A DNA stretch of 64,000 bases, taken from the NCBI GenBank assembly GCA_018335795.1, contig JAGXRP010000066.1, positions 1 through 64,000 on the forward strand. Direction: 5' to 3'. The notes beneath the pieces were generated by a model, which made no database searches, was not told the DNA's origin, and was given only the letters and a program-made list of their open reading frames with translations. The position numbers and the translations under genes were made by a program. Below, one piece after another: positions 1-64,000 of this stretch. The stretch's first letter is position 1. The number at the start of each line of letters is the position of its first letter. The stretch comes from Desulfobulbaceae bacterium (lineage in GTDB: Bacteria > Bacteroidota > Ignavibacteria > Kapaibacteriales > UBA2268).

Positions 1-254
1 TCAAGAACATTAGCAGGCATCCAAGAATTATAAACCCATTTCATTGAAAACTCAAGCATTGTCTTCTCAAATTCTTCTTGATTCCAATTTTGTTTCTGCA
101 TAAGTTCAAAAGTGAAATCTGCCTTTTTCCGAAACTTACTGCTCAGGTTAAGCAAATCTTGGTCTGGGAAAAGTGAATCCATAATTGCCAAGAATTCACT
201 CTTTTGCTTTGACCCAATCTGGTCTTTGGACTTGTTGTCCCTGACTTGTGCCAT
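1..254 (-). CDS. hypothetical phage-type protein, partial (runs off window start)
   Basis: Reverse strand reads MAQVRDNKSKDQIGSKQKSEFLAIMDSLFPDQDLLNLSSKF... open to position 1; the ATG overlaps the end of the upstream gene (196..1152). Confidence 0.6.
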   Translation of the reverse strand, partial: MAQVRDNKSKDQIGSKQKSEFLAIMDSLFPDQDLLNLSSKFRKKADFTFELMQKQNWNQEEFEKTMLEFSMKWVYNSWMPANVL

Positions 255-1152
255 TGATCTTACTCCTTTGCTTAAATTTCTGCAAAAACATATCGTAGTA
301 AAGTACTCCGTCTTTTGACTTGTTTCGTAACTTACAAGCAGAAAGAAAATTACCTTGTTCACCCCAAAAAGAATCTTTCCTTGCCCATTCGGTTACTTGA
401 TAGACTTCATCCCTTGAACGCTTGTCAATCCTCACAAGTTTGTCGAAAGTATCCGCCCAATTTTTCAAATCTGCTTCAGTAACCTTTTGAGTGGGTGGCA
501 AAAGCCCCTTAAAAAAGTTTGCATATTCCTTTCCTTCTTCCGAAATCTCCGATTTCGGAGGAGAAGAATTAAATATTTCTTTTTCTTTTACTTTAATTTC
601 CTTTAATTTGTTGCTTTTTGTTGGCTCTCTGTTAAATTCTGTTGGAACACTGTTCAAGTTTTGTTCAAGCATTACATCATAAGTGTTACTATTTTGCTCC
701 AACAATGCTTTAGCATAATTGCCGTTTGTTTGAGCAAGATTACTATCTTGTTCTGCAAAATCGGAAGTTTGTTCTGAGTTTTCTAATGCTTTCAGTCTTC
801 TTGCTTCAGCACTTTTGAGACCTGCTTCAACTTTCTTTTCCCGTTTGTTAATGTATGTTCCTTTCCTTGTGCGAAGTGATTCACTCCAGAAATTATCTCC
901 ATCACTAACAAACAGACCGTATTCAACGCAAGAATTGATGATATTGGTAAGAAGTTCTACTTCCATATTCAAACTATAGGCAATACCTTTTACGTGCTTA
1001 TGGCTTAATTGAGTGTCCTGATTTTCAAACATCATTTCAATCAATATCCAAAAAGCACCATACCCGGTGATACCGTAGTCAGCTCTAAGGCATAGGATCT
1101 TTTCATCATTCCTTGCATTTGTATCGTGAGAAAAATAATATGCTTCTTTCAT
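196..1152 (-). CDS. DUF4373-like (Lin1244/Lin1753-type N-terminus) phage replication protein
   Basis: N-terminus YYFSHDTNARNDEKILCLRADYGITGYGAFWILIEMM is characteristic of the DUF4373 family. Confidence 0.75.
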   Translation of the reverse strand: MKEAYYFSHDTNARNDEKILCLRADYGITGYGAFWILIEMMFENQDTQLSHKHVKGIAYSLNMEVELLTNIINSCVEYGLFVSDGDNFWSESLRTRKGTYINKREKKVEAGLKSAEARRLKALENSEQTSDFAEQDSNLAQTNGNYAKALLEQNSNTYDVMLEQNLNSVPTEFNREPTKSNKLKEIKVKEKEIFNSSPPKSEISEEGKEYANFFKGLLPPTQKVTEADLKNWADTFDKLVRIDKRSRDEVYQVTEWARKDSFWGEQGNFLSACKLRNKSKDGVLYYDMFLQKFKQRSKINGTSQGQQVQRPDWVKAKE

Positions 1153-1766
1153 AACATTAACTGGTTATTTATTACAAAATCTTGATTTAAGATATTGCCA
1201 AAATATTCTAAACGGCAATTACTATTACCGTAAAATAGTCTGTCAATATTAGAACAAGATTTATCGCCACCAAATCTCTCTATCAGTGGTGTTATTGCAT
1301 TTCTGTAAACTTCTGCATTATTGATAAACTGTTCTATTATGAAGACAATTCTAAACCTATTAAACAGTTCTTGATGGCTTGGTGTGGTATAAACAAAAAG
1401 TGCATTCTCCATCACAAATTGGTCTATAAGAGCTTCTTCATATGTTATATATCCTTCTTCTTTGGACTTAATTCTTTTATCATATTTCTTAGTAACATTG
1501 TTATAGGATTTAATATCATTATCAATGTCGATAGCAAGAATTTGTGCCGAATCAATGTCCTTTATTGAAGGTTTCCTACCATTAGCATTTGCTCTTAATA
1601 TACCTGGAGAAAATGCTAAGCCCTTTTGAATATGGCTTGCGAGTTCTTGACCTGTATATTCTATGTTTCTCCAACCATAAGTTGAAGGATTTGCCTTGTT
1701 AAGCATATTCTTATTGATGCTTAGTTTAATTTTTAATGATTCTTTATTTTCCATAGTTTTCTCCAT
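1149..1766 (-). CDS. archaeo-eukaryotic primase-like / BT4734-VirE-N-like protein
   Basis: Motifs LAIDIDND, TTPSHQELFNRFRIVFII, CSNIDRLFYGN; overlaps the downstream gene by 4 nt. Confidence 0.5.
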   Translation of the reverse strand: MEKTMENKESLKIKLSINKNMLNKANPSTYGWRNIEYTGQELASHIQKGLAFSPGILRANANGRKPSIKDIDSAQILAIDIDNDIKSYNNVTKKYDKRIKSKEEGYITYEEALIDQFVMENALFVYTTPSHQELFNRFRIVFIIEQFINNAEVYRNAITPLIERFGGDKSCSNIDRLFYGNSNCRLEYFGNILNQDFVINNQLML

Positions 1767-1845
1767 TATTAAATAACAGCCCGACTATTTGGGGGAATGG
1801 CATATAAGAGGAAGAATATACCTAAAATAGCCGGGCAATCATTCA

Positions 1846-3858
1846 TTATGCAACAAGTTCTGTATGAATATTTAAGTCAGAATCACCTACTTTTGTAACT
1901 ATCATCTGTAATCCAGAATCAATTGCTTTTGTCTTGAATTCGTTAAAAGTATCTTTGTCAAGTCGTTCAATTCCGTCCACACAAATAATTCCAAGTTCGC
2001 TTGCTCTTATTTTTGCTACTTCAACTGCAATTTTTACTTGTTCGGCTGTATTCAGTTTATCGAATACAATGTCTTTGCAATAGATTTCGCCTTCTTTGAT
2101 TTCAAGGTCTTTAATTGGTAATTCTTTTAAGAGATTTTCTTTGAGCTTATCTAATCCTGTTAAAGCACTGCTTAACTTATCGGTTTCTTCTTTAAGCATT
2201 AAACATTCATTGTGAAACTGCTCTACTAATTCACGTGTTTTCTCTTGGTTTTGATATTGTTTGTGTTGCTCCTGAAGCATAGACAATTCTGTAATAAGCG
2301 GTAAATACTTATCCTCAAACTTTGAATGAATCTCTGTCTTTTGGCTTTCAAACCAATCATAGATTTCTTGTTTACTGCTCTCGTGTTCGAGCCGAAGCCT
2401 GTTCATTTCATCTTGAAATCTTTCTTCTTCGTTGTCAAGTTTCTTAATTCTGATATTAACAGCTTGGTCTAAGAACATACTTTTTTTACCTTCCATTTCA
2501 CCTTTTTTATTCTCCAAAGATTTAATCTTTTCAAGCAATTCATTCGGAGAATAATTCAGTTCTGCTATTGATTCTTTAAGTTGTGTCATAGTAGCAGATT
2601 TCTCTTTTAATGCTCTGTTTACACCTGTTCTTTCATCATAGAATTGTTTGTATATCCTGCCGATTACTTCAAGAGCGTGTCCGTTTAAATCATCCCGAAC
2701 CCTGCCACTCATACCGTTTAAAGAACTCTCAAGATGGTCTTTTGTTAATTTCATTGGAATCGCTTCAAGCAGATAATTAACTCTATTCTTTTTATCTGCT
2801 GTTAGAAATTGCACAGGATTTACTGATAACATATCAATAAGTTTGTCAATATAGGTTTGTGGCTTATTGATTCTGTTCCCATCTTTGTCTAATATTTTAA
2901 CATCAGACTTACTTTGTGTAACAGTCTTGGTTAGTTGAACTCCATCATCGAGAATAAGAACAATTTCGCCTTTATCTGTTCCGTTTCGGAGGAGCTTTGC
3001 ATCATGACCACCGTTTAAGGCGTGTTTAATAGATTCAAGGATTGATGTTTTACCCGAACCATTTCTGCCCTCTATTAAAGTAAATTTACCGGGGTCAAAT
3101 TCTAATTCTTCTATTCCAAGAAGATTTGCTATTTTGATTTTCTGGATTTTCATATCTAATTCCATTTGATTATTTGTAGAATCAATTTGATTTGATGATT
3201 GAATAACTTTTAGTTGTTTTGGCTCACTCTTATAGTCCGGAGTGAAATATTCTTCGAGCTTTTGGTTGTGAATAAACTTAACAAAATCTGTTAAGAGTTC
3301 ATTAAGGTCATCACGCAAGTCTGGATAAGCATTAAATGAAAACTGTTCTATATTTCTTAGTTCAATTCCACCTACTTTATCTGACAAACAGAATACATTG
3401 TAATAAACTCGTTCTGCCTCAAATATGTCAAGATAGTATTTCCATTGACAAGAATTGAAGTATCTTTCAAAATCAAACATTCCCCAGCAGGTTTTGTTTT
3501 CAATGATGTGGTTGCCATATAACTGGTCAACCTTGGCTACAACTTCAACTTCTTCATCTCCAATCTTATAAATTTTTGTTATCTTAACTTCAAATGGTGC
3601 GTCTTGAACAATTTTTTCGTAGCATGGAGATATAATATCAAAATCGAACTCAATACCATTTTTTGCTTTGAATACATTCCTTTCGGGAATAAATCTTTCT
3701 TCTGCTTTTTCGAGAATATCGTGGAATGCACTACCAAGATCCATATACCTTGACGGAGTAAATTCTCCACGTACCCTTTTGAGAAGGTCTTCAAGTTCAA
3801 TCGAACCATTTAAGTAGTTCCTAAATGATTCAATGGTAGTTACTGCAATTTTAAGCAT
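1846..3858 (-). CDS. RecB-like PD-(D/E)XK nuclease fused to SbcC/RecF-like ATPase
   Basis: N-terminal nuclease-like region (LGSAFHDILE...VVAKVDQLYGNHIIENKTC); then IKIANLLGIEELEFDPGKFTLIEGRNGSGKTSILESIKHAL (Walker A), coiled coil, and late Walker B-like IICVDGIERLD. Start moved to the ATG at 3858, preceded by a ggaggtattgtt RBS. Confidence 0.7.
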   Translation of the reverse strand: MLKIAVTTIESFRNYLNGSIELEDLLKRVRGEFTPSRYMDLGSAFHDILEKAEERFIPERNVFKAKNGIEFDFDIISPCYEKIVQDAPFEVKITKIYKIGDEEVEVVAKVDQLYGNHIIENKTCWGMFDFERYFNSCQWKYYLDIFEAERVYYNVFCLSDKVGGIELRNIEQFSFNAYPDLRDDLNELLTDFVKFIHNQKLEEYFTPDYKSEPKQLKVIQSSNQIDSTNNQMELDMKIQKIKIANLLGIEELEFDPGKFTLIEGRNGSGKTSILESIKHALNGGHDAKLLRNGTDKGEIVLILDDGVQLTKTVTQSKSDVKILDKDGNRINKPQTYIDKLIDMLSVNPVQFLTADKKNRVNYLLEAIPMKLTKDHLESSLNGMSGRVRDDLNGHALEVIGRIYKQFYDERTGVNRALKEKSATMTQLKESIAELNYSPNELLEKIKSLENKKGEMEGKKSMFLDQAVNIRIKKLDNEEERFQDEMNRLRLEHESSKQEIYDWFESQKTEIHSKFEDKYLPLITELSMLQEQHKQYQNQEKTRELVEQFHNECLMLKEETDKLSSALTGLDKLKENLLKELPIKDLEIKEGEIYCKDIVFDKLNTAEQVKIAVEVAKIRASELGIICVDGIERLDKDTFNEFKTKAIDSGLQMIVTKVGDSDLNIHTELVA

Positions 3859-4168
3859 AACAATACCTCCGTTTCTTATTCCCAAGATACCTTTTCACCA
3901 TTGGTTTAGGATTAACAGTATTTAGCCAAATTACTTTGGTTTTGCAAACAGAATCCTTGTCATCTACAAACCAGAGGATACTTATGTACTCTGTCATCTT
4001 TTCTTCGTCATAGAAAATCTTATAAGATTGTTTCAACAATGGATTACTTACCTTATGCTTAGAATGAATATAATAGATTATCTCACGAGTAAATACTGAA
4101 ATTAAAGTATTCAATCTTGACTTGCCCGACCATTGTGGCAATTGCTTTCTGAAATCAATTTGTATCAT
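3851..4168 (-). CDS. hypothetical protein
   Basis: 105 aa ORF fitting the co-directional compact operon. Confidence 0.5.
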   Translation of the reverse strand: MIQIDFRKQLPQWSGKSRLNTLISVFTREIIYYIHSKHKVSNPLLKQSYKIFYDEEKMTEYISILWFVDDKDSVCKTKVIWLNTVNPKPMVKRYLGNKKRRYCYA

Positions 4169-4176
4169 AAATCCTC

Positions 4177-5169
4177 CTATCCGAAATTAAAGTCTGGTTC
4201 TTCGATTTCTATAGATTCCTTTTTAGATGTTGATTTGATTGTCTTTGCTTTTTCTACAACTGTTGGTGCTTCAGTTTGAATTTGATAGAACTTCTTTTCA
4301 TCTTTATTAAACTCAAAATTCAGTTCTTTTGCACGGAGTTGGATTTTGTCCCAAATCTGCTTTTTGACACCATTTTTCATACTTGCAAGCTCTGGTAAAA
4401 AAGTGTTTATATCTGTCAAACTGCTCATACCTTGAACTTTTGAAGATAATTCTTTGATCAGTTTTATCGTGTCTGCTTGTGATTGAGTTTGACCGTTTAT
4501 TGCAGATTTCATATCTTTGACTAATCCTGCAAAGAAATCCGGATTGTTGTTGAAATCAGGGATAGTCATTGCACTGAATTTAGCAGAATTTTTGCCAATC
4601 CAATAGTCCGTAGGATTGAAATCTATCGTTCTCTTATTATCTTTAATGAATAGATACCCTACAAAATCAGCTGTTTGAAGAACTCTGTCATAGCTCCCGC
4701 CTGTGATGGCGGGACGCTTGATTCTCAAATCACCTTCTTCCTTTTCTCTTACGTGAGCTATCATAACTACGTCTTTGCCAAGAGTTTTGAGTTTGCCAAC
4801 AAACAGTGAAAACTCATCTTTCAGTTTGCCATAAAATTGCAATTTGTTACGAGCAAGTTTCGGCTCTTGGTCAATTATCCAAGCACCCATATAGTCTAAT
4901 AGTGTGTCAATGGTGTCAAGGATTACTGTATTGTAACTGCCGAATGTCTTTATTAATTCTCCAATATTATCGTTTATCTGCTTCCAGCTCTCGATAACAA
5001 GAACATCTTTCCTGAAATCACTTCTGTGAACGCCTTTGTCAAAATCCAATGTTAAAGGGCTTTCAGCCGTATTTACTAAGCTGGTTTTGCCTGAACCCGG
5101 TTCTCCGTAAATAAGGATGTTGACTGTTTCTACGATTAAGGGTTCGTCTGATTTAACTATTTTAAACAT
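4177..5169 (-). CDS. phage Sak4-like RecA-fold ATPase (AAA_24 type)
   Basis: IYGEPGSGKTSLVNTAESPLTLDFDKG (Walker A), NTVILDTIDTLLDYM (Walker B), followed by VMIAHVREKEE. Confidence 0.8.
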   Translation of the reverse strand: MFKIVKSDEPLIVETVNILIYGEPGSGKTSLVNTAESPLTLDFDKGVHRSDFRKDVLVIESWKQINDNIGELIKTFGSYNTVILDTIDTLLDYMGAWIIDQEPKLARNKLQFYGKLKDEFSLFVGKLKTLGKDVVMIAHVREKEEGDLRIKRPAITGGSYDRVLQTADFVGYLFIKDNKRTIDFNPTDYWIGKNSAKFSAMTIPDFNNNPDFFAGLVKDMKSAINGQTQSQADTIKLIKELSSKVQGMSSLTDINTFLPELASMKNGVKKQIWDKIQLRAKELNFEFNKDEKKFYQIQTEAPTVVEKAKTIKSTSKKESIEIEEPDFNFG

Positions 5170-5170
5170 A

Positions 5171-5314
5171 TTAATTTACTCCTGATTTTATTAAAAAAAC
5201 TGAAATTAAAAGCAATGCTATTGCTATATATAAGCCTGTTATGGCTAATTTGTTGAGTGTTCTTTTCTCAAATGGAGATAAGTAATTGAATTTCTTTAAT
5301 TTCAAAGGTTTCAT
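5171..5314 (-). CDS. small single-pass membrane protein, 47 aa
   Basis: Not in the ORF track. Reverse strand gives MKPLKLKKFNYLSPFEKRTLNKLAITGLYIAIALLLISVFLIKSGVN*, fills the gap between two operon genes. Confidence 0.55.
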   Translation of the reverse strand: MKPLKLKKFNYLSPFEKRTLNKLAITGLYIAIALLLISVFLIKSGVN

Positions 5315-5323
5315 CTCAATCTC

Positions 5324-6514
5324 CTAATTCAAAGTTAGTTGTTGATAATGCTTAACTGCTGGTCTGTCATAGTTTTCAATATTATTTAGAATACTTACCG
5401 AAGCTGTCTCAAGTTCATATCTGGTATCAGGTTGAACTTTTTGAGCAAGATAGGTAATACTTTGAACTGCACCAAAACCTGTAGTATCACCACCTTGAAT
5501 AAAATAGTTCAAAAGTTCATTCTTGCGTTCTTCTGAAAAGTTCAATGATAGACTGATATTTTGAATAGCATCTACAGGATGTTCCAATACTTTTGTTCCT
5601 TTCAATGACATATCATCAAGAACATTTCCAAGGTAGTTTTCTGAGAGATAAGCATTCACGGCATCTTTTACTTGGAATTGAATTAGTTCGAGTTCTTTCT
5701 GCCTCGTGTTTTCACTCCAATCAAAACTGCCGATTTCCATTTTAGTTCCAAGATGTCTTTCGGCAATTTTATCCTTTTGGAGAATCATTCCGTTTCTGCA
5801 AGCTAATACCATTAATCGTGGTGCTATAGTGAATGTTGCGTGCCCTGTTTCAGAGTTTGAGAGTATAAAACCTGAACAAACCCCAAAACCACTATCGTTG
5901 TTTGTACCGTAAGGAACTTTATAGTTTCTAAGTAGTTCGGGTGCTGACTTAACTATGTCTGGTGCTATAAACCTAACATACATTCTTTGTTCAGTTAAAT
6001 CTGCACTATCAATAATTACTTTCTGGTCGGATTGTCTTATAGCTTCAAGAGCAGTGATTAGAATATCTAAGTGGTCTATTACTTTGAATCTGTCGGATAA
6101 GAAAGCTCTTGCAATACCATTACCACCGTTGTTATCTACAAAGCTTCTTAGAAAGTAGTTAGCAGGTTTTCGGTTTAGCCACTCAGTAACATTATAGTCG
6201 AGCATATCAACTGCTTCTTTACGAAGTCTTTCATAATATCTGCCAGGAATACCAAGTTTGTCTGATATTTGAGCGTGGCAAGAATCTGTAATATCGAAAT
6301 AGTCTGTTTGCGAATTATTCGATATTGTGATTCCCGAATTTGATAAAAGGTTGAATAACTCTTTGTCAGGTTTTGAATCAGTCAAAGCAAGTTTCCCTTC
6401 TATCATTTTGAGTGAAGTAGAAGGAACAATTAAGTCCTTCTTCCTTAGCTTTTGACTCTCAAGCTCTTTTACCAAAGAACCCAAGTCAATTTTAGAAAAA
6501 TTTGTTTGTTCCAT
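5324..6514 (-). CDS. DUF932-family phage/plasmid protein
   Basis: Typical DUF932 layout: FDITDSCHAQISDKLGIPGRYYERL, RAFLSDRFKVIDHLDIL, SGFILSNSETGHATFTIAPRLMVLACRNGMI. Confidence 0.75.
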   Translation of the reverse strand: MEQTNFSKIDLGSLVKELESQKLRKKDLIVPSTSLKMIEGKLALTDSKPDKELFNLLSNSGITISNNSQTDYFDITDSCHAQISDKLGIPGRYYERLRKEAVDMLDYNVTEWLNRKPANYFLRSFVDNNGGNGIARAFLSDRFKVIDHLDILITALEAIRQSDQKVIIDSADLTEQRMYVRFIAPDIVKSAPELLRNYKVPYGTNNDSGFGVCSGFILSNSETGHATFTIAPRLMVLACRNGMILQKDKIAERHLGTKMEIGSFDWSENTRQKELELIQFQVKDAVNAYLSENYLGNVLDDMSLKGTKVLEHPVDAIQNISLSLNFSEERKNELLNYFIQGGDTTGFGAVQSITYLAQKVQPDTRYELETASVSILNNIENYDRPAVKHYQQLTLN

Positions 6515-6527
6515 AGGAAAATTCTCC

Positions 6528-6737
6528 TTATTTTTGTAGTTGAAAATATTGATTATTTTTAAAATCCTTTTGAGTACCAGTCAAAGGGATTTTTTCGTTT
6601 TTATTCTTTGTTATGTAATCAGCGATTGCTTCTCGTACCTGCCAAGTGATAGGTTTTCTGATACCTTTTTTACGCAAGTTTTCACGGATTTCGTACATAT
6701 CTGATACTTGTTCAGGATTCAACTTCATCATATACAT
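6528..6737 (-). CDS. hypothetical protein
   Basis: 69 aa ORF in operon context. Confidence 0.4.
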   Translation of the reverse strand: MYMMKLNPEQVSDMYEIRENLRKKGIRKPITWQVREAIADYITKNKNEKIPLTGTQKDFKNNQYFQLQK

Positions 6738-7128
6738 CTTGGTTTACTCCATTGATTTTCAAACCTAATTTTGTTATGATTGGGACTATTTCCATTTCGG
6801 AAACATTCCTGCCGCCGTTTACTCTCCAAAACATATCGAACCACCAACGCATTCCAGGTAATTTGAATCGCCAAGTGGAAAACCGTGCTACATTGGTTTT
6901 GACCAAGAAAACAAATACCGTCATATCTTCTGCTGTCTTGAAACTTCCAATCGGCTCAACTTCTGAATCAATTTCTTTTTTGACAAAGCTAATAAAATCA
7001 GGGTGTTCTTCTTCTGTTATAACACATCCTTCCCATACTGCAATTACTGATCCGTCAGGTGTATTCCAATCTGCTTCTTCTGAAAACCAAGTTGATGGTT
7101 CTTCGGTTTGATTGCCAAACTTTATCAT
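6712..7128 (-). CDS. hypothetical protein
   Basis: 138 aa ORF in operon context; antisense ORF 6752..7111 is less consistent with the operon. Confidence 0.5.
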   Translation of the reverse strand: MIKFGNQTEEPSTWFSEEADWNTPDGSVIAVWEGCVITEEEHPDFISFVKKEIDSEVEPIGSFKTAEDMTVFVFLVKTNVARFSTWRFKLPGMRWWFDMFWRVNGGRNVSEMEIVPIITKLGLKINGVNQDVYDEVES

Positions 7129-7343
7129 TTTGCCTCCAACTCAAAGTAACCTGAAATATCATTCTCGCTTACTATTTGGAGAAGGTTCAATTCCAGTGCA
7201 TTTGCCTCCTGCCTGTCTCGGCATTGGAAATACAAGGAACGAAATTCATAATTCAAGGCATCTGCATTGAACTTTGATTTACTGATGATAAGTTTCATCT
7301 TGTCAAAGTCTTCATTCGAGTTGCAAGTGAAGATTAGTTGCAT
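7125..7343 (-). CDS. hypothetical protein
   Basis: 72 aa ORF overlapping both neighbours by a few nt. Confidence 0.5.
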   Translation of the reverse strand: MQLIFTCNSNEDFDKMKLIISKSKFNADALNYEFRSLYFQCRDRQEANALELNLLQIVSENDISGYFELEAK

Positions 7344-7579
7344 TATTCATCCTCCTCAGAATCTTCGCCAAGTTCTGAAATTGTATCATCTACAGTTACT
7401 AAAGAACCACCTAAAAATTCGTGTTCTTTGAGAATAGCTGTTTTGATATGAGCGTACCAATAACATTTAGCACGTTCTTTTGTCGTACCTTCAGGTAGAA
7501 GGTCTTTGGCTGCTTCGAGTAATTCAAGCATTTGCTCTTTAATCTCGGTAAGCCTTTCGATTGCTTCTGCATTTTGCAT
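7343..7579 (-). CDS. hypothetical protein
   Basis: 78 aa ORF, acidic C-terminus, operon context. Confidence 0.5.
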   Translation of the reverse strand: MQNAEAIERLTEIKEQMLELLEAAKDLLPEGTTKERAKCYWYAHIKTAILKEHEFLGGSLVTVDDTISELGEDSEEDE

Positions 7580-7620
7580 AAGTTTATCCTTACATTATTT
7601 ATAAATATCTCATAGTTATT

Positions 7621-7950
7621 CTATGAGGCAAAAATTTCAGTTCTGAAAAATTCTTCAATTGATTTATTTGACAATACTGCAGATTCTTGTCTGCTTCTTA
7701 CCAATTTATTTTGCTTTGGCTTCTTGATTTCCAAATCACGCATTTCAAGTTTCCTATCATGGTAAGATAAAACTTCACGATATAGGGTTTTTAGATACTT
7801 CCTGCCATCACTTGCATTTGTATCAACCCACGAGCGGATTTCATTTGTCTCCATAAGTTTTTTTGCTTTGGAATATGCTACTTCTAAGACTTTGGCTACT
7901 TCAGAAGGTCCAAGCTCTGTTTCGGATTCAATATGTCTTAGTTGTTTCAT
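7621..7950 (-). CDS. helix-turn-helix (excisionase/MerR-like) DNA-binding protein
   Basis: LGPSEVAKVLEVAYSKAKKLMETNEIRSWVDTNASDGRKYLKTLYREVLSYHDR resembles the HTH_17/excisionase wHTH. Confidence 0.55.
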   Translation of the reverse strand: MKQLRHIESETELGPSEVAKVLEVAYSKAKKLMETNEIRSWVDTNASDGRKYLKTLYREVLSYHDRKLEMRDLEIKKPKQNKLVRSRQESAVLSNKSIEEFFRTEIFAS

Positions 7951-7977
7951 TATTTAATCGATTAAAGTATAGACAAA

Positions 7978-8211
7978 TTAACAGTTCTTCAAAGTTGTTT
8001 TGTTATGACCAGTAAACAAGGCTTGCAAAGAATCCCTTATTAGCATTACTGCCGCATTTGCCTTTGGGCGTTTCTCAAGCTCTGCAAAGGCAACAAGCAT
8101 GTCATGCTCTTTCTTGTTCATAGAGAGCATAACGTGATATTTTTTCTCACCTTTGGGTCTTCCAATGTTATTTTTCATATCAACCTCATTTTGTTCTTGT
8201 AATAGTTCCAA
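7978..8211 (-). CDS. ribbon-helix-helix-like regulator
   Basis: GRPKGEKKYHVMLSMNKKEHDMLVAFAELEKRPKANAAVMLIRDSL resembles an RHH fold. Confidence 0.5.
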   Translation of the reverse strand: MELLQEQNEVDMKNNIGRPKGEKKYHVMLSMNKKEHDMLVAFAELEKRPKANAAVMLIRDSLQALFTGHNKTTLKNC

Positions 8212-8236
8212 AATTTTACTATTTTTGAATAAGTCG

Positions 8237-8278
8237 AATTTACAAAAATGTAAATTTAACTAATACAAAAATAGTTAA
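8237..8278. promoter_or_regulatory. candidate operator: two adjacent inverted repeats in divergent intergenic region
   Basis: AATTTAC-N6-GTAAATT (8237-8256) and TTAACTA-N9-TAGTTAA (8256-8278) between divergent regulator genes. Confidence 0.45.
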
Positions 8279-8360
8279 TTTTGAGATAAATTACAAGAGA
8301 TTTTTTCAAAATTTTCAATTTTTTTTGAACTTTTTTTGAATTAATTAGGTTTAAGACAAA

Positions 8361-8759
8361 ATGGAAATGGAATTTGGGAAACGGTTAAAGACTTTCGTTG
8401 TAGCTGCCTACGATGAAATAAGAGATTTCGCTGCTGATTGTGGCGTTAGTCCAAGCACTGTCTCTATGTGGTTTGCAAGCAAAAAAGTGCCCGGTGCGGA
8501 ATCTGTAGAAAAGATTTACAATGCTGGTTGCTCAATTGATTGGCTAATAAGCGGAAACGGAGAAATGCTTGCTATGAATGAATCGGGCAAGAAAATCCGT
8601 GAAAAACTTAATATGCCGGATTCCGAACAAGAAGAAATCCATTCTATTACCTATGAGAAAATGGTTCAAGTGCCTTTCGTCAAAGACCTTCGTGTACTTC
8701 TGCGTGAAGACATTAAGGAACTACTGCAACAAGCTCTTGCAGGTCAAAAAATCAAATAA
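8361..8759 (+). CDS. CI-like HTH repressor (DNA-binding domain only)
   Basis: EIRDFAADCGVSPSTVSMWFASKKVPGAESVEKIYNAGCSIDWLISGNGEML, typical phage repressor N-domain; no S24 domain in this ORF. Confidence 0.75.
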   Translation: MEMEFGKRLKTFVVAAYDEIRDFAADCGVSPSTVSMWFASKKVPGAESVEKIYNAGCSIDWLISGNGEMLAMNESGKKIREKLNMPDSEQEEIHSITYEKMVQVPFVKDLRVLLREDIKELLQQALAGQKIK

Positions 8760-8785
8760 TGTAAAATATCAGAAATGGAGAATAA

Positions 8786-9217
8786 ATGGAAACTTTAGTA
8801 GTTTTTGCAGAACCTATTGAAAATTTTGTGAAATTACCTTCACTTATTTCTGCTTTTTCTTGTGGATTTGGGAGTCCTTATGACGATGGATATGAATTCC
8901 ACGATGTGCCTGAATCTGTTGCCAAGAAAGCAAAAGATGGATATGTTATTGAAGCCACAGGTAAAAGTATGGAACCTGTTATTACCGAAGGGGACAAACT
9001 TTTAATTGACCACGATTTACAACCTCAAAAGGGTGATATTATCGTTGCATACCTAAATGGTGATTTTCTAATCAAGACCTATAAGCCTGTTAATGGTCAA
9101 ACTATTCTGCTTTCTCAAAATATGGATTATGACCCGATTGTTGTTAATCCTGAAGATAACTTTCAAGTTCTGGGTGTTGTAATTTATAACTTAAAGAAAA
9201 TAAATGGTAGAAGCTAA
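8786..9217 (+). CDS. UmuD-like S24 peptidase
   Basis: SCGFGSPYDDGYE (Cys-Gly cleavage-type site), ATGKSMEPVI (Ser), NGDFLIKTYKP (Lys). Confidence 0.8.
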   Translation: METLVVFAEPIENFVKLPSLISAFSCGFGSPYDDGYEFHDVPESVAKKAKDGYVIEATGKSMEPVITEGDKLLIDHDLQPQKGDIIVAYLNGDFLIKTYKPVNGQTILLSQNMDYDPIVVNPEDNFQVLGVVIYNLKKINGRS

Positions 9218-9219
9218 AC

Positions 9220-9864
9220 ATGACTTATGATGAATATATAAAGATAGCTGATGATATTGATTTGTATTACTTAACCAAGAACCTTCTAATCAAGGAGCAT
9301 CAAGGTTATGTTAAATCAAGCAGAATTTTAGACTTGTTGCAAAAGGAAGCATCTCGTAGGAAAGCTTCTTTTGTTAGCGATGCTTTAAATGAAATAGCGC
9401 TATATATTCAAGCAAACGAGGATTTTCAAAATGTTTTCAGCGAACACACGACTTCTTTACCGTTTAATCACAATAAGTTAAATGGCGACATTCATAAAAT
9501 ACTAAACCACCCTGCAGTTTTAAGCAGAAAGAATGGTCTCCAAGATCAAGAACCAACAGTTATAGAAAGTTGCTTTGAATCAGAAAGTGAATACTTCTTT
9601 TGTAAAGTTAAGGGAAATGATTTGTTTGATAATGTTAATGGCGATACTTTTGGTATTGTTGTTAGGAAAAAAAGTAATCCTTTGAATGGGCAAAACGTTG
9701 TTGTCAATTATCAATCTAAAATCCAGGTAAAGAAGTTCTACAAAAAAAATGGCAAGGTCTGGTTGATGTCTGGTAAAGACAATTCCAACAAAGTTGAAGT
9801 TCAAGATGATGATTTTAAAATATTAGGAGTTGTAACTCAAGTAGTTAAGGAGATAAAAAGATGA
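9220..9864 (+). CDS. S24-like protein with apparently altered catalytic Ser
   Basis: C-terminal half FCKVKGNDLFDNVNGDTFGIVV...QNVVVNYQSKIQVKKFYKKNGKVWLMS...FKILGVVTQVV aligns by eye with S24 folds; GKSM position reads GNDL. Confidence 0.6.
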   Translation: MTYDEYIKIADDIDLYYLTKNLLIKEHQGYVKSSRILDLLQKEASRRKASFVSDALNEIALYIQANEDFQNVFSEHTTSLPFNHNKLNGDIHKILNHPAVLSRKNGLQDQEPTVIESCFESESEYFFCKVKGNDLFDNVNGDTFGIVVRKKSNPLNGQNVVVNYQSKIQVKKFYKKNGKVWLMSGKDNSNKVEVQDDDFKILGVVTQVVKEIKR

Positions 9865-9977
9865 GATTAAATCAATATTCAATCAATTCATTTTTAGAAT
9901 TCTTCTTAGCTATTTTGACCGATTCAATTTTTGGTATATTGAAGTTGGGTAGCTACATAATTAGAGGCTTAAACTGA
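9861..9977 (+). CDS. possible 38-aa hydrophobic peptide
   Basis: ATGA overlap with the preceding gene; MRLNQYSINSFLEFFLAILTDSIFGILKLGSYIIRGLN*, ending 1 nt before the next ATG. Confidence 0.35.
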   Translation: MRLNQYSINSFLEFFLAILTDSIFGILKLGSYIIRGLN

Positions 9978-9978
9978 T

Positions 9979-12297
9979 ATGGCAAAACTATATCCAGAAT
10001 ATAATCAATTACTTAAAGAAAATCCTACTGAGGCAGAATTAAGGATTATCGAACTCGTCAATAAATTTGATGATTCCTATGAATTGTTCTACAAACCATT
10101 TCTTAATGGTGATATCCCAACCTTTGTTTTGGTTAAGAAATCTTACGGTATGTTTATTTTTGAAGTATTTACTGATAATATTTTTGATTATGAAATTGAC
10201 AATAAATATCTTAAAAAGAAAAGCAATGATGGGGAAATTGAACTTGTTTCACCTTTTGCAAAAGTTGACACACTTAGAACTCATTTTATAAATTTACATT
10301 TCAAAGAACTTTTCGAGAAATTGTTAAAAGATTACCATTATAGGAAGATTATCAATAGTGTAGTTTACTTGGATAATACTTCTTCAGATGAATTTGAAAA
10401 ATGGTATAGCTCAAACTTTTCATCTAAAAAGTCTTGGAAATTATTTGATACTCAAGTAGTTACAAACGATACCTTAACTAAAGAAAGATTCGATAGAATG
10501 TTTCAATTAAGCGGTTTTCAAACTAAGAGTAAATATTTTTCCGATGAACTTTATAAACAGCTTTTCAGATACTTGAAACCTTCCTTTCATAGAATTGACG
10601 ATGGAATTTTTATTAACTTTTCTGAAGAACAAATTAAGATACTACGTAACCCAAACAATGCAAAGTTAAGAAAAATAAGAGGGGTTGCTGGTTCAGGAAA
10701 AACTCTTTTATTGGCAAAAATGGCTGTTGATGAATATGTTAGAACGAAAGGTAAGGTTTTGATACTTACCTTCAATTTAGCATTGAGAAATTATATATCC
10801 GAGCAGATTAACCGTATTCCCGCTGATTTTTCTTGGGATGGATTTGAGATTAAGAATTATCACGAATTCTTTAAATCTAAAGCAATGGAATCAAATATTC
10901 CTATCAAATTCCTAACAGATTTTGAAAACAAGTATTTTTTTGAAAGAAGTAAGGGAAAGATTGAGAGATACCAATCAATATTCATAGATGAGATCCAAGA
11001 CTACAGGGAATCTTGGCTTGAAATCATCAAGAAATACTTTCTGGCTGAAGGCGGTTCTTACACTGTTTTTGGAGATGAAAAGCAAAATATTTATGATAGA
11101 CCTTTGAATGAAGAAGACGATAAAAGACCCTACACTGGAGTTCCGGGTAAGTATTGGAACGTATTAGAAGAAACAGCAAGGCTTTCAAACTCAATAAGAG
11201 AATTAGCTCAACAATTTCAAGAATCATTCTTAGGTAATAAATATAAGAAGGACTTGATTAAACAAACCTCTATACCACTTGATTTTTCAAATTCATACGG
11301 TACAATAACTAATACTATCAATTATGAACTATTATTGAATGGTTCTAACAGTGCCTTTCATTTGCATAAGTATATACATAATAAAGTAAGGGAAATGAAT
11401 ATTAACCCGCACGATATTGGGATATTGGGTTCAAGGGTTGAATATGTTAGAGATTTATCCTTTTTATTTGATAACATTGACGGAGAAAAAACAACATTGA
11501 TGTCTGAAACCAAAGAGGATTGGTGGAGACTGTTGTTTTCGGAAATTCCTATAGTTCCACTTGAAAACAGACCAGAAAAGTTCTTTAAACCTATGGTTTC
11601 ATTTTGTCCCTCTTTAACCAAATTGAAATCATTTGCTCGAAATGAAAACGATTTATATGAAAAGTTGAAAGAACATTATTTAAGGGAATCAAGAAAAAAC
11701 GAAACTAATAGTGAAGATAGTTCCGATGATTTTAGAAAAAGCATTGAGGATTTTGAGGTTACTGAACACTTGATTGCACAAGGTAAAATAACTCTGGAAC
11801 ATTTTTACCCTAAATGGCAACAATTAAATGAAAGTCTAATAAAAGAAAACTTGAAACAAGAAAATTTAAGTGCGTTAAAGAAATTGACTCCTCAATCAAC
11901 AATTTTTGAATTTAATAAAGTTGTTAAGTTAATTCCTTATAATATCAAAAGGAAGTATAGCCAACAGCTTCAATATCTAAAGAATCTGCTTGATTCATAT
12001 AATTATATTACAGAACAACTTGAAACATTGAGGCGAAGTAAGAAATTGAATTTTAGAATGAATACTGACGGAACTATGAAACTATCAACTATACATAGTT
12101 TCAAAGGTTGGGAAATTCACACCTTATTTTTGATTCTTGATGGGCAGGAAGAAGACCAGAAGTTTTTAACTGATGAACTTGTCTATACTGCAATTACAAG
12201 AGCAAGGTTCAATTTAATAATATTAAACTTGGGTATGATAAAATATCATCATTTTTTCAATCAATCAATGAGAGTTTATGATGGATTCGGAAATTGA
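9979..12297 (+). CDS. UvrD-like SF1 helicase with NERD-like N-terminal domain
   Basis: RKIRGVAGSGKTLLLAKMAVDEY (Walker A), SIFIDEIQDYRESW (DExQ), LSTIHSFKGWEIHTLFLI, LVYTAITRARFNLII; N-terminal IPTFVLVKKSYGMFIFEVF resembles degenerate NERD. Confidence 0.8.
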   Translation: MAKLYPEYNQLLKENPTEAELRIIELVNKFDDSYELFYKPFLNGDIPTFVLVKKSYGMFIFEVFTDNIFDYEIDNKYLKKKSNDGEIELVSPFAKVDTLRTHFINLHFKELFEKLLKDYHYRKIINSVVYLDNTSSDEFEKWYSSNFSSKKSWKLFDTQVVTNDTLTKERFDRMFQLSGFQTKSKYFSDELYKQLFRYLKPSFHRIDDGIFINFSEEQIKILRNPNNAKLRKIRGVAGSGKTLLLAKMAVDEYVRTKGKVLILTFNLALRNYISEQINRIPADFSWDGFEIKNYHEFFKSKAMESNIPIKFLTDFENKYFFERSKGKIERYQSIFIDEIQDYRESWLEIIKKYFLAEGGSYTVFGDEKQNIYDRPLNEEDDKRPYTGVPGKYWNVLEETARLSNSIRELAQQFQESFLGNKYKKDLIKQTSIPLDFSNSYGTITNTINYELLLNGSNSAFHLHKYIHNKVREMNINPHDIGILGSRVEYVRDLSFLFDNIDGEKTTLMSETKEDWWRLLFSEIPIVPLENRPEKFFKPMVSFCPSLTKLKSFARNENDLYEKLKEHYLRESRKNETNSEDSSDDFRKSIEDFEVTEHLIAQGKITLEHFYPKWQQLNESLIKENLKQENLSALKKLTPQSTIFEFNKVVKLIPYNIKRKYSQQLQYLKNLLDSYNYITEQLETLRRSKKLNFRMNTDGTMKLSTIHSFKGWEIHTLFLILDGQEEDQKFLTDELVYTAITRARFNLIILNLGMIKYHHFFNQSMRVYDGFGN

Positions 12298-13162
12298 AAA
12301 AAGATTAAAGCAAATGGCTATTGATACGATAAGTGGAATTTTTGGGCAGGAAGCTCAAACAGATTTCGCTAAGATGCAATCTTATAATAACAAAGATGCT
12401 TATTATTTTGAAGTGATTAATTCATTATACTTTCCTAAGAACCCTGCTGACAAAGATTTACACAATATTGGCAAATCAATATGTGAAAATCTGATAATTT
12501 TATATCGTGATGTCAAGACGAAGAATCCAAAAATTGCAAGGAATTTCTTTAATGCATTTATTAAGGACTATCCTGGAACGAATAATACAAAATTGTTTAA
12601 TCAATTCATAACTTTGATAGAAACCTCAAGTGCCTATAAAAATGGAATCAATACAAGTAATTATCTAATGGTTTGGGAGTTAATAAAAAAGCAATTATTA
12701 TCTGCTAACGAATTTCTGAATATTCTTATTGGCTATATCAATTTTATTATTAATTTTATTTTGAACAATAAAGAGAATAAAAACTTATTATCTGGTTCGT
12801 ATAAGTCCAAGATTGATTCTTTTAATAAGAATTATCTGAATGCTGTTTTCCCAGTCATTTCTAATATAGCAAATCCGGATTTGAGAAATGCTATTGCTCA
12901 TAGTAAAATATGGAATGATAGAGAAAATGAAATTATAACTTATGAAACGAAGAATAATATTATCAAAGTTGATACTATTACATTTGTTGGTATTGCAGGT
13001 GCAACTACATATCTTTGTCCAGCATATGTGTCTTTCTTATGTATAATCTATATTCTCGAATATACAAATTACAGTTCTTGCACTTTACTACCTGAAGAAG
13101 TAAAGAACATACTTAAAAAACAAATCAATGAAAAACTTCAATTAACGGAGTTAACCAATTGA
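12278..13162 (+). CDS. HEPN-like protein
   Basis: Near-C-terminal NPDLRNAIAHSKIW (R-x4-H at 12884-12901) in an alpha-helical context; overlaps the helicase gene by 20 nt. Confidence 0.5.
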   Translation: MMDSEIEKRLKQMAIDTISGIFGQEAQTDFAKMQSYNNKDAYYFEVINSLYFPKNPADKDLHNIGKSICENLIILYRDVKTKNPKIARNFFNAFIKDYPGTNNTKLFNQFITLIETSSAYKNGINTSNYLMVWELIKKQLLSANEFLNILIGYINFIINFILNNKENKNLLSGSYKSKIDSFNKNYLNAVFPVISNIANPDLRNAIAHSKIWNDRENEIITYETKNNIIKVDTITFVGIAGATTYLCPAYVSFLCIIYILEYTNYSSCTLLPEEVKNILKKQINEKLQLTELTN

Positions 13163-16065
13163 AAGAAAAAAAATACATATTTGAGGAAGGTTTAGATCCT
13201 GCTAAAATTGAAGCAATAGAACACACCGATGGTGCATTGTTAATCATTGCAGGTCCCGGTTCAGGAAAGACAAAAACATTAGTGGAAAAAGTTGTTTATT
13301 TGATTACTGTTAAAGATGTTCAACCAGAAAATATATTAATAGCAACATTTACTCAGAAGGCTGCTAATGAACTTATAACTCGAATTTCAAATCGAATACT
13401 CGATTTAGGTATTAAAGTTAATCTAAATGAAGTTTATATTGGAACATTGCATTCAATTTTCTTAAGGATTCTTGAAGAAAACAGAGAATTCACAAGGCTT
13501 TCAAAGAATTATAGACTTCTGGATGATTTTGAACTTATTTATTTTATATATGAACATATAAAAGAGTTTGAAAAAATTGAGAACTTTTCAGAATTATTAA
13601 AAGAAGGTTTTATTTCATCTTGGGATAAAGCACAAATAATATTGAAATATGTTAGTAAAGTCTCAGAGGAAATGATAGACATTCAAGAACTAATTTCATC
13701 AGAAATTATTGAAATTAAAGTGATAGGAGAGTTAACTAAGAAATATCAGGAATTATTAGCTTCTGAAAATTGTCTCGATTTTACTACTATTCAAACTGAA
13801 ACTTATGAGCTGTTAAAATCACACCCTGCAGTACTTAATAAGATTCAAGAAAAAATCAAATATATGATGATAGATGAATATCAGGATACAAATACAGTTC
13901 AAGAAATGATCATTTTCAAAATTTTGAATCCTGCTACTAATAACATTTGTGTTGTTGGAGACGATGACCAAGGACTATACAGATTTAGAGGGGCAAGTAT
14001 AAGGAATATTCTTGAGTTCCCAAAAAACTTCAAGAAAGGTGAATGTAAGTTGGTAACACTTACAACTAATTATCGTTCACACCCCCAAATCATTGATTTC
14101 TATAGCCAATGGATAAATGAATGTAAGTGGGAAATTGATAGTAAAGTCTTTAGGTATGACAAGAAAATTAAACCAAAAGATTATGAGTTTGATTCCTATT
14201 CTTCTGTTGTTAAGATTTCTTCAGACGATTCATTTGAAGAGTGGCAGAATAACACTCTAACATTTATCAATTATCTTAAAGATTATGAATTGTTAAATGA
14301 CTATAATCAAATCGCATTCTTGTTTAAATCTGTTAAAAATGACAAAGTCATAGCTTTAGCAGAATATCTTGAGCAAAATGGAATTAATGTCTTCTCTCCG
14401 AGGTCTGCATTATTCTTTGAAAGACCAGAAATTAAATTAATGTTGGGAGCTTTAATCTTTATTTTCCCAAATTTATTTGATGATCTGAAGTGGAATGAAA
14501 ACGCAAATCTTGAGATTTGGGAGTACTATCAAGAATGCAAAATTTTTTTTGCTAATGAGGTTAGAAAGAACAAGGGAACACATACGGAGTTATTGAAATG
14601 GTGCAATTCAAAAGCAAAGGAACATACTCCATTATTATCGAATACTGACTATTCTTTTTCTACATTGTTCTATCAATTGTTAAAATTTACTTTATTCTCC
14701 AATTATTTGGACGTCGAATTGAACGACAAGGCTTACAATCTACGTGCAATCTATAATTTGGGACTTCTTTCAAAGTTATTGACAAAATTTGAATATTTGA
14801 ATAACATTACTATATTTACTGTTAAGAACTACAAAAAAGTACTTCAAAAGTTCTTTAATCAATACTTAAGATTTCTGAAGGAAGGAGGTATAGAAGAATT
14901 CGAGGATTTTGAAGAGTATGCTCCATCTGGTTGTGTTTCATTTATGACTATCCATCAATCGAAAGGATTAGAGTTTCCGATTGTTGTTGTTGGTTCTTTA
15001 AATCTTACTCCAAGAAAACAGTACGATGAAATAGATGTTGTACTTCAAAGTAAATATTATAGGAAAGAAGCGTTTGAACCAATTGAGCAGACAAAGTTCT
15101 TCGATTTTTATCGTTTATTCTACACAGCATTTTCAAGACCTCAAAATCTATTAGTTCTAAGTGCAAATATTAAGGAAGGACGTGGCAAGTCCCCTTCTAA
15201 GTATTTTGAGAAATTATTCAATCAAATACCAGATTGGAATGATGAAAATAGCAATTTGTGTAAATTGGAACTTGAGAGATTGAAACCTGTCAACATTAAG
15301 AAACAATATGCATTTACATCTGACATCCTTTTATATGAGAACTGTCCTTATCAATATAAATTCTACAAAGAGTTAGACTATTCACCTGTTAGAATTCAAG
15401 GTACGATGTTTGGAACCTTGGTTCATCAAACAATTGAAGATATTCATAAAGCAGTTTTGAGAGGTGAACGTGAACTTATTTCTGATGATAATATTAAGGA
15501 TTGGTTTAACCACAATTATAATAGTTTATCGAAAAGTCTGAAAACATATCTTGGAGAAGGTCAAATTGAAGCTGCTAAAAAGCAAGTATTGAATTATAAA
15601 GAAAAGCATAAAAATGATTGGGACAGAATTAAGGAAGCCGAAGTAGATGTTTCTCTTGTAAAAGAAGACTATATTTTAAATGGTAAAATTGATTTGATAA
15701 GAGGTGAAAATGATTCTGTTGAAATTATTGATTTCAAATCTGAGAAGAAAAAACCCGATGTTAATAACTCTATTGACAGGGAAAAGCTAAACCGTTATAG
15801 GCGTCAATTAGAGGTTTATGCTCATATTGTTGAAGGAAGAATTGGGCTTAAAGTCAGTAAGATGCATTTATACTACACTGGCGAGGAATCTGGAAATCCA
15901 TACATAACCTATGGTAATGACAAGGTAAATATTAATAATACAATTGCCACTTTCGATAAGATTGTTTCTGAAATTGAAGCAAAGTCATTCAAAAGACCTG
16001 TTGAAAGAATGTGTGAAAAGCTTTGTGGCGATTGTGATATGCGTTTTTATTGTAGAATGAAGTAA
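13159..16065 (+). CDS. UvrD/PcrA-type helicase fused to RecB/AddB-like Fe-S PD-(D/E)XK nuclease
   Basis: LIIAGPGSGKTKTLVEKV; YMMIDEYQDTN; VVGDDDQGLYRFRGA; FMTIHQSKGLEFPIVVVG; GKIDLIRGENDSVEIIDFKSEKK nuclease core; ENCPYQYKF plus C-terminal LCGDCDMRFYC (CxxCx5C). TTG start overlaps the TGA of the upstream gene. Confidence 0.85.
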   Translation: MKEKKYIFEEGLDPAKIEAIEHTDGALLIIAGPGSGKTKTLVEKVVYLITVKDVQPENILIATFTQKAANELITRISNRILDLGIKVNLNEVYIGTLHSIFLRILEENREFTRLSKNYRLLDDFELIYFIYEHIKEFEKIENFSELLKEGFISSWDKAQIILKYVSKVSEEMIDIQELISSEIIEIKVIGELTKKYQELLASENCLDFTTIQTETYELLKSHPAVLNKIQEKIKYMMIDEYQDTNTVQEMIIFKILNPATNNICVVGDDDQGLYRFRGASIRNILEFPKNFKKGECKLVTLTTNYRSHPQIIDFYSQWINECKWEIDSKVFRYDKKIKPKDYEFDSYSSVVKISSDDSFEEWQNNTLTFINYLKDYELLNDYNQIAFLFKSVKNDKVIALAEYLEQNGINVFSPRSALFFERPEIKLMLGALIFIFPNLFDDLKWNENANLEIWEYYQECKIFFANEVRKNKGTHTELLKWCNSKAKEHTPLLSNTDYSFSTLFYQLLKFTLFSNYLDVELNDKAYNLRAIYNLGLLSKLLTKFEYLNNITIFTVKNYKKVLQKFFNQYLRFLKEGGIEEFEDFEEYAPSGCVSFMTIHQSKGLEFPIVVVGSLNLTPRKQYDEIDVVLQSKYYRKEAFEPIEQTKFFDFYRLFYTAFSRPQNLLVLSANIKEGRGKSPSKYFEKLFNQIPDWNDENSNLCKLELERLKPVNIKKQYAFTSDILLYENCPYQYKFYKELDYSPVRIQGTMFGTLVHQTIEDIHKAVLRGERELISDDNIKDWFNHNYNSLSKSLKTYLGEGQIEAAKKQVLNYKEKHKNDWDRIKEAEVDVSLVKEDYILNGKIDLIRGENDSVEIIDFKSEKKKPDVNNSIDREKLNRYRRQLEVYAHIVEGRIGLKVSKMHLYYTGEESGNPYITYGNDKVNINNTIATFDKIVSEIEAKSFKRPVERMCEKLCGDCDMRFYCRMK

Positions 16066-16089
16066 TTAATAAATATAGGCGAGATTAAA

Positions 16090-18006
16090 ATGAATCAAGA
16101 AAATTTAGGTTTAAAAGAAGAAAAGAAGTTAAATACTGTTGACAAATATGAATTTGAACCTATTAAGGGGTATCCAATGTTACATTGGAAAGGCAAAAGA
16201 CCTTTCAAGTCAACTCAATACTATCCAGCACAGCTCAAAGAAACTTATGGAGAGTCTATGGATGGATGGATGAATGAAATCTATTGGGGAGATAATCTTC
16301 AGGTTATGAGCCATCTCTTGAAGAAATACCGCGGTAAAGTTGATTTAATTTATATTGATCCGCCTTATGATTCCAAAGCAGATTACAAAAGAAAAATTAG
16401 CTTAAAAGGTAAAGAGTTAAGAGGGGATTACACTACTTTTGAGGAAAAGCAATACACTGATATATGGAATAATGATGAATATTTACAATTTACATATGAG
16501 AGGTTTATTCTACTAAAGGAATTGTTATCTGCTACAGGGTGTATCTTTATACATTGTGATTGGCATAAGTCTCATTATTTAAAGTGTTTATTGGACGAAA
16601 TATTTGGTCAGAGCAATTTTCGTAATGAAATAATTTGGAAAAGAAAAGGTGGATCAGCTAATCCTTCAAACCAATTAGATGTGGCAACCGATACAATATT
16701 ATTTTATTCTAAAAGTGAAAATTATATATTTAATCAATCTTATACAAAGACAACACCTGAAGCAAAAAAATATATTGAAGAACGATTTAACAATTTTGAT
16801 GAAAAAGGACGAAAATATTTAAAGTCTCCAATTGTAAGTCCAAATTATAGAGAAAACTTAGTTTATGAATATAAAGGGTTTAGCCCGCCTCCAAATGGCT
16901 GGTCAATTTCAAAAGATATAATGGAAAAATGGGATTTTGAAGGAAAATTATATTTCCCTGAAAATGGAGATAGAATTTACCGTAAAATTTATTTAGATGA
17001 ATATCAAGGACAACCAATTTCAAGTCTATGGACAGATATTTATGTCATTAATCCAGTTGCTAATGAACGGTTAAATTATCCTACTCAAAAACCAGAAGCA
17101 CTACTTGAAAGAATTTTATCAATCTCTTCTAAACCCGGCGATTTAGTTTTTGACTGTTTTATGGGATCTGGAACAACCCAAGCTGTTGCAATGAAGCTTG
17201 GTAGAAAATTTATCGGTGCGGATATAAATTTAGGGGCAATTCAAACTACTACAAAACGATTGCTAAATGTATCAAAAGAATTACCTAATACTATAGATTC
17301 TAAATATTATACTGGTTTCAATGTTTACACAGTTAATCACTACGATGTATTCCGAAACCCAGTCCAAGCTAAAGAACTATTAATAGAAGCACTTGAAATA
17401 CAACCTTTGCCCGGTAACAACGTTTATGACGGAGAAAAGGACGGTAGGTTCGTTAAAATTATGCCTATTAACAGAATAGCAACAAGAGCTGACCTCACAG
17501 AAATAATATCAAACTTTGATTATAAATCAGCAGAAATTGAAAACAAGAAAAGTCCGAATAAACCTGTTATTAGCTTAATATTAGTTTGTATGGGACACGA
17601 ACCTGATTTAGCCGCACAGCTAAAACAAGAGCTAAAGCCATATATTGTGGATGTTCAAGTTGTAGATATTCTTAGAGATAAAGAAAACCTCGAATTTAAA
17701 CGTGATTCTTTTGCTGAAGTTGTTATCGAAAACCATGAACTTGTTGTAAAATCTTTCTATCCAATGAATCTTCTCCAAAAACTAAGTATTGAAAAAGAAA
17801 ATATCGAAGATTGGCGAGAACTTGTTGAATCAATAATGATTGACTTCAATTATGATGGGTCTGTTTTAGAACCAAAAATCATTGATGTGCCTGACGCTGG
17901 ATTAGTGAAAGGGAACTATAAAATCCCTGAAGATGCTGGTAAAATCAAAATCAAAATTACTGATTTATTATCAGAATCTCTTGAATTGGAGGTAGATAAT
18001 GGCTAA
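16090..18006 (+). CDS. mod: Type III restriction-modification methyltransferase subunit (Mod)
   Basis: IYIDPPYDSKADYKRK (DPPY) precedes LVFDCFMGSGTTQAVAMKLGRKFIGADI (FxGxG), beta-class amino-MTase order; followed directly by a Res-like gene. Confidence 0.85.
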   Translation: MNQENLGLKEEKKLNTVDKYEFEPIKGYPMLHWKGKRPFKSTQYYPAQLKETYGESMDGWMNEIYWGDNLQVMSHLLKKYRGKVDLIYIDPPYDSKADYKRKISLKGKELRGDYTTFEEKQYTDIWNNDEYLQFTYERFILLKELLSATGCIFIHCDWHKSHYLKCLLDEIFGQSNFRNEIIWKRKGGSANPSNQLDVATDTILFYSKSENYIFNQSYTKTTPEAKKYIEERFNNFDEKGRKYLKSPIVSPNYRENLVYEYKGFSPPPNGWSISKDIMEKWDFEGKLYFPENGDRIYRKIYLDEYQGQPISSLWTDIYVINPVANERLNYPTQKPEALLERILSISSKPGDLVFDCFMGSGTTQAVAMKLGRKFIGADINLGAIQTTTKRLLNVSKELPNTIDSKYYTGFNVYTVNHYDVFRNPVQAKELLIEALEIQPLPGNNVYDGEKDGRFVKIMPINRIATRADLTEIISNFDYKSAEIENKKSPNKPVISLILVCMGHEPDLAAQLKQELKPYIVDVQVVDILRDKENLEFKRDSFAEVVIENHELVVKSFYPMNLLQKLSIEKENIEDWRELVESIMIDFNYDGSVLEPKIIDVPDAGLVKGNYKIPEDAGKIKIKITDLLSESLELEVDNG

Positions 18007-20617
18007 ACGTAAAAAAGTTGTTGCTTTGAAGAAAGATGAGATAAACTTCTATGAATATCTCCTTTTCTTCTATCATAGCAATAAGAAAAGAATAAAAAAG
18101 GAATATAAGCTACTCACAAAAAAGTTTCTGGACTTTAATGACCCGAAAGAAAAATCTGGAGCTTTCCTAAGACCGCCTCAATTTGAAGCTCTTGAAATAT
18201 ATGTATTTCTCAAAGAATTTTTGGATAATCAAAAACTTCATAACATTTTCGATGATTGGTATAAAGGAAAAAATAAGTTTGAAGGTCGTGAGTTAGTTCA
18301 TATAAAAGGCGATACTGTAGGTTTGTTTAACCAGATTGATGCTGATTTATTCAAACAAGCTTTTGATGACTTAAAATCAAAGGAATTGCCCTATCCCAAT
18401 TTTATTTTTGCCTTGACTATGGGTATAGGTAAAACTATTTTAATGGCAACTTCGATTTTTTACGAATTTCTACTAGCGAATAAATATCCGAAAGACAACA
18501 AGTATTGTCATAATGCTTTAGTATTTGCTCCTGACAGAACTGTATTACAATCACTAAAAGAAATTATGACTTTTGATAAAAGCAAAGTCGTGCCTCCAGA
18601 ATACGTTAATTGGATTGAAACTAATTTAAAGTTTCATTTTTTAGATGATACAGGTTCATCACTCAATATTCTCGAACAGTCAGATTTTAATATCATTATT
18701 TCAAATACGCAAAAGATAATTCTTAAAAAGCAACATAAAAAAGGAAATGTTGTAAGTAAGCTGTTTTCAGACAACAAAGAGTTACATCAAGCTATTGAAG
18801 CCAATAAAGAATTTGATGATTTATATGATTTTGAACCTGAAGAAGAAAGGGAATTATTAACTAATCAAAGATTTCAAAAGCTACTAAGAGTCAATCAATT
18901 GGGCATTTATGTTGATGAAGCACACCACGCTTTTGGCAACACACTTGAAAGAAGTCTTACAAGTTTAAGACAAACAATCAATGAATTAAGTTTAAGTTTA
19001 GAAAAAGCTAATACTCAGGTTGTAGCTTGCTTTAATTATACAGGCACACCTTATGTCAAAAATAGATTATTACCCGAAGTTGTTTATGCTTATGGATTAA
19101 AAGATGCAATTCAAAAGGGTTACTTAAAAAGGGCTGTTGTTAATGGTTATACTAATTCCAAATCTAAAGAATTTCTCAAAATAGTAATCGATGATTTTTG
19201 GAATTATTATTCAGAAAACAGATATGAAGGTTTATTACCCAAAATCGCATTTTTTGCTTCCTCGATTGAAGAATTGGAGAAAGAACTTAAACCCAACATT
19301 GAAGGTATATTGAGTGAAAAAAATATCCCAATGGATAAAATCCTTGTTAATGTAGGCGATGAAAAAATTACTTCTAATGACGATATTAGAGAATTTAATA
19401 ATCTCGATAAACCGAGTTCTGATAAACAATTTATTCTATTAGTAAACAAGGGAAAAGAAGGTTGGAACTGTCGCTCCCTTTTTGCTGTTGCTTTGCATAG
19501 ACAACCCAAGTCTAAGATTTTTGTTCTTCAAGCAACTATGAGGTGCTTGAGACAAATCACAGAAATACAAGAAACTGCAAGGGTATATTTGTCTGATGAT
19601 AATCGTCAAATTCTGGATAATGAATTAGAAGAAAACTTCAGAATGGCAGTTGGCGATCTTGATGTAAATACCGATAAAAAAGTAACTGTTCAAGTCAAAC
19701 TTTTAGAACCACGTGTTAAAGTACCTTTGAAGTCAATTAAAAAGCTACATACTTTGAAAGAAAAGTCCATAAAATATTCTGATAAAGTAGATTTTGGAAT
19801 TGAAAGCTTGGATAAAGAAAAATACAAAATTATTAAAACTCAAAGGAGTATAACAAATTTTGAGAAAAAAATTGGTATCCCTGAAGATTTGAGTAAATAT
19901 AGAGAAAATAGAATATTTAGTAGAATTACATTAAATGCTGAAATAGCAAGATATTTAAATATTAATCCGATAACGATTGATAAACTACTAACTAACTCAA
20001 TAGATGAATATGATTTGCTTTTAAAAAGTGTCAACGAATTTAACGATATAATATACGATATCATCATTCCTAAACTATTCAACACTATCTTTGAGATTAA
20101 GGAGTTCGAGCATATTGAAGAAAGAGAAATTGAATTGGTGAAGTGGCCACCCGCAAATGGAAGCGATGCCTATATGTTTAGAGTTAAGCCTGAACTTCTT
20201 ATTAAAAGTGAGGATTACAAACTTACAGAATTAATAAGTAAAAGTTTTCACTTAGATAATTATTGCTTTGATTCTATACCTGAGTTAAGTTTCTTCAAAA
20301 ACGCTTTAAATGACAATAATTTAGACAAGGTCTATTTTACAGGAATGCTTACCCATGGTCAATCAGATTTCTGCGTAAGTTATATTGACCCTGAATCACA
20401 TACTTTGAAGAATTATTATCCGGATTTTCTGATTGTTAGAAATGACGGCTCTTATGTAATTATTGAAGTAAAAGCAGATGTTGATATTGATACAAGTATT
20501 GTCAGAGCAAAGACTGACTATGCAAATAAAATAGCTACCGCAAGCGGAATGTCTTACATTATGATGCCAAGTAGCAAAACTTCATCATTTTTTCAATTGA
20601 CTAAATCGGAGGCATAA
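17999..20617 (+). CDS. res: Type III restriction endonuclease subunit (Res)
   Basis: TMGIGKTILMATSI (Walker A), GIYVDEAHHAFG (DEAH), GKEGWNCRSLFAVAL and QATMRCLRQ, C-terminal YYPDFLIVRNDGSYVIIEVKAD (PD-ExK). 8-nt overlap with mod. Confidence 0.85.
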   Translation: MAKRKKVVALKKDEINFYEYLLFFYHSNKKRIKKEYKLLTKKFLDFNDPKEKSGAFLRPPQFEALEIYVFLKEFLDNQKLHNIFDDWYKGKNKFEGRELVHIKGDTVGLFNQIDADLFKQAFDDLKSKELPYPNFIFALTMGIGKTILMATSIFYEFLLANKYPKDNKYCHNALVFAPDRTVLQSLKEIMTFDKSKVVPPEYVNWIETNLKFHFLDDTGSSLNILEQSDFNIIISNTQKIILKKQHKKGNVVSKLFSDNKELHQAIEANKEFDDLYDFEPEEERELLTNQRFQKLLRVNQLGIYVDEAHHAFGNTLERSLTSLRQTINELSLSLEKANTQVVACFNYTGTPYVKNRLLPEVVYAYGLKDAIQKGYLKRAVVNGYTNSKSKEFLKIVIDDFWNYYSENRYEGLLPKIAFFASSIEELEKELKPNIEGILSEKNIPMDKILVNVGDEKITSNDDIREFNNLDKPSSDKQFILLVNKGKEGWNCRSLFAVALHRQPKSKIFVLQATMRCLRQITEIQETARVYLSDDNRQILDNELEENFRMAVGDLDVNTDKKVTVQVKLLEPRVKVPLKSIKKLHTLKEKSIKYSDKVDFGIESLDKEKYKIIKTQRSITNFEKKIGIPEDLSKYRENRIFSRITLNAEIARYLNINPITIDKLLTNSIDEYDLLLKSVNEFNDIIYDIIIPKLFNTIFEIKEFEHIEEREIELVKWPPANGSDAYMFRVKPELLIKSEDYKLTELISKSFHLDNYCFDSIPELSFFKNALNDNNLDKVYFTGMLTHGQSDFCVSYIDPESHTLKNYYPDFLIVRNDGSYVIIEVKADVDIDTSIVRAKTDYANKIATASGMSYIMMPSSKTSSFFQLTKSEA

Positions 20618-23600
20618 ATGTATAGAATTTTGCATCTATCAGATATTCATTTCAATATTGATAAAAAGAAGCATTACTTTGATTCGATGACGGAATCTCT
20701 AATTAAAGATTTAAGTACCCTTAATAAGAGTAAACAAATTGATTTCATCTTGATAACTGGAGATTTAATTGATAAAGGCGGTTTAGGATACGATAACATC
20801 AATTCTGCTTTTCAAGCTTTTGAAACAGAATTTATTAATCCAATAACTGAAAGTATTGCCTTAGATAAAAGTAGAGTGCTTTTTGTTCCCGGAAATCACG
20901 ATATTGATAGAAAAACAATTAAACATTTCTCTGAGGTAGGAATAGCAAACTTACTTATTAATGATAAATCTGTGAATGATGCAATTATCAATGATGATTC
21001 TGATTTGACAATAAGAATCAAATCATTTAAAGATTTTGAAAGAGAATACAGAAATAAGTATCCATCAAAAAAAGATGCAATAACAAACTTTCAAAGTACA
21101 CATATCTTTGACGATGGGTGCAATAAAATAGGATTTGCCTGCATAAATAGTTCATGGAGGTGCAGTGGTTCTGAAAATGAAAAAATAATTATTGGCTCTA
21201 ATCAAGTTCTGGCATCAATACAAGATCTCCAAGAGTGTTCTCATAAGATTCTACTATCTCATTATTCAGAAGATTCTTTGCAGGATTTTGAAAATACTTC
21301 ATTTCAAGAAAGAATATTAAATGAATTTGATATTGCTTGTTTTGGACATAAACATAAGTCCCTAGCACGTTTAATAAATCATGGCGAAAAGTCTGTTTTT
21401 TATTCTACAATTAGAGGCGATTTTGAATTCTATGAAAAAAACATTGATTTTATATTTGGGTATGCTATACTTGATTTCATCACTGAAGTACCTAATAAAG
21501 TCATATATTCGATGAAGTTATATGATAATACAAATAATAACTTTTATACTTATCATAAGGAAGATAATGTAGAGCATATTTTCCCATCAAAAAATATTAG
21601 TGATTATAGCCCAACAACAATAATTAAATCCATAAAAGAAAACTACTTTCCAGAAATTGATACACACCTACTTTCTTATAACACTGATAGTAATGCTCCA
21701 AAAACTATTAAAGATATATTTGTTCAACCACTTTTGAATAAAAAGCTATTTTATAAAAAAGAGGACTTAGATGTAAAAACTCATAATAGTGATTTAGTAA
21801 CCATTGATGATATTCTGAAGTCAAAAGAACATTGCTTAATCTTTGGTATAAAGGAATCTGGAAAAACTCTTATATTAGATAAATTATTAATGGATAGTAT
21901 TGAGAATTATTATGAATCGAAATATATCCCTATTTTGATTGATTTCAACGAAATCAAATATAATCTAAATAAAAATATTTCAGAGTTTTTGAGGTTGGAT
22001 ACAACCGTTTCAAGTTCATTTTGCAATCAAGAAAACATCCTTTTGTTGGTAGATAATTTAAACTATAAAAATATTGACGATATTCATAAATCAACATTAT
22101 TTAAGTATTTGACGAATCATCCCCAAACGATACTTATCGCAACAATCAACCAAGATTTTGAGGGAGATATTCCCTTTGATGTTATTGAGCATTTTAATAA
22201 GATGCATTTCAATACTTTTAAAATTGAACAATTTAAAACTAAGCAAATTCGAGAACTTACTAAAATGTGGTTTGGTATTGAAGATAACAGTTTACTTCCA
22301 AAGTATTTAACAGATTTATCTGATATACTTAAACTTATTGATATACCTAATACTCCACTCTCAATTTCCCTGTTACTTTATTTAATTGAGAAGGAACAAA
22401 AGAAGAAACCTAAAAATATGGCGGATATGCTGGAAAATTATATTGAAAATTTGTTTCAGAAGTCAGAGAAATCAATAGTATATTCAAATGAATGGAATTA
22501 TTCTGATATTATTAAAACGTTGTCAAGCATTGCAAAATTAATGCTGGAACATTCAGAAGAAAATTACAGTATTCAGTTAGGTAAAATACACGAATTCATT
22601 ACAAGCTATTTAAACGATACTGGTCAAACTATTTTTAATTCAGAGGAAATACTAAACCAGCTAATAAATTCTGGCATATTAGTTAAGAAAAATAGTCGTG
22701 TTTCATTTAGATTTGCTTGCTTTTTTGAGTTTTTCTTAATGAAGAAAATGGTTTTTGATAAAACTTTCAAAGAAACTGTTTTTGATAAAGACAACTATTA
22801 CAAATACATAAATGAAATAGATTATTTTACAGCTTTAAATGAAGATACGGATATTTTGATTGAACTTAAAGAAAGACTTGATGAATCATATTTGTCCATC
22901 AATACAGTTATTGACAAAATTGGAAAGGAGTTTGATAATTTACTAATCCCTATAACCCAATTTTCTAAATCACTGGACGAGAATAAATTTCAACAACAAT
23001 TGCAAATTGTGAAATCCAATCAAGATGAACTGGATAAATTAGAAGATGAAATATATGAGATAAAAAAGATTAATTCAAAGATTGAATTAAAAGAAGACTT
23101 AGAAATGGATAATATAAGGTATTTATTGAGAACTTTAAAGATTACTGCGAAGGTTCTCAAAAATACTATTTCCGCAAACAAACAGACAAAAGCAGAAGTA
23201 TTAAATTCAATTTTAAGATGTAGTTTGTCCTTTTCATTTTTAAATCAGATATACATTCTAAAAGATATTGAGAGAAACATCAATTCTAATGACAAGTATA
23301 TCAGAGAACTCTATATGATATATCATTTCTTGCCCTACATAATCGAGTCGATGCTTTACGATTTTTTAGGAACAAAAAGATTAAATGATGTGCTGAAAGA
23401 AATTGCTGATGATACTTTCAAAAATAAGAAGAGTCTTGAATATACAAAGTTTTTAATAATGCTTTTATATTACGATATTAATGGCGAGGATTCTTATAAA
23501 TTTATTACGAAACATATTGAAGAATTTAGAAAACCCATATTTTATGATTCTATTATTGCAAAATTTGTAGTCAACTATTTTTTCAAATCTCATAACTCGA

Positions 23601-23755
23601 AAACCGACTCAGAAATATTAGATATATTAAGCAGAATTATTTCGCACGCTAAAGGTATTGGGAAGGATAAATTGAATCAAACAAGAAATGATTTGAAGTT
23701 GAAAGCTTTATCCAAGAAAAAAGAGCTTGGCGACCAGTTATTCAATGATTTTTAA
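20618..23755 (+). CDS. calcineurin-like metallophosphoesterase fused to NACHT/STAND-like NTPase
   Basis: ILHLSDIHFN, ITGDLIDKGG, VPGNHDID, ILLSHYSED, CFGHKHKSL (full MPE set); then CLIFGIKESGKTLILDKLL (Walker A), NILLLVDNLNY (Walker B-like), DIPNTPLSISLLLYLIEKEQ. Confidence 0.75.
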   Translation: MYRILHLSDIHFNIDKKKHYFDSMTESLIKDLSTLNKSKQIDFILITGDLIDKGGLGYDNINSAFQAFETEFINPITESIALDKSRVLFVPGNHDIDRKTIKHFSEVGIANLLINDKSVNDAIINDDSDLTIRIKSFKDFEREYRNKYPSKKDAITNFQSTHIFDDGCNKIGFACINSSWRCSGSENEKIIIGSNQVLASIQDLQECSHKILLSHYSEDSLQDFENTSFQERILNEFDIACFGHKHKSLARLINHGEKSVFYSTIRGDFEFYEKNIDFIFGYAILDFITEVPNKVIYSMKLYDNTNNNFYTYHKEDNVEHIFPSKNISDYSPTTIIKSIKENYFPEIDTHLLSYNTDSNAPKTIKDIFVQPLLNKKLFYKKEDLDVKTHNSDLVTIDDILKSKEHCLIFGIKESGKTLILDKLLMDSIENYYESKYIPILIDFNEIKYNLNKNISEFLRLDTTVSSSFCNQENILLLVDNLNYKNIDDIHKSTLFKYLTNHPQTILIATINQDFEGDIPFDVIEHFNKMHFNTFKIEQFKTKQIRELTKMWFGIEDNSLLPKYLTDLSDILKLIDIPNTPLSISLLLYLIEKEQKKKPKNMADMLENYIENLFQKSEKSIVYSNEWNYSDIIKTLSSIAKLMLEHSEENYSIQLGKIHEFITSYLNDTGQTIFNSEEILNQLINSGILVKKNSRVSFRFACFFEFFLMKKMVFDKTFKETVFDKDNYYKYINEIDYFTALNEDTDILIELKERLDESYLSINTVIDKIGKEFDNLLIPITQFSKSLDENKFQQQLQIVKSNQDELDKLEDEIYEIKKINSKIELKEDLEMDNIRYLLRTLKITAKVLKNTISANKQTKAEVLNSILRCSLSFSFLNQIYILKDIERNINSNDKYIRELYMIYHFLPYIIESMLYDFLGTKRLNDVLKEIADDTFKNKKSLEYTKFLIMLLYYDINGEDSYKFITKHIEEFRKPIFYDSIIAKFVVNYFFKSHNSKTDSEILDILSRIISHAKGIGKDKLNQTRNDLKLKALSKKKELGDQLFNDF

Positions 23756-23796
23756 ATTTGTAATCGATATAATATCACAGATGGGTTAAAAATACT

Positions 23797-24816
23797 ATGA
23801 ATCAAAGCATATTGGATAGTCTAAAATCAGTTAGGGACATAACTGACATATCACCTGATATAACTAATTCCATCAGGCAACAAATGGAATTGGTGATTAA
23901 TTCTGCTAATATTATTGCTCAAAATTTTAATAAAAATGTTTTAGATGGATTAACAGAAAATCTTAAATATTTTCAACAACAGCAATCTGAAATCTTCAAC
24001 AAGACTTTTTTATCTTCTTTACATTTAAATATTGATAGTGCTATTAAAAGTATAGACTTCTCAGGTGTAAATCATTTTCAAGAAATGATTTCAACATCAT
24101 TTGCAAATTTAAATTTGAATATGAACAACATATTTCAAGGTTATGTAAATACTTTAGTTGAAAGTCTGAATAACTCGAACTCATATTTATCTCAAATACT
24201 AAAAGAAGTTGATAACTCTAATAAAGTTGAGAAGGCAAAAGAAGTGCAAGATTTATTGATTAAAGAATATGGCTTTATGTTTTTTGATTTATCAACAGAG
24301 CAATTATTAAAAATTAGGAATTATCCATTAAAAATTAGAAATGCTACGGTAACAAAAATATTATACTCAAATACCAAAAAAGAACTATACAGTGAGATGA
24401 TGTTGAATTCTTTTGATGACAATAAAAGATTAAAAAAAAGAAAAACTGTCATATTACAAGGTTATCATGCTCATTGCAGAGGTGAGTTCTATTTATCAAT
24501 TCCAGTATTTTTAGCACAAATTGAAGGGATGGTTGCTGATTTTTTGGTACTATCTAAAATCTGTGAAAGGAATGATCACTTATTAACTAAGAAAGGGTTG
24601 GAAAAGAAGATTAAAAAAACTGGAATCGAAAACAAAGAAGACTTTCTAATGAATATTTACAATCGTATTACTAATTTTATTGTTAGCGAACGAAACGCAA
24701 TAATGCATGGTAATAAGGTAAATTACTCTTCTGCAAAGTTATCGACAGAATTGCTATTAATTTTGTTATACTTAACCACATTGTTTCATTCAAAGGTCAG
24801 ATATGAAAACTATTGA
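23797..24816 (+). CDS. HEPN-like protein with amphipathic helical N-terminus
   Basis: C-terminal IVSERNAIMHGNKVNYSSAKLSTELLLILLYL (R-x4-H at 24691-24708). Confidence 0.5.
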   Translation: MNQSILDSLKSVRDITDISPDITNSIRQQMELVINSANIIAQNFNKNVLDGLTENLKYFQQQQSEIFNKTFLSSLHLNIDSAIKSIDFSGVNHFQEMISTSFANLNLNMNNIFQGYVNTLVESLNNSNSYLSQILKEVDNSNKVEKAKEVQDLLIKEYGFMFFDLSTEQLLKIRNYPLKIRNATVTKILYSNTKKELYSEMMLNSFDDNKRLKKRKTVILQGYHAHCRGEFYLSIPVFLAQIEGMVADFLVLSKICERNDHLLTKKGLEKKIKKTGIENKEDFLMNIYNRITNFIVSERNAIMHGNKVNYSSAKLSTELLLILLYLTTLFHSKVRYENY

Positions 24817-24963
24817 AAATTTATCTGAACTAACTTTCGTTGCGATGATTGAAGTTAATTATATCAAAATAATGATACTAAGACTATTGGAATCAAAAAC
24901 AATCATTATTTATGTAATAATCACAAATTTAATAAATTATATTTAACAAAGTAGATTTAAAGT

Positions 24964-26853
24964 ATGGAAAAATTTAAAGCATCAGACAGAGAATTATCAA
25001 CGTGGTATTCAAAAATTAAGCTTGGTGAAATAATGTTGCCAAGGTTTCAAAGATTTGAGGCTTGGGACAGGAAACGTATCTCAAGTTTATTGCAGGTTTT
25101 AGCGAATAATCTGCCCTTAGGAATTACTTTAATTTTAAAGACTGACAAAGAACCTCAATTTATTTCACGATTCATTGAGACCGCACCAGAAAAATTTGAT
25201 TCCGTTTCTGAATTATTGTTAGATGGTCAGCAAAGACTTACAGCGTTTTGGAGAATGATGAATAACAATTACGAAAATGAAACCTACTTTCTTTATATAC
25301 CCGATTGGGATAAAGATTCAACACCGCCAAATGAAGATTCTATTTTAGGTTATTGCCAGCCACGATGGTACAGGAAAGTTAATGGTAAAATAAGCAAATA
25401 TCCTATTTGGGCTGACGATCCCGAATCTTGTTTTTATAAGGGATTACTACCTACACAATTGCTAAGACCAGAAAATATTGAAAATGAAATCAATGACTGG
25501 GTTAATAAAGCACTAAACGCTATTAAACCAGATGATAATGACTCTGATTACTTGCCCAAATTAGTAGCATATACGAAAAAAATTGAGCAAAGAGAAAGTA
25601 TCAAGAAAATGATTACTGATTTGAGAGAAATCATAAATCATTACAATTTACCTTATTTACAACTTGACGCTTCTACAAGAAAAGATATTGCTTTAAACGT
25701 TTTCATTAATATGAATACGAATTCAAAACCACTATCTGTATATGATATTGTAGTTGCAGAAGTTGAAAGTGTAAAAGGACAGTCCCTACATGATTTAGTA
25801 GAAAATCTTGATTTAAAGTTTCCCAAGATTAAAAATTATTTTGAATTAGAATATTTAACACTTTATACATCTGCTTTGCTCCAAGATAAACTTCCTAATC
25901 AGCGTGGAATAATTGATATGGACAAAAAGATATTAGTTAACAATTGGGACTTGGTTGAATTTAGTTTAAATGAAATGTCTAACTTATTAGAATCCCAAGG
26001 CATTTATGATAGACAAAGGTTGCCAACCAATGCGATATTAGCTGTAGTTGCAGGAATTTTGGCAAATCAAAATTTGAAACCCGATAAAAAAGGGCAAATC
26101 AATACTTTACTAAAAAAATATATCTGGCGTTCATTCTTTACTGATAGATATGAAAACTCTGCGGCATCAAGAGCATATGCAGATTTTAAAGCTTTAAAAG
26201 GCTATCTTAATGAAGAAATCAAAGATAAAGATACCAATTCAATTTTTACAATTGACGATGTACCAATATTTAATGAAAAAGAATATCCAATTGCCGATGT
26301 GCAAGAACTTATGTCTGTAAAGTGGCCTAAAGGTGAAAATATTAGAGGTAGGGGTATTTTAGCTGTATCAACTTTGTTAGGAGCACTAGATTTTGCTGAT
26401 GCAAAACCAATAAGAGAAAATATAAATTCTCGGGATTACCACCATATATATCCCGATGCTTTGTTAAAAGAAGCTAAGATTGATAGCTTTTTAGCATTAA
26501 ATTGTGCATTGATAACCAATTCTACAAATAAATCTATAGGAAGAAAAGATCCTTTGCAATATTTAAAGGATAGATATTCTTGGACAAGTGAAGAAATAGT
26601 TAATCAAAGATTGCATAGTCACCTTATACCGATTAAAGAACTTGCAAATGGAGGTTATGAAAATATTTCCGATGATGATAAAAAACAAAAAATTAAAGAT
26701 GATTTTTCATACTTTATATTGGCAAGAGCAAATCTGATTCATATTGCTGCACGCAAATTGTGCGAAGGGAAGAGTATTACTTATTCTGAAATATATAATG
26801 AATATACAGAAAATCTTAATACTCAAACAGTAGAAAACATTGAAAGTAATTAA
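24964..26853 (+). CDS. DUF262 (ParB-like) - HNH protein, GmrSD-like
   Basis: IMLPRFQRFEAWDRKRISSLLQ, LLLDGQQRLTAFWRM (DGQQR), C-terminal SRDYHHIYPDALLKEA...NCALITNSTNKSIGRKDP (HNH-like). Confidence 0.8.
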   Translation: MEKFKASDRELSTWYSKIKLGEIMLPRFQRFEAWDRKRISSLLQVLANNLPLGITLILKTDKEPQFISRFIETAPEKFDSVSELLLDGQQRLTAFWRMMNNNYENETYFLYIPDWDKDSTPPNEDSILGYCQPRWYRKVNGKISKYPIWADDPESCFYKGLLPTQLLRPENIENEINDWVNKALNAIKPDDNDSDYLPKLVAYTKKIEQRESIKKMITDLREIINHYNLPYLQLDASTRKDIALNVFINMNTNSKPLSVYDIVVAEVESVKGQSLHDLVENLDLKFPKIKNYFELEYLTLYTSALLQDKLPNQRGIIDMDKKILVNNWDLVEFSLNEMSNLLESQGIYDRQRLPTNAILAVVAGILANQNLKPDKKGQINTLLKKYIWRSFFTDRYENSAASRAYADFKALKGYLNEEIKDKDTNSIFTIDDVPIFNEKEYPIADVQELMSVKWPKGENIRGRGILAVSTLLGALDFADAKPIRENINSRDYHHIYPDALLKEAKIDSFLALNCALITNSTNKSIGRKDPLQYLKDRYSWTSEEIVNQRLHSHLIPIKELANGGYENISDDDKKQKIKDDFSYFILARANLIHIAARKLCEGKSITYSEIYNEYTENLNTQTVENIESN

Positions 26854-26963
26854 CGATTAAAATAAAGAAACATACTTTTCTCATCCTTTATGCTATTAAT
26901 TGGAAGAGATGAATGAATCGTATAAGTAAAGGAACTAATTGATAGGATTAAATGTAAAACTAT

Positions 26964-29618
26964 ATGCTTGAATCAATTTACATAGGAATTATTATTATTA
27001 TTGGAACTATAATTTTCAATATGTACTCTGTTCGTTCATCAAAAAGACTTTTTCCTTTGATAGAACAAGCAGAAGAAAAAATATCTTCATACCTTGAGTT
27101 CCCAAATGGATATTTCAATTTGAATAAATTGACTGTTTGGAGAATAGATTATGACTCAGTATTGAGAAAACAACTATTCTTTAAGTTGAAATCATTGTTC
27201 TTTAAAAGTTCTGTTAAACAAAAATTGTATAGAATCTGGGAGATTAATTCAAATGCAGAAACTATACGTAATGATTACAATAGAAGATTTATAGATTATG
27301 AACTAAAAGTCTACGATTCTTTCTTTGATAATGTTGAAGGAAGAAAACTTGATAAACAACAAAGAGAAGCGGTAATAACTGATGAAGATAATAATTTAGT
27401 TGTTGCTGGTGCTGGGTCTGGCAAAACAACTACAATTGTTGGAAAGATGAATTATATCATTGACCGATATAAAGCTAAACCTGAAGAAATTCTCCTAATA
27501 TCATTTACAAATAAATCAAGTAAGACCTTGGCTGACAGAATTAATATTCCGGGGGTAAGAGCATTAACTTTTCATAAGTTTGGATTGGATACAATCACCG
27601 AAGTTGAAAAGGTTAAACCATCATTGTTTGATGAAAAAAACTTCAAGAAAATAATAATTGAGTCCTTTAATCAAAACTTAACTCAGAAAATATATTTGGA
27701 GAAAGTAGTTGACTATTTTCTAAACCATTTAAAAATTGATAAATCTTTATTTGACTTTAAGAATCAAGGCGAACACTTTCAATATTTGAAAGATATGGAT
27801 TATAAAGCATTTATACCATCTACAGTTCCTAACAAAGGTAAGCAAACATATAATTATGAAATAGTTAAAAGCATTCAAGAATGTAAAATTGCAAATTTTC
27901 TTTTCTTCAATAGGGTGTTTTACTATTATGAGCGTCCCTACCCTTATGATACTTCTACCAGTGAACACTCACAGTACAGACCAGATTTTACGATTGTAAA
28001 AGATATTACAAAAATTGAAGGTGATGAAATTAGAGAACCAAATTCAAGCTTGGTATTTCTTGAGCATTTTGGCATTGATAGGCAGAACAATGTTCCAAAA
28101 TTCTTTGCAGAGCCAGGAGAACCCTATGAGTTTGCCAAAAAGAAATACTTAGACAAAATTGATTGGGCTCGGAAATTACACAAAAGAAATCGTACTGAGT
28201 TAATTGAAACTTTTAGTTATGAATTTGACGAAAGAACTATTTCTGAGAATCTTACAAAAAAGTTGCAAAAAATCGGAATAAAACTTGACCCTATGTCTTC
28301 TGAAGAAATATGGAATATTATAAATACAGCAACCCCAAAGGATATTGACAATTTTTATGATTTGATTGCAACATTCATTGTTCTAATGAAATCAAACAAT
28401 ATGACTATAAGCGATGTTAAAGTCAAGGCATCAATGCTCAATAATATTCGTTTGAAAGAAAGGAGTTTATTGTTTTTAGAGCTAATAGAACCAATTTACT
28501 TGCATTATGAAAAATCTTTGAAGATAAATAAGCAAATCGATTTCAGCGATATGATTAATATATCTACTGCCTATTTTTCAGAAGGAAAACATTCTCAAAG
28601 TTTCAAATATATTATAATTGATGAGTTCCAAGATATTTCTCTAAGCAGGTATAGATTAATAAAGTCATTAAAAGATAATAATCCGGATTGTAAATTGTTT
28701 TGTGTTGGTGATGATTGGCAATCGATATATAGATTCACAGGCAGTGATATTGGGCTGTTCAGAGATTTTAGTAAATATTTTGGCTTTACTGCTTTATCGA
28801 AAATTGAAACTACATATAGATTTAGCAATCCATTGCTCAAATTGTCAAATGAGTTTATTATGAAGAATCCGAATCAAACTTCAAAACAACTTATGAATTC
28901 CAACAAAAGCAAAGTAACAAATTACAAAATAATCCAAGATAAATTTTTGGACAAAGGTTTAATTAAAGCATTTGATGATATTCTTGAAAATATAAGCGAT
29001 GTAAGTTCTAAAGAAATAATTTTGCTCGGTAGATATAAATTTGATTTTATTAGGCTTAAACAAGATTCAAAAGAATTTAAATTCAGTAATGACAATACTT
29101 TATATTACAACTCAAAGAATCATAAAAGTAAAACATTAAAAGCTGATTTTATGACGGTTCACAGTGCTAAAGGATTGGAGGCTGACATTATACTACTTAT
29201 CAATTGTAAATCAGGTCAGTATGGATTTCCCTCACAGATAAGCGATGATCCAGTACTAAATCTATTATTGAGCGATGCAGATCAGTTTGAAAACAGTGAA
29301 GAAAGGAGATTGTTTTATGTGGCATTAACAAGAGCAAAAGAATATGTATATCTGATAGCACCTGAATATGAAACATCAAAATTTATTGATGAAATAGATA
29401 ATAGCCAGAACAATTTGAATGGTCAACAAACAAAACTGTGTCCAAAATGTGAAACAACTAAACTAAAATTTGTATCAGGAACTTCAAAAACAGGTAATGA
29501 TTGGGCGTTTTGGGGGTGTTCTAACTTCAGATTTGGCTGTGATTATAAAGAATGGGTAGATGTTAAACCTGCTACTCCAATCAAAAATCGCTTTTTTTCT
29601 AATAGGCAGATTAAATAA
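26964..29618 (+). CDS. HelD-like UvrD-family helicase with nuclease-like insertion and zinc-finger C-terminus
   Basis: NLVVAGAGSGKTTTIVGKM; IIIDEFQDIS; CVGDDWQSIYRFTGSDI; MTVHSAKGLEADIILL; insertion KSIQECKIANFLFFNRVFYYYERPY...YRPDFTIV...LVFLEHFGID; C-terminal CPKC...WGCSNFRFGCDY. Confidence 0.8.
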   Translation: MLESIYIGIIIIIGTIIFNMYSVRSSKRLFPLIEQAEEKISSYLEFPNGYFNLNKLTVWRIDYDSVLRKQLFFKLKSLFFKSSVKQKLYRIWEINSNAETIRNDYNRRFIDYELKVYDSFFDNVEGRKLDKQQREAVITDEDNNLVVAGAGSGKTTTIVGKMNYIIDRYKAKPEEILLISFTNKSSKTLADRINIPGVRALTFHKFGLDTITEVEKVKPSLFDEKNFKKIIIESFNQNLTQKIYLEKVVDYFLNHLKIDKSLFDFKNQGEHFQYLKDMDYKAFIPSTVPNKGKQTYNYEIVKSIQECKIANFLFFNRVFYYYERPYPYDTSTSEHSQYRPDFTIVKDITKIEGDEIREPNSSLVFLEHFGIDRQNNVPKFFAEPGEPYEFAKKKYLDKIDWARKLHKRNRTELIETFSYEFDERTISENLTKKLQKIGIKLDPMSSEEIWNIINTATPKDIDNFYDLIATFIVLMKSNNMTISDVKVKASMLNNIRLKERSLLFLELIEPIYLHYEKSLKINKQIDFSDMINISTAYFSEGKHSQSFKYIIIDEFQDISLSRYRLIKSLKDNNPDCKLFCVGDDWQSIYRFTGSDIGLFRDFSKYFGFTALSKIETTYRFSNPLLKLSNEFIMKNPNQTSKQLMNSNKSKVTNYKIIQDKFLDKGLIKAFDDILENISDVSSKEIILLGRYKFDFIRLKQDSKEFKFSNDNTLYYNSKNHKSKTLKADFMTVHSAKGLEADIILLINCKSGQYGFPSQISDDPVLNLLLSDADQFENSEERRLFYVALTRAKEYVYLIAPEYETSKFIDEIDNSQNNLNGQQTKLCPKCETTKLKFVSGTSKTGNDWAFWGCSNFRFGCDYKEWVDVKPATPIKNRFFSNRQIK

Positions 29619-29650
29619 CAATAGGATTATTAACAATTTAGATTATTGAT

Positions 29651-30100
29651 ATGAAAACATATACATACAAAGACTTGATAGAATCATATAAATACTATCT
29701 TTTATACAAGGATAGCGACCCTTTCTTTGATTACTATGTCCAAAGATATAAAGCTTTAAGTGAGTCATTTGGAGTAGATTTTAATGTTGAAATCAAAAGT
29801 GATAGTAAAAAAGATGACTTACTAAGGTGGTTTGTTGATTCTGTTAAAGCAACCACTAAAAGAATCAATCCTTTTGATGGATTAATGGAAGCACCTGCAT
29901 ACATAGGAAAACTTTATAAAGAGCATACCAAAGATTTCATTGAAGCTGAAGGAGTTTTACATAAAGCTCACTTCAAGTTTCAATGCCATCTTATTGAACT
30001 TATTTATGGTAATACTGAAAGCACTGTATCGTCAGCAGAACTATTGGAAAATGGTTTTGACGATTCTCAAAACGAACCTGATATAACTGATTTTTGGTAA
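29651..30100 (+). CDS. hypothetical protein
   Basis: 149 aa ORF between helicase and integrase, 6 nt before the integrase. Confidence 0.6.
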   Translation: MKTYTYKDLIESYKYYLLYKDSDPFFDYYVQRYKALSESFGVDFNVEIKSDSKKDDLLRWFVDSVKATTKRINPFDGLMEAPAYIGKLYKEHTKDFIEAEGVLHKAHFKFQCHLIELIYGNTESTVSSAELLENGFDDSQNEPDITDFW

Positions 30101-30106
30101 TACTTT

Positions 30107-31192
30107 ATGGCAAGACCACGAACACGAAAGCAAAGATGGGATCACCCATTGTATAACATCGGTTATTGTTTTAACCGTGATGGCGTGGTTCATACAAACA
30201 TTTCCTATGATAACAAGCGTTATAGGCAAGCAACTCCACTCAATTGGTTGCCTGAAAACAAGAAAAGTGCTCTGAAAATACTTGAGGAGAGAATTGTTTC
30301 ATTAATGAATCCTAATGATGAGAAGGATGTTACTAACGATAATCAAGTGCAGAGTGTATTCGTTTTGATAAAGAAATTTTCAGAGATTCACGTAAAAAAC
30401 TTATCCAAAACTGCCCAAAGAAAGTATTCTTATGCTTGTAGCACTTTTATTAAAAAAGACTTTTTCTTGTTGCAAGTTGATGATATCCAAGATCATATTA
30501 GCCATAACAAGAATAGGTGTCATCTTCACGATAATACTAAAAGAAAACTATTGATGAACTTAAAGCAGCTCTTTGATTATGCTATTTCTCGTGGATATAT
30601 GCCACGAAATCCAGTAATAAAAGAAATGTTGCCTAAACCAGTAAAGTCAAAAAATGTTGTATTTACTTTTAATGAAGTCGAGAAGTTAATCCATTATTTC
30701 CAGAAGACTGAAAAGAAAGAATTTTCTTTACTGATAAGATTCATTGCAAATACTGGTGTTAGGATTGCTGAAGCAATTAGTATAAAATGGAAAGATATAA
30801 AAGACGACATGATTCTTATTCATGGCAAAGGAAACCGTGAAAGGCAGTTTCCAATCAAACCTTTTCCAGAAGTTGCAGAGATATTAACCGAATTAATCGA
30901 ATTTAAAGAAATCAACAACGGCAAATTGTTTAAATGGAATTCCTATGCTAAGTTAGAAAAATGGATTCGTGATGCAATTGCTGAACTTGAGATAAATAAA
31001 GATGTCAATTTTCATGCTATACGAAAAATGTTTGAGAATCGTCTAATAAATGATGAAGATTTGGATTCTAACATTGTTGCTGAAATTCTTGGGCATTCAA
31101 GGAGAATTCAAGAGCAACATTATTTGGAAGTATTAGGAGCAAAAAGGATGGAAGAGATTATTATGAGAAGAAGAAATAAAAAGGAAAAGTAG
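30107..31192 (+). CDS. tyrosine recombinase/phage integrase
   Basis: NTGVRIAEAISIKWKDIKDD (Arg box), HAIRKMFENRLI (HxxR), ILGHSRRIQEQHYLE (GH...Y). Confidence 0.9.
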   Translation: MARPRTRKQRWDHPLYNIGYCFNRDGVVHTNISYDNKRYRQATPLNWLPENKKSALKILEERIVSLMNPNDEKDVTNDNQVQSVFVLIKKFSEIHVKNLSKTAQRKYSYACSTFIKKDFFLLQVDDIQDHISHNKNRCHLHDNTKRKLLMNLKQLFDYAISRGYMPRNPVIKEMLPKPVKSKNVVFTFNEVEKLIHYFQKTEKKEFSLLIRFIANTGVRIAEAISIKWKDIKDDMILIHGKGNRERQFPIKPFPEVAEILTELIEFKEINNGKLFKWNSYAKLEKWIRDAIAELEINKDVNFHAIRKMFENRLINDEDLDSNIVAEILGHSRRIQEQHYLEVLGAKRMEEIIMRRRNKKEK

Positions 31193-31271
31193 CGTGTCAA
31201 ATACGTGCCAAATAAGTTAGAAATCTTTGATAAAATATAAAGAAAAATGGCACAAGCAAAATTTTGAAAGT

Positions 31272-31296
31272 AGCTGTATTACAATAGGATACAGCT
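31272..31296. repeat. perfect 8-bp inverted repeat
   Basis: AGCTGTAT-N9-ATACAGCT between the integrase and the putative att site. Confidence 0.6.
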
Positions 31297-31311
31297 TGAA
31301 TTACAACTAAC

Positions 31312-31346
31312 GGAGAAGTTGGGATGTTCTCCCGCCATCTCCACAA
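31312..31346 (+). ncRNA. probable displaced tmRNA 3'-end fragment (att site remnant)
   Basis: ggagaagttgggatgttCTCCCGCCATCTCCACaa closely resembles tmRNA TLD 3' ends (...ACTCCCGCCAGCTCCACCA type); only the 3' end is present and the T-loop is degenerate. Confidence 0.5.
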
Positions 31347-31356
31347 CCTAAACTTG

Positions 31357-31381
31357 AAAACCCTGACTGTGTCGGGGTTTT
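31357..31381 (+). terminator. Rho-independent terminator
   Basis: AAAACCCTGAC-TGT-GTCGGGGTTTT hairpin with T-tract. Confidence 0.8.
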
Positions 31382-31517
31382 GTGTTTATGCTTTTATTAT
31401 ATTTCAATTCTTGCTTGGATTTTATATTTCTTTTATTTATGTTTGCAATGTGGATATTGGTATATAAGGCTTTTAAATGAGTATTTTGATGTTATACTTG
31501 AAAAAAGGAAGCACGAT

Positions 31518-33590
31518 ATGAAAAAGTTATTTTTGTCAGCAGTTTTTATGCTTTTAGCGGCAAACACCCTTTTCTCTCAATGGGAACCGGTGAATAATGG
31601 GCTGGAAGGAGTACAGTTTGGTGTTAATGTTCTTTGTTTAGCAAAATCCGAAAATAACATTTTTGTAGGTACTACATCTGGTGTATTTCTGTCAACTAAC
31701 TATGGGGATAGCTGGGCAACTGCCGGATTGTCACAACATCGTGTAAACACAATTACCATTAGTGAAAACAACATATTTGCAGGAACAGAAGAAGGAGGTA
31801 TATTCTTATCTTCGGACAACGCTAATAGTTGGATAGAGAAAAATAATGGATTAACAAATATTCAAATCTCTGCAATAGCCATAAACGGAAATGACATATT
31901 TGCCGGTACAGGTGAAGGGATATTTTTATCAACAGATAATGGAAATAGTTGGACAGAGAAAAATAATAATTCTACAAAAAGAATGGTCTATACAATAGCA
32001 ATTAAAGGAAATAATATTTTTGTCGGTACTTATGGTGGTGGTGTATTTATTTCAACTGATAATGGTGATAGTTGGACACAGAAAAATAATGGTATGAAAA
32101 ATTTAAATGTATTATCTTTAGCAATTAATGAAAATCACATCTTTGCAGGTACTTACGGTGATGGTATATTTTTATCAACAGATAACGGCAATAGTTGGGT
32201 TCAAAAATCGCAAGGATTAAAAAATTATACAGTTTTAGAAATAGTTATAAGTGGGGACCTCATAATTGCAGGAACATGGAGTAGTGTATTTTTATCAACT
32301 GATATGGGAAATAGTTGGAAACTTATATTATTAACTGATATGTATGTATTTGCACTAACAATATTTGAAAATAACATTTTTGCTGTTCCATTTTATGGTC
32401 AAGTATTTATTTCATCCGATATGGGGAATAATTGGACTCAAAAAAAGGATTTATCAATATTAAGAGATGTACAAGCCATTGCGATTAGGGGTGAAAATGT
32501 ATTTGCAGGTTTAAGGGCTGATGGAGTGTATTTTTCATCTGATATTGGAAATAGCTGGACTCAGAAAAATAATGGTTTGACAGATTTTGATATTTATATT
32601 AATTCACTCGCTATAAATGGTAACTATATTTTTGCAGGAACAGGAGTTAATGGTATTGGTGGTTTATATTTATCAACTGATAATGGAAACAACTGGAAAA
32701 TTTTAAATAATGGGATTGTAGAAGCTCAAATAAATACTATTGTAATTAGTGGCGATAACATTTTTGCAGGATCTAATTCAGGTAAAGTATCTCTATCAAC
32801 AGATAATGGAAATTCATGGCAAGAAAAAAGTAATGGATTGACAGGTTGGCATGTTTCAACAATAGCTATAGATGGAAACAACATTTTTGTAGGGATATCA
32901 AAAGGTGATGGAGGCGTGTTTGTATCAACTGATAACGGAAATAGTTGGACAAAGAAAACTAATGAATTGACAAATATTGATGTACAGGCACTTTTAATAA
33001 GTGGAGATAATATTTTAGCTGGAACTGTTGGAAGCGGAATTTTAGTTTCTACTGATAATGGGGAAAGCTGGACCCAAAAAACTAATGGATTAACCAATCA
33101 AAATGTCTGGACATTAGCCCAAAGTGGTAATAATATTTTTGCAGGTACTTCAGATGGAGTATTTTTAACTACGGATAATGGAAATAACTGGATTAAAAAA
33201 AGTGATATTGTGATAATGAAACATGTCCAAGAAATTGCTGTAAATGAAGATTATATCTTTGTCGGGACTTGGATTAGTGGCATTTTCAGAGCAAAAATAT
33301 CAGATTTAGTTGCTTCGAGTGTGAATGATGAGTTTAGCTCAAATGGTAATTTGAAAATTTATCCCAACCCTGTAAGTGAACTACTCACGATCGGAAGAAA
33401 TGGCGTCGGACGGGCTGAAATTGTCATCACAAACACAATCGGACAAACTGTTTATACCGGTACGGTTGCAGCCGGAGAGCAAAATGCATGCGTACCTGTT
33501 GCAGAATATCCCGATGGAATTTACTTCATAAATATGAAATACGATGACGGAACAACAGAATTCCAAAAATTTGTGAAAAGCGGGAAATAG
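31518..33590 (+). CDS. secreted YCF48/BNR-like repeat protein with T9SS C-terminal sorting domain
   Basis: Signal peptide MKKLFLSAVFMLLAANTLFSQ; many ~40-aa repeats (NNIFAGT..GVFLSTDNGNSWTQKNNGLTN); C-terminal LKIYPNPVSELLTIGR...IYFINMKYDDGTTEFQKFVKSGK. Start moved to ATG 31518. Confidence 0.85.
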   Translation: MKKLFLSAVFMLLAANTLFSQWEPVNNGLEGVQFGVNVLCLAKSENNIFVGTTSGVFLSTNYGDSWATAGLSQHRVNTITISENNIFAGTEEGGIFLSSDNANSWIEKNNGLTNIQISAIAINGNDIFAGTGEGIFLSTDNGNSWTEKNNNSTKRMVYTIAIKGNNIFVGTYGGGVFISTDNGDSWTQKNNGMKNLNVLSLAINENHIFAGTYGDGIFLSTDNGNSWVQKSQGLKNYTVLEIVISGDLIIAGTWSSVFLSTDMGNSWKLILLTDMYVFALTIFENNIFAVPFYGQVFISSDMGNNWTQKKDLSILRDVQAIAIRGENVFAGLRADGVYFSSDIGNSWTQKNNGLTDFDIYINSLAINGNYIFAGTGVNGIGGLYLSTDNGNNWKILNNGIVEAQINTIVISGDNIFAGSNSGKVSLSTDNGNSWQEKSNGLTGWHVSTIAIDGNNIFVGISKGDGGVFVSTDNGNSWTKKTNELTNIDVQALLISGDNILAGTVGSGILVSTDNGESWTQKTNGLTNQNVWTLAQSGNNIFAGTSDGVFLTTDNGNNWIKKSDIVIMKHVQEIAVNEDYIFVGTWISGIFRAKISDLVASSVNDEFSSNGNLKIYPNPVSELLTIGRNGVGRAEIVITNTIGQTVYTGTVAAGEQNACVPVAEYPDGIYFINMKYDDGTTEFQKFVKSGK

Positions 33591-33617
33591 TTTTAAAGTG
33601 GTGCATATTTAAAATTT

Positions 33618-33646
33618 AAAAGCCCTTCTATACTGAAGGGCTTTTT
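33618..33646 (+). terminator. Rho-independent terminator
   Basis: AAAAGCCCTTC-tatact-GAAGGGCTTTTT. Confidence 0.8.
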
Positions 33647-33769
33647 ATTTTTGCATTTAATTTGATTTATTTTATTTATTACTTATAAAATCGCTATTTG
33701 CTTTGTAGATGGAGTCCAGAGCGTGTTGTCCGTCAAATTCGGATAGGATTTCCATTTTGCCGGCACCTT

Positions 33770-34091
33770 TGTAATTTGTCAACCAGATTCGCAATATGTT
33801 CAATCATTCGTAAAAAACGACCATTTGAACTTTGTTGTTTATTACAATTACAATGGTGTTGTTAGACGATATTTCCCTGATTTCATCTGTAAATTGACAA
33901 ATGGAGAATATCTTGTAGTTGAAACCAAAGGTCAAGATATCGAGCAGAACAAAACCAAGAGAGTATATTTAGACGAGTGGTGCAAAGCGGTGAATCAGCA
34001 CGGTGGATTTGGTAAATGGAATTGGGTGGTTTCATTTGACCCAAATGATTTATCAATGTTGATTAAGAATGTAGTTAGTAATGAATCGTAA
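33770..34091 (+). pseudogene. C-terminal remnant of a Type III Res-like/helicase restriction protein
   Basis: QYVQSFVKNDHLNFVVYYNYNGVVRRYFPDFICKLTNGEYLVVETKGQ: PD-ExK C-terminus with no upstream helicase. Confidence 0.7.
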
Positions 34092-34165
34092 AAAAAGATT
34101 TGCCCAAGGCGCACTTTTCTTATAAGAAGCGGGGCAAGTATGTTAATACAAAAGAAATTTATAAG

Positions 34166-34380
34166 ATGGAAAAAAATCAAACATCTGAAATAATTATTTA
34201 CGTACATCGGAAGGCAAAGTAAGCGTTGATGTTATATACAATGCCGAAACCTTCTGCCTTACCCAGAAAGCTATGGCTCAGTTATTTGGCGTGGAAGTTC
34301 CAGCGAGTTATTGGAAAATTCAGTTATTTCCCAAATTGAAACAACTGCGAGCATCTTGAATTATCGAATTACCTGATTCA
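34166..34380 (+). pseudogene. frameshifted remnant of a RhuM-family protein
   Basis: Across frames: MEKNQTSEIIIY / TSEGKVSVDVIYNAETFCLTQKAMAQLFGVEVP / ELLENSVISQIETTAS. Confidence 0.65.
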
Positions 34381-34880
34381 TATAAGTCAAACATATATAT
34401 ATATATAACACCACTCTATCGGGTAGTGTTTTTTTATTAGCAAACGTTCATTTTCACTACGTAGAAATTAGTTTCTCGCATCATTAAAAATATTTTTTGC
34501 ATAATCAAATTTTTATTGTATGTTTGACATAGATATTTATTAGTTTTAGTTAAATGAATAATTTGTAATTATAATACGACACTAATGCAGACTATCGACA
34601 ATTCGACATTTCATAATGCCTTTCAAAACCAAGCAACTTTTCAAAGATGCAAATATTGTATTTGGACACCATTTCGGCTATCTACAAAAGCGAATGTTCT
34701 CCTCAATTTCATTGTTGCAACTTTAATGACCAATAAATTTATATGATATAGATTGGATTTTGAGTACTCAATATAATTGACTTATTGTTATTCAACAAGG
34801 TATCAAATTACATTTTCTCAGAGATAGGCTTCAAAAATACTTTGTTTTTTTGTTACATAAACAATGTTAAAGGAGAGATT

Positions 34881-36683
34881 TTGAGTGTTATAATAAGCGT
34901 TCGGACTTGTTTGTGGCTGCTTATTTTAAGTATTCTTGCGTTTGCCACAGTAGCCTATTCTCAGGACAACTTGGATTCTACCCAATCAGAACCATGGTTT
35001 ACTATTTCCGGAACCGCATCTGCAACAGTTGATATGTATGATTTCACTTCCGACCCGACAGGTTCCCAACGTGGAAGACGTCCATCATCGCTCACACGAC
35101 TTCTTTTTTCCCCGACCCTGAAATTCGGCTCTTATTTTTCTTTGCCACTCAATTTGATGTTCACTTTCCCTGAAACAAATACAACAACACCGAGGATTAG
35201 TAGTCCAACGGTGTCGCAGTATTTACAGAATCCTGCAAACGCATTCGGTATGTCATCATTTTCTCCTAAACTCGGATGGGCGCAATTTCATTTGGGTTCT
35301 CATGCACCCCAATTTTCCGATTTGTCGGTTGGCGACCAACAGATTTTTGGTGGTGGGATAGACATTAAACCGGGCTTGTTTCGTTTTGCAGCATCTGCAG
35401 GTGTAGCTCAACGAGCGGTGTCGTCTGATTACATAAATGGTATCCAAGGTGCTTACCGCAAAGACATGTACATGGCTCGACTTAGTTATGGCAGTGAGGA
35501 CTCAACAAACATCGGCTTCAATGTAGTGTATTCAAAGGACGACCAATCATCAATCAGAAATAACATTATCTCAATAACCCCATCGAGGTATGTGGATAGT
35601 GATTCTATTGCTATAGTACCTGCAGATACTGTTCGAATTCGTGCAGAGGAAGGAATGATTGGCTCCTTAAATGCAAAAATTTTGATTGCCAAAGGTTTAG
35701 AATTTAAAATGGAAGGGGCGCTTTCAAATTTCACAAGAGACTTAAATTCAGCTGAGCAGGAAATCGCAGGAAATCCACTTAGTTCGATAACAACTACTCG
35801 CACTTCGACACGTACTGATTTTGCAGGTAATGCTGAGCTTTTATTTAGAATGAAAACATGGGGTTTGAAACTTTCAGGACTGTACATGGGAGCCGGATTT
35901 GTCGCTATCGGCTATCCATTTCAACAATCAGATAGATTCGACCTAAAAGCATCACCTTATCTCAGGCTTTTTGATGGCGACTTATCTATTAATGGTTCGA
36001 TTGGCAACCGAGTGAACAATCTTTCCGGCACGAAAGGCGAAACGCTTTCTCAGTTTATTGCAAGCGCCAATGTAAATGCGAACATCACAGAAGAATTTAG
36101 TATTAGTGGGAGCTTTTCTAACTTTGGAGTCCGAAATGACAATAAAAACGACACGTTGAAAATTCAAAATGTAAGTAGTTCATTTAGCATTGACCCATCT
36201 CTAGTACTTGCAAGTGAATCTCTAACCCACATAATCAATGCGAGCTTTTCCTTGGATCAATTTGATGATTTTAACGTGATTAGTGGTGAACAAAGCTCGA
36301 ACGATACGAGAACGTTCATGACTTACTACAACTTCACTTTGAACAAAGAAGGGCTTAACTTCGGGGTAAATGGTAGTTACATGGAAAACGATTTACCTAC
36401 AGGTATGATTATTATTCGTTCCCTTGGCATCAATGCTTCATACCTACTTTTTGAGAAATCACTTATTCCAACTATTTCATATACTATTGGCAGTAGTACT
36501 TTAAGTGATAACCCAACAGATACTCAAAACTTTTTGAAAGCCGGAATAAGATGGATTGCTACAAAATGGCTATCACTTGCCGTGAGTTATGGTGGGAACA
36601 ATTACGAATATGGAAATCCATTACCGAGAGGAAATGCATTTAACGAGCGATTATTTCAGTTTTCTGTTACTTCCAACTTTTAG
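34881..36683 (+). CDS. outer-membrane beta-barrel-like protein
   Basis: TTG start 34881 after AAAGGAG; signal peptide MSVIISVRTCLWLLILSILAFATVAYSQ; alternating beta pattern, C-terminal FQFSVTSNF aromatic end. Confidence 0.65.
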   Translation: MSVIISVRTCLWLLILSILAFATVAYSQDNLDSTQSEPWFTISGTASATVDMYDFTSDPTGSQRGRRPSSLTRLLFSPTLKFGSYFSLPLNLMFTFPETNTTTPRISSPTVSQYLQNPANAFGMSSFSPKLGWAQFHLGSHAPQFSDLSVGDQQIFGGGIDIKPGLFRFAASAGVAQRAVSSDYINGIQGAYRKDMYMARLSYGSEDSTNIGFNVVYSKDDQSSIRNNIISITPSRYVDSDSIAIVPADTVRIRAEEGMIGSLNAKILIAKGLEFKMEGALSNFTRDLNSAEQEIAGNPLSSITTTRTSTRTDFAGNAELLFRMKTWGLKLSGLYMGAGFVAIGYPFQQSDRFDLKASPYLRLFDGDLSINGSIGNRVNNLSGTKGETLSQFIASANVNANITEEFSISGSFSNFGVRNDNKNDTLKIQNVSSSFSIDPSLVLASESLTHIINASFSLDQFDDFNVISGEQSSNDTRTFMTYYNFTLNKEGLNFGVNGSYMENDLPTGMIIIRSLGINASYLLFEKSLIPTISYTIGSSTLSDNPTDTQNFLKAGIRWIATKWLSLAVSYGGNNYEYGNPLPRGNAFNERLFQFSVTSNF

Positions 36684-36773
36684 CATAATTTAATTATTTT
36701 TAACATAATCATAATATAGTATATATGCAAAATTCTTTACTTCATTTTAATATACTTATTCAAGGATAAAACT

Positions 36774-39700
36774 ATGAATAAAACAGTATTTACGGTATTG
36801 TTACTACTGTTGATTACTGCGACAACATCATTCGCACAACTAAAAGTAACGCTAAATATGAGCTCAAGGCCCGATCCCTATCTCTCGAATTGGGCACATA
36901 AGAAAGAGACAGTAATTGTGACAATTATCAACTCGGGTGATTCGCCCATTCAAGCAAAATTTGATTGCAAAATTAATAGGGACGGTTCGTTGATAGTAAA
37001 CACCAAACCGGAAATGATGAAGATTATTGAAATTCCAACCGGAGTAAGTCTTTACTACGGTGAAGATTTAGTGCCATTCGAAGCTGCTAAAATCCAAGGA
37101 GGTGCCGACAATACTGCTATACAAACAGGAATGCTCCCGGCAGGTTCTTACGAGTTTTGTTGCACCTTATTAGATCTCCAAAACAAGCAACTGACAGCTC
37201 CTGTTTGTAAATTCTTTACACTTCAGAGCTATCAAGCGCCTGTGCTCCTACAGCCCGAAGACAATGGAAGTATCAAGAATAAATCTCGTCCGATGTTTCG
37301 TTGGACACCATTATCGCCCAAGCCTTCTTTCCCTATAACGTATCGTTTACAGGTATTTGAAATTCTCTCCGGTCAAACTCCGATGACAGCTTTGCGAGTG
37401 AATAGACCGGTTCTTGACCAAAGCGGCATAACTGGTACGCAATTTCTTTGGCCTGCAGATGTAGAGTTACCCAACCCAAATCTTGAATACATCTGGACAG
37501 TTCGTGCAGAAGACGAGAAAGGTTCACCCATAGGCGAGAACAATGGTTACGCAACACCTTTTACATTTGCCGATTGTTGTTATCGCAGGGATTGGGCTGA
37601 CCCATGTTGCCCACCAGATGATGTATGGGATGGGGGTAATTTATCTAAATCTGGATCTGGAAGCAGTAGTGGGGATATCGGTAATAATTCTAAATCTGGT
37701 TCAGGAAGCGAAAGTGGGGATGGAACAGTTATTGAAGGTGGAAATAAAACAGCAAATAATATGTTTGATAATACATCAAATAATTTGAATCAAAAAATCA
37801 ATCCCAATCAGAAGGATGAAACTGTTATTATCGTCGGTCCTCCTCCAGTCAAAGGTTCTCTCAATCCAAAGGACACTCTTAAAGCAGGATTAAATGGTGA
37901 GTTTACTGTAATTGCCGATACGATAACGGGCACAAATGGTTTTTATACTGGCAAAGGAACAGTCTATATCAATTGGTTAAAAGCTCGTGTAGTTGTGGCA
38001 TTTGATTCAATATGTGTTGATTCTACTAAAAAACTTATATATGGAAAAATAGTAGCAAAGGTTGATAGTACAGCTCCTGTTTACCCTCAGGCATGGGCAA
38101 TAGAAGCAGCATCCAATCTTCCTTTTACAAACAATATCGCTTCTTCTGTCGTCAATTGGGTCAATAGTACATTCAATCAGTCAATTCCATTTAATGGACT
38201 TAATACTTATTCTACTCCCGTTAAGTTGCCACTTGGAGTAAATTTCCCCGATAGCAATCAACTTGCAATTACTGAATTGGTATTTCAAAAAGACCAAGCT
38301 AAATTCAATATGGTTGCAGCCAAGACGACTCCGCTTAGTTGGGGAACTCCTCAATTAGTGGGCTTTATTGCAAAAAGTATCAAATTCCATCCTAATAATA
38401 TCCAAACTCCACCGGATAGGATTGAATTACTCGAAGATATTACTATTGCTAATCCAAATAACAAAATAGTATTTACTCTTAAAAAACCTACTATAAACTA
38501 CTCCGGCTGTTATGTCGAATGGGATGAATCCGGATTTTCGGAATATGGTGTCGAGATTGAAGCAGCTTTTACAAGAGATTGGCTAATTCCTTCTCCGGAT
38601 GATAATAATAAGTCAACTGCAACTATAGCTGCGGTCGGTACAGATTGGAATGACCTTATTCTGACCGGTAATCTAAAAAAATCAGAAATTATTGGTACCA
38701 ATGGTATGACTATCATGGCTGATAGTATCTCTTATGATATGTCAGATGTATTAAATCCTACAAGTATTTCTTTTCCGGTAAATTATGAAGGGGAGACCTC
38801 AGTATTATTCCGAGGTTTTTATATGAAAGCATTGAAGATTGAGTTACCTGAAACCTGGAAAACTTTAGCTGGTAGCAAACCTATTGTAACTGTACAGAAT
38901 ATGATAATAGATAATACCGGTATTACTTTCAAAGCACTTGCTTCAAATGTCATTCAATTTCCTAATGCTAATGTTGCCGATCTGGTTGCTAGTATAGATA
39001 CTGTCAAAGTTAATATGGTTTCTAGTTCTCTTACCGATGCAAGTATAAAAGGTAGAATTGGTCTGCCGGTGAGCAAGAAAGATTCCGTTCAGAATCCACT
39101 GAAATACACTGCCCTTTTGCATATTGCCCAGAATAATAATACAGTAAATAACTTCCAACTAACCATTATACCAACAGGTCCAATATATGCTCATCTTCTG
39201 AAAGGTACATTGAATCTTGCTCAGACGTCAAATATTACTGCTTATGTAGATAAGGAAAAAAAGAAATTCGATATGGTTCTCAATGGGACTTTCGATTGGA
39301 ATAATATACAATTGGGACCTGTTAAAAATGTAAATTTCGGACTCAAATTTCAGAATTTAGGATTCAAATATAATTCCTCTGATAATGGATTAACATTCAA
39401 TGCGGGTTCATGGAGTTTTGCTAGTGCACAAAAGATGTTAGCCAATTTCCCTGTTACAATCAAAAATATTGCATTCAAATCTCTTCCAGCTCAATCTGGC
39501 GAAATGCTAAGAGGCAAACTTAATTTTGATGTGATATGTAACCTTTCAGATGTTATCGGTGGCTCAACAAAACTTGGTGTTGAAATTGCGATTAAAGATA
39601 CTAACGGACAGAAATTCTACCCTAAATATATAGGTACAACTTTAGATTCGATTGCCGTATTTGCTAATTTACCTGCAGTCAAGATTAATGGAAGTATTTA

Positions 39701-41774
39701 CTTCATTTCTAATGACCCTATATATGGTGATGGATTCAAAGGTGTTTTAAATGCAAAATTTAATTCAATAAATATGTACATCAATGCAGGTGCATTTTTT
39801 GGTAATACTAATTACAATAGTAATACAAGATATAGATATTGGAAAATTGAAGCTTTAGCAATAATGCCTCCACCTGGTATTGTTTTTATGCCCGGACTTG
39901 CCTTCCGTGGATTGGGTGTTGCCGCATATCAACGAATGTCTGCAAATTATGGTCCTGTTAATGTTCCCGCACCATCAGCCGCCTCAAATATGTCAACCAC
40001 GTCTGGTGCTGTTTTCACTCCGGATGCAAATATGGGCTTTGGATTTAAAGTAAAAGCTATAATTGCTACAACCCCCAAGGAAGAAACTTTTAATGCAGAT
40101 GTTGGTATAAGTGGAGAGTTTACAAATAGCGGTGGAATGAGTTTCCTTCGATTTGATGGTTCGTTTTGGTTAGGTGCCGGTTTTATGAAAAGAGCTGATG
40201 CATTTATGTATGGTTCTGTTGTGGCTAATTATGATTTCCCTTTGAAAACTTTTTATTTGGGTGCCGCTGTGGGCATCAACAAAGATCCTATCACCACACC
40301 CGCCCCGGTTACTTTAGAATTTTTGATAGATGGAAAAAATAATTTATGGCACTTTATAGCGGGTACTCCTATAAGTCCCAATACTGTAAAAGTTGCCGGC
40401 ATTCCCCTAACAAGTTATGCTATGTTTGGTAATGATATTGTTCCTCCACCCAATTTTATGCCTCAAACTATTTCCGGTTATGCCGCTGCCACTAATGGCG
40501 GGTCTTTGGGTTCGCTTAATGGTGCCCTATCTGTAAATGATGAAACCAGAGCAGGCAAAGGTTTTGCATTTGGAATTGGAATCAATAATGGCGGCAATGG
40601 AAATGTTGGATTAACTGACAGATTGAGCATCCAATGGAATTACTCTATTGGCGGAGAAATAAATTTGAGTTTAATGGAATATTCCCCGGGATGTATAACT
40701 GGTATCAATGGCTGGTATGCTAAGGGAAATGTTGCTTTGTACGGTGGATTTAGTGTTTATGGTCATATTGCTAAAAAGGGAAAAATCGGTGGTTGTACAC
40801 AAAGTGTATGTGCTGCTTATTGTTGTAAAAATTTCCCTAATGGCAAGAACATTACAATTGGTGCTTTCGGATTTGGTGTTTGGGCTTCAGGTGGTTTCCC
40901 TAAACCAACATATCTGCAAGGTGGAGCCGATATACACTATAATGTTCTTGATTTGGTTAGCGGCACTTATCATGCTAATTTTCAGATTGGTAATGCTTGC
41001 AATGATATACCTGTAGGTGTTCCGTCCAATTTCATTCAACAAGACGCTGCCAATGAACAAAAACAACAGTTAATTGTAAATATATCTCCTTCAGGAAATA
41101 ATATTGATTCAACAACCAGTCTCAAAGCTACTTATGGGTTCGTTCCGAATGAAGCTTTTGATATTGCCGAACGTCAACAAAATGGAACTGTAATAACCAG
41201 AACCTTTCAAGCTAAATATGTAACCAAGTTCGAAAAGAGTGTTAATGATGTGTATCAGAATGAAGTTATACACAGCAAAGGAGTAAATGCTCTCGGACAA
41301 TATGAGTATATTATTGGTAGCAATATAATAATGAACAATATCAATCTTTCTCAAAATTTCAATGCACAATCAAAATCCTCCAATAATATATCACCTGCGA
41401 ATGCTAGTTTCAATAATACGACTGCATCAAAAGCACCTACGAAGGTTATTGCCAAGAAATTGCCAACGCCTAATTCTCCTGTTCCAATGTCCAATGTTTC
41501 AATCAAAAATAATAATAATAATGATAATAGCCCGGATCCTGAAATTGGATATGGTACTTTGCCACCAACACCACCGGATGTCATAAACAATTTACAAAAA
41601 AATACAAATTATAGATTTACTGTTGTTGCCACTTTATATGAGTTAAAAAATAACATTTGGGTTATTGCAAAAGACAAAAACGGTCAGAACGTCACGCAGA
41701 AAAAAGTAACTACTTTTAGAACAGGTGCATTAGAAATTGTTGCTGTCAAAAAACAGATAAATGTAACTAACTAA
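36774..41774 (+). CDS. very large secreted protein with TANFOR-like N-terminal region
   Basis: Signal peptide; SIKNKSRPMFRWTPLSPKPSFPITYRLQVFEILSGQTPMTAL... resembles TANFOR domains; beta-rich repeats and C-rich stretches. Confidence 0.65.
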   Translation: MNKTVFTVLLLLLITATTSFAQLKVTLNMSSRPDPYLSNWAHKKETVIVTIINSGDSPIQAKFDCKINRDGSLIVNTKPEMMKIIEIPTGVSLYYGEDLVPFEAAKIQGGADNTAIQTGMLPAGSYEFCCTLLDLQNKQLTAPVCKFFTLQSYQAPVLLQPEDNGSIKNKSRPMFRWTPLSPKPSFPITYRLQVFEILSGQTPMTALRVNRPVLDQSGITGTQFLWPADVELPNPNLEYIWTVRAEDEKGSPIGENNGYATPFTFADCCYRRDWADPCCPPDDVWDGGNLSKSGSGSSSGDIGNNSKSGSGSESGDGTVIEGGNKTANNMFDNTSNNLNQKINPNQKDETVIIVGPPPVKGSLNPKDTLKAGLNGEFTVIADTITGTNGFYTGKGTVYINWLKARVVVAFDSICVDSTKKLIYGKIVAKVDSTAPVYPQAWAIEAASNLPFTNNIASSVVNWVNSTFNQSIPFNGLNTYSTPVKLPLGVNFPDSNQLAITELVFQKDQAKFNMVAAKTTPLSWGTPQLVGFIAKSIKFHPNNIQTPPDRIELLEDITIANPNNKIVFTLKKPTINYSGCYVEWDESGFSEYGVEIEAAFTRDWLIPSPDDNNKSTATIAAVGTDWNDLILTGNLKKSEIIGTNGMTIMADSISYDMSDVLNPTSISFPVNYEGETSVLFRGFYMKALKIELPETWKTLAGSKPIVTVQNMIIDNTGITFKALASNVIQFPNANVADLVASIDTVKVNMVSSSLTDASIKGRIGLPVSKKDSVQNPLKYTALLHIAQNNNTVNNFQLTIIPTGPIYAHLLKGTLNLAQTSNITAYVDKEKKKFDMVLNGTFDWNNIQLGPVKNVNFGLKFQNLGFKYNSSDNGLTFNAGSWSFASAQKMLANFPVTIKNIAFKSLPAQSGEMLRGKLNFDVICNLSDVIGGSTKLGVEIAIKDTNGQKFYPKYIGTTLDSIAVFANLPAVKINGSIYFISNDPIYGDGFKGVLNAKFNSINMYINAGAFFGNTNYNSNTRYRYWKIEALAIMPPPGIVFMPGLAFRGLGVAAYQRMSANYGPVNVPAPSAASNMSTTSGAVFTPDANMGFGFKVKAIIATTPKEETFNADVGISGEFTNSGGMSFLRFDGSFWLGAGFMKRADAFMYGSVVANYDFPLKTFYLGAAVGINKDPITTPAPVTLEFLIDGKNNLWHFIAGTPISPNTVKVAGIPLTSYAMFGNDIVPPPNFMPQTISGYAAATNGGSLGSLNGALSVNDETRAGKGFAFGIGINNGGNGNVGLTDRLSIQWNYSIGGEINLSLMEYSPGCITGINGWYAKGNVALYGGFSVYGHIAKKGKIGGCTQSVCAAYCCKNFPNGKNITIGAFGFGVWASGGFPKPTYLQGGADIHYNVLDLVSGTYHANFQIGNACNDIPVGVPSNFIQQDAANEQKQQLIVNISPSGNNIDSTTSLKATYGFVPNEAFDIAERQQNGTVITRTFQAKYVTKFEKSVNDVYQNEVIHSKGVNALGQYEYIIGSNIIMNNINLSQNFNAQSKSSNNISPANASFNNTTASKAPTKVIAKKLPTPNSPVPMSNVSIKNNNNNDNSPDPEIGYGTLPPTPPDVINNLQKNTNYRFTVVATLYELKNNIWVIAKDKNGQNVTQKKVTTFRTGALEIVAVKKQINVTN

Positions 41775-41790
41775 AACTATAAATAAAAAA

Positions 41791-43971
41791 ATGTTAAATA
41801 AGAGAGTCAATATCATGAAAATGTTCGTCTATACCTATATTCTGCTTGTCCTAGCACTAAATCATGTAGTGTTTTATGCTCAGGATTTACAGGATGAACT
41901 AAATCAGTCGCTCAATGTAAATACTGTTATTATCGCCAGAGCATATCAGGATTCTATTATCCTAAGATGGGGTGTTACCAAACCTGCTGTTTGGCAAATT
42001 GCTAACCTATATGGATACAATATAGAAAGAGCTGTCTTAAATGAACCTAATGCTGATTACTCTAAATTGAAATTTGAACCTATAGAAGGTTCACCTTTTA
42101 TAATTTGGAATGAACAAAACTATGCTACTTACTTCCAAACTCACAGCGAAAATGACCCCCAATCTGAAGCTGTTTATTTTGTATCTATTATGACAGACGT
42201 GTTTGATCAGGATACTGATACTCCACCAACATCATTTAGTGCCTTCCAAGATGATCTCAACTCTCTAAAAGAAGGCAAAGGAACATTGGATATGAAATTT
42301 GGTTTCGCCATGTTAATGGCTAATAAATCTGCTGATGCTGCTAATGCTCTAGCCGTTAGAGCTGTTGACAAAAACGTATCCAACGGTATGACATACGTTT
42401 ATAAGATGTCTTTGGTTGGTAATTCTCCTATTTATAAAGTCAAAGAATCATACGTAGAGGTCAAAGCCGAGCCTTTCGATTCTTCAAAATACAACGAAGA
42501 AATATTTTATATAGATGGCGACCAGGAAGTAGTTCTTTCTTGGAATTCTTCCAAAGATTTCAACTCTTTCAATATTGATAGGGCTCTTTCCAAAGATGGT
42601 AAATATACTCGAATTACACAATCCCCAATATTGAAAAGTAAGCCCATTGGCTATGACGGTATCGAAAGAACCGGATTCAAAGATGATAGTCTGACTAATT
42701 ATACCAAATACTTTTATCGTGTATCCGGGAACTCCGCTTTTGCTGATGAGATAGTTGTTGGTGAAGTAGAAGTGATGCCAAAAGATAGAACACCACCACA
42801 GAAACCATATTTGGAATTGCCTGATAACACAACCCAATCCCAAGTAGCTCTAAAATGGACTATGAGTGAACCCACTGAAAGTGACCTTAAAGGATTTCTT
42901 ATTGCCCGCTCTAATAATTTCAAAGGACCTTTTATTAGAATTAATCAGGACGAACTTGGTCGCAATTCAAGAGAGTTTATAGATACAACCTTTGACACAG
43001 ATGGTATGAATTACTATGTTATTCAGGCGTATGATACATCATTGAATTTTAGCAATTCTAATGTTGCACTTGCTACGATCATTGATACTACTCCGCCTAT
43101 TAAACCGGTTATCTTAACCGGAACTATTGATTCTTTGGGAATTGTTACGATTACAATTCAGAAAAACGATGAAAACGATCTAATGGGATATAGACTATTC
43201 AAAGCAAATGAAGAGGAACATGAGTTCTCTGTTTTAAATGAAGCTTTTATAGACTCCGACTCTATTAATCAAGTCATTCAGACTGTATTCAAAGATACTG
43301 TTACACTAAATTCGCTTACTCCTTATATATTTTATAAGGTTACGGCATTAGATTTTCATTACAATCAATCAGAATTCTCCGATACACTCAAAGTATCAAG
43401 ACCTGATACAATCGCACCAATTACTCCTGTATTTACTGATGTAATTGTTCGCGAAAATGAAGTGGAAATCCATTTTGCTCCAAGTGAAAGCATTGATGTT
43501 ATTCAGCAAACTATTTATAGAACCACCTCATTATCCCTCCCTTGGGATTCAATTGCCAACTTTAGCATTAATCAAAATAGTTATATTGATACTAATGTCA
43601 AGCAAGGCACAATTTATTACTATTCTCTTAGGGCAAAGGACAATGCAAATCTCTTTTCAAATTATGCCAAAGCTGTCTATGGTAAGCCATACGATAGTGG
43701 AGTAAGACCTCCTATCGAGAATCTAAAAATCTTTAAAGAAAACAACAACATTGTTCTCACTTGGGAATACAACCAATTCAATAGCAATACATATTTCGTG
43801 ATTTACAAAAAAGACTCAAAGGGCAATCTCAAAGAGTATCAAAAAGTTGACAAACTTCAGTTCATTGATACTTCAATTTTGAAACCTTCAAATAGCTATG
43901 CCATCAAAGTATTCACCAATGATGGTGGGCAATCCAAAATTAGCAATATAGTTGAGTATATTTCAGAATAA
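41791..43971 (+). CDS. secreted fibronectin type III-like protein
   Basis: Repeated FN3-like units (e.g. VVLSWNSSKDFNSFNIDRALSKDGKYTRI, VALKWTMSEPTESDLKGFLIARSNNFKGPF...). Start may be ATG 41815. Confidence 0.75.
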   Translation: MLNKRVNIMKMFVYTYILLVLALNHVVFYAQDLQDELNQSLNVNTVIIARAYQDSIILRWGVTKPAVWQIANLYGYNIERAVLNEPNADYSKLKFEPIEGSPFIIWNEQNYATYFQTHSENDPQSEAVYFVSIMTDVFDQDTDTPPTSFSAFQDDLNSLKEGKGTLDMKFGFAMLMANKSADAANALAVRAVDKNVSNGMTYVYKMSLVGNSPIYKVKESYVEVKAEPFDSSKYNEEIFYIDGDQEVVLSWNSSKDFNSFNIDRALSKDGKYTRITQSPILKSKPIGYDGIERTGFKDDSLTNYTKYFYRVSGNSAFADEIVVGEVEVMPKDRTPPQKPYLELPDNTTQSQVALKWTMSEPTESDLKGFLIARSNNFKGPFIRINQDELGRNSREFIDTTFDTDGMNYYVIQAYDTSLNFSNSNVALATIIDTTPPIKPVILTGTIDSLGIVTITIQKNDENDLMGYRLFKANEEEHEFSVLNEAFIDSDSINQVIQTVFKDTVTLNSLTPYIFYKVTALDFHYNQSEFSDTLKVSRPDTIAPITPVFTDVIVRENEVEIHFAPSESIDVIQQTIYRTTSLSLPWDSIANFSINQNSYIDTNVKQGTIYYYSLRAKDNANLFSNYAKAVYGKPYDSGVRPPIENLKIFKENNNIVLTWEYNQFNSNTYFVIYKKDSKGNLKEYQKVDKLQFIDTSILKPSNSYAIKVFTNDGGQSKISNIVEYISE

Positions 43972-44137
43972 AAACATGAAATATACACCAATTTTTGGTC
44001 TAATAGACATTTGATAGGCTGTTTCAAAAGTTATTCAAATGTTCGCTAAGTTTTTTTAAAATATACAAATATATCACGAAGTAAATTTGTTCAAAAATAA
44101 AAATTCCAATTTGTTAGATTTTATAAAATAAAGTCTC

Positions 44138-44173
44138 AAGCCGCTTTGAAAATCAAATCAGAGCGACTTTTTT
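44138..44173 (+). terminator. Rho-independent terminator
   Basis: AAGCCGCTTTGA-N8-TCAGAGCGACTTTTTTT, one mismatch and one wobble. Confidence 0.7.
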
Positions 44174-44235
44174 TATCTTGCCACTACTCTATAATTCAAA
44201 GTTGCTATAACAGAAGTTGTGAGAATGGATATTCA

Positions 44236-44264
44236 ACTCCCCGCTTCATTTAAAGGTGGGGAGT
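44236..44264. repeat. hairpin ACTCCCC...GGGGAGT, REP/IS-end-like
   Basis: ACTCCCC gcttcatttaaaggt GGGGAGT in a gene-free stretch. Confidence 0.3.
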
Positions 44265-44722
44265 GAGTTAATAATAATTATTTATAATTTTCTCTTTACA
44301 ATTTATAATAATTAATTGGCGATATGCTCCCAGGGCAAGGCTATCAAGTATATATGATAAGCAGAGTTTCGTTGATTTATAATGAGAATTAGCATACTCA
44401 CTTGAATCAATCTATCAAAGATGCTGAATATCGATGTAAAAAATTGTTATTCAGCATTTTTTGTCTCATAGCATGTCTAAGCATAGAGATTACGAGATTT
44501 TAACTTATATTTTCTTTACAATAAAACAAAAAGATTAAGGTTTAGTGATGATCGAATCTCAATATTAACAATAAATAATCTTGATATTTTTTGCTTGTTT
44601 TATAAAAGTTTTGTATTTTAGCAATGTAATAAATGAAATTTATGGAATTTGTTTATGATTTAAGATGTAAGCAAAAGTTTTAGACACCTAAGTTTAAAAG
44701 TATTGATATTGCAAATTATCAC

Positions 44723-44745
44723 AAGCCCTCTTTGGGCTTTTTTTA
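44723..44745 (+). terminator. Rho-independent terminator-like hairpin upstream of 44768 gene
   Basis: AAGCCC-TCTTT-GGGCTTTTTTT. Confidence 0.6.
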
Positions 44746-44767
44746 TACTCTGAAAAGGAGAATTTTT

Positions 44768-46039
44768 ATGAAAAGAGCATTTGTTTTATTCGTTGTTGCA
44801 ATGCTGTATTGCAGCACTACACTGGCTCAAGAGCCTGACCCTGAATCCGACCCCAACTTGCTTTGGAAGACGAACGAGTTTTATCTTAGATTTCTTGTTC
44901 ATCCGAATGGCAACATACTCGCAGGAGCTGGACATGTAGTTGAAGAAGGTAGTAAAGAATTTGAATTGGACGGCAATACAGGAATGATAATGAGGGAGTT
45001 TACGCCACCATTGTATTTTTTCGATATAAGCCCTGACGGTAAATATATTTCTGCAATTGATAAGTCCACACAGAGATGTGTTATAGATTATGAAACAGGA
45101 GAAGTGGTGAAATATTTTTCATCAACTACATATCCTAAATTTATGCCAGACAGTCGAACTTTGATTTATACAATTATTGAGCCAATTGGTGAACTTAATG
45201 GCAATAACAGATTGCAATCATACAATATTGAAACTGGGGAATATAAAACAAGTAAAAACATGGTACGAAATACTACAACAAGATTATTAGCAGTTTCACC
45301 TAATGGACAATACGTTGCAACAGGAGGGACTTTTTATGGAACTGATGGCAATAATTATTCACGTTTAATCTTATGGAATGCTGAAACACTTGATACAATC
45401 AGGATATTGGGTGATATTGAAAGCATGGAGGTTCGCTCAATCAAGTTCTCCCCTGATTCAAAATTGGTCGGGTTTGTGGTCTATTCAAGTAATCTGTACA
45501 TTTATAAAACAGATGATTTTTCTCTTTATAGGAATTATAATCAGAGCAACGGAAATTTTCCCAGTTCTGGTTTTGGTTTTATAACAAATGATTACCTAGC
45601 ATTAGGTGACGGTTATGCAACACCACCAGCATTTAACCTTGTTAAATTAGAGAATGAACAAATAATTTACTCAAAAAATGATTTTGCTGGTATTTCAGAA
45701 TATAACCAAGTGTATAATTCTATGATTGTCAACCATGGAGTTATTTATAGCTTCGACTTCGAAAAAATCTTGTCAGGCGCAAGTATCACTCCAGAAATAC
45801 CAAGTCTGTTTTCGGTGGAATACATGACTAATACATTGTTTATCAAGAATCATAATTTTACTTCTTTGCAACTTTCAGCTCAAATAACAGATATAAATGG
45901 TAGAATAATTCGTAATATTGATTTACACACTTCAACAGGCGATATTCGCATACCTATAAAGTTACTAAGTGGTACATACTTTCTACATATAAAGGCTGGC
46001 AACAAAGAATATGTTAGTAAATTCTTAGTAACCAATTAA
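44768..46039 (+). CDS. WD40-like secreted protein with T9SS-type C-terminal domain
   Basis: Signal peptide MKRAFVLFVVAMLYCSTTLAQ; beta-propeller phrases (AVSPNGQYVATGG, IKFSPDSKLVGFV); C-terminal sorting-like end. Start corrected to ATG 44768. Confidence 0.75.
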   Translation: MKRAFVLFVVAMLYCSTTLAQEPDPESDPNLLWKTNEFYLRFLVHPNGNILAGAGHVVEEGSKEFELDGNTGMIMREFTPPLYFFDISPDGKYISAIDKSTQRCVIDYETGEVVKYFSSTTYPKFMPDSRTLIYTIIEPIGELNGNNRLQSYNIETGEYKTSKNMVRNTTTRLLAVSPNGQYVATGGTFYGTDGNNYSRLILWNAETLDTIRILGDIESMEVRSIKFSPDSKLVGFVVYSSNLYIYKTDDFSLYRNYNQSNGNFPSSGFGFITNDYLALGDGYATPPAFNLVKLENEQIIYSKNDFAGISEYNQVYNSMIVNHGVIYSFDFEKILSGASITPEIPSLFSVEYMTNTLFIKNHNFTSLQLSAQITDINGRIIRNIDLHTSTGDIRIPIKLLSGTYFLHIKAGNKEYVSKFLVTN

Positions 46040-46050
46040 GGAGTAATGAG

Positions 46051-46155
46051 ATGAAAATCATAATAATTTTTCTTCTTGCAAGTTGCTTTGCGTATGGACA
46101 AACCCTTGAACCACAACAAAAGCAAATCACATTAAATAATAATTGTGTTACTTAA
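46051..46155 (+). CDS. possible 34-aa secreted peptide or truncated gene
   Basis: MKIIIIFLLASCFAYGQTLEPQQKQITLNNNCVT* with ggag RBS; may be a truncated secreted-protein gene. Confidence 0.35.
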   Translation: MKIIIIFLLASCFAYGQTLEPQQKQITLNNNCVT

Positions 46156-46248
46156 TTTTGCGTTTTTAATAATAATGTTTAATTTTGTATAGCAGAGTTG
46201 AGAATTGTTTGCGTTGATATTTTTGAAAATTTGTAAATATATTTATAA

Positions 46249-47184
46249 GTGGTCAATATTATAATAAAATATTTCAATTATCTGGTGATTTGTAGTTGCC
46301 TATGTTGCCAATCACTTTTCTCGAACCCCGACATTAATCAAGATTTCAGGGATTCGAGCCAGTTCAATAGCAAAACTTTATATACAGCGATAGTATTGAC
46401 CGGTGCCTATTATGCAACTTCAATGTATGTTCTAAGCAAGACATGGTTCAAAGACAAAGAACTTGTACCTTTTCACATCAGAAACGACAATAGTGGATAT
46501 ATGCAAGTTGATAAATTTGGACATATGTTTGGAGCATATGTTTATAGTTATGTGGGATACCATGGACTAAAGAAAATGGGACTTACAGACAGTGAAGCAT
46601 TACTTTATGGAGGTACATTGGGTTTTGTAATGCAAACACCAATTGAAATTATGGATGGAATCCATAAAGACCATGGCTTTTCTTGGGGTGATATATTGGC
46701 AAATTCAATTGGCTCCGGGCTGGTACTCGGTCAACAATTAATTTTTGAAGAGCAAATTATAAAATATAAATTTTCTTATTGGCAATCAAAATATTCAAAA
46801 ATGTCTAATGGTTATCTCGGTACAAACACTTTTAATAAGATTTTCAAAGATTATAATGGTCATACATATTGGCTTTCAGTTCCAATATCAAAAATATTTT
46901 CTGAAATAGGTACTCCTGAATGGGTTAATGTGGCTCTGGGATATGGCGCAGGAGGCATGTTTGGTGAACAATATAATATCACCGAATATAATGGAGTAGA
47001 AATTCCTCAAACGGAACGATTTAGAAGGTTTGTAATATCTTTGGACATTGATTGGGCAAAAATACAAACTGACTCTCAATTGTTAAAAACTATCTTGGCA
47101 GGATTAACTTTCATAAAACTACCATTTCCTGCGATAGAATACAACACTATGAATGAATTACGTTTTCATTGGATATTCTATTGA
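46249..47184 (+). CDS. DUF2279-like membrane/periplasmic protein
   Basis: QVDKFGHMFGAYVYSYVGYHGLKKMGLTDSEALLYGGTLGFVMQTPIEIMDGIHKDHGFSWGDILANSIGSGL. Confidence 0.75.
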   Translation: MVNIIIKYFNYLVICSCLCCQSLFSNPDINQDFRDSSQFNSKTLYTAIVLTGAYYATSMYVLSKTWFKDKELVPFHIRNDNSGYMQVDKFGHMFGAYVYSYVGYHGLKKMGLTDSEALLYGGTLGFVMQTPIEIMDGIHKDHGFSWGDILANSIGSGLVLGQQLIFEEQIIKYKFSYWQSKYSKMSNGYLGTNTFNKIFKDYNGHTYWLSVPISKIFSEIGTPEWVNVALGYGAGGMFGEQYNITEYNGVEIPQTERFRRFVISLDIDWAKIQTDSQLLKTILAGLTFIKLPFPAIEYNTMNELRFHWIFY

Positions 47185-47244
47185 TTGTGATATTTTTAAT
47201 CCGAAATAAGTTCGATTAAAAGCTCAATTTATGCTATTAAAAAT

Positions 47245-47273
47245 AATAGACTGCCATTTTGAGGCAGCCTATT
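47245..47273. terminator. bidirectional terminator between convergent genes
   Basis: AATAG-a-CTGCC-attttga-GGCAG-c-CTATT. Confidence 0.65.
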
Positions 47274-47306
47274 AATTAATTAAATCAAATATTATTTATA
47301 CAAAAA

Positions 47307-49385
47307 TTATCTAACTATATGAAAAGGTTTAGTGATAGTATATCCATTAAAGTTTAATGTGCAATAATAAGTTCCTGCGGGCAATTTTGCAGCGGAAAAA
47401 TTAGCTTGCCATAGTCCTTTTTCCGTAAATTGATTACGAACATTCAAAGCTTTTTGTCCCAATGAGTTATATATATCCATCGTAACTAATCCCGAATGGT
47501 CTAATTGATAATTAATATAGCCCTCATCGCTAATTGGATTGGGAGATATAGTCAGTATTCTGAAGCTGTATTTTTCTTCGTGTACACTAACTGCACCGCA
47601 AACTCCTTCGGGTTTTTGAAGATCAGGATTGCCGATTTTCTCGGGATTCATAGCATCATACGAAGCAACAAGAATATGATTGCGAATTGAAGTTCCAACC
47701 ACGTAATTCTGTACAAAGTAAGGATAGTTGAATCTTGGGTCGGATGGATTAGTAAATTTCACCGTAGTATGTTCGATGACCGGTATATTATTCAAACTCG
47801 GAATAATAGTCGGTATCCAAGTACATTTGTTAAACCAAACATCATCAGTTAAATTTTGTGGCGCAGACCATTGGGTTCCGTTTACAGGACGGTAAGAAAT
47901 GAAAATATCGGTTGATAACATTGAATCTACAATTCCTAATCCAACAATTGTAACCGATGGGTCTAAACATACCGGTACATCACGATTGTCAATCCATTTT
48001 GCGATAAGATATTGTCCGTCAGCTGTCATAGATAATTGCACTTCATGTTGGCGAGAATTGTCCATAAAAACATCTTGCTCTATCAAATTATTAGTGTCTT
48101 GAATGACATAAGGAATTCTCCATTTATTTCCGCTAAAGGTCGCAACTTGTCTCATGCCCCATTGCCCGTCTTTTCTAAATGCTTCCACGATATAAGAATT
48201 TGATTCGGCTAAAGAAGTACCATAAATACTGAAAAGTCTATAAATAAAACTATATTCATCTTCTGCAACGACTTTAAATCCATTTGAACCATAAGGATAT
48301 GAACCCGGTAATGTAACACCATTTGTTACACTTCCCCCGGTGAAAGATATAAAATCTTCTAATATAGATTTGGACATTTTGTTGAATTCCGAGTATGTTT
48401 TACCATTATCAACTGATTTGGCTACGCCAACCACACGGTCAGAATTGCCATCAACATTAGGTTGAAAAAAATTGTTTACCGCAGTATAAACATTTCCAAG
48501 CGGGTCAACATCAATTTCAATTTGTCCTTGGTAAGAAGAATTTAATGCTTCGCTTGGTTTAAATTTATCGGACTTGAATTGTTCAGGTATGGACGAACCT
48601 ACATCTGCATTGTCCATGCCTATGTAGCCAACTCCATAAGTACCATATTGCACGAATTGATTTGCAGGAGTTAAAGTACCGACTGTATAAACCCAATTTC
48701 CGTTCTTTGCATCTGAAGCAACGTTATTAGACATAGCCCATTTCTGTTGTGTACCCGGATTATTAGATAAAGGTCCTTCTTCCGGATATTCGAAGAATTT
48801 CCAATCATTTCCTTCAAAAAGTAGATAATTGCCGCCCCTTAATTTAAGAACGGGCTGTCCGTTTTCCCATTCAGGTACAAAATATCGAGAGTTAATTACA
48901 TACATAAAATCAGCAGGGTCATTTGAATTATTAGGATTCAACACCGCAACAGAAGGATTTGTAGGCACTTGCGCCCACTTTCGATAAATTTCGTGTTTCT
49001 GCCAATTTAAACCGCCATCTTGCGAAGTATAGAGATATAAAAATCCTGTAAAATTCGCCGTATCCGAACCTTCAGGCAACCTTGCTCGGCTTGACATGGC
49101 AAATATCAATGTGCCGGATTTTGGTTCGTAAACGAATGGATTTGTCCCGGGCCAATAAGTATTCGAGAATAAATTGAAAGCAATATCAAGTTCCTTATAT
49201 TTTCCCTGCAATAGAGGTGATAAATCCTTAGGATACCCAAAGTATGGCGAGCTTTCGGTAATTGCTGCTTCAATATCATGATTAGGCATAGGTGCCGGCA
49301 ACGATTCAAATTCTGAATTGCCTTGCGAAACAACTATTACCGGTAAAAAAAAGAATACGAAAATTTTGTAAATATAACTTGTCAT
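47307..49385 (-). CDS. secreted sialidase/BNR-like protein with T9SS sorting domain
   Basis: Signal peptide; Asp-box-like SQDGGLNWQKHE and VDNGKTYSEF; C-terminal ISPNPISDEGYINYQL...AGTYYCTLNFNGYTITKPFHIVR. Confidence 0.8.
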   Translation of the reverse strand: MTSYIYKIFVFFFLPVIVVSQGNSEFESLPAPMPNHDIEAAITESSPYFGYPKDLSPLLQGKYKELDIAFNLFSNTYWPGTNPFVYEPKSGTLIFAMSSRARLPEGSDTANFTGFLYLYTSQDGGLNWQKHEIYRKWAQVPTNPSVAVLNPNNSNDPADFMYVINSRYFVPEWENGQPVLKLRGGNYLLFEGNDWKFFEYPEEGPLSNNPGTQQKWAMSNNVASDAKNGNWVYTVGTLTPANQFVQYGTYGVGYIGMDNADVGSSIPEQFKSDKFKPSEALNSSYQGQIEIDVDPLGNVYTAVNNFFQPNVDGNSDRVVGVAKSVDNGKTYSEFNKMSKSILEDFISFTGGSVTNGVTLPGSYPYGSNGFKVVAEDEYSFIYRLFSIYGTSLAESNSYIVEAFRKDGQWGMRQVATFSGNKWRIPYVIQDTNNLIEQDVFMDNSRQHEVQLSMTADGQYLIAKWIDNRDVPVCLDPSVTIVGLGIVDSMLSTDIFISYRPVNGTQWSAPQNLTDDVWFNKCTWIPTIIPSLNNIPVIEHTTVKFTNPSDPRFNYPYFVQNYVVGTSIRNHILVASYDAMNPEKIGNPDLQKPEGVCGAVSVHEEKYSFRILTISPNPISDEGYINYQLDHSGLVTMDIYNSLGQKALNVRNQFTEKGLWQANFSAAKLPAGTYYCTLNFNGYTITKPFHIVR

Positions 49386-49818
49386 AACCTCTCCTTATAA
49401 TTTTAACAAATACATTCTAAAAAATTTACAATCAACTGAAAGTTAAATTAAGTAATTTGTGTTAATCTACAAAACATATTCATCATTTTTCAAAAAAAAA
49501 GTACAAAATATTTGTCATTTGTATATAAATTTCATATTTTACTTCTTGAAAAAGGGAAAATCTACCAAATTGTATTCTGTAAATATTTGTTCATTTTCTG
49601 ACTCAATTCAAATCAAAAAACATTGAATTCTATACCCTAAAAATCCTCATATTTAGTACTTTTCAACTACCTTTAAGGAAATTTACATTTTAGCATAGGA
49701 AAATTTTATCAAAATCGAGTATATAACCCTGAAATATCCGCTTTTAGTGTGCTTTTCTCTTTGCTATTTCAAGTATTTATATATATTTGTAAGTAGCAAT
49801 ATCTTTTTTGAGGAAAAT

Positions 49819-51975
49819 ATGCCCTTTTTCAAATTTTCACTGATTATGGTTGCAATACAATTATTCATACTAAGCGCTTACTCAGCAAACGATACGACTG
49901 ATTCCAAGTATGGTGTTTATGGTGGAATCAATCTAAATTTCCATTCAGCACAATTCACTAATTTACCCGGCATACCTAATTGTTGCCCCAGATTCGAATC
50001 CGGATTTGGGCTTGGATTCAACTTCGGTTTACTTTATGAACATAGGCTTAGTAATGTTCTCAGCTTGGGTGTTAGGTCGGGATTTCATTCCTTAAGCGGT
50101 ACCTTATCAACAGAGGAACCAACAACAGTTATCACACCGACCGGTCCCTTAGACGGCGTCTTTGAGCACACTGTCGAAAGTGCTTTCATGAACTTAGGTT
50201 TTGAACCTTCTCTCATCTATTCACTTACACCAAGATTCAATATCAGCTTAGGATTGAGAGCAGGGCAAAGTTTAACTTATACTTTCAGCCAAGCTGAGAC
50301 AATTATTCAACCTGATGGTGTTGGTACTTTTACGGATGAAGACGGTAACGACACCCGAAAACGAACCAGAAATGAATTTGATGGTGATTTGCCCAATGCA
50401 AACACCTTTCAGTTGGCATTGTTTTCAGGGCTGAGCTACGAGTTTCCTTTGAATTCGGACAACACATTGCGATTAGTCCCTGAATTATTTTATTACCACG
50501 GATTGTCCAATTTGGTAAAAGATACCGATTGGAAAGTCAATAGTTTGAGATTAACAGTCGCAATCAAATATGCTCCACTTACTAAGCCAGTCAAAACTGA
50601 TGTGTTCAAAAAGGAATTCAGAATTGATTCAGTCAGAATTGAATCCGATTTGATTACTGAAGTTACTTATAAACGTGGAATAGAAAACCTTGAAAATCAC
50701 ACAGGTGAAACTGATGTTGAAATCATCCATACGGCAATCATTTCACGGGTTGATACGCTCATGATACCCAAAACTTATGCATTAGACGGCGCTATCGAAG
50801 CTGTAGGTGTTGACTTAGCCGGAAATGAAATTCCCAATCCTATATTCAAAATCGAAGAATTCATTTCAAATAGACTTGACCCCCTCCTTAACTACGTCTT
50901 CTTCGAAGATAATTCGCATACTCTGCCCCTTCGATACAAGTCAATTAGCAAAGAAGAGGCGAGACAATTTGATTTGACCAACCTTTTCAGAGACTCCACC
51001 CTTCAAATCTATCATAATATACTGAATATTGTTGGTGAAAGATTGAACATGTATCCGACCGCTAAAGTTGTATTAATCGGTTGTAACTCAGATTTAGGAG
51101 CAGAAAGCAAAAACCTTGATTTATCACGTAAACGTGCCGAAACTGTAAGAGATTATCTTGTTAATGTGTGGAATATTAACCCTGACCGATTCAAAATTGA
51201 GGCTAAAAATTTATCTGATAAACCATCAATACCAAAGACAGAGCCTGACAAAATATCAGAAAATCGAAGAGTAGAAATTTATAGCGATGATTTAAGGATA
51301 TTAGAACCAATTTTTATCGAAAAAATTGACCGCACATCAAATCCGCCAATTGTCAGATTCAAACTTTCGGGACAATCTGATGCCGGGTTGAAATCCTGGG
51401 TGTTGAAAGCCTATCAAAACAGCGACGATGAGAATATTTTCACCAAATCCGGCGATAGGAATTTGGTCAAAAGCATTGATTGGGAATTAGCACAGTTCCA
51501 AAAGCTCATCCCCAAATCACCGGAACCACTGATATATTCATTAAGTTTAGTTGATAACCAAGGCAACGTTAAATTTATAGACAATCAGACGAAAGAAATC
51601 GAAGTAATGACTGTGCAGCACAAACGTACCGAACAAATCGGTGATTATGAAATCGAGCAATTCAGCTTAATTTTGTTCGATTTTGACAAACACGTCATTG
51701 CTGATAACGACAAAAAAATTATAGAATTCATCCGTAGCAGACTGAAAAATGAATCCGAATTGGAAATTATGGGCTATACTGACAGAACCGGAATCGCCGA
51801 CCACAACAAAAAGCTTTCCGAACGACGTGCCGAAGCGACAAGAATTGCACTGCAACGAGCGGATACCAAAGTAGTTGGCTTCGGCAGCGATGAATTACTA
51901 CATAACAATGAATTACCCGAAGGACGTTTCTATTGTAGAACCGTAAACATAATAGTGAAAACAAAAGTAAAATAA
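49819..51975 (+). CDS. OmpA-family outer-membrane protein with two OmpA-like domains
   Basis: Signal peptide MPFFKFSLIMVAIQLFILSAYS; barrel region; KVVLIGCNSDLGAESKNLDLSRKRAETVRDYLV...ENRRVEIY and LEIMGYTDRTGIADHNKKLSERRAEATRIAL. Start corrected to ATG 49819. Confidence 0.8.
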   Translation: MPFFKFSLIMVAIQLFILSAYSANDTTDSKYGVYGGINLNFHSAQFTNLPGIPNCCPRFESGFGLGFNFGLLYEHRLSNVLSLGVRSGFHSLSGTLSTEEPTTVITPTGPLDGVFEHTVESAFMNLGFEPSLIYSLTPRFNISLGLRAGQSLTYTFSQAETIIQPDGVGTFTDEDGNDTRKRTRNEFDGDLPNANTFQLALFSGLSYEFPLNSDNTLRLVPELFYYHGLSNLVKDTDWKVNSLRLTVAIKYAPLTKPVKTDVFKKEFRIDSVRIESDLITEVTYKRGIENLENHTGETDVEIIHTAIISRVDTLMIPKTYALDGAIEAVGVDLAGNEIPNPIFKIEEFISNRLDPLLNYVFFEDNSHTLPLRYKSISKEEARQFDLTNLFRDSTLQIYHNILNIVGERLNMYPTAKVVLIGCNSDLGAESKNLDLSRKRAETVRDYLVNVWNINPDRFKIEAKNLSDKPSIPKTEPDKISENRRVEIYSDDLRILEPIFIEKIDRTSNPPIVRFKLSGQSDAGLKSWVLKAYQNSDDENIFTKSGDRNLVKSIDWELAQFQKLIPKSPEPLIYSLSLVDNQGNVKFIDNQTKEIEVMTVQHKRTEQIGDYEIEQFSLILFDFDKHVIADNDKKIIEFIRSRLKNESELEIMGYTDRTGIADHNKKLSERRAEATRIALQRADTKVVGFGSDELLHNNELPEGRFYCRTVNIIVKTKVK

Positions 51976-52017
51976 TTTGTCTGATGGTTGCACTACTTAA
52001 GTGCTACCCATCTTAAT

Positions 52018-55000
52018 ATGGAGAAAAAAATGAAAAACCACATCAATAAAGAAAGCTTTTTCACCATAGCGCTACTTTTTATAGTATTGAGCGTAAATCA
52101 TGCAAACGGGCAAAGATTAATATTTTATGATATAGATATTACTGCTTTCCCAACTGTCAAAGCTAAGTTTTTTGCATTTGATGAGAATTGGGATATGATA
52201 AGACCTACTATTCCTGAACTGACTATCATTGAAAATGGCTCTGTACGTAATATCACCGGCTTATCTTGTCCACCTCCAAGCAAACCTCAAGACATTTCAT
52301 CCGTCTTAGTAATTGATGTCAGTGGCTCGATGAAGGGGGATAGATTACAAAATGCAAAATCGGCAGCAGGAGTTTGGACAAATGGAATACCTAATACAAG
52401 TGAATGCGCAATAGTAGCATTTTCATCCGAAAATTATTTAGTTCAAGATTTTACAAATGACAAATTAATACTTAATGAGAAAATACAATCTCTAAATGCT
52501 AATGGTGGAACCAATTATGAGGCTGCATTAATAAGTGAAGCCGCCGGTGGATTATTAATAAGTGGGAAAGGCAAAAATAAACCCGTTATTATTATGTTGA
52601 CTGATGGACAAACTGAAAGACCCAACATAGACTTAATTGTTGAAACCGCAAACCAACAAAACTGTGAGATTTATATAGTCACTCTTGGGATGGAATGTCC
52701 ACAGGTTTTAAAAGAAATTTCAGATAGAACAGGAGGTGTTTGGTATGAAAATATTTTAACTCAAGAAGAAGCGGAGTATGTTTACAGAAAGATATTAGGT
52801 ATTGTCCAAGGTGAAAAACCTTGTGAGATTGAATGGGAAAGCAAAGTACAATGTGAATTAGAAAATGTAAGTGTTGACCTACAGTTTAAAAATAAAATAT
52901 CTAAAAACAGCTACCAATTGCCAATTACTTCATTAGCTAAATTGGTTTTCGAGCCTGATTATATATACTTCCCCAATTCGGAAATTGGAGTAAAACGAGA
53001 CACCACGATTACCATAACAGCCATCAATGCAGATATGGAGGTGCTTTCTATATCTTCATCAAATCCTGCTTTTGAAATTATACCAAACTCGTTTAAAATC
53101 AAGCAGAACGAAAGTATTGATTTGACAGTTAGTTATTTACCAAATGAAAAAGGATATTTATTTTCAAAATTTGAAATTAATACTGACTTGTGTTTTAGTA
53201 CATTTTTTGCGAGTGGAGGTTTAAAAATTGGGCAACCTGAAATTAATACTTTAAAATTATTACATCCTAACGGGGGAGAAGAATTTATAGTTGGAAGTGA
53301 TACAATCATTACTTGGGAGGGTGTTACTCCTTCGGATACCTGCGTTTTGGAATATAGTATTGATTCGGGTAATTCTTGGAATTTGTTAACAGAACAGGCT
53401 TTCGGACTTAAATTTGATTGGCGAAATATTCCAGAACCTCCAAGTATAGATTGCCTAGTAAGAATTTATCAACCTATTCAAAAGGAAATATTAGGTAGTT
53501 TACCAATTATTGAATGGCAAAAAATATTTGGGGGTAGCAATTCAGATTTCGGAAATCACATAATTCAGACAAATGATGGAGGTTATATATTAGCAGGTTC
53601 CACAGAATCGGATGATTTCGGAATTCCATTTAATAAAGGGCGTAGTGATATAATTCTAATCAAAATCGATAAATTTGGAGAAACGCAATGGCTCAAGATT
53701 TTTGGTGGAAGTCATAATGATGGCGTAACAAAAATACTTCAAACTAGTGATATGGGTTATATTTTAACCGGCTACTCTCAATCAAATGATGGTGATATTT
53801 TAAATCATTTGGGCAATATGGATGTTTGGATTTTGAAATTGAATGCCGCCGGTGATATCGACTGGAGCCGGACTTATGGGGGCTCTAATTCCGAAATAGC
53901 AAATTCAATTCTCGAAACTTCAGATTTTGGATATATCGTAAGCGGTAGTACAGAGTCGGGCAATGGCGATATTACTAATAATAATGGAAAAACTGATGCA
54001 TGGGTCTTCAAACTTGACCCTATTGGAAATATAGAATGGCAGAGCACTTTTGGTGGTAGCTTAAACGATAATTTCTCATCATTGATTGAAACTTCCGACG
54101 GAGCATATATTGCTGTGGGTAATACAGAATCAAATGATTTCGACCTTACAGCCAATAAGGGTATGAACGACATCTGGGTAGTTAAAATAGCCCCGCCGGG
54201 ATTGATTTTATGGGAAAAAACATTTGGAGGAAGCAGGAATGACTTCGGTAAATCAATTATTGAATCACGAGATGGAATGTATTACATTGCCGGTACAGTT
54301 GAATCTGCGGATGGCGATATATCGGCAAGTAAAGGTAATCAGGATATTTGGCTTTTTAAAATAGACCCCACCGGAAACATAATATTTTGGGAAAAGAATT
54401 TTGGTGGAACTCAAAACGATATGGCTGCTCATATGATTCTAACCGAAGATGAGTATCTTGTAGTTGCTGCTTCGACAGGTTCTAACGATGGTGATATTAC
54501 AGAAAATAAAGGAATAATTCAAGGTGTTTTAGACTATTGGATTCTTAAAGTTGACTTAGACGGTGGATTGAATTGGCAGAAGACTTTTGGTGGACAATTC
54601 GAAGATAAAGCCGAATCAATTCAACAGACTAACGATAAGGGCTTCATACTTGCGGGCATGTCTCAATCAAATAACGGTGATGTAGCCGGACATAGAGGGG
54701 AGGAAGATATTTGGGTGATTAAATTATATCCGGATGAATTAATTTTCCAACAAGATACTTCAGATGCTTTATTTTCAATTGTTAAGCCAAATGGAATTGC
54801 AATAGATATTGATATGCTCCAAGTATTGGTAGGTTCTACTAAGGACTCAGTAGTGAATGAATTTGTGAGTAACGTTGGTTCTTGGAAATTCCGAGTTGAT
54901 TCCATTTATATTCAAGGAGCGGATGCCTCCGCATTTTCGCTCGTTTCGGGCTTCCCTGTTTATACAATTGAACAAAATGATAGCTATTTTGCCGAATTTC

Positions 55001-56109
55001 GATTCGTTCCCAAAAGAGTAGGTATTCATAGAGCTGAAATCGTTATCGTAACACAAGCTGAGATAATTATTCAAAACATAATCGGTGAAGGAGTAGAGCC
55101 AAAACTTCAAATCGTCAATTCATTAATTGATTTCGGAACAATTTATGTGGGGGAAATGGTTGACTCTTTGCAAGCTGTTACAGTCAAGAATATTGGAAAT
55201 GCACCACTCGAAATATTAGATACGAAGCATAATTATCCGAATGATGTAGATTTCACAACACTTGCCGGTGGTGGAAATTTCATACTCCAACCCGGTCAAG
55301 AAGCACTGATGGATTTTAGATTTACTGCAAATTCTCGCGGCAGAACAAGCGGAACACTGGAGTTTCTATACAATGGAGTAGGTAGCCCGGCTGTAGTGCA
55401 GCTTTTCGGCGAGGGAATTATAGATGCCGATTCCTCGGCAATCAGTCTCAAAGCATTAGATGCCGAAGGATACGCTGCAGATGCAGTTAAAGTCTATATT
55501 GTAGTAACTGACAGCTACTTAATGCAAATTTCCCGTACGGAGAGTTTCAGCTTAGAACTAAATTTTAATCCAAGTATGCTCTATCCGCTTGATTTCATCA
55601 TGGATTACATTGACGAACGCAATGCAAAAGTCAAAATTGAAGATTTATCAGCAGATGTTGAAAAAGGCGATACTCTTGCAACGGTCTGGTTCAGAGCAGG
55701 ACTTGGGAATGCCGAAATAAGCAAACTTGAATTGACAAACATCGAAGCAATTGGTGGCAACACAACTATTTCTCACGAAGACGGCACATTCAAACTTCTT
55801 GGCATCTGCTACGAAGGCGGCACCCGTCTATTCAATGCAAACAGCAAAGCCGGAATTGAAAGTGTGAATCCCAATCCGGCGGATAACTCAATTCAAATTA
55901 ATGTTTCATTTTCGGAAGCAGGTCAAACCGAAATTTTGCTCTATAACATAAAAGGCGAAATAGTCCGAACTATCTATAATGCCGACATTAGAAACGAGAA
56001 GTCAATCAGCTTGGATACCGATATATCGGATTTAGCAACCGGAAGCTACACATTGATTTTCAAATCGCCTACAATTATGCAAAAGACTCAGTTTTTGATC
56101 ATAAAATGA
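52018..56109 (+). CDS. vWA-domain secreted protein with seven tandem repeats, abnormal-spindle/choice-of-anchor-like region and T9SS sorting domain
   Basis: VLVIDVSGSMKGDRLQNAKSAA (MIDAS DxSxS); seven GGS-type repeats; C-terminal ESVNPNPADNSIQINVSFSEAGQTEILLYNIKGE...TQFLIIK. Confidence 0.8.
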   Translation: MEKKMKNHINKESFFTIALLFIVLSVNHANGQRLIFYDIDITAFPTVKAKFFAFDENWDMIRPTIPELTIIENGSVRNITGLSCPPPSKPQDISSVLVIDVSGSMKGDRLQNAKSAAGVWTNGIPNTSECAIVAFSSENYLVQDFTNDKLILNEKIQSLNANGGTNYEAALISEAAGGLLISGKGKNKPVIIMLTDGQTERPNIDLIVETANQQNCEIYIVTLGMECPQVLKEISDRTGGVWYENILTQEEAEYVYRKILGIVQGEKPCEIEWESKVQCELENVSVDLQFKNKISKNSYQLPITSLAKLVFEPDYIYFPNSEIGVKRDTTITITAINADMEVLSISSSNPAFEIIPNSFKIKQNESIDLTVSYLPNEKGYLFSKFEINTDLCFSTFFASGGLKIGQPEINTLKLLHPNGGEEFIVGSDTIITWEGVTPSDTCVLEYSIDSGNSWNLLTEQAFGLKFDWRNIPEPPSIDCLVRIYQPIQKEILGSLPIIEWQKIFGGSNSDFGNHIIQTNDGGYILAGSTESDDFGIPFNKGRSDIILIKIDKFGETQWLKIFGGSHNDGVTKILQTSDMGYILTGYSQSNDGDILNHLGNMDVWILKLNAAGDIDWSRTYGGSNSEIANSILETSDFGYIVSGSTESGNGDITNNNGKTDAWVFKLDPIGNIEWQSTFGGSLNDNFSSLIETSDGAYIAVGNTESNDFDLTANKGMNDIWVVKIAPPGLILWEKTFGGSRNDFGKSIIESRDGMYYIAGTVESADGDISASKGNQDIWLFKIDPTGNIIFWEKNFGGTQNDMAAHMILTEDEYLVVAASTGSNDGDITENKGIIQGVLDYWILKVDLDGGLNWQKTFGGQFEDKAESIQQTNDKGFILAGMSQSNNGDVAGHRGEEDIWVIKLYPDELIFQQDTSDALFSIVKPNGIAIDIDMLQVLVGSTKDSVVNEFVSNVGSWKFRVDSIYIQGADASAFSLVSGFPVYTIEQNDSYFAEFRFVPKRVGIHRAEIVIVTQAEIIIQNIIGEGVEPKLQIVNSLIDFGTIYVGEMVDSLQAVTVKNIGNAPLEILDTKHNYPNDVDFTTLAGGGNFILQPGQEALMDFRFTANSRGRTSGTLEFLYNGVGSPAVVQLFGEGIIDADSSAISLKALDAEGYAADAVKVYIVVTDSYLMQISRTESFSLELNFNPSMLYPLDFIMDYIDERNAKVKIEDLSADVEKGDTLATVWFRAGLGNAEISKLELTNIEAIGGNTTISHEDGTFKLLGICYEGGTRLFNANSKAGIESVNPNPADNSIQINVSFSEAGQTEILLYNIKGEIVRTIYNADIRNEKSISLDTDISDLATGSYTLIFKSPTIMQKTQFLIIK

Positions 56110-56263
56110 GATTTGAATTTGCTTCAACAGTTGATATTATCCACAACGCTATTTTAATCAAGAGAAAAGTTTTTTTATTTAAAATAAATGCTTGGCTCGA
56201 AAAATTAATTTTTTATTACCAAACATTCTGTTTATATTTGCCTAATCATTCTGAGATAAAAAT

Positions 56264-57406
56264 ATGAGCGAAATTGAAAACGGAGAAAAGCCGTTACTTT
56301 TGATTATTGATGATAGTAAAGAAAATCTTCATTTTCTTTGCGACATATTCGATGAATACCGCAAATCCGTTACTGTTAGCGGACTTGAAGGTATAAATTT
56401 GGCAAATAGTCTCAAGCCAGATTTGATTCTGCTTGATATACTTATGCCTGAAATTAGTGGTTTCGACGTCTGTAGGGCAATTAAAGAAAACCCCGACAAC
56501 AAAGATATCCCAATCATATTTCTTTCGGGCAAATCGAAATTAGAAGATGTCGTAAAGGGGCTAAAACTTGGCGCAGTAGATTATATTACTAAGCCTTTCG
56601 AGCAAGAAGAACTCAAAGTTCGTGTCAAGACCAATCTCGAACTCAAAGCATCTAAAGATTTGATTAAGCGGCAAAGTGAGAAATTAGCAGAGTTGAACGA
56701 AGATTTCAGGCATTTCTTGTCAATAGCAACTCATGATTTAAAAAACTCATTATTAGTCATACAAGGATTCACCAAACTTCTAACTGAGCGTTATCACAAA
56801 TTTTCAGACTCTGAAAAATTGGATTTGCTTTCGGATATTTCGTTCACCGGCGAAATGATGTTCAAGATAATTATGAATTTAAGTTATGTTACTCGTTTAG
56901 AAGAGGGTAAAGTCCAACCATATTATACAGAATTTGATATTAATTATTTATTAGATGATTCGATTAAATATTTTAAAGAAATCGCAAACAGCAAAAATAT
57001 TAATATTAATTATATTAATAAAATTAAACAATTAAGTGTTTTCCAAGATTTGTCATTGATTAAAGAATGTATTGATAATGTTTTATCAAATGCCATCAAA
57101 TTTTCACCATTCAAGACCCAAATTACTGTCATAGCTTATAGCGAATCTATCAACAAAGACATGCGGCAAATGTTTGTAGTCGAAGTAGAAGACGAAGGTC
57201 CAGGCATTAAGGAAGAAGAACAGGCATTACTTTTCAAGAAATTTGCACGATTGTCATCACCATCAACAAATCACGAAATTACAACCGGGCTTGGGTTGGC
57301 GATTACTAAAATGATTGTTGAATTGCTCAAAGGGGAACTTAGCTTTTCTTCACAATTTGGCAAGGGTACAAAATTTGTTCTCAAATTTCCCGTAAATGTT
57401 GATTAG
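56264..57406 (+). CDS. response regulator - histidine kinase hybrid
   Basis: LLIIDDSKENL...PDLILLDILMPEISGFDVCRAIK...KPFEQEELKVRV (receiver); SIATHDLKNSLLVIQGF (H-box); EDEGPGIKEEEQ, GLGLAITKMIVE (HATPase). Confidence 0.9.
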   Translation: MSEIENGEKPLLLIIDDSKENLHFLCDIFDEYRKSVTVSGLEGINLANSLKPDLILLDILMPEISGFDVCRAIKENPDNKDIPIIFLSGKSKLEDVVKGLKLGAVDYITKPFEQEELKVRVKTNLELKASKDLIKRQSEKLAELNEDFRHFLSIATHDLKNSLLVIQGFTKLLTERYHKFSDSEKLDLLSDISFTGEMMFKIIMNLSYVTRLEEGKVQPYYTEFDINYLLDDSIKYFKEIANSKNININYINKIKQLSVFQDLSLIKECIDNVLSNAIKFSPFKTQITVIAYSESINKDMRQMFVVEVEDEGPGIKEEEQALLFKKFARLSSPSTNHEITTGLGLAITKMIVELLKGELSFSSQFGKGTKFVLKFPVNVD

Positions 57407-57413
57407 TAAAACT

Positions 57414-60400
57414 CTATTCATAACTCAAGGTAAGCTCAACTCTGTTATTATTCAGCTTTTTCTCTGATTTGCTGTCAGCTATAGGATATAATGGACCTCG
57501 TCCACTTGAAAGTAATCGGCTTCTGTCTATTCCCTTATTATAGAGATATGAAACTACTTCTGCAGCACGTTTCAATGACACATCTAAGTTTTCTTGCATA
57601 GTGCCTGAATTATCCGAATGACCTTCAATTTTCAAAATCAATTTAGGATTAGCTTTCATATGCACTGCAATCTTGTCTAAATATAACTTCATTTCCTTAT
57701 CAAGAAAAGTTATACGAGATTTTTTGAATATCAAAGGACTAATTTTGCCGTGACCAATATCATATTTTGGTTCATCAATTACAGTACCAGCATTTATTGT
57801 CTTTTCAATTGTGCTATTCTTTTCGCCAACATTTGTAGAATCTTTCATTTCATCCATTTTCTTGATAATCTGTGTATGACGACTTGTAGCTAATCCTCCA
57901 ATCTCATCGTCGGAGCCAATAAATTCAAAATCATCTTTGTCATCTTGACTTGGAGCTACATCACTAATAATTGCGAAACTAATATTACCAACGTAGTCTC
58001 CATCTTTTGACGGTTTGATGCTGAACTCTATTTCGCTCGGGATTGAAATGCTATTTAATATCTTTAATTGGTTCGAATCCAACTGTGCAATATAGTCACC
58101 TACAGGTATTCCATTGAAAAAATATGAACCATCTGAGAAAACCAGAACGCTTGTCGAATAGCTAGAATCTTTGCTCTTTATATTAACCCTCATACCACCG
58201 AAGCCTTGATTTCCACTTTCTGTCTTTTTCGATACTGAACCTTCGACAAAACCACTAATGTGGCAAGCTATATCTATAGATTTGTATGAGTATGGCGATG
58301 CAATAAACGAAAACTCTGTTAATTTGGGGATTGTTGCAGGATTTGAAAAGGATTCTGTGTTAACTCGAATATTGTATTTTGAATTTGGGATTAGATTACT
58401 CAGTATTTTATATTTGCCAACATTGCTTTTATGCACTAATGAACCTAAAACGGAAAAATCGCCTTCTGGAATCAATTCGTCTTCATTATCGAATGTATTA
58501 TTATAATTCACATCATTATAAAATCTTATTGCCGCAGAGCTTTTGCCGTATATCGAAGAAGAACCCATTGAATTCAGAAATGACAGCCTAAGATTCTGAG
58601 AATCAAACTCAACCGAACCACTTAGGTCTGATGAATAAACTGCATCTCTGTCTTGGTTGAAATCAGCATTGGAATTACTTCTGAGAGCGGCTAAATTCAT
58701 GTTAATACCTATTTTCAAATTTGATAACTTGTTGTACGTGTAGTAAACATAATTGGCATTGATTGCAATGTTCTTTTCCAATTGCAACTGCGAACCTGCA
58801 GATATAGAATTAATTTCCCAATTATCGGGGTTAACATAAGTCGAAAAGTTTAAGTTGAGTCTCCTAAGCACACTTAACAATTTTGCAACATTACCGAATG
58901 AGTATGTAGCACTTATTGATAAATTCTGCGTTGAATTGCTTATTTTCATTGCAACATCTCGTATAGTTAAATTATGTCTGATTGAAAAATTCATTCCACC
59001 CATATAAAAATTAAGGTTTGAGTATATATTACTTGTATTGAAATTCAGGAAGGCTTCCCTCGAACCATTTACCGAGAGTGAAAAAGGTAATGAAAATACA
59101 CGGTTGAACGAAGCAATCAAATTTATAGAATTTTTCTTATGGTTATAATCAGAATTAGTTTCAAAATGTGTGTAGGAGATCTCGAAATTTCCCAAAGAGT
59201 TTGAAGGGAGTTTGATTCCGGCTTCAAATATTCCTCTGTTTGTTGCAGTAAGATTTAATAGAGTATTGTTGTAGATATTTACAGCTGCTTGGTTTATCAG
59301 ATAAACGTCATCTGATAACTCTTCCTTAATAGCCGAGATTGAAGTTGTTAGCCACGAAAAAACACCCATATTGATTGAAGCGTCGGCGATTTTCAATCCT
59401 GAATTCTCATCTTGACCGGCAGCAATTGAATATCTCAACTCACCGGGTACTAATAATTGAGATGGGATATTCAGTACTTTCTCTTCGGTTATGAATTCAC
59501 CTCTTTCCCCGTATAACTTCACTTTGATATTGGTCAATCCGTACGTGATTGGTATTTCGAATCTATAGTAGCCATTAATATCTGCTTTTTTGATTTCGTA
59601 TAGCTGATCTGCCAAATATAGTTCAACAGTCCAATCCGGTTCGATTATATCTTCAATCACATAATCTGTAAAAGCATTAGGTAACTTGGATGTTTCGTTT
59701 GTAATCTGGATTCCTTTCAGACTATAGTAGGGTTTTCGAAATCCTTTACCTGAAGAATTTCTGTATGCCATATTTTGGATGTTACCTAAGGATATAGACT
59801 GAACCCAGTCACTCTCGACCAAATATCTCCAACGAAAACGGTCCTGATAATCAAATTCATCAGAGTAAAATCTCCCGAATATATTATATTGAAATTCACC
59901 GCTGAACAATTCTAAACCTGTGTTCAGATTAAAATTATAACTCTGATAATTGGTACTCTGAGAAGTTCCAATAGTATAATCAAGTATGCCGCCGTTAAGT
60001 ATGGTGAATATTCGGTCGGATATAACCGGGAAATTAAACTCATCTTTTGAATTGGTTTCGAACAAGTTTATTCTTTGTTCAGTTCGGATTGCTCTGAGAA
60101 AGGGCAATTCGTAATCTGATTGAACTGTAATTGAAAGACTGTTGAATAGTGTTCTAAACTTCAATTTAAACAAATCTTCGAGCAAATCTGTCCTGATGAA
60201 TACCTGGAAATCGGTAGCAAACCACGAATCGTCATTCAGTTGAGATATTATGCCTTCAATATCTCTGATTTCCTTCAACTTGAAATCAACTACGAATGAG
60301 CTATCCGCATTATTTACATATCCCTCAAACCGCTTGTTTTCTTTGGAGATATAATAGATTTTGAAGTAGCTTAGAACTTCTTCAAAAGGCAAATAAATAC

Positions 60401-60557
60401 TATCATTTTGGATATAGACAATGAAATCGGACGAATACTTTTGATATACTAATCCGAAAATTGCTTCTTCCCTCGATTCACGTGCTTCAATATTAAAGCT
60501 CGCAAAAAATATTAAGGGCAGAAATAAAATTATGTATCCGCCCGAGTTTTTCATCAT
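57414..60557 (-). CDS. fimbrial-usher-like outer-membrane protein with C-terminal OmpA domain
   Basis: N-terminal LPFEEVLSYFKIYY...DDSWFATDFQVFIRTDLLEDLFKLKF...LPF (sigma-type usher-like); plug/barrel PDWTVELYLADQLYEIKKADINGYYRFEIPITYGLTNIKVKLYGERGEFITEEKVLNIPSQLLVPGELRYSIAAGQ; C-terminal LILKIEGHSDNSGTMQENLDVSLKRAAEVVSYLYNKGIDRSRLLSSGRG. Confidence 0.75.
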   Translation of the reverse strand: MMKNSGGYIILFLPLIFFASFNIEARESREEAIFGLVYQKYSSDFIVYIQNDSIYLPFEEVLSYFKIYYISKENKRFEGYVNNADSSFVVDFKLKEIRDIEGIISQLNDDSWFATDFQVFIRTDLLEDLFKLKFRTLFNSLSITVQSDYELPFLRAIRTEQRINLFETNSKDEFNFPVISDRIFTILNGGILDYTIGTSQSTNYQSYNFNLNTGLELFSGEFQYNIFGRFYSDEFDYQDRFRWRYLVESDWVQSISLGNIQNMAYRNSSGKGFRKPYYSLKGIQITNETSKLPNAFTDYVIEDIIEPDWTVELYLADQLYEIKKADINGYYRFEIPITYGLTNIKVKLYGERGEFITEEKVLNIPSQLLVPGELRYSIAAGQDENSGLKIADASINMGVFSWLTTSISAIKEELSDDVYLINQAAVNIYNNTLLNLTATNRGIFEAGIKLPSNSLGNFEISYTHFETNSDYNHKKNSINLIASFNRVFSLPFSLSVNGSREAFLNFNTSNIYSNLNFYMGGMNFSIRHNLTIRDVAMKISNSTQNLSISATYSFGNVAKLLSVLRRLNLNFSTYVNPDNWEINSISAGSQLQLEKNIAINANYVYYTYNKLSNLKIGINMNLAALRSNSNADFNQDRDAVYSSDLSGSVEFDSQNLRLSFLNSMGSSSIYGKSSAAIRFYNDVNYNNTFDNEDELIPEGDFSVLGSLVHKSNVGKYKILSNLIPNSKYNIRVNTESFSNPATIPKLTEFSFIASPYSYKSIDIACHISGFVEGSVSKKTESGNQGFGGMRVNIKSKDSSYSTSVLVFSDGSYFFNGIPVGDYIAQLDSNQLKILNSISIPSEIEFSIKPSKDGDYVGNISFAIISDVAPSQDDKDDFEFIGSDDEIGGLATSRHTQIIKKMDEMKDSTNVGEKNSTIEKTINAGTVIDEPKYDIGHGKISPLIFKKSRITFLDKEMKLYLDKIAVHMKANPKLILKIEGHSDNSGTMQENLDVSLKRAAEVVSYLYNKGIDRSRLLSSGRGPLYPIADSKSEKKLNNNRVELTLSYE

Positions 60558-61399
60558 ATTCCATCAAGGTCCACTACAAAGCTTTCGCTGAGAGGTTCGA
60601 ATGGAACTTTGAAATCATCCGGAACATCTTTATGTTCGTTAGACATTGAGAATTCTACTCTGTAACGACCATTATTGAAGAATTTTTTATCAAACTTGAA
60701 TGCTCGAGTGCCGGAAAAATAAAATGGGGTCATTTCTTTGGTTTCGGCAACTAATTTTCCTGACATATCAAACACTTTCATTGCCGATGTCCCCAAAAAT
60801 GGTGCATTACCGCCTTTCTGTACATCAACCATTATATTAACTTTCGCAGAATCGGCAAAAGCGCGAACCGGGCTAACGCTTATTTCACAATGTGTTTGCC
60901 CTTTATCAACAATGAGAGCTGATATTAGTGTGAAGTGGATGTCAATCTGGGCTGTAATTTTATCTGTATAAGTAGTGTCAACTTCTTGGGGAGGATTCTT
61001 AGATAAAACATGTATTCGCCCAAAGTAGGTACCATCAGGTGCGTCAGACATATTACCGAGCATGAATTTTACGACCTGCTCCTCATTTCCTTTCAGTAAC
61101 AGTCTTTTTGGGAACACTCTTACGTAAGGAGTAGCAGACCATTTTGCTTCGGGGATTGTATCTCCATATACTAAGCTGTAGTTGCCTAATGAGTCGTAAT
61201 TGGGGTATCCGAACATAATATCAATAATTACTTCTTTAGTTTCATTTGACATATTCAGAATTTTCAAATTACTTGCTCGATTTTTTTGGTTCAGAAATAC
61301 TGCTTGTGGATATAATCCAATTTGCGAAAGCATTTCGGTACTTAAAAAAATCAATGACAATACAATTATTATAGCAAATTTTTTCATCTCAAACTCCAA
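60554..61399 (-). CDS. PapD-like periplasmic pilus chaperone
   Basis: GLYPQAVFLNQKNRASNLKILNMSNETKEVII...YVRVFPKRLLLKGNEEQVVKFML; 4-nt overlap with the usher gene; internal ATG (MKKFAIII) may be the true start. Confidence 0.75.
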   Translation of the reverse strand: MEFEMKKFAIIIVLSLIFLSTEMLSQIGLYPQAVFLNQKNRASNLKILNMSNETKEVIIDIMFGYPNYDSLGNYSLVYGDTIPEAKWSATPYVRVFPKRLLLKGNEEQVVKFMLGNMSDAPDGTYFGRIHVLSKNPPQEVDTTYTDKITAQIDIHFTLISALIVDKGQTHCEISVSPVRAFADSAKVNIMVDVQKGGNAPFLGTSAMKVFDMSGKLVAETKEMTPFYFSGTRAFKFDKKFFNNGRYRVEFSMSNEHKDVPDDFKVPFEPLSESFVVDLDGI

Positions 61400-61447
61400 G
61401 ATTATATTTCAATTTAAATTATTAACGCGAATAAATCAATTTATTAG

Positions 61448-61900
61448 TTAATTGTCCACATATTCTACTGCAATTTCGGGGTCTAATTTATAAATGCCCG
61501 ATTGTGAATTTGACAATACTTCAATTGATAGAACTTTAATAGTCACAATGTATGTACTTTGCTCACTGACATAAATACTTGATTCGTGAAATGGAAATTC
61601 AAAACCACTAATTGGTCCTGTTTTCCATTCGGTGTTGACTTTGATAAACTGATTTCCTGTATCCTTCAGTTTTGTAATTCTAATTGGACGGTCTTTTTGG
61701 CACTTAATTACAAATTTAATCACCTGTTCATCATCTGCGAATACTCGTTTTGTACCGGCTGGAATACTTTCAATGTTGAGATTATCAATTATAACTATTG
61801 ATAACGCATCTTTCTCATTAACATCAAATGCAAAACACACATGTTGATTAATAAAACAAGCGAGTAACAACGTTAAAAATATTTTTATTATTCTTTTCAT
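61448..61900 (-). CDS. secreted beta protein, putative minor pilin/adaptor
   Basis: Signal peptide MKRIIKIFLTLLLACFINQHVCFAF; C-terminal beta strand IYKLDPEIAVEYVDN; immediately upstream of chaperone-usher genes. Confidence 0.55.
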   Translation of the reverse strand: MKRIIKIFLTLLLACFINQHVCFAFDVNEKDALSIVIIDNLNIESIPAGTKRVFADDEQVIKFVIKCQKDRPIRITKLKDTGNQFIKVNTEWKTGPISGFEFPFHESSIYVSEQSTYIVTIKVLSIEVLSNSQSGIYKLDPEIAVEYVDN

Positions 61901-61910
61901 TTTTGTTAAT

Positions 61911-61942
61911 AAATGCACCCATATTTGACTATGGGTGCATTT
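61911..61942 (-). promoter_or_regulatory. perfect 13-bp intercistronic stem-loop
   Basis: AAATGCACCCATA-TTTGAC-TATGGGTGCATTT, perfect inverted repeat between two pilin-operon genes. Confidence 0.8.
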
Positions 61943-61960
61943 AATAGTTATTCAATAAAC

Positions 61961-62443
61961 TCACAAACCCTCGTAACAGTATTCTATACCTAATTCGTAT
62001 TCTTTCAATCCAATAGTCGCTGTGCTTGCATCAATTTCGTCGAGCTTATAAAATACATCGAAGAATGATTCCGCAGGAAAATCAGGGATTGTAAAGACTC
62101 CTGTATTACCCGGAACCGGCAAATTGCCAGGTCCGTACCACGCTCCCGAAAGAACAGGGTCACCCGGGTCTTCAGGTAATGCAATAGGACCTAAAAAGTT
62201 AATTTGGACATTTCTACCCGGTTCGCCTGCGATTTTGAAAATCCATTCATTGTCGGCAGTTAGAATTCTTGCTTGACCTTGAATCAATTCGAATAACGAA
62301 ATACTGAATGGTGCTGTTACATTCAGAGGCACGATAACTGTAGCGGTCATAGTACCAACTTCACCTACGCTCTGGTTATGTGTTTGTGCGAGCACACTAC
62401 CCGAAAGTAGTAAAAAGACCAAACAACAAGCTATCTTTCTCAT
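61961..62443 (-). CDS. DUF4402-like pilin subunit
   Basis: Signal peptide; GEVGTMTATVIVPLNVTAPFSISLFELIQGQARILTADNEWIFKIAGEPGRNVQINF. Confidence 0.65.
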   Translation of the reverse strand: MRKIACCLVFLLLSGSVLAQTHNQSVGEVGTMTATVIVPLNVTAPFSISLFELIQGQARILTADNEWIFKIAGEPGRNVQINFLGPIALPEDPGDPVLSGAWYGPGNLPVPGNTGVFTIPDFPAESFFDVFYKLDEIDASTATIGLKEYELGIEYCYEGL

Positions 62444-62474
62444 GATATCACCTTTAGGTTAAATTATTACAAAA

Positions 62475-62981
62475 TTAAAGATTTCTGTATTTGCCTCTGG
62501 CATTGACAGTAAATGTTTTTACTCCAACAGAAGTGGCATTTATAGCATCTATTTCTGTAATTTTGAATGTAATCCAACCAATATCTCTTGGTGAATTTTC
62601 CCAATACCAATTTTGATTTAACGGATATCCCGGGAATGAGAATGTCATAGGAGGCATTTCTTCGTAAAATTCCCACCAACCAACAATTTTAACTCCATCA
62701 ACGTCTGCCGGTTTGTAAAGATTGAAATCAACAATATATGGCGCTTCTCTACCCATTTCGAATAACAAAATTCCTTCGGGAGGAGTGAGTATTCTTTTTT
62801 GTCCAAATATTGCTTCAGGAACAGGATTGCCATTTGGGATATTGGCTGTTATATCGACAATATAGAATGGTTTAATTACTTTTGCTGTCAAAGTGCCACT
62901 TTCAGGAACCGGTGTGTTGTGTTGAGCTAATAAACACCCAAATGCTCCCAAGAAAACGATAAAAACGATAAGCTTTTTCAT
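62475..62981 (-). CDS. DUF4402-like pilin subunit
   Basis: Signal peptide MKKLIVFIVFLGAFGCLLAQ; VPESGTLTAKVIKPFYIVDIT; C-terminal TFTVNARGKYRNL. Start corrected to the internal ATG. Confidence 0.6.
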   Translation of the reverse strand: MKKLIVFIVFLGAFGCLLAQHNTPVPESGTLTAKVIKPFYIVDITANIPNGNPVPEAIFGQKRILTPPEGILLFEMGREAPYIVDFNLYKPADVDGVKIVGWWEFYEEMPPMTFSFPGYPLNQNWYWENSPRDIGWITFKITEIDAINATSVGVKTFTVNARGKYRNL

Positions 62982-63056
62982 ATTACTCTCCATAAATAAA
63001 TTTTTTAATATTAATTTTTTAATACAATTGGAAAATTTTTGAAGTATTTTCCGAAC

Positions 63057-63593
63057 TTATATGTTGTGGTATTGTGCTGAAACTTTTTGCACGAACCTTC
63101 TATAGCCCGGTTCTGCATTCTCGTACGCCCAAACCCAATTGTAATCAATGTGCAAATAATACTTACCTGTAGTACTCAAACTTACAATTTCCTTACCGGC
63201 GCTAAAATTCAGAATAGGAATGCTTTGAAGTGGTGTACCAAGAGGTGGTTTAGGGGTACCTCTTAGAACGAAATTAATTTCAACGTTGTCTTGAATAGTT
63301 TCAAATTCGATTGATAATTCGATTGCACTTCCTGCCTCCCCTGAATATGTAAAGTAACTTCTTTTATCCGAATCTTCATGTTCATGAGTTCCTAAATTAT
63401 ATTTTGAACCAACCGGGACAGTTGGGAAATTCAGGAAATCATCATGAACATTAGGGCTTACAGATAGCGGAATTATAATATGGCAGACTAAATTGCCCGT
63501 TTCAGGAACCGAAGAATTGAAATTTACGTCTTGGGCATTTACATAAGCGATTGCCCCGAACATAAGTATTAATATTAAGATGCTTTGTTTCAT
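63057..63593 (-). CDS. DUF4402-like pilin subunit
   Basis: Signal peptide; VPETGNLVCHIIIPLSVSPNV; C-terminal QKVSAQYHNI. Confidence 0.6.
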   Translation of the reverse strand: MKQSILILILMFGAIAYVNAQDVNFNSSVPETGNLVCHIIIPLSVSPNVHDDFLNFPTVPVGSKYNLGTHEHEDSDKRSYFTYSGEAGSAIELSIEFETIQDNVEINFVLRGTPKPPLGTPLQSIPILNFSAGKEIVSLSTTGKYYLHIDYNWVWAYENAEPGYRRFVQKVSAQYHNI

Positions 63594-63653
63594 TTGAACC
63601 TCCGGTTGAATAGAAATGGCATTAAACTACATAGTCCTCTACCATTAGTCATA

Positions 63654-64000
63654 TTATAAGTTACTATACTTAGCGTCAACGTTAATTGTAAATACTTTTG
63701 TACCATTTGAAGTTGCCAAAGTGGCATCGACATTTGAAGTAGTGTAAACAACTACTGCTTTGCCATCATTGTCTAATGTGACTGTGCCTGTACCTGTCCA
63801 TGCGCCGTTAAGTACTACACCATCAACTGCATTAGGTCCGGTTCCGTTAATATCTACATCATATGGTAGATTTCCATATGTTGCTTCACCTTGGAGAGTA
63901 AATGTAATGTTTGCAACTATTGGTTTTACAAAACCGGTAATTACAGCACCGAGGTCAACGTCAGCTGTTTTAGTCCAAGTCAATGGTTGTATTACTGCTA
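63654..64000 (-). CDS. DUF4402-like pilin subunit, partial (runs off window end)
   Basis: Open frame AVIQPLTWTKTADVDLGAVITGFVKPIVANITFTLQGEATYGNLPYDVDINGTGP...KVFTINVDAKYSNL; the track's TTG start is probably internal. Confidence 0.7.
   Translation of the reverse strand, partial: AVIQPLTWTKTADVDLGAVITGFVKPIVANITFTLQGEATYGNLPYDVDINGTGPNAVDGVVLNGAWTGTGTVTLDNDGKAVVVYTTSNVDATLATSNGTKVFTINVDAKYSNL

Follow-up and report, generated by a model that had tools for sequence, protein, structure and literature searches.

A divergent pilus usher with a C-terminal OmpA domain points to an exchangeable periplasmic docking module in Bacteroidota

Introduction

Why would a pilus usher end in a peptidoglycan-binding domain? 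To our knowledge, the outer-membrane ushers known so far have nothing of their own that ties them to the wall, and bearing the pull on a pilus is therefore left to the membrane. The question is raised by one gene in the window, the stretch of 64,000 nucleotides analysed here, which lies in contig C66 of a genome of 3.5 Mb (82 contigs, 99.9% complete). The original prediction, made from the letters and the open reading frames, was that this gene encodes an usher-like barrel carrying a C-terminal OmpA domain, which would anchor the pilus assembly platform to the cell wall, an architecture thought to be undescribed.

Results

The fusion gene is an open reading frame with an ATG start, encoding 1047 residues (57414-60557, minus strand, as are all the parts of it given below); its coordinates confirm the predicted 4-nt overlap with the upstream gene for a PapD-like chaperone. 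The signal peptide region (about residues 1-25, 60483-60557) was recognised by its hydrophobic N-terminus and by a helix at residues 8-20 in an AlphaFold model of the protein (mean pLDDT 77, pTM 0.53). In this model, it is followed by a folded N-terminal periplasmic domain (about residues 30-150, 60108-60470), barrel strands 1-6 (residues 187-286, 59700-59999), which were also aligned with Escherichia coli K-12 ushers, a plug domain (residues 294-349, 59511-59678), which aligns with the FimD-type usher plug, and the remaining barrel (residues 355-661, 58575-59495), which Foldseek matches also cover. Modelling had been proposed as a check for a barrel with plug, and the modelled order, six barrel strands, the plug and about 19 more strands, is that of FimD and PapC.

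Two Ig/CnaB-like domains come next in the model (residues 673-866, 57960-58541), with weak SdrD_B and CarboxypepD_reg matches and weak CnaB-type Pfam matches at residues 780-826; judged from the model, they are the counterpart of the usher C-terminal domains. Because of usher topology, the whole segment after the barrel should be periplasmic. A linker predicted to be disordered (residues 868-935, about 67 residues, 57753-57956; pLDDT <50, variable across relatives) separates them from the OmpA peptidoglycan-binding domain (residues 938-1047, 57417-57746), which was assigned from Pfam, PDB sequence matches, conservation and a Foldseek match to 3td5. The OmpA domain had initially been contrasted with the small beta-sandwich ends of classical ushers; the fusion stands, but not the replacement, since the OmpA domain is added after two Ig-like domains.

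The Pfam usher model PF00577 did not match the window protein at E-values up to 1, and it found nothing in 199 genomes of the same class. The model thus misses the whole class, and such systems are therefore likely to be unannotated. In the absence of a direct match, we filed the window protein as a distant usher homologue and not as a direct member of PF00577. The link to the family was obtained by transitivity: within a small local set, a Balneolaceae protein (L077) is matched by the usher part of the window sequence with an E-value of 2e-76, and this protein in turn matches PF00577 at 1e-14 (54.8 bits, cut-off 27.1). Of the 32 aligned family members, 4 match PF00577.

Profile comparison led to the same assignment. 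When the 32-row alignment was compared by hhalign with the seven ushers of E. coli K-12 (FimD, HtrE, SfmD, YbgQ, ElfC, YehB and YraJ), the match had a probability of 98.5% (E=2.2e-15) over 515 columns. Single-sequence hhalign comparisons with LptD and FhuA gave nothing, and neither did those with EcpC and an Acinetobacter usher fragment. Single sequences being uninformative, reversed and shuffled profiles were chosen as controls; the reversed profile reached 6.2% and five column-shuffled profiles at most 0.9% (range over all controls 0.1-6.2%). The Acinetobacter usher, a broken fragment that was the single CsuD-type stand-in for the sigma-type resemblance suggested originally, yielded no usable match. 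No significant match was obtained when the window N-domain was compared by profile with that of the K-12 ushers, nor a decisive one with the C-terminal domains alone. A search of PDB sequences with the usher profile (hmmsearch) returned no match, so that solved ushers are not reached by sequence alone. They were reached by fold: the best 19 Foldseek matches of the model in the PDB are all FimD or PapC, with E-values down to 2.4e-32; unspecific barrels come next, near 1e-7, along with OmpA domains such as 3td5. The barrel is therefore an usher by transitivity, profile comparison and fold, which together rule out another kind of barrel, and all ushers compared are only distant relatives of its family. 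The predicted usher-like barrel was borne out in this way; of the profile matches proposed as checks, that to PF00691 was found and the direct one to PF00577 was not.

The genes upstream, all on the minus strand, are those of a chaperone-usher system. The chaperone (281 residues, 60554-61399) matches EcpB with an hhalign probability of 77% and the seven K-12 chaperones with 62%, and PapD_N is weakly matched by 4 of its 19 orthologues. Beyond it lie five small secreted proteins, one of them subunit-like (156 residues, 61448-61918) and the others four pilin-like subunits of 160 (61961-62443), 172 (62475-62993), 178 (63057-63593) and 148 residues; the last was identified as an open reading frame (63654-64000) whose 5' end lies beyond the window (L009:3655-4101), and its place and C-terminal motif match the first subunit of the relatives L039 and L040. 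Iterated HMMs tie the window subunit-like proteins, among them those of 156, 172 and 178 residues, to subunits of related operons. DUF4402 was matched by 18/30 aligned relatives of the subunit-like proteins, including relatives of the 172-residue protein. A fold search of the PDB with the model of the 160-residue protein (AlphaFold pLDDT 85) gave, among its first 40 matches, 38 to subunits or adhesins of chaperone-usher pili, including FimA, FimG, CfaB, Caf1, PapA and Csu, with marginal E-values starting at 1.5e-3. The relatives read show the same gene order, subunits then chaperone then usher, wherever the contig extends far enough. As a complete chaperone-usher set, the operon is moderately supported by the chaperone and subunit evidence taken alone and strongly supported as an operon conserved across genomes.

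Hybrid histidine kinases and a LuxR-type response regulator flank the pilus operon (56264-57406, plus strand, in the window; L009:4907-11325, minus strand, just past its end). Response regulators were also found near the ushers of L044, L048 and L052, and such flanking genes may regulate the pilus operon. Further along the window (49747-56109, plus strand), a barrel protein of the outer membrane that matches OmpA twice adjoins a 1373-residue protein, which has a type IX secretion tail besides VWA and ASH-like domains.

The C-terminal OmpA domain was confirmed by PF00691, which matches residues 952-1039 (E=1.1e-14, 55 bits, cut-off 27.2). OmpA domains hold diaminopimelate with an Asp and an Arg. 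Alignment with the Acinetobacter OmpA domain (3td3-3td5 series) predicts that the corresponding pair in the window protein is D982 and R997, 15 residues apart. This pair is kept in 16 of the 17 OmpA-type ushers, and in L054 the Asp is replaced by Glu. The linker ahead of the domain ranges from 46 to 107 residues and has 10% identity across relatives, against 37-38% for the flanking domains, as expected for a flexible tether.

Full-length homologues with the same architecture were found in many independent genomes. Ushers of this kind occur in 16/55 genomes searched in the GTDB family, and the survey of relatives that had been proposed found an OmpA domain on 16 further full-length homologues there, beside the window protein; the relatives with this architecture that bear names are MAGs labelled Candidatus Kapabacteria, Kapaibacterium or Ignavibacteria, and the window organism probably belongs with them. 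Because the architecture recurs in this way, an assembly error or a chance fusion is ruled out, and the usher-OmpA fusion is real and old. The contig profile search was run with an 8-row alignment subset, the 20-row alignment being too diverse, and a contig search with the single window protein as query found nothing. The window genome has one usher of this kind, and the other ten matches in it cover only the OmpA domain. A same-genus usher that is 58% identical (L040:4927-8037, minus strand) lacks the OmpA domain; the Ig-like domain before it is present twice instead.

Other modules occupy the same position elsewhere in the phylum. Matches were obtained in 92 of 398 sampled genomes and 36 of 174 genera, which means that about a quarter of the sampled phylum genomes have chaperone-usher systems undetected by the standard model. 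The 100 related ushers compared were not sampled at random, being the best matches together with loci already retrieved. An additional C-terminal module is present in 79 of them (SPOR in 37, one of them with LysM; TPR in 23; OmpA in 18; a repeated Ig-like domain in one) and absent from 21. A scan of 51 C-terminal extensions detected SPOR in 30 and TPR_2 in 19. The SPOR and LysM combination is found in L075, and the Bacteroidales MAG L080 has its own OmpA domain (PF00691, 1e-20), independent of the window group. Some ushers end in arrays of several SPOR domains, with more than 600 residues of extension (L146:2061-6575 and L151:2175-6647, minus strand; L115:1139-5260, plus strand; L117:1-4122, minus strand). 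Local HMMs, seeded from segments that Pfam had confirmed, served to label the modules on a tree of the 100 usher regions, and this label changes at least 23 times, compared with 53 for shuffled labels; by module, the changes number 3 for OmpA, 16 for SPOR and 12 for TPR. For OmpA, the simplest reading is two gains and one loss, which is probably what happened.

The folds of SPOR, OmpA and LysM are unrelated, and what they share is the binding of peptidoglycan; their occurrence at the same usher position is the strongest argument for wall anchoring. Together with the retained Asp/Arg pair and the long, non-conserved linker, it makes the originally suggested anchoring to the cell wall the best-supported function of the domain. 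The usher C-terminus is best read as an exchangeable periplasmic docking module, of which wall binding seems to be the commonest use. A clamp would not be needed in every system, since L040 has lost the OmpA domain and 21/100 ushers have no module.

The TPR class has a different companion. Unexpectedly for a pilus usher, an exported FliG-like protein is encoded directly after 23/23 testable TPR ushers, as opposed to 0/60 other ushers (0/17 for the OmpA ushers), and all eight phylogenetically independent pairs agree on this association (8/8). The neighbour, of about 610-640 residues and apparently exported, matches FliG_M, FliG_C and MgtE_N, with FliG_C down to 2e-12 (L141:810-2633, minus strand; L143:5937-7772 and L085:5900-7804, plus strand; and 20 more loci). 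A small lipoprotein-like gene was seen behind the FliG-like gene (L141:293-769, minus strand; L143:7816-8289, plus strand); its TPR segment resembles that of the usher and may duplicate the docking module. A separate SPOR protein acting in trans was looked for beside TPR ushers, and none was found. We know of no wall ligand bound by the TPR class, which counts against the wall clamp as a general reading. The constant FliG-like neighbour of the TPR ushers argues that the position is a docking port and does not serve wall binding alone.

Discussion

Usher homology and fold, the OmpA domain, the conserved binding residues, the operon and the module exchange were all established computationally. 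From these data, we put at roughly three in four the probability that the window protein is a divergent chaperone-usher pilus usher covalently equipped with a peptidoglycan clamp, its C-terminus being an exchangeable docking module. We infer a working cycle in which the chaperone would fold the subunits and hand them to the usher, which would polymerise them through its barrel of about 24 strands by donor-strand exchange and so produce a pilus. From the end of the two Ig-like domains in the periplasm, a flexible linker of about 67 residues would lead to the OmpA domain, predicted to clamp peptidoglycan diaminopimelate via Asp982 and Arg997. The clamp would fix the assembly platform against the wall during a normal usher cycle; with the platform held there, the wall would take up pilus load that the outer membrane would otherwise bear alone. 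Relatives fill this position with SPOR, with SPOR and LysM, or with a TPR module linked to the exported FliG-like protein.

The domain might instead be a general envelope staple, with a real usher serving as its membrane anchor in the manner of OmpA or Pal and without a part in pilus mechanics. OmpA domains do stabilise the envelope generally in OmpA and Pal, and the window domain resembles those of YiaD and the Pal type. However, the genome has about ten other OmpA-domain proteins for such a role, the fusion occurs only in the pilus operon and other modules replace OmpA in relatives, which makes the staple an unlikely explanation.

The module might also serve assembly or positioning and not load, keeping the usher at sites of peptidoglycan remodelling or docking a partner, with wall contact only as the means. 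SPOR domains recognise the denuded glycan of division sites, and the invariable FliG-like neighbour of the TPR ushers fits the docking of a partner. OmpA domains, on the other hand, bind the general peptide stem of peptidoglycan and are not site-specific, and the window operon, like those of all 17 OmpA ushers tested, has no FliG-like neighbour; we find a role in assembly or positioning instead of load bearing improbable. Finally, a barrel other than an usher, or a fusion created by faulty assembly or gene calling, is scarcely credible: the silence of PF00577 on the window protein and on 199 genomes of the class speaks for it, and the transitive Pfam match, the controlled profiles, the fold, the operon and the fusions in many genomes speak against it.

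Peptidoglycan clamping thus remains the preferred reading for the window usher. More broadly, and tentatively, the data may describe a large, mostly unannotated usher lineage of Bacteroidota (in the GTDB sense) whose C-terminus is an exchangeable docking port, either to the wall through independently recruited OmpA, SPOR or LysM domains or, via TPR, to a dedicated exported FliG-like partner. A wall-binding domain on an usher, of several unrelated kinds at the same place, makes the envelope anchoring of chaperone-usher pili directly testable.

In the literature searched, which left most subscription journals outside so that novelty is unproven, no paper joins an usher with an OmpA, SPOR or other wall-binding domain, in line with the earlier view that the architecture is undescribed. 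The only domain-fused usher that we found described is CupB3, the P-usher of Pseudomonas aeruginosa, whose N-terminal POTRA domain is used in CupB5 secretion (PMC3031594). CupB3 and the window protein are both ushers with a fused periplasmic domain, but the extra domain of the window usher is C-terminal and predicted to bind the wall. PG1058/PorE of the type IX secretion system is likewise part of a Bacteroidota envelope machine, an otherwise unrelated one, and its C-terminal OmpA domain has been proposed to bridge the outer membrane and the wall (PMC5053529); the NCBIfam PorE match of the window protein falls on the OmpA domain. With OmpA and YiaD-type proteins, the window usher has in common an outer-membrane anchor, a linker and an OmpA domain with the Asp/Arg pair, whereas their anchor is a small barrel or a lipid and its membrane part is a pilus usher. 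With the FimD and PapC ushers of PF00577, it shares the fold, the plug after strand 6 and the operon partners, and it differs from them by a sequence below the Pfam threshold and by CnaB-like C-terminal domains followed by a linker and an OmpA domain. If the proposed lineage is real, Bacteroidota pili would be mechanically coupled to the envelope, unlike the ushers described from Proteobacteria.
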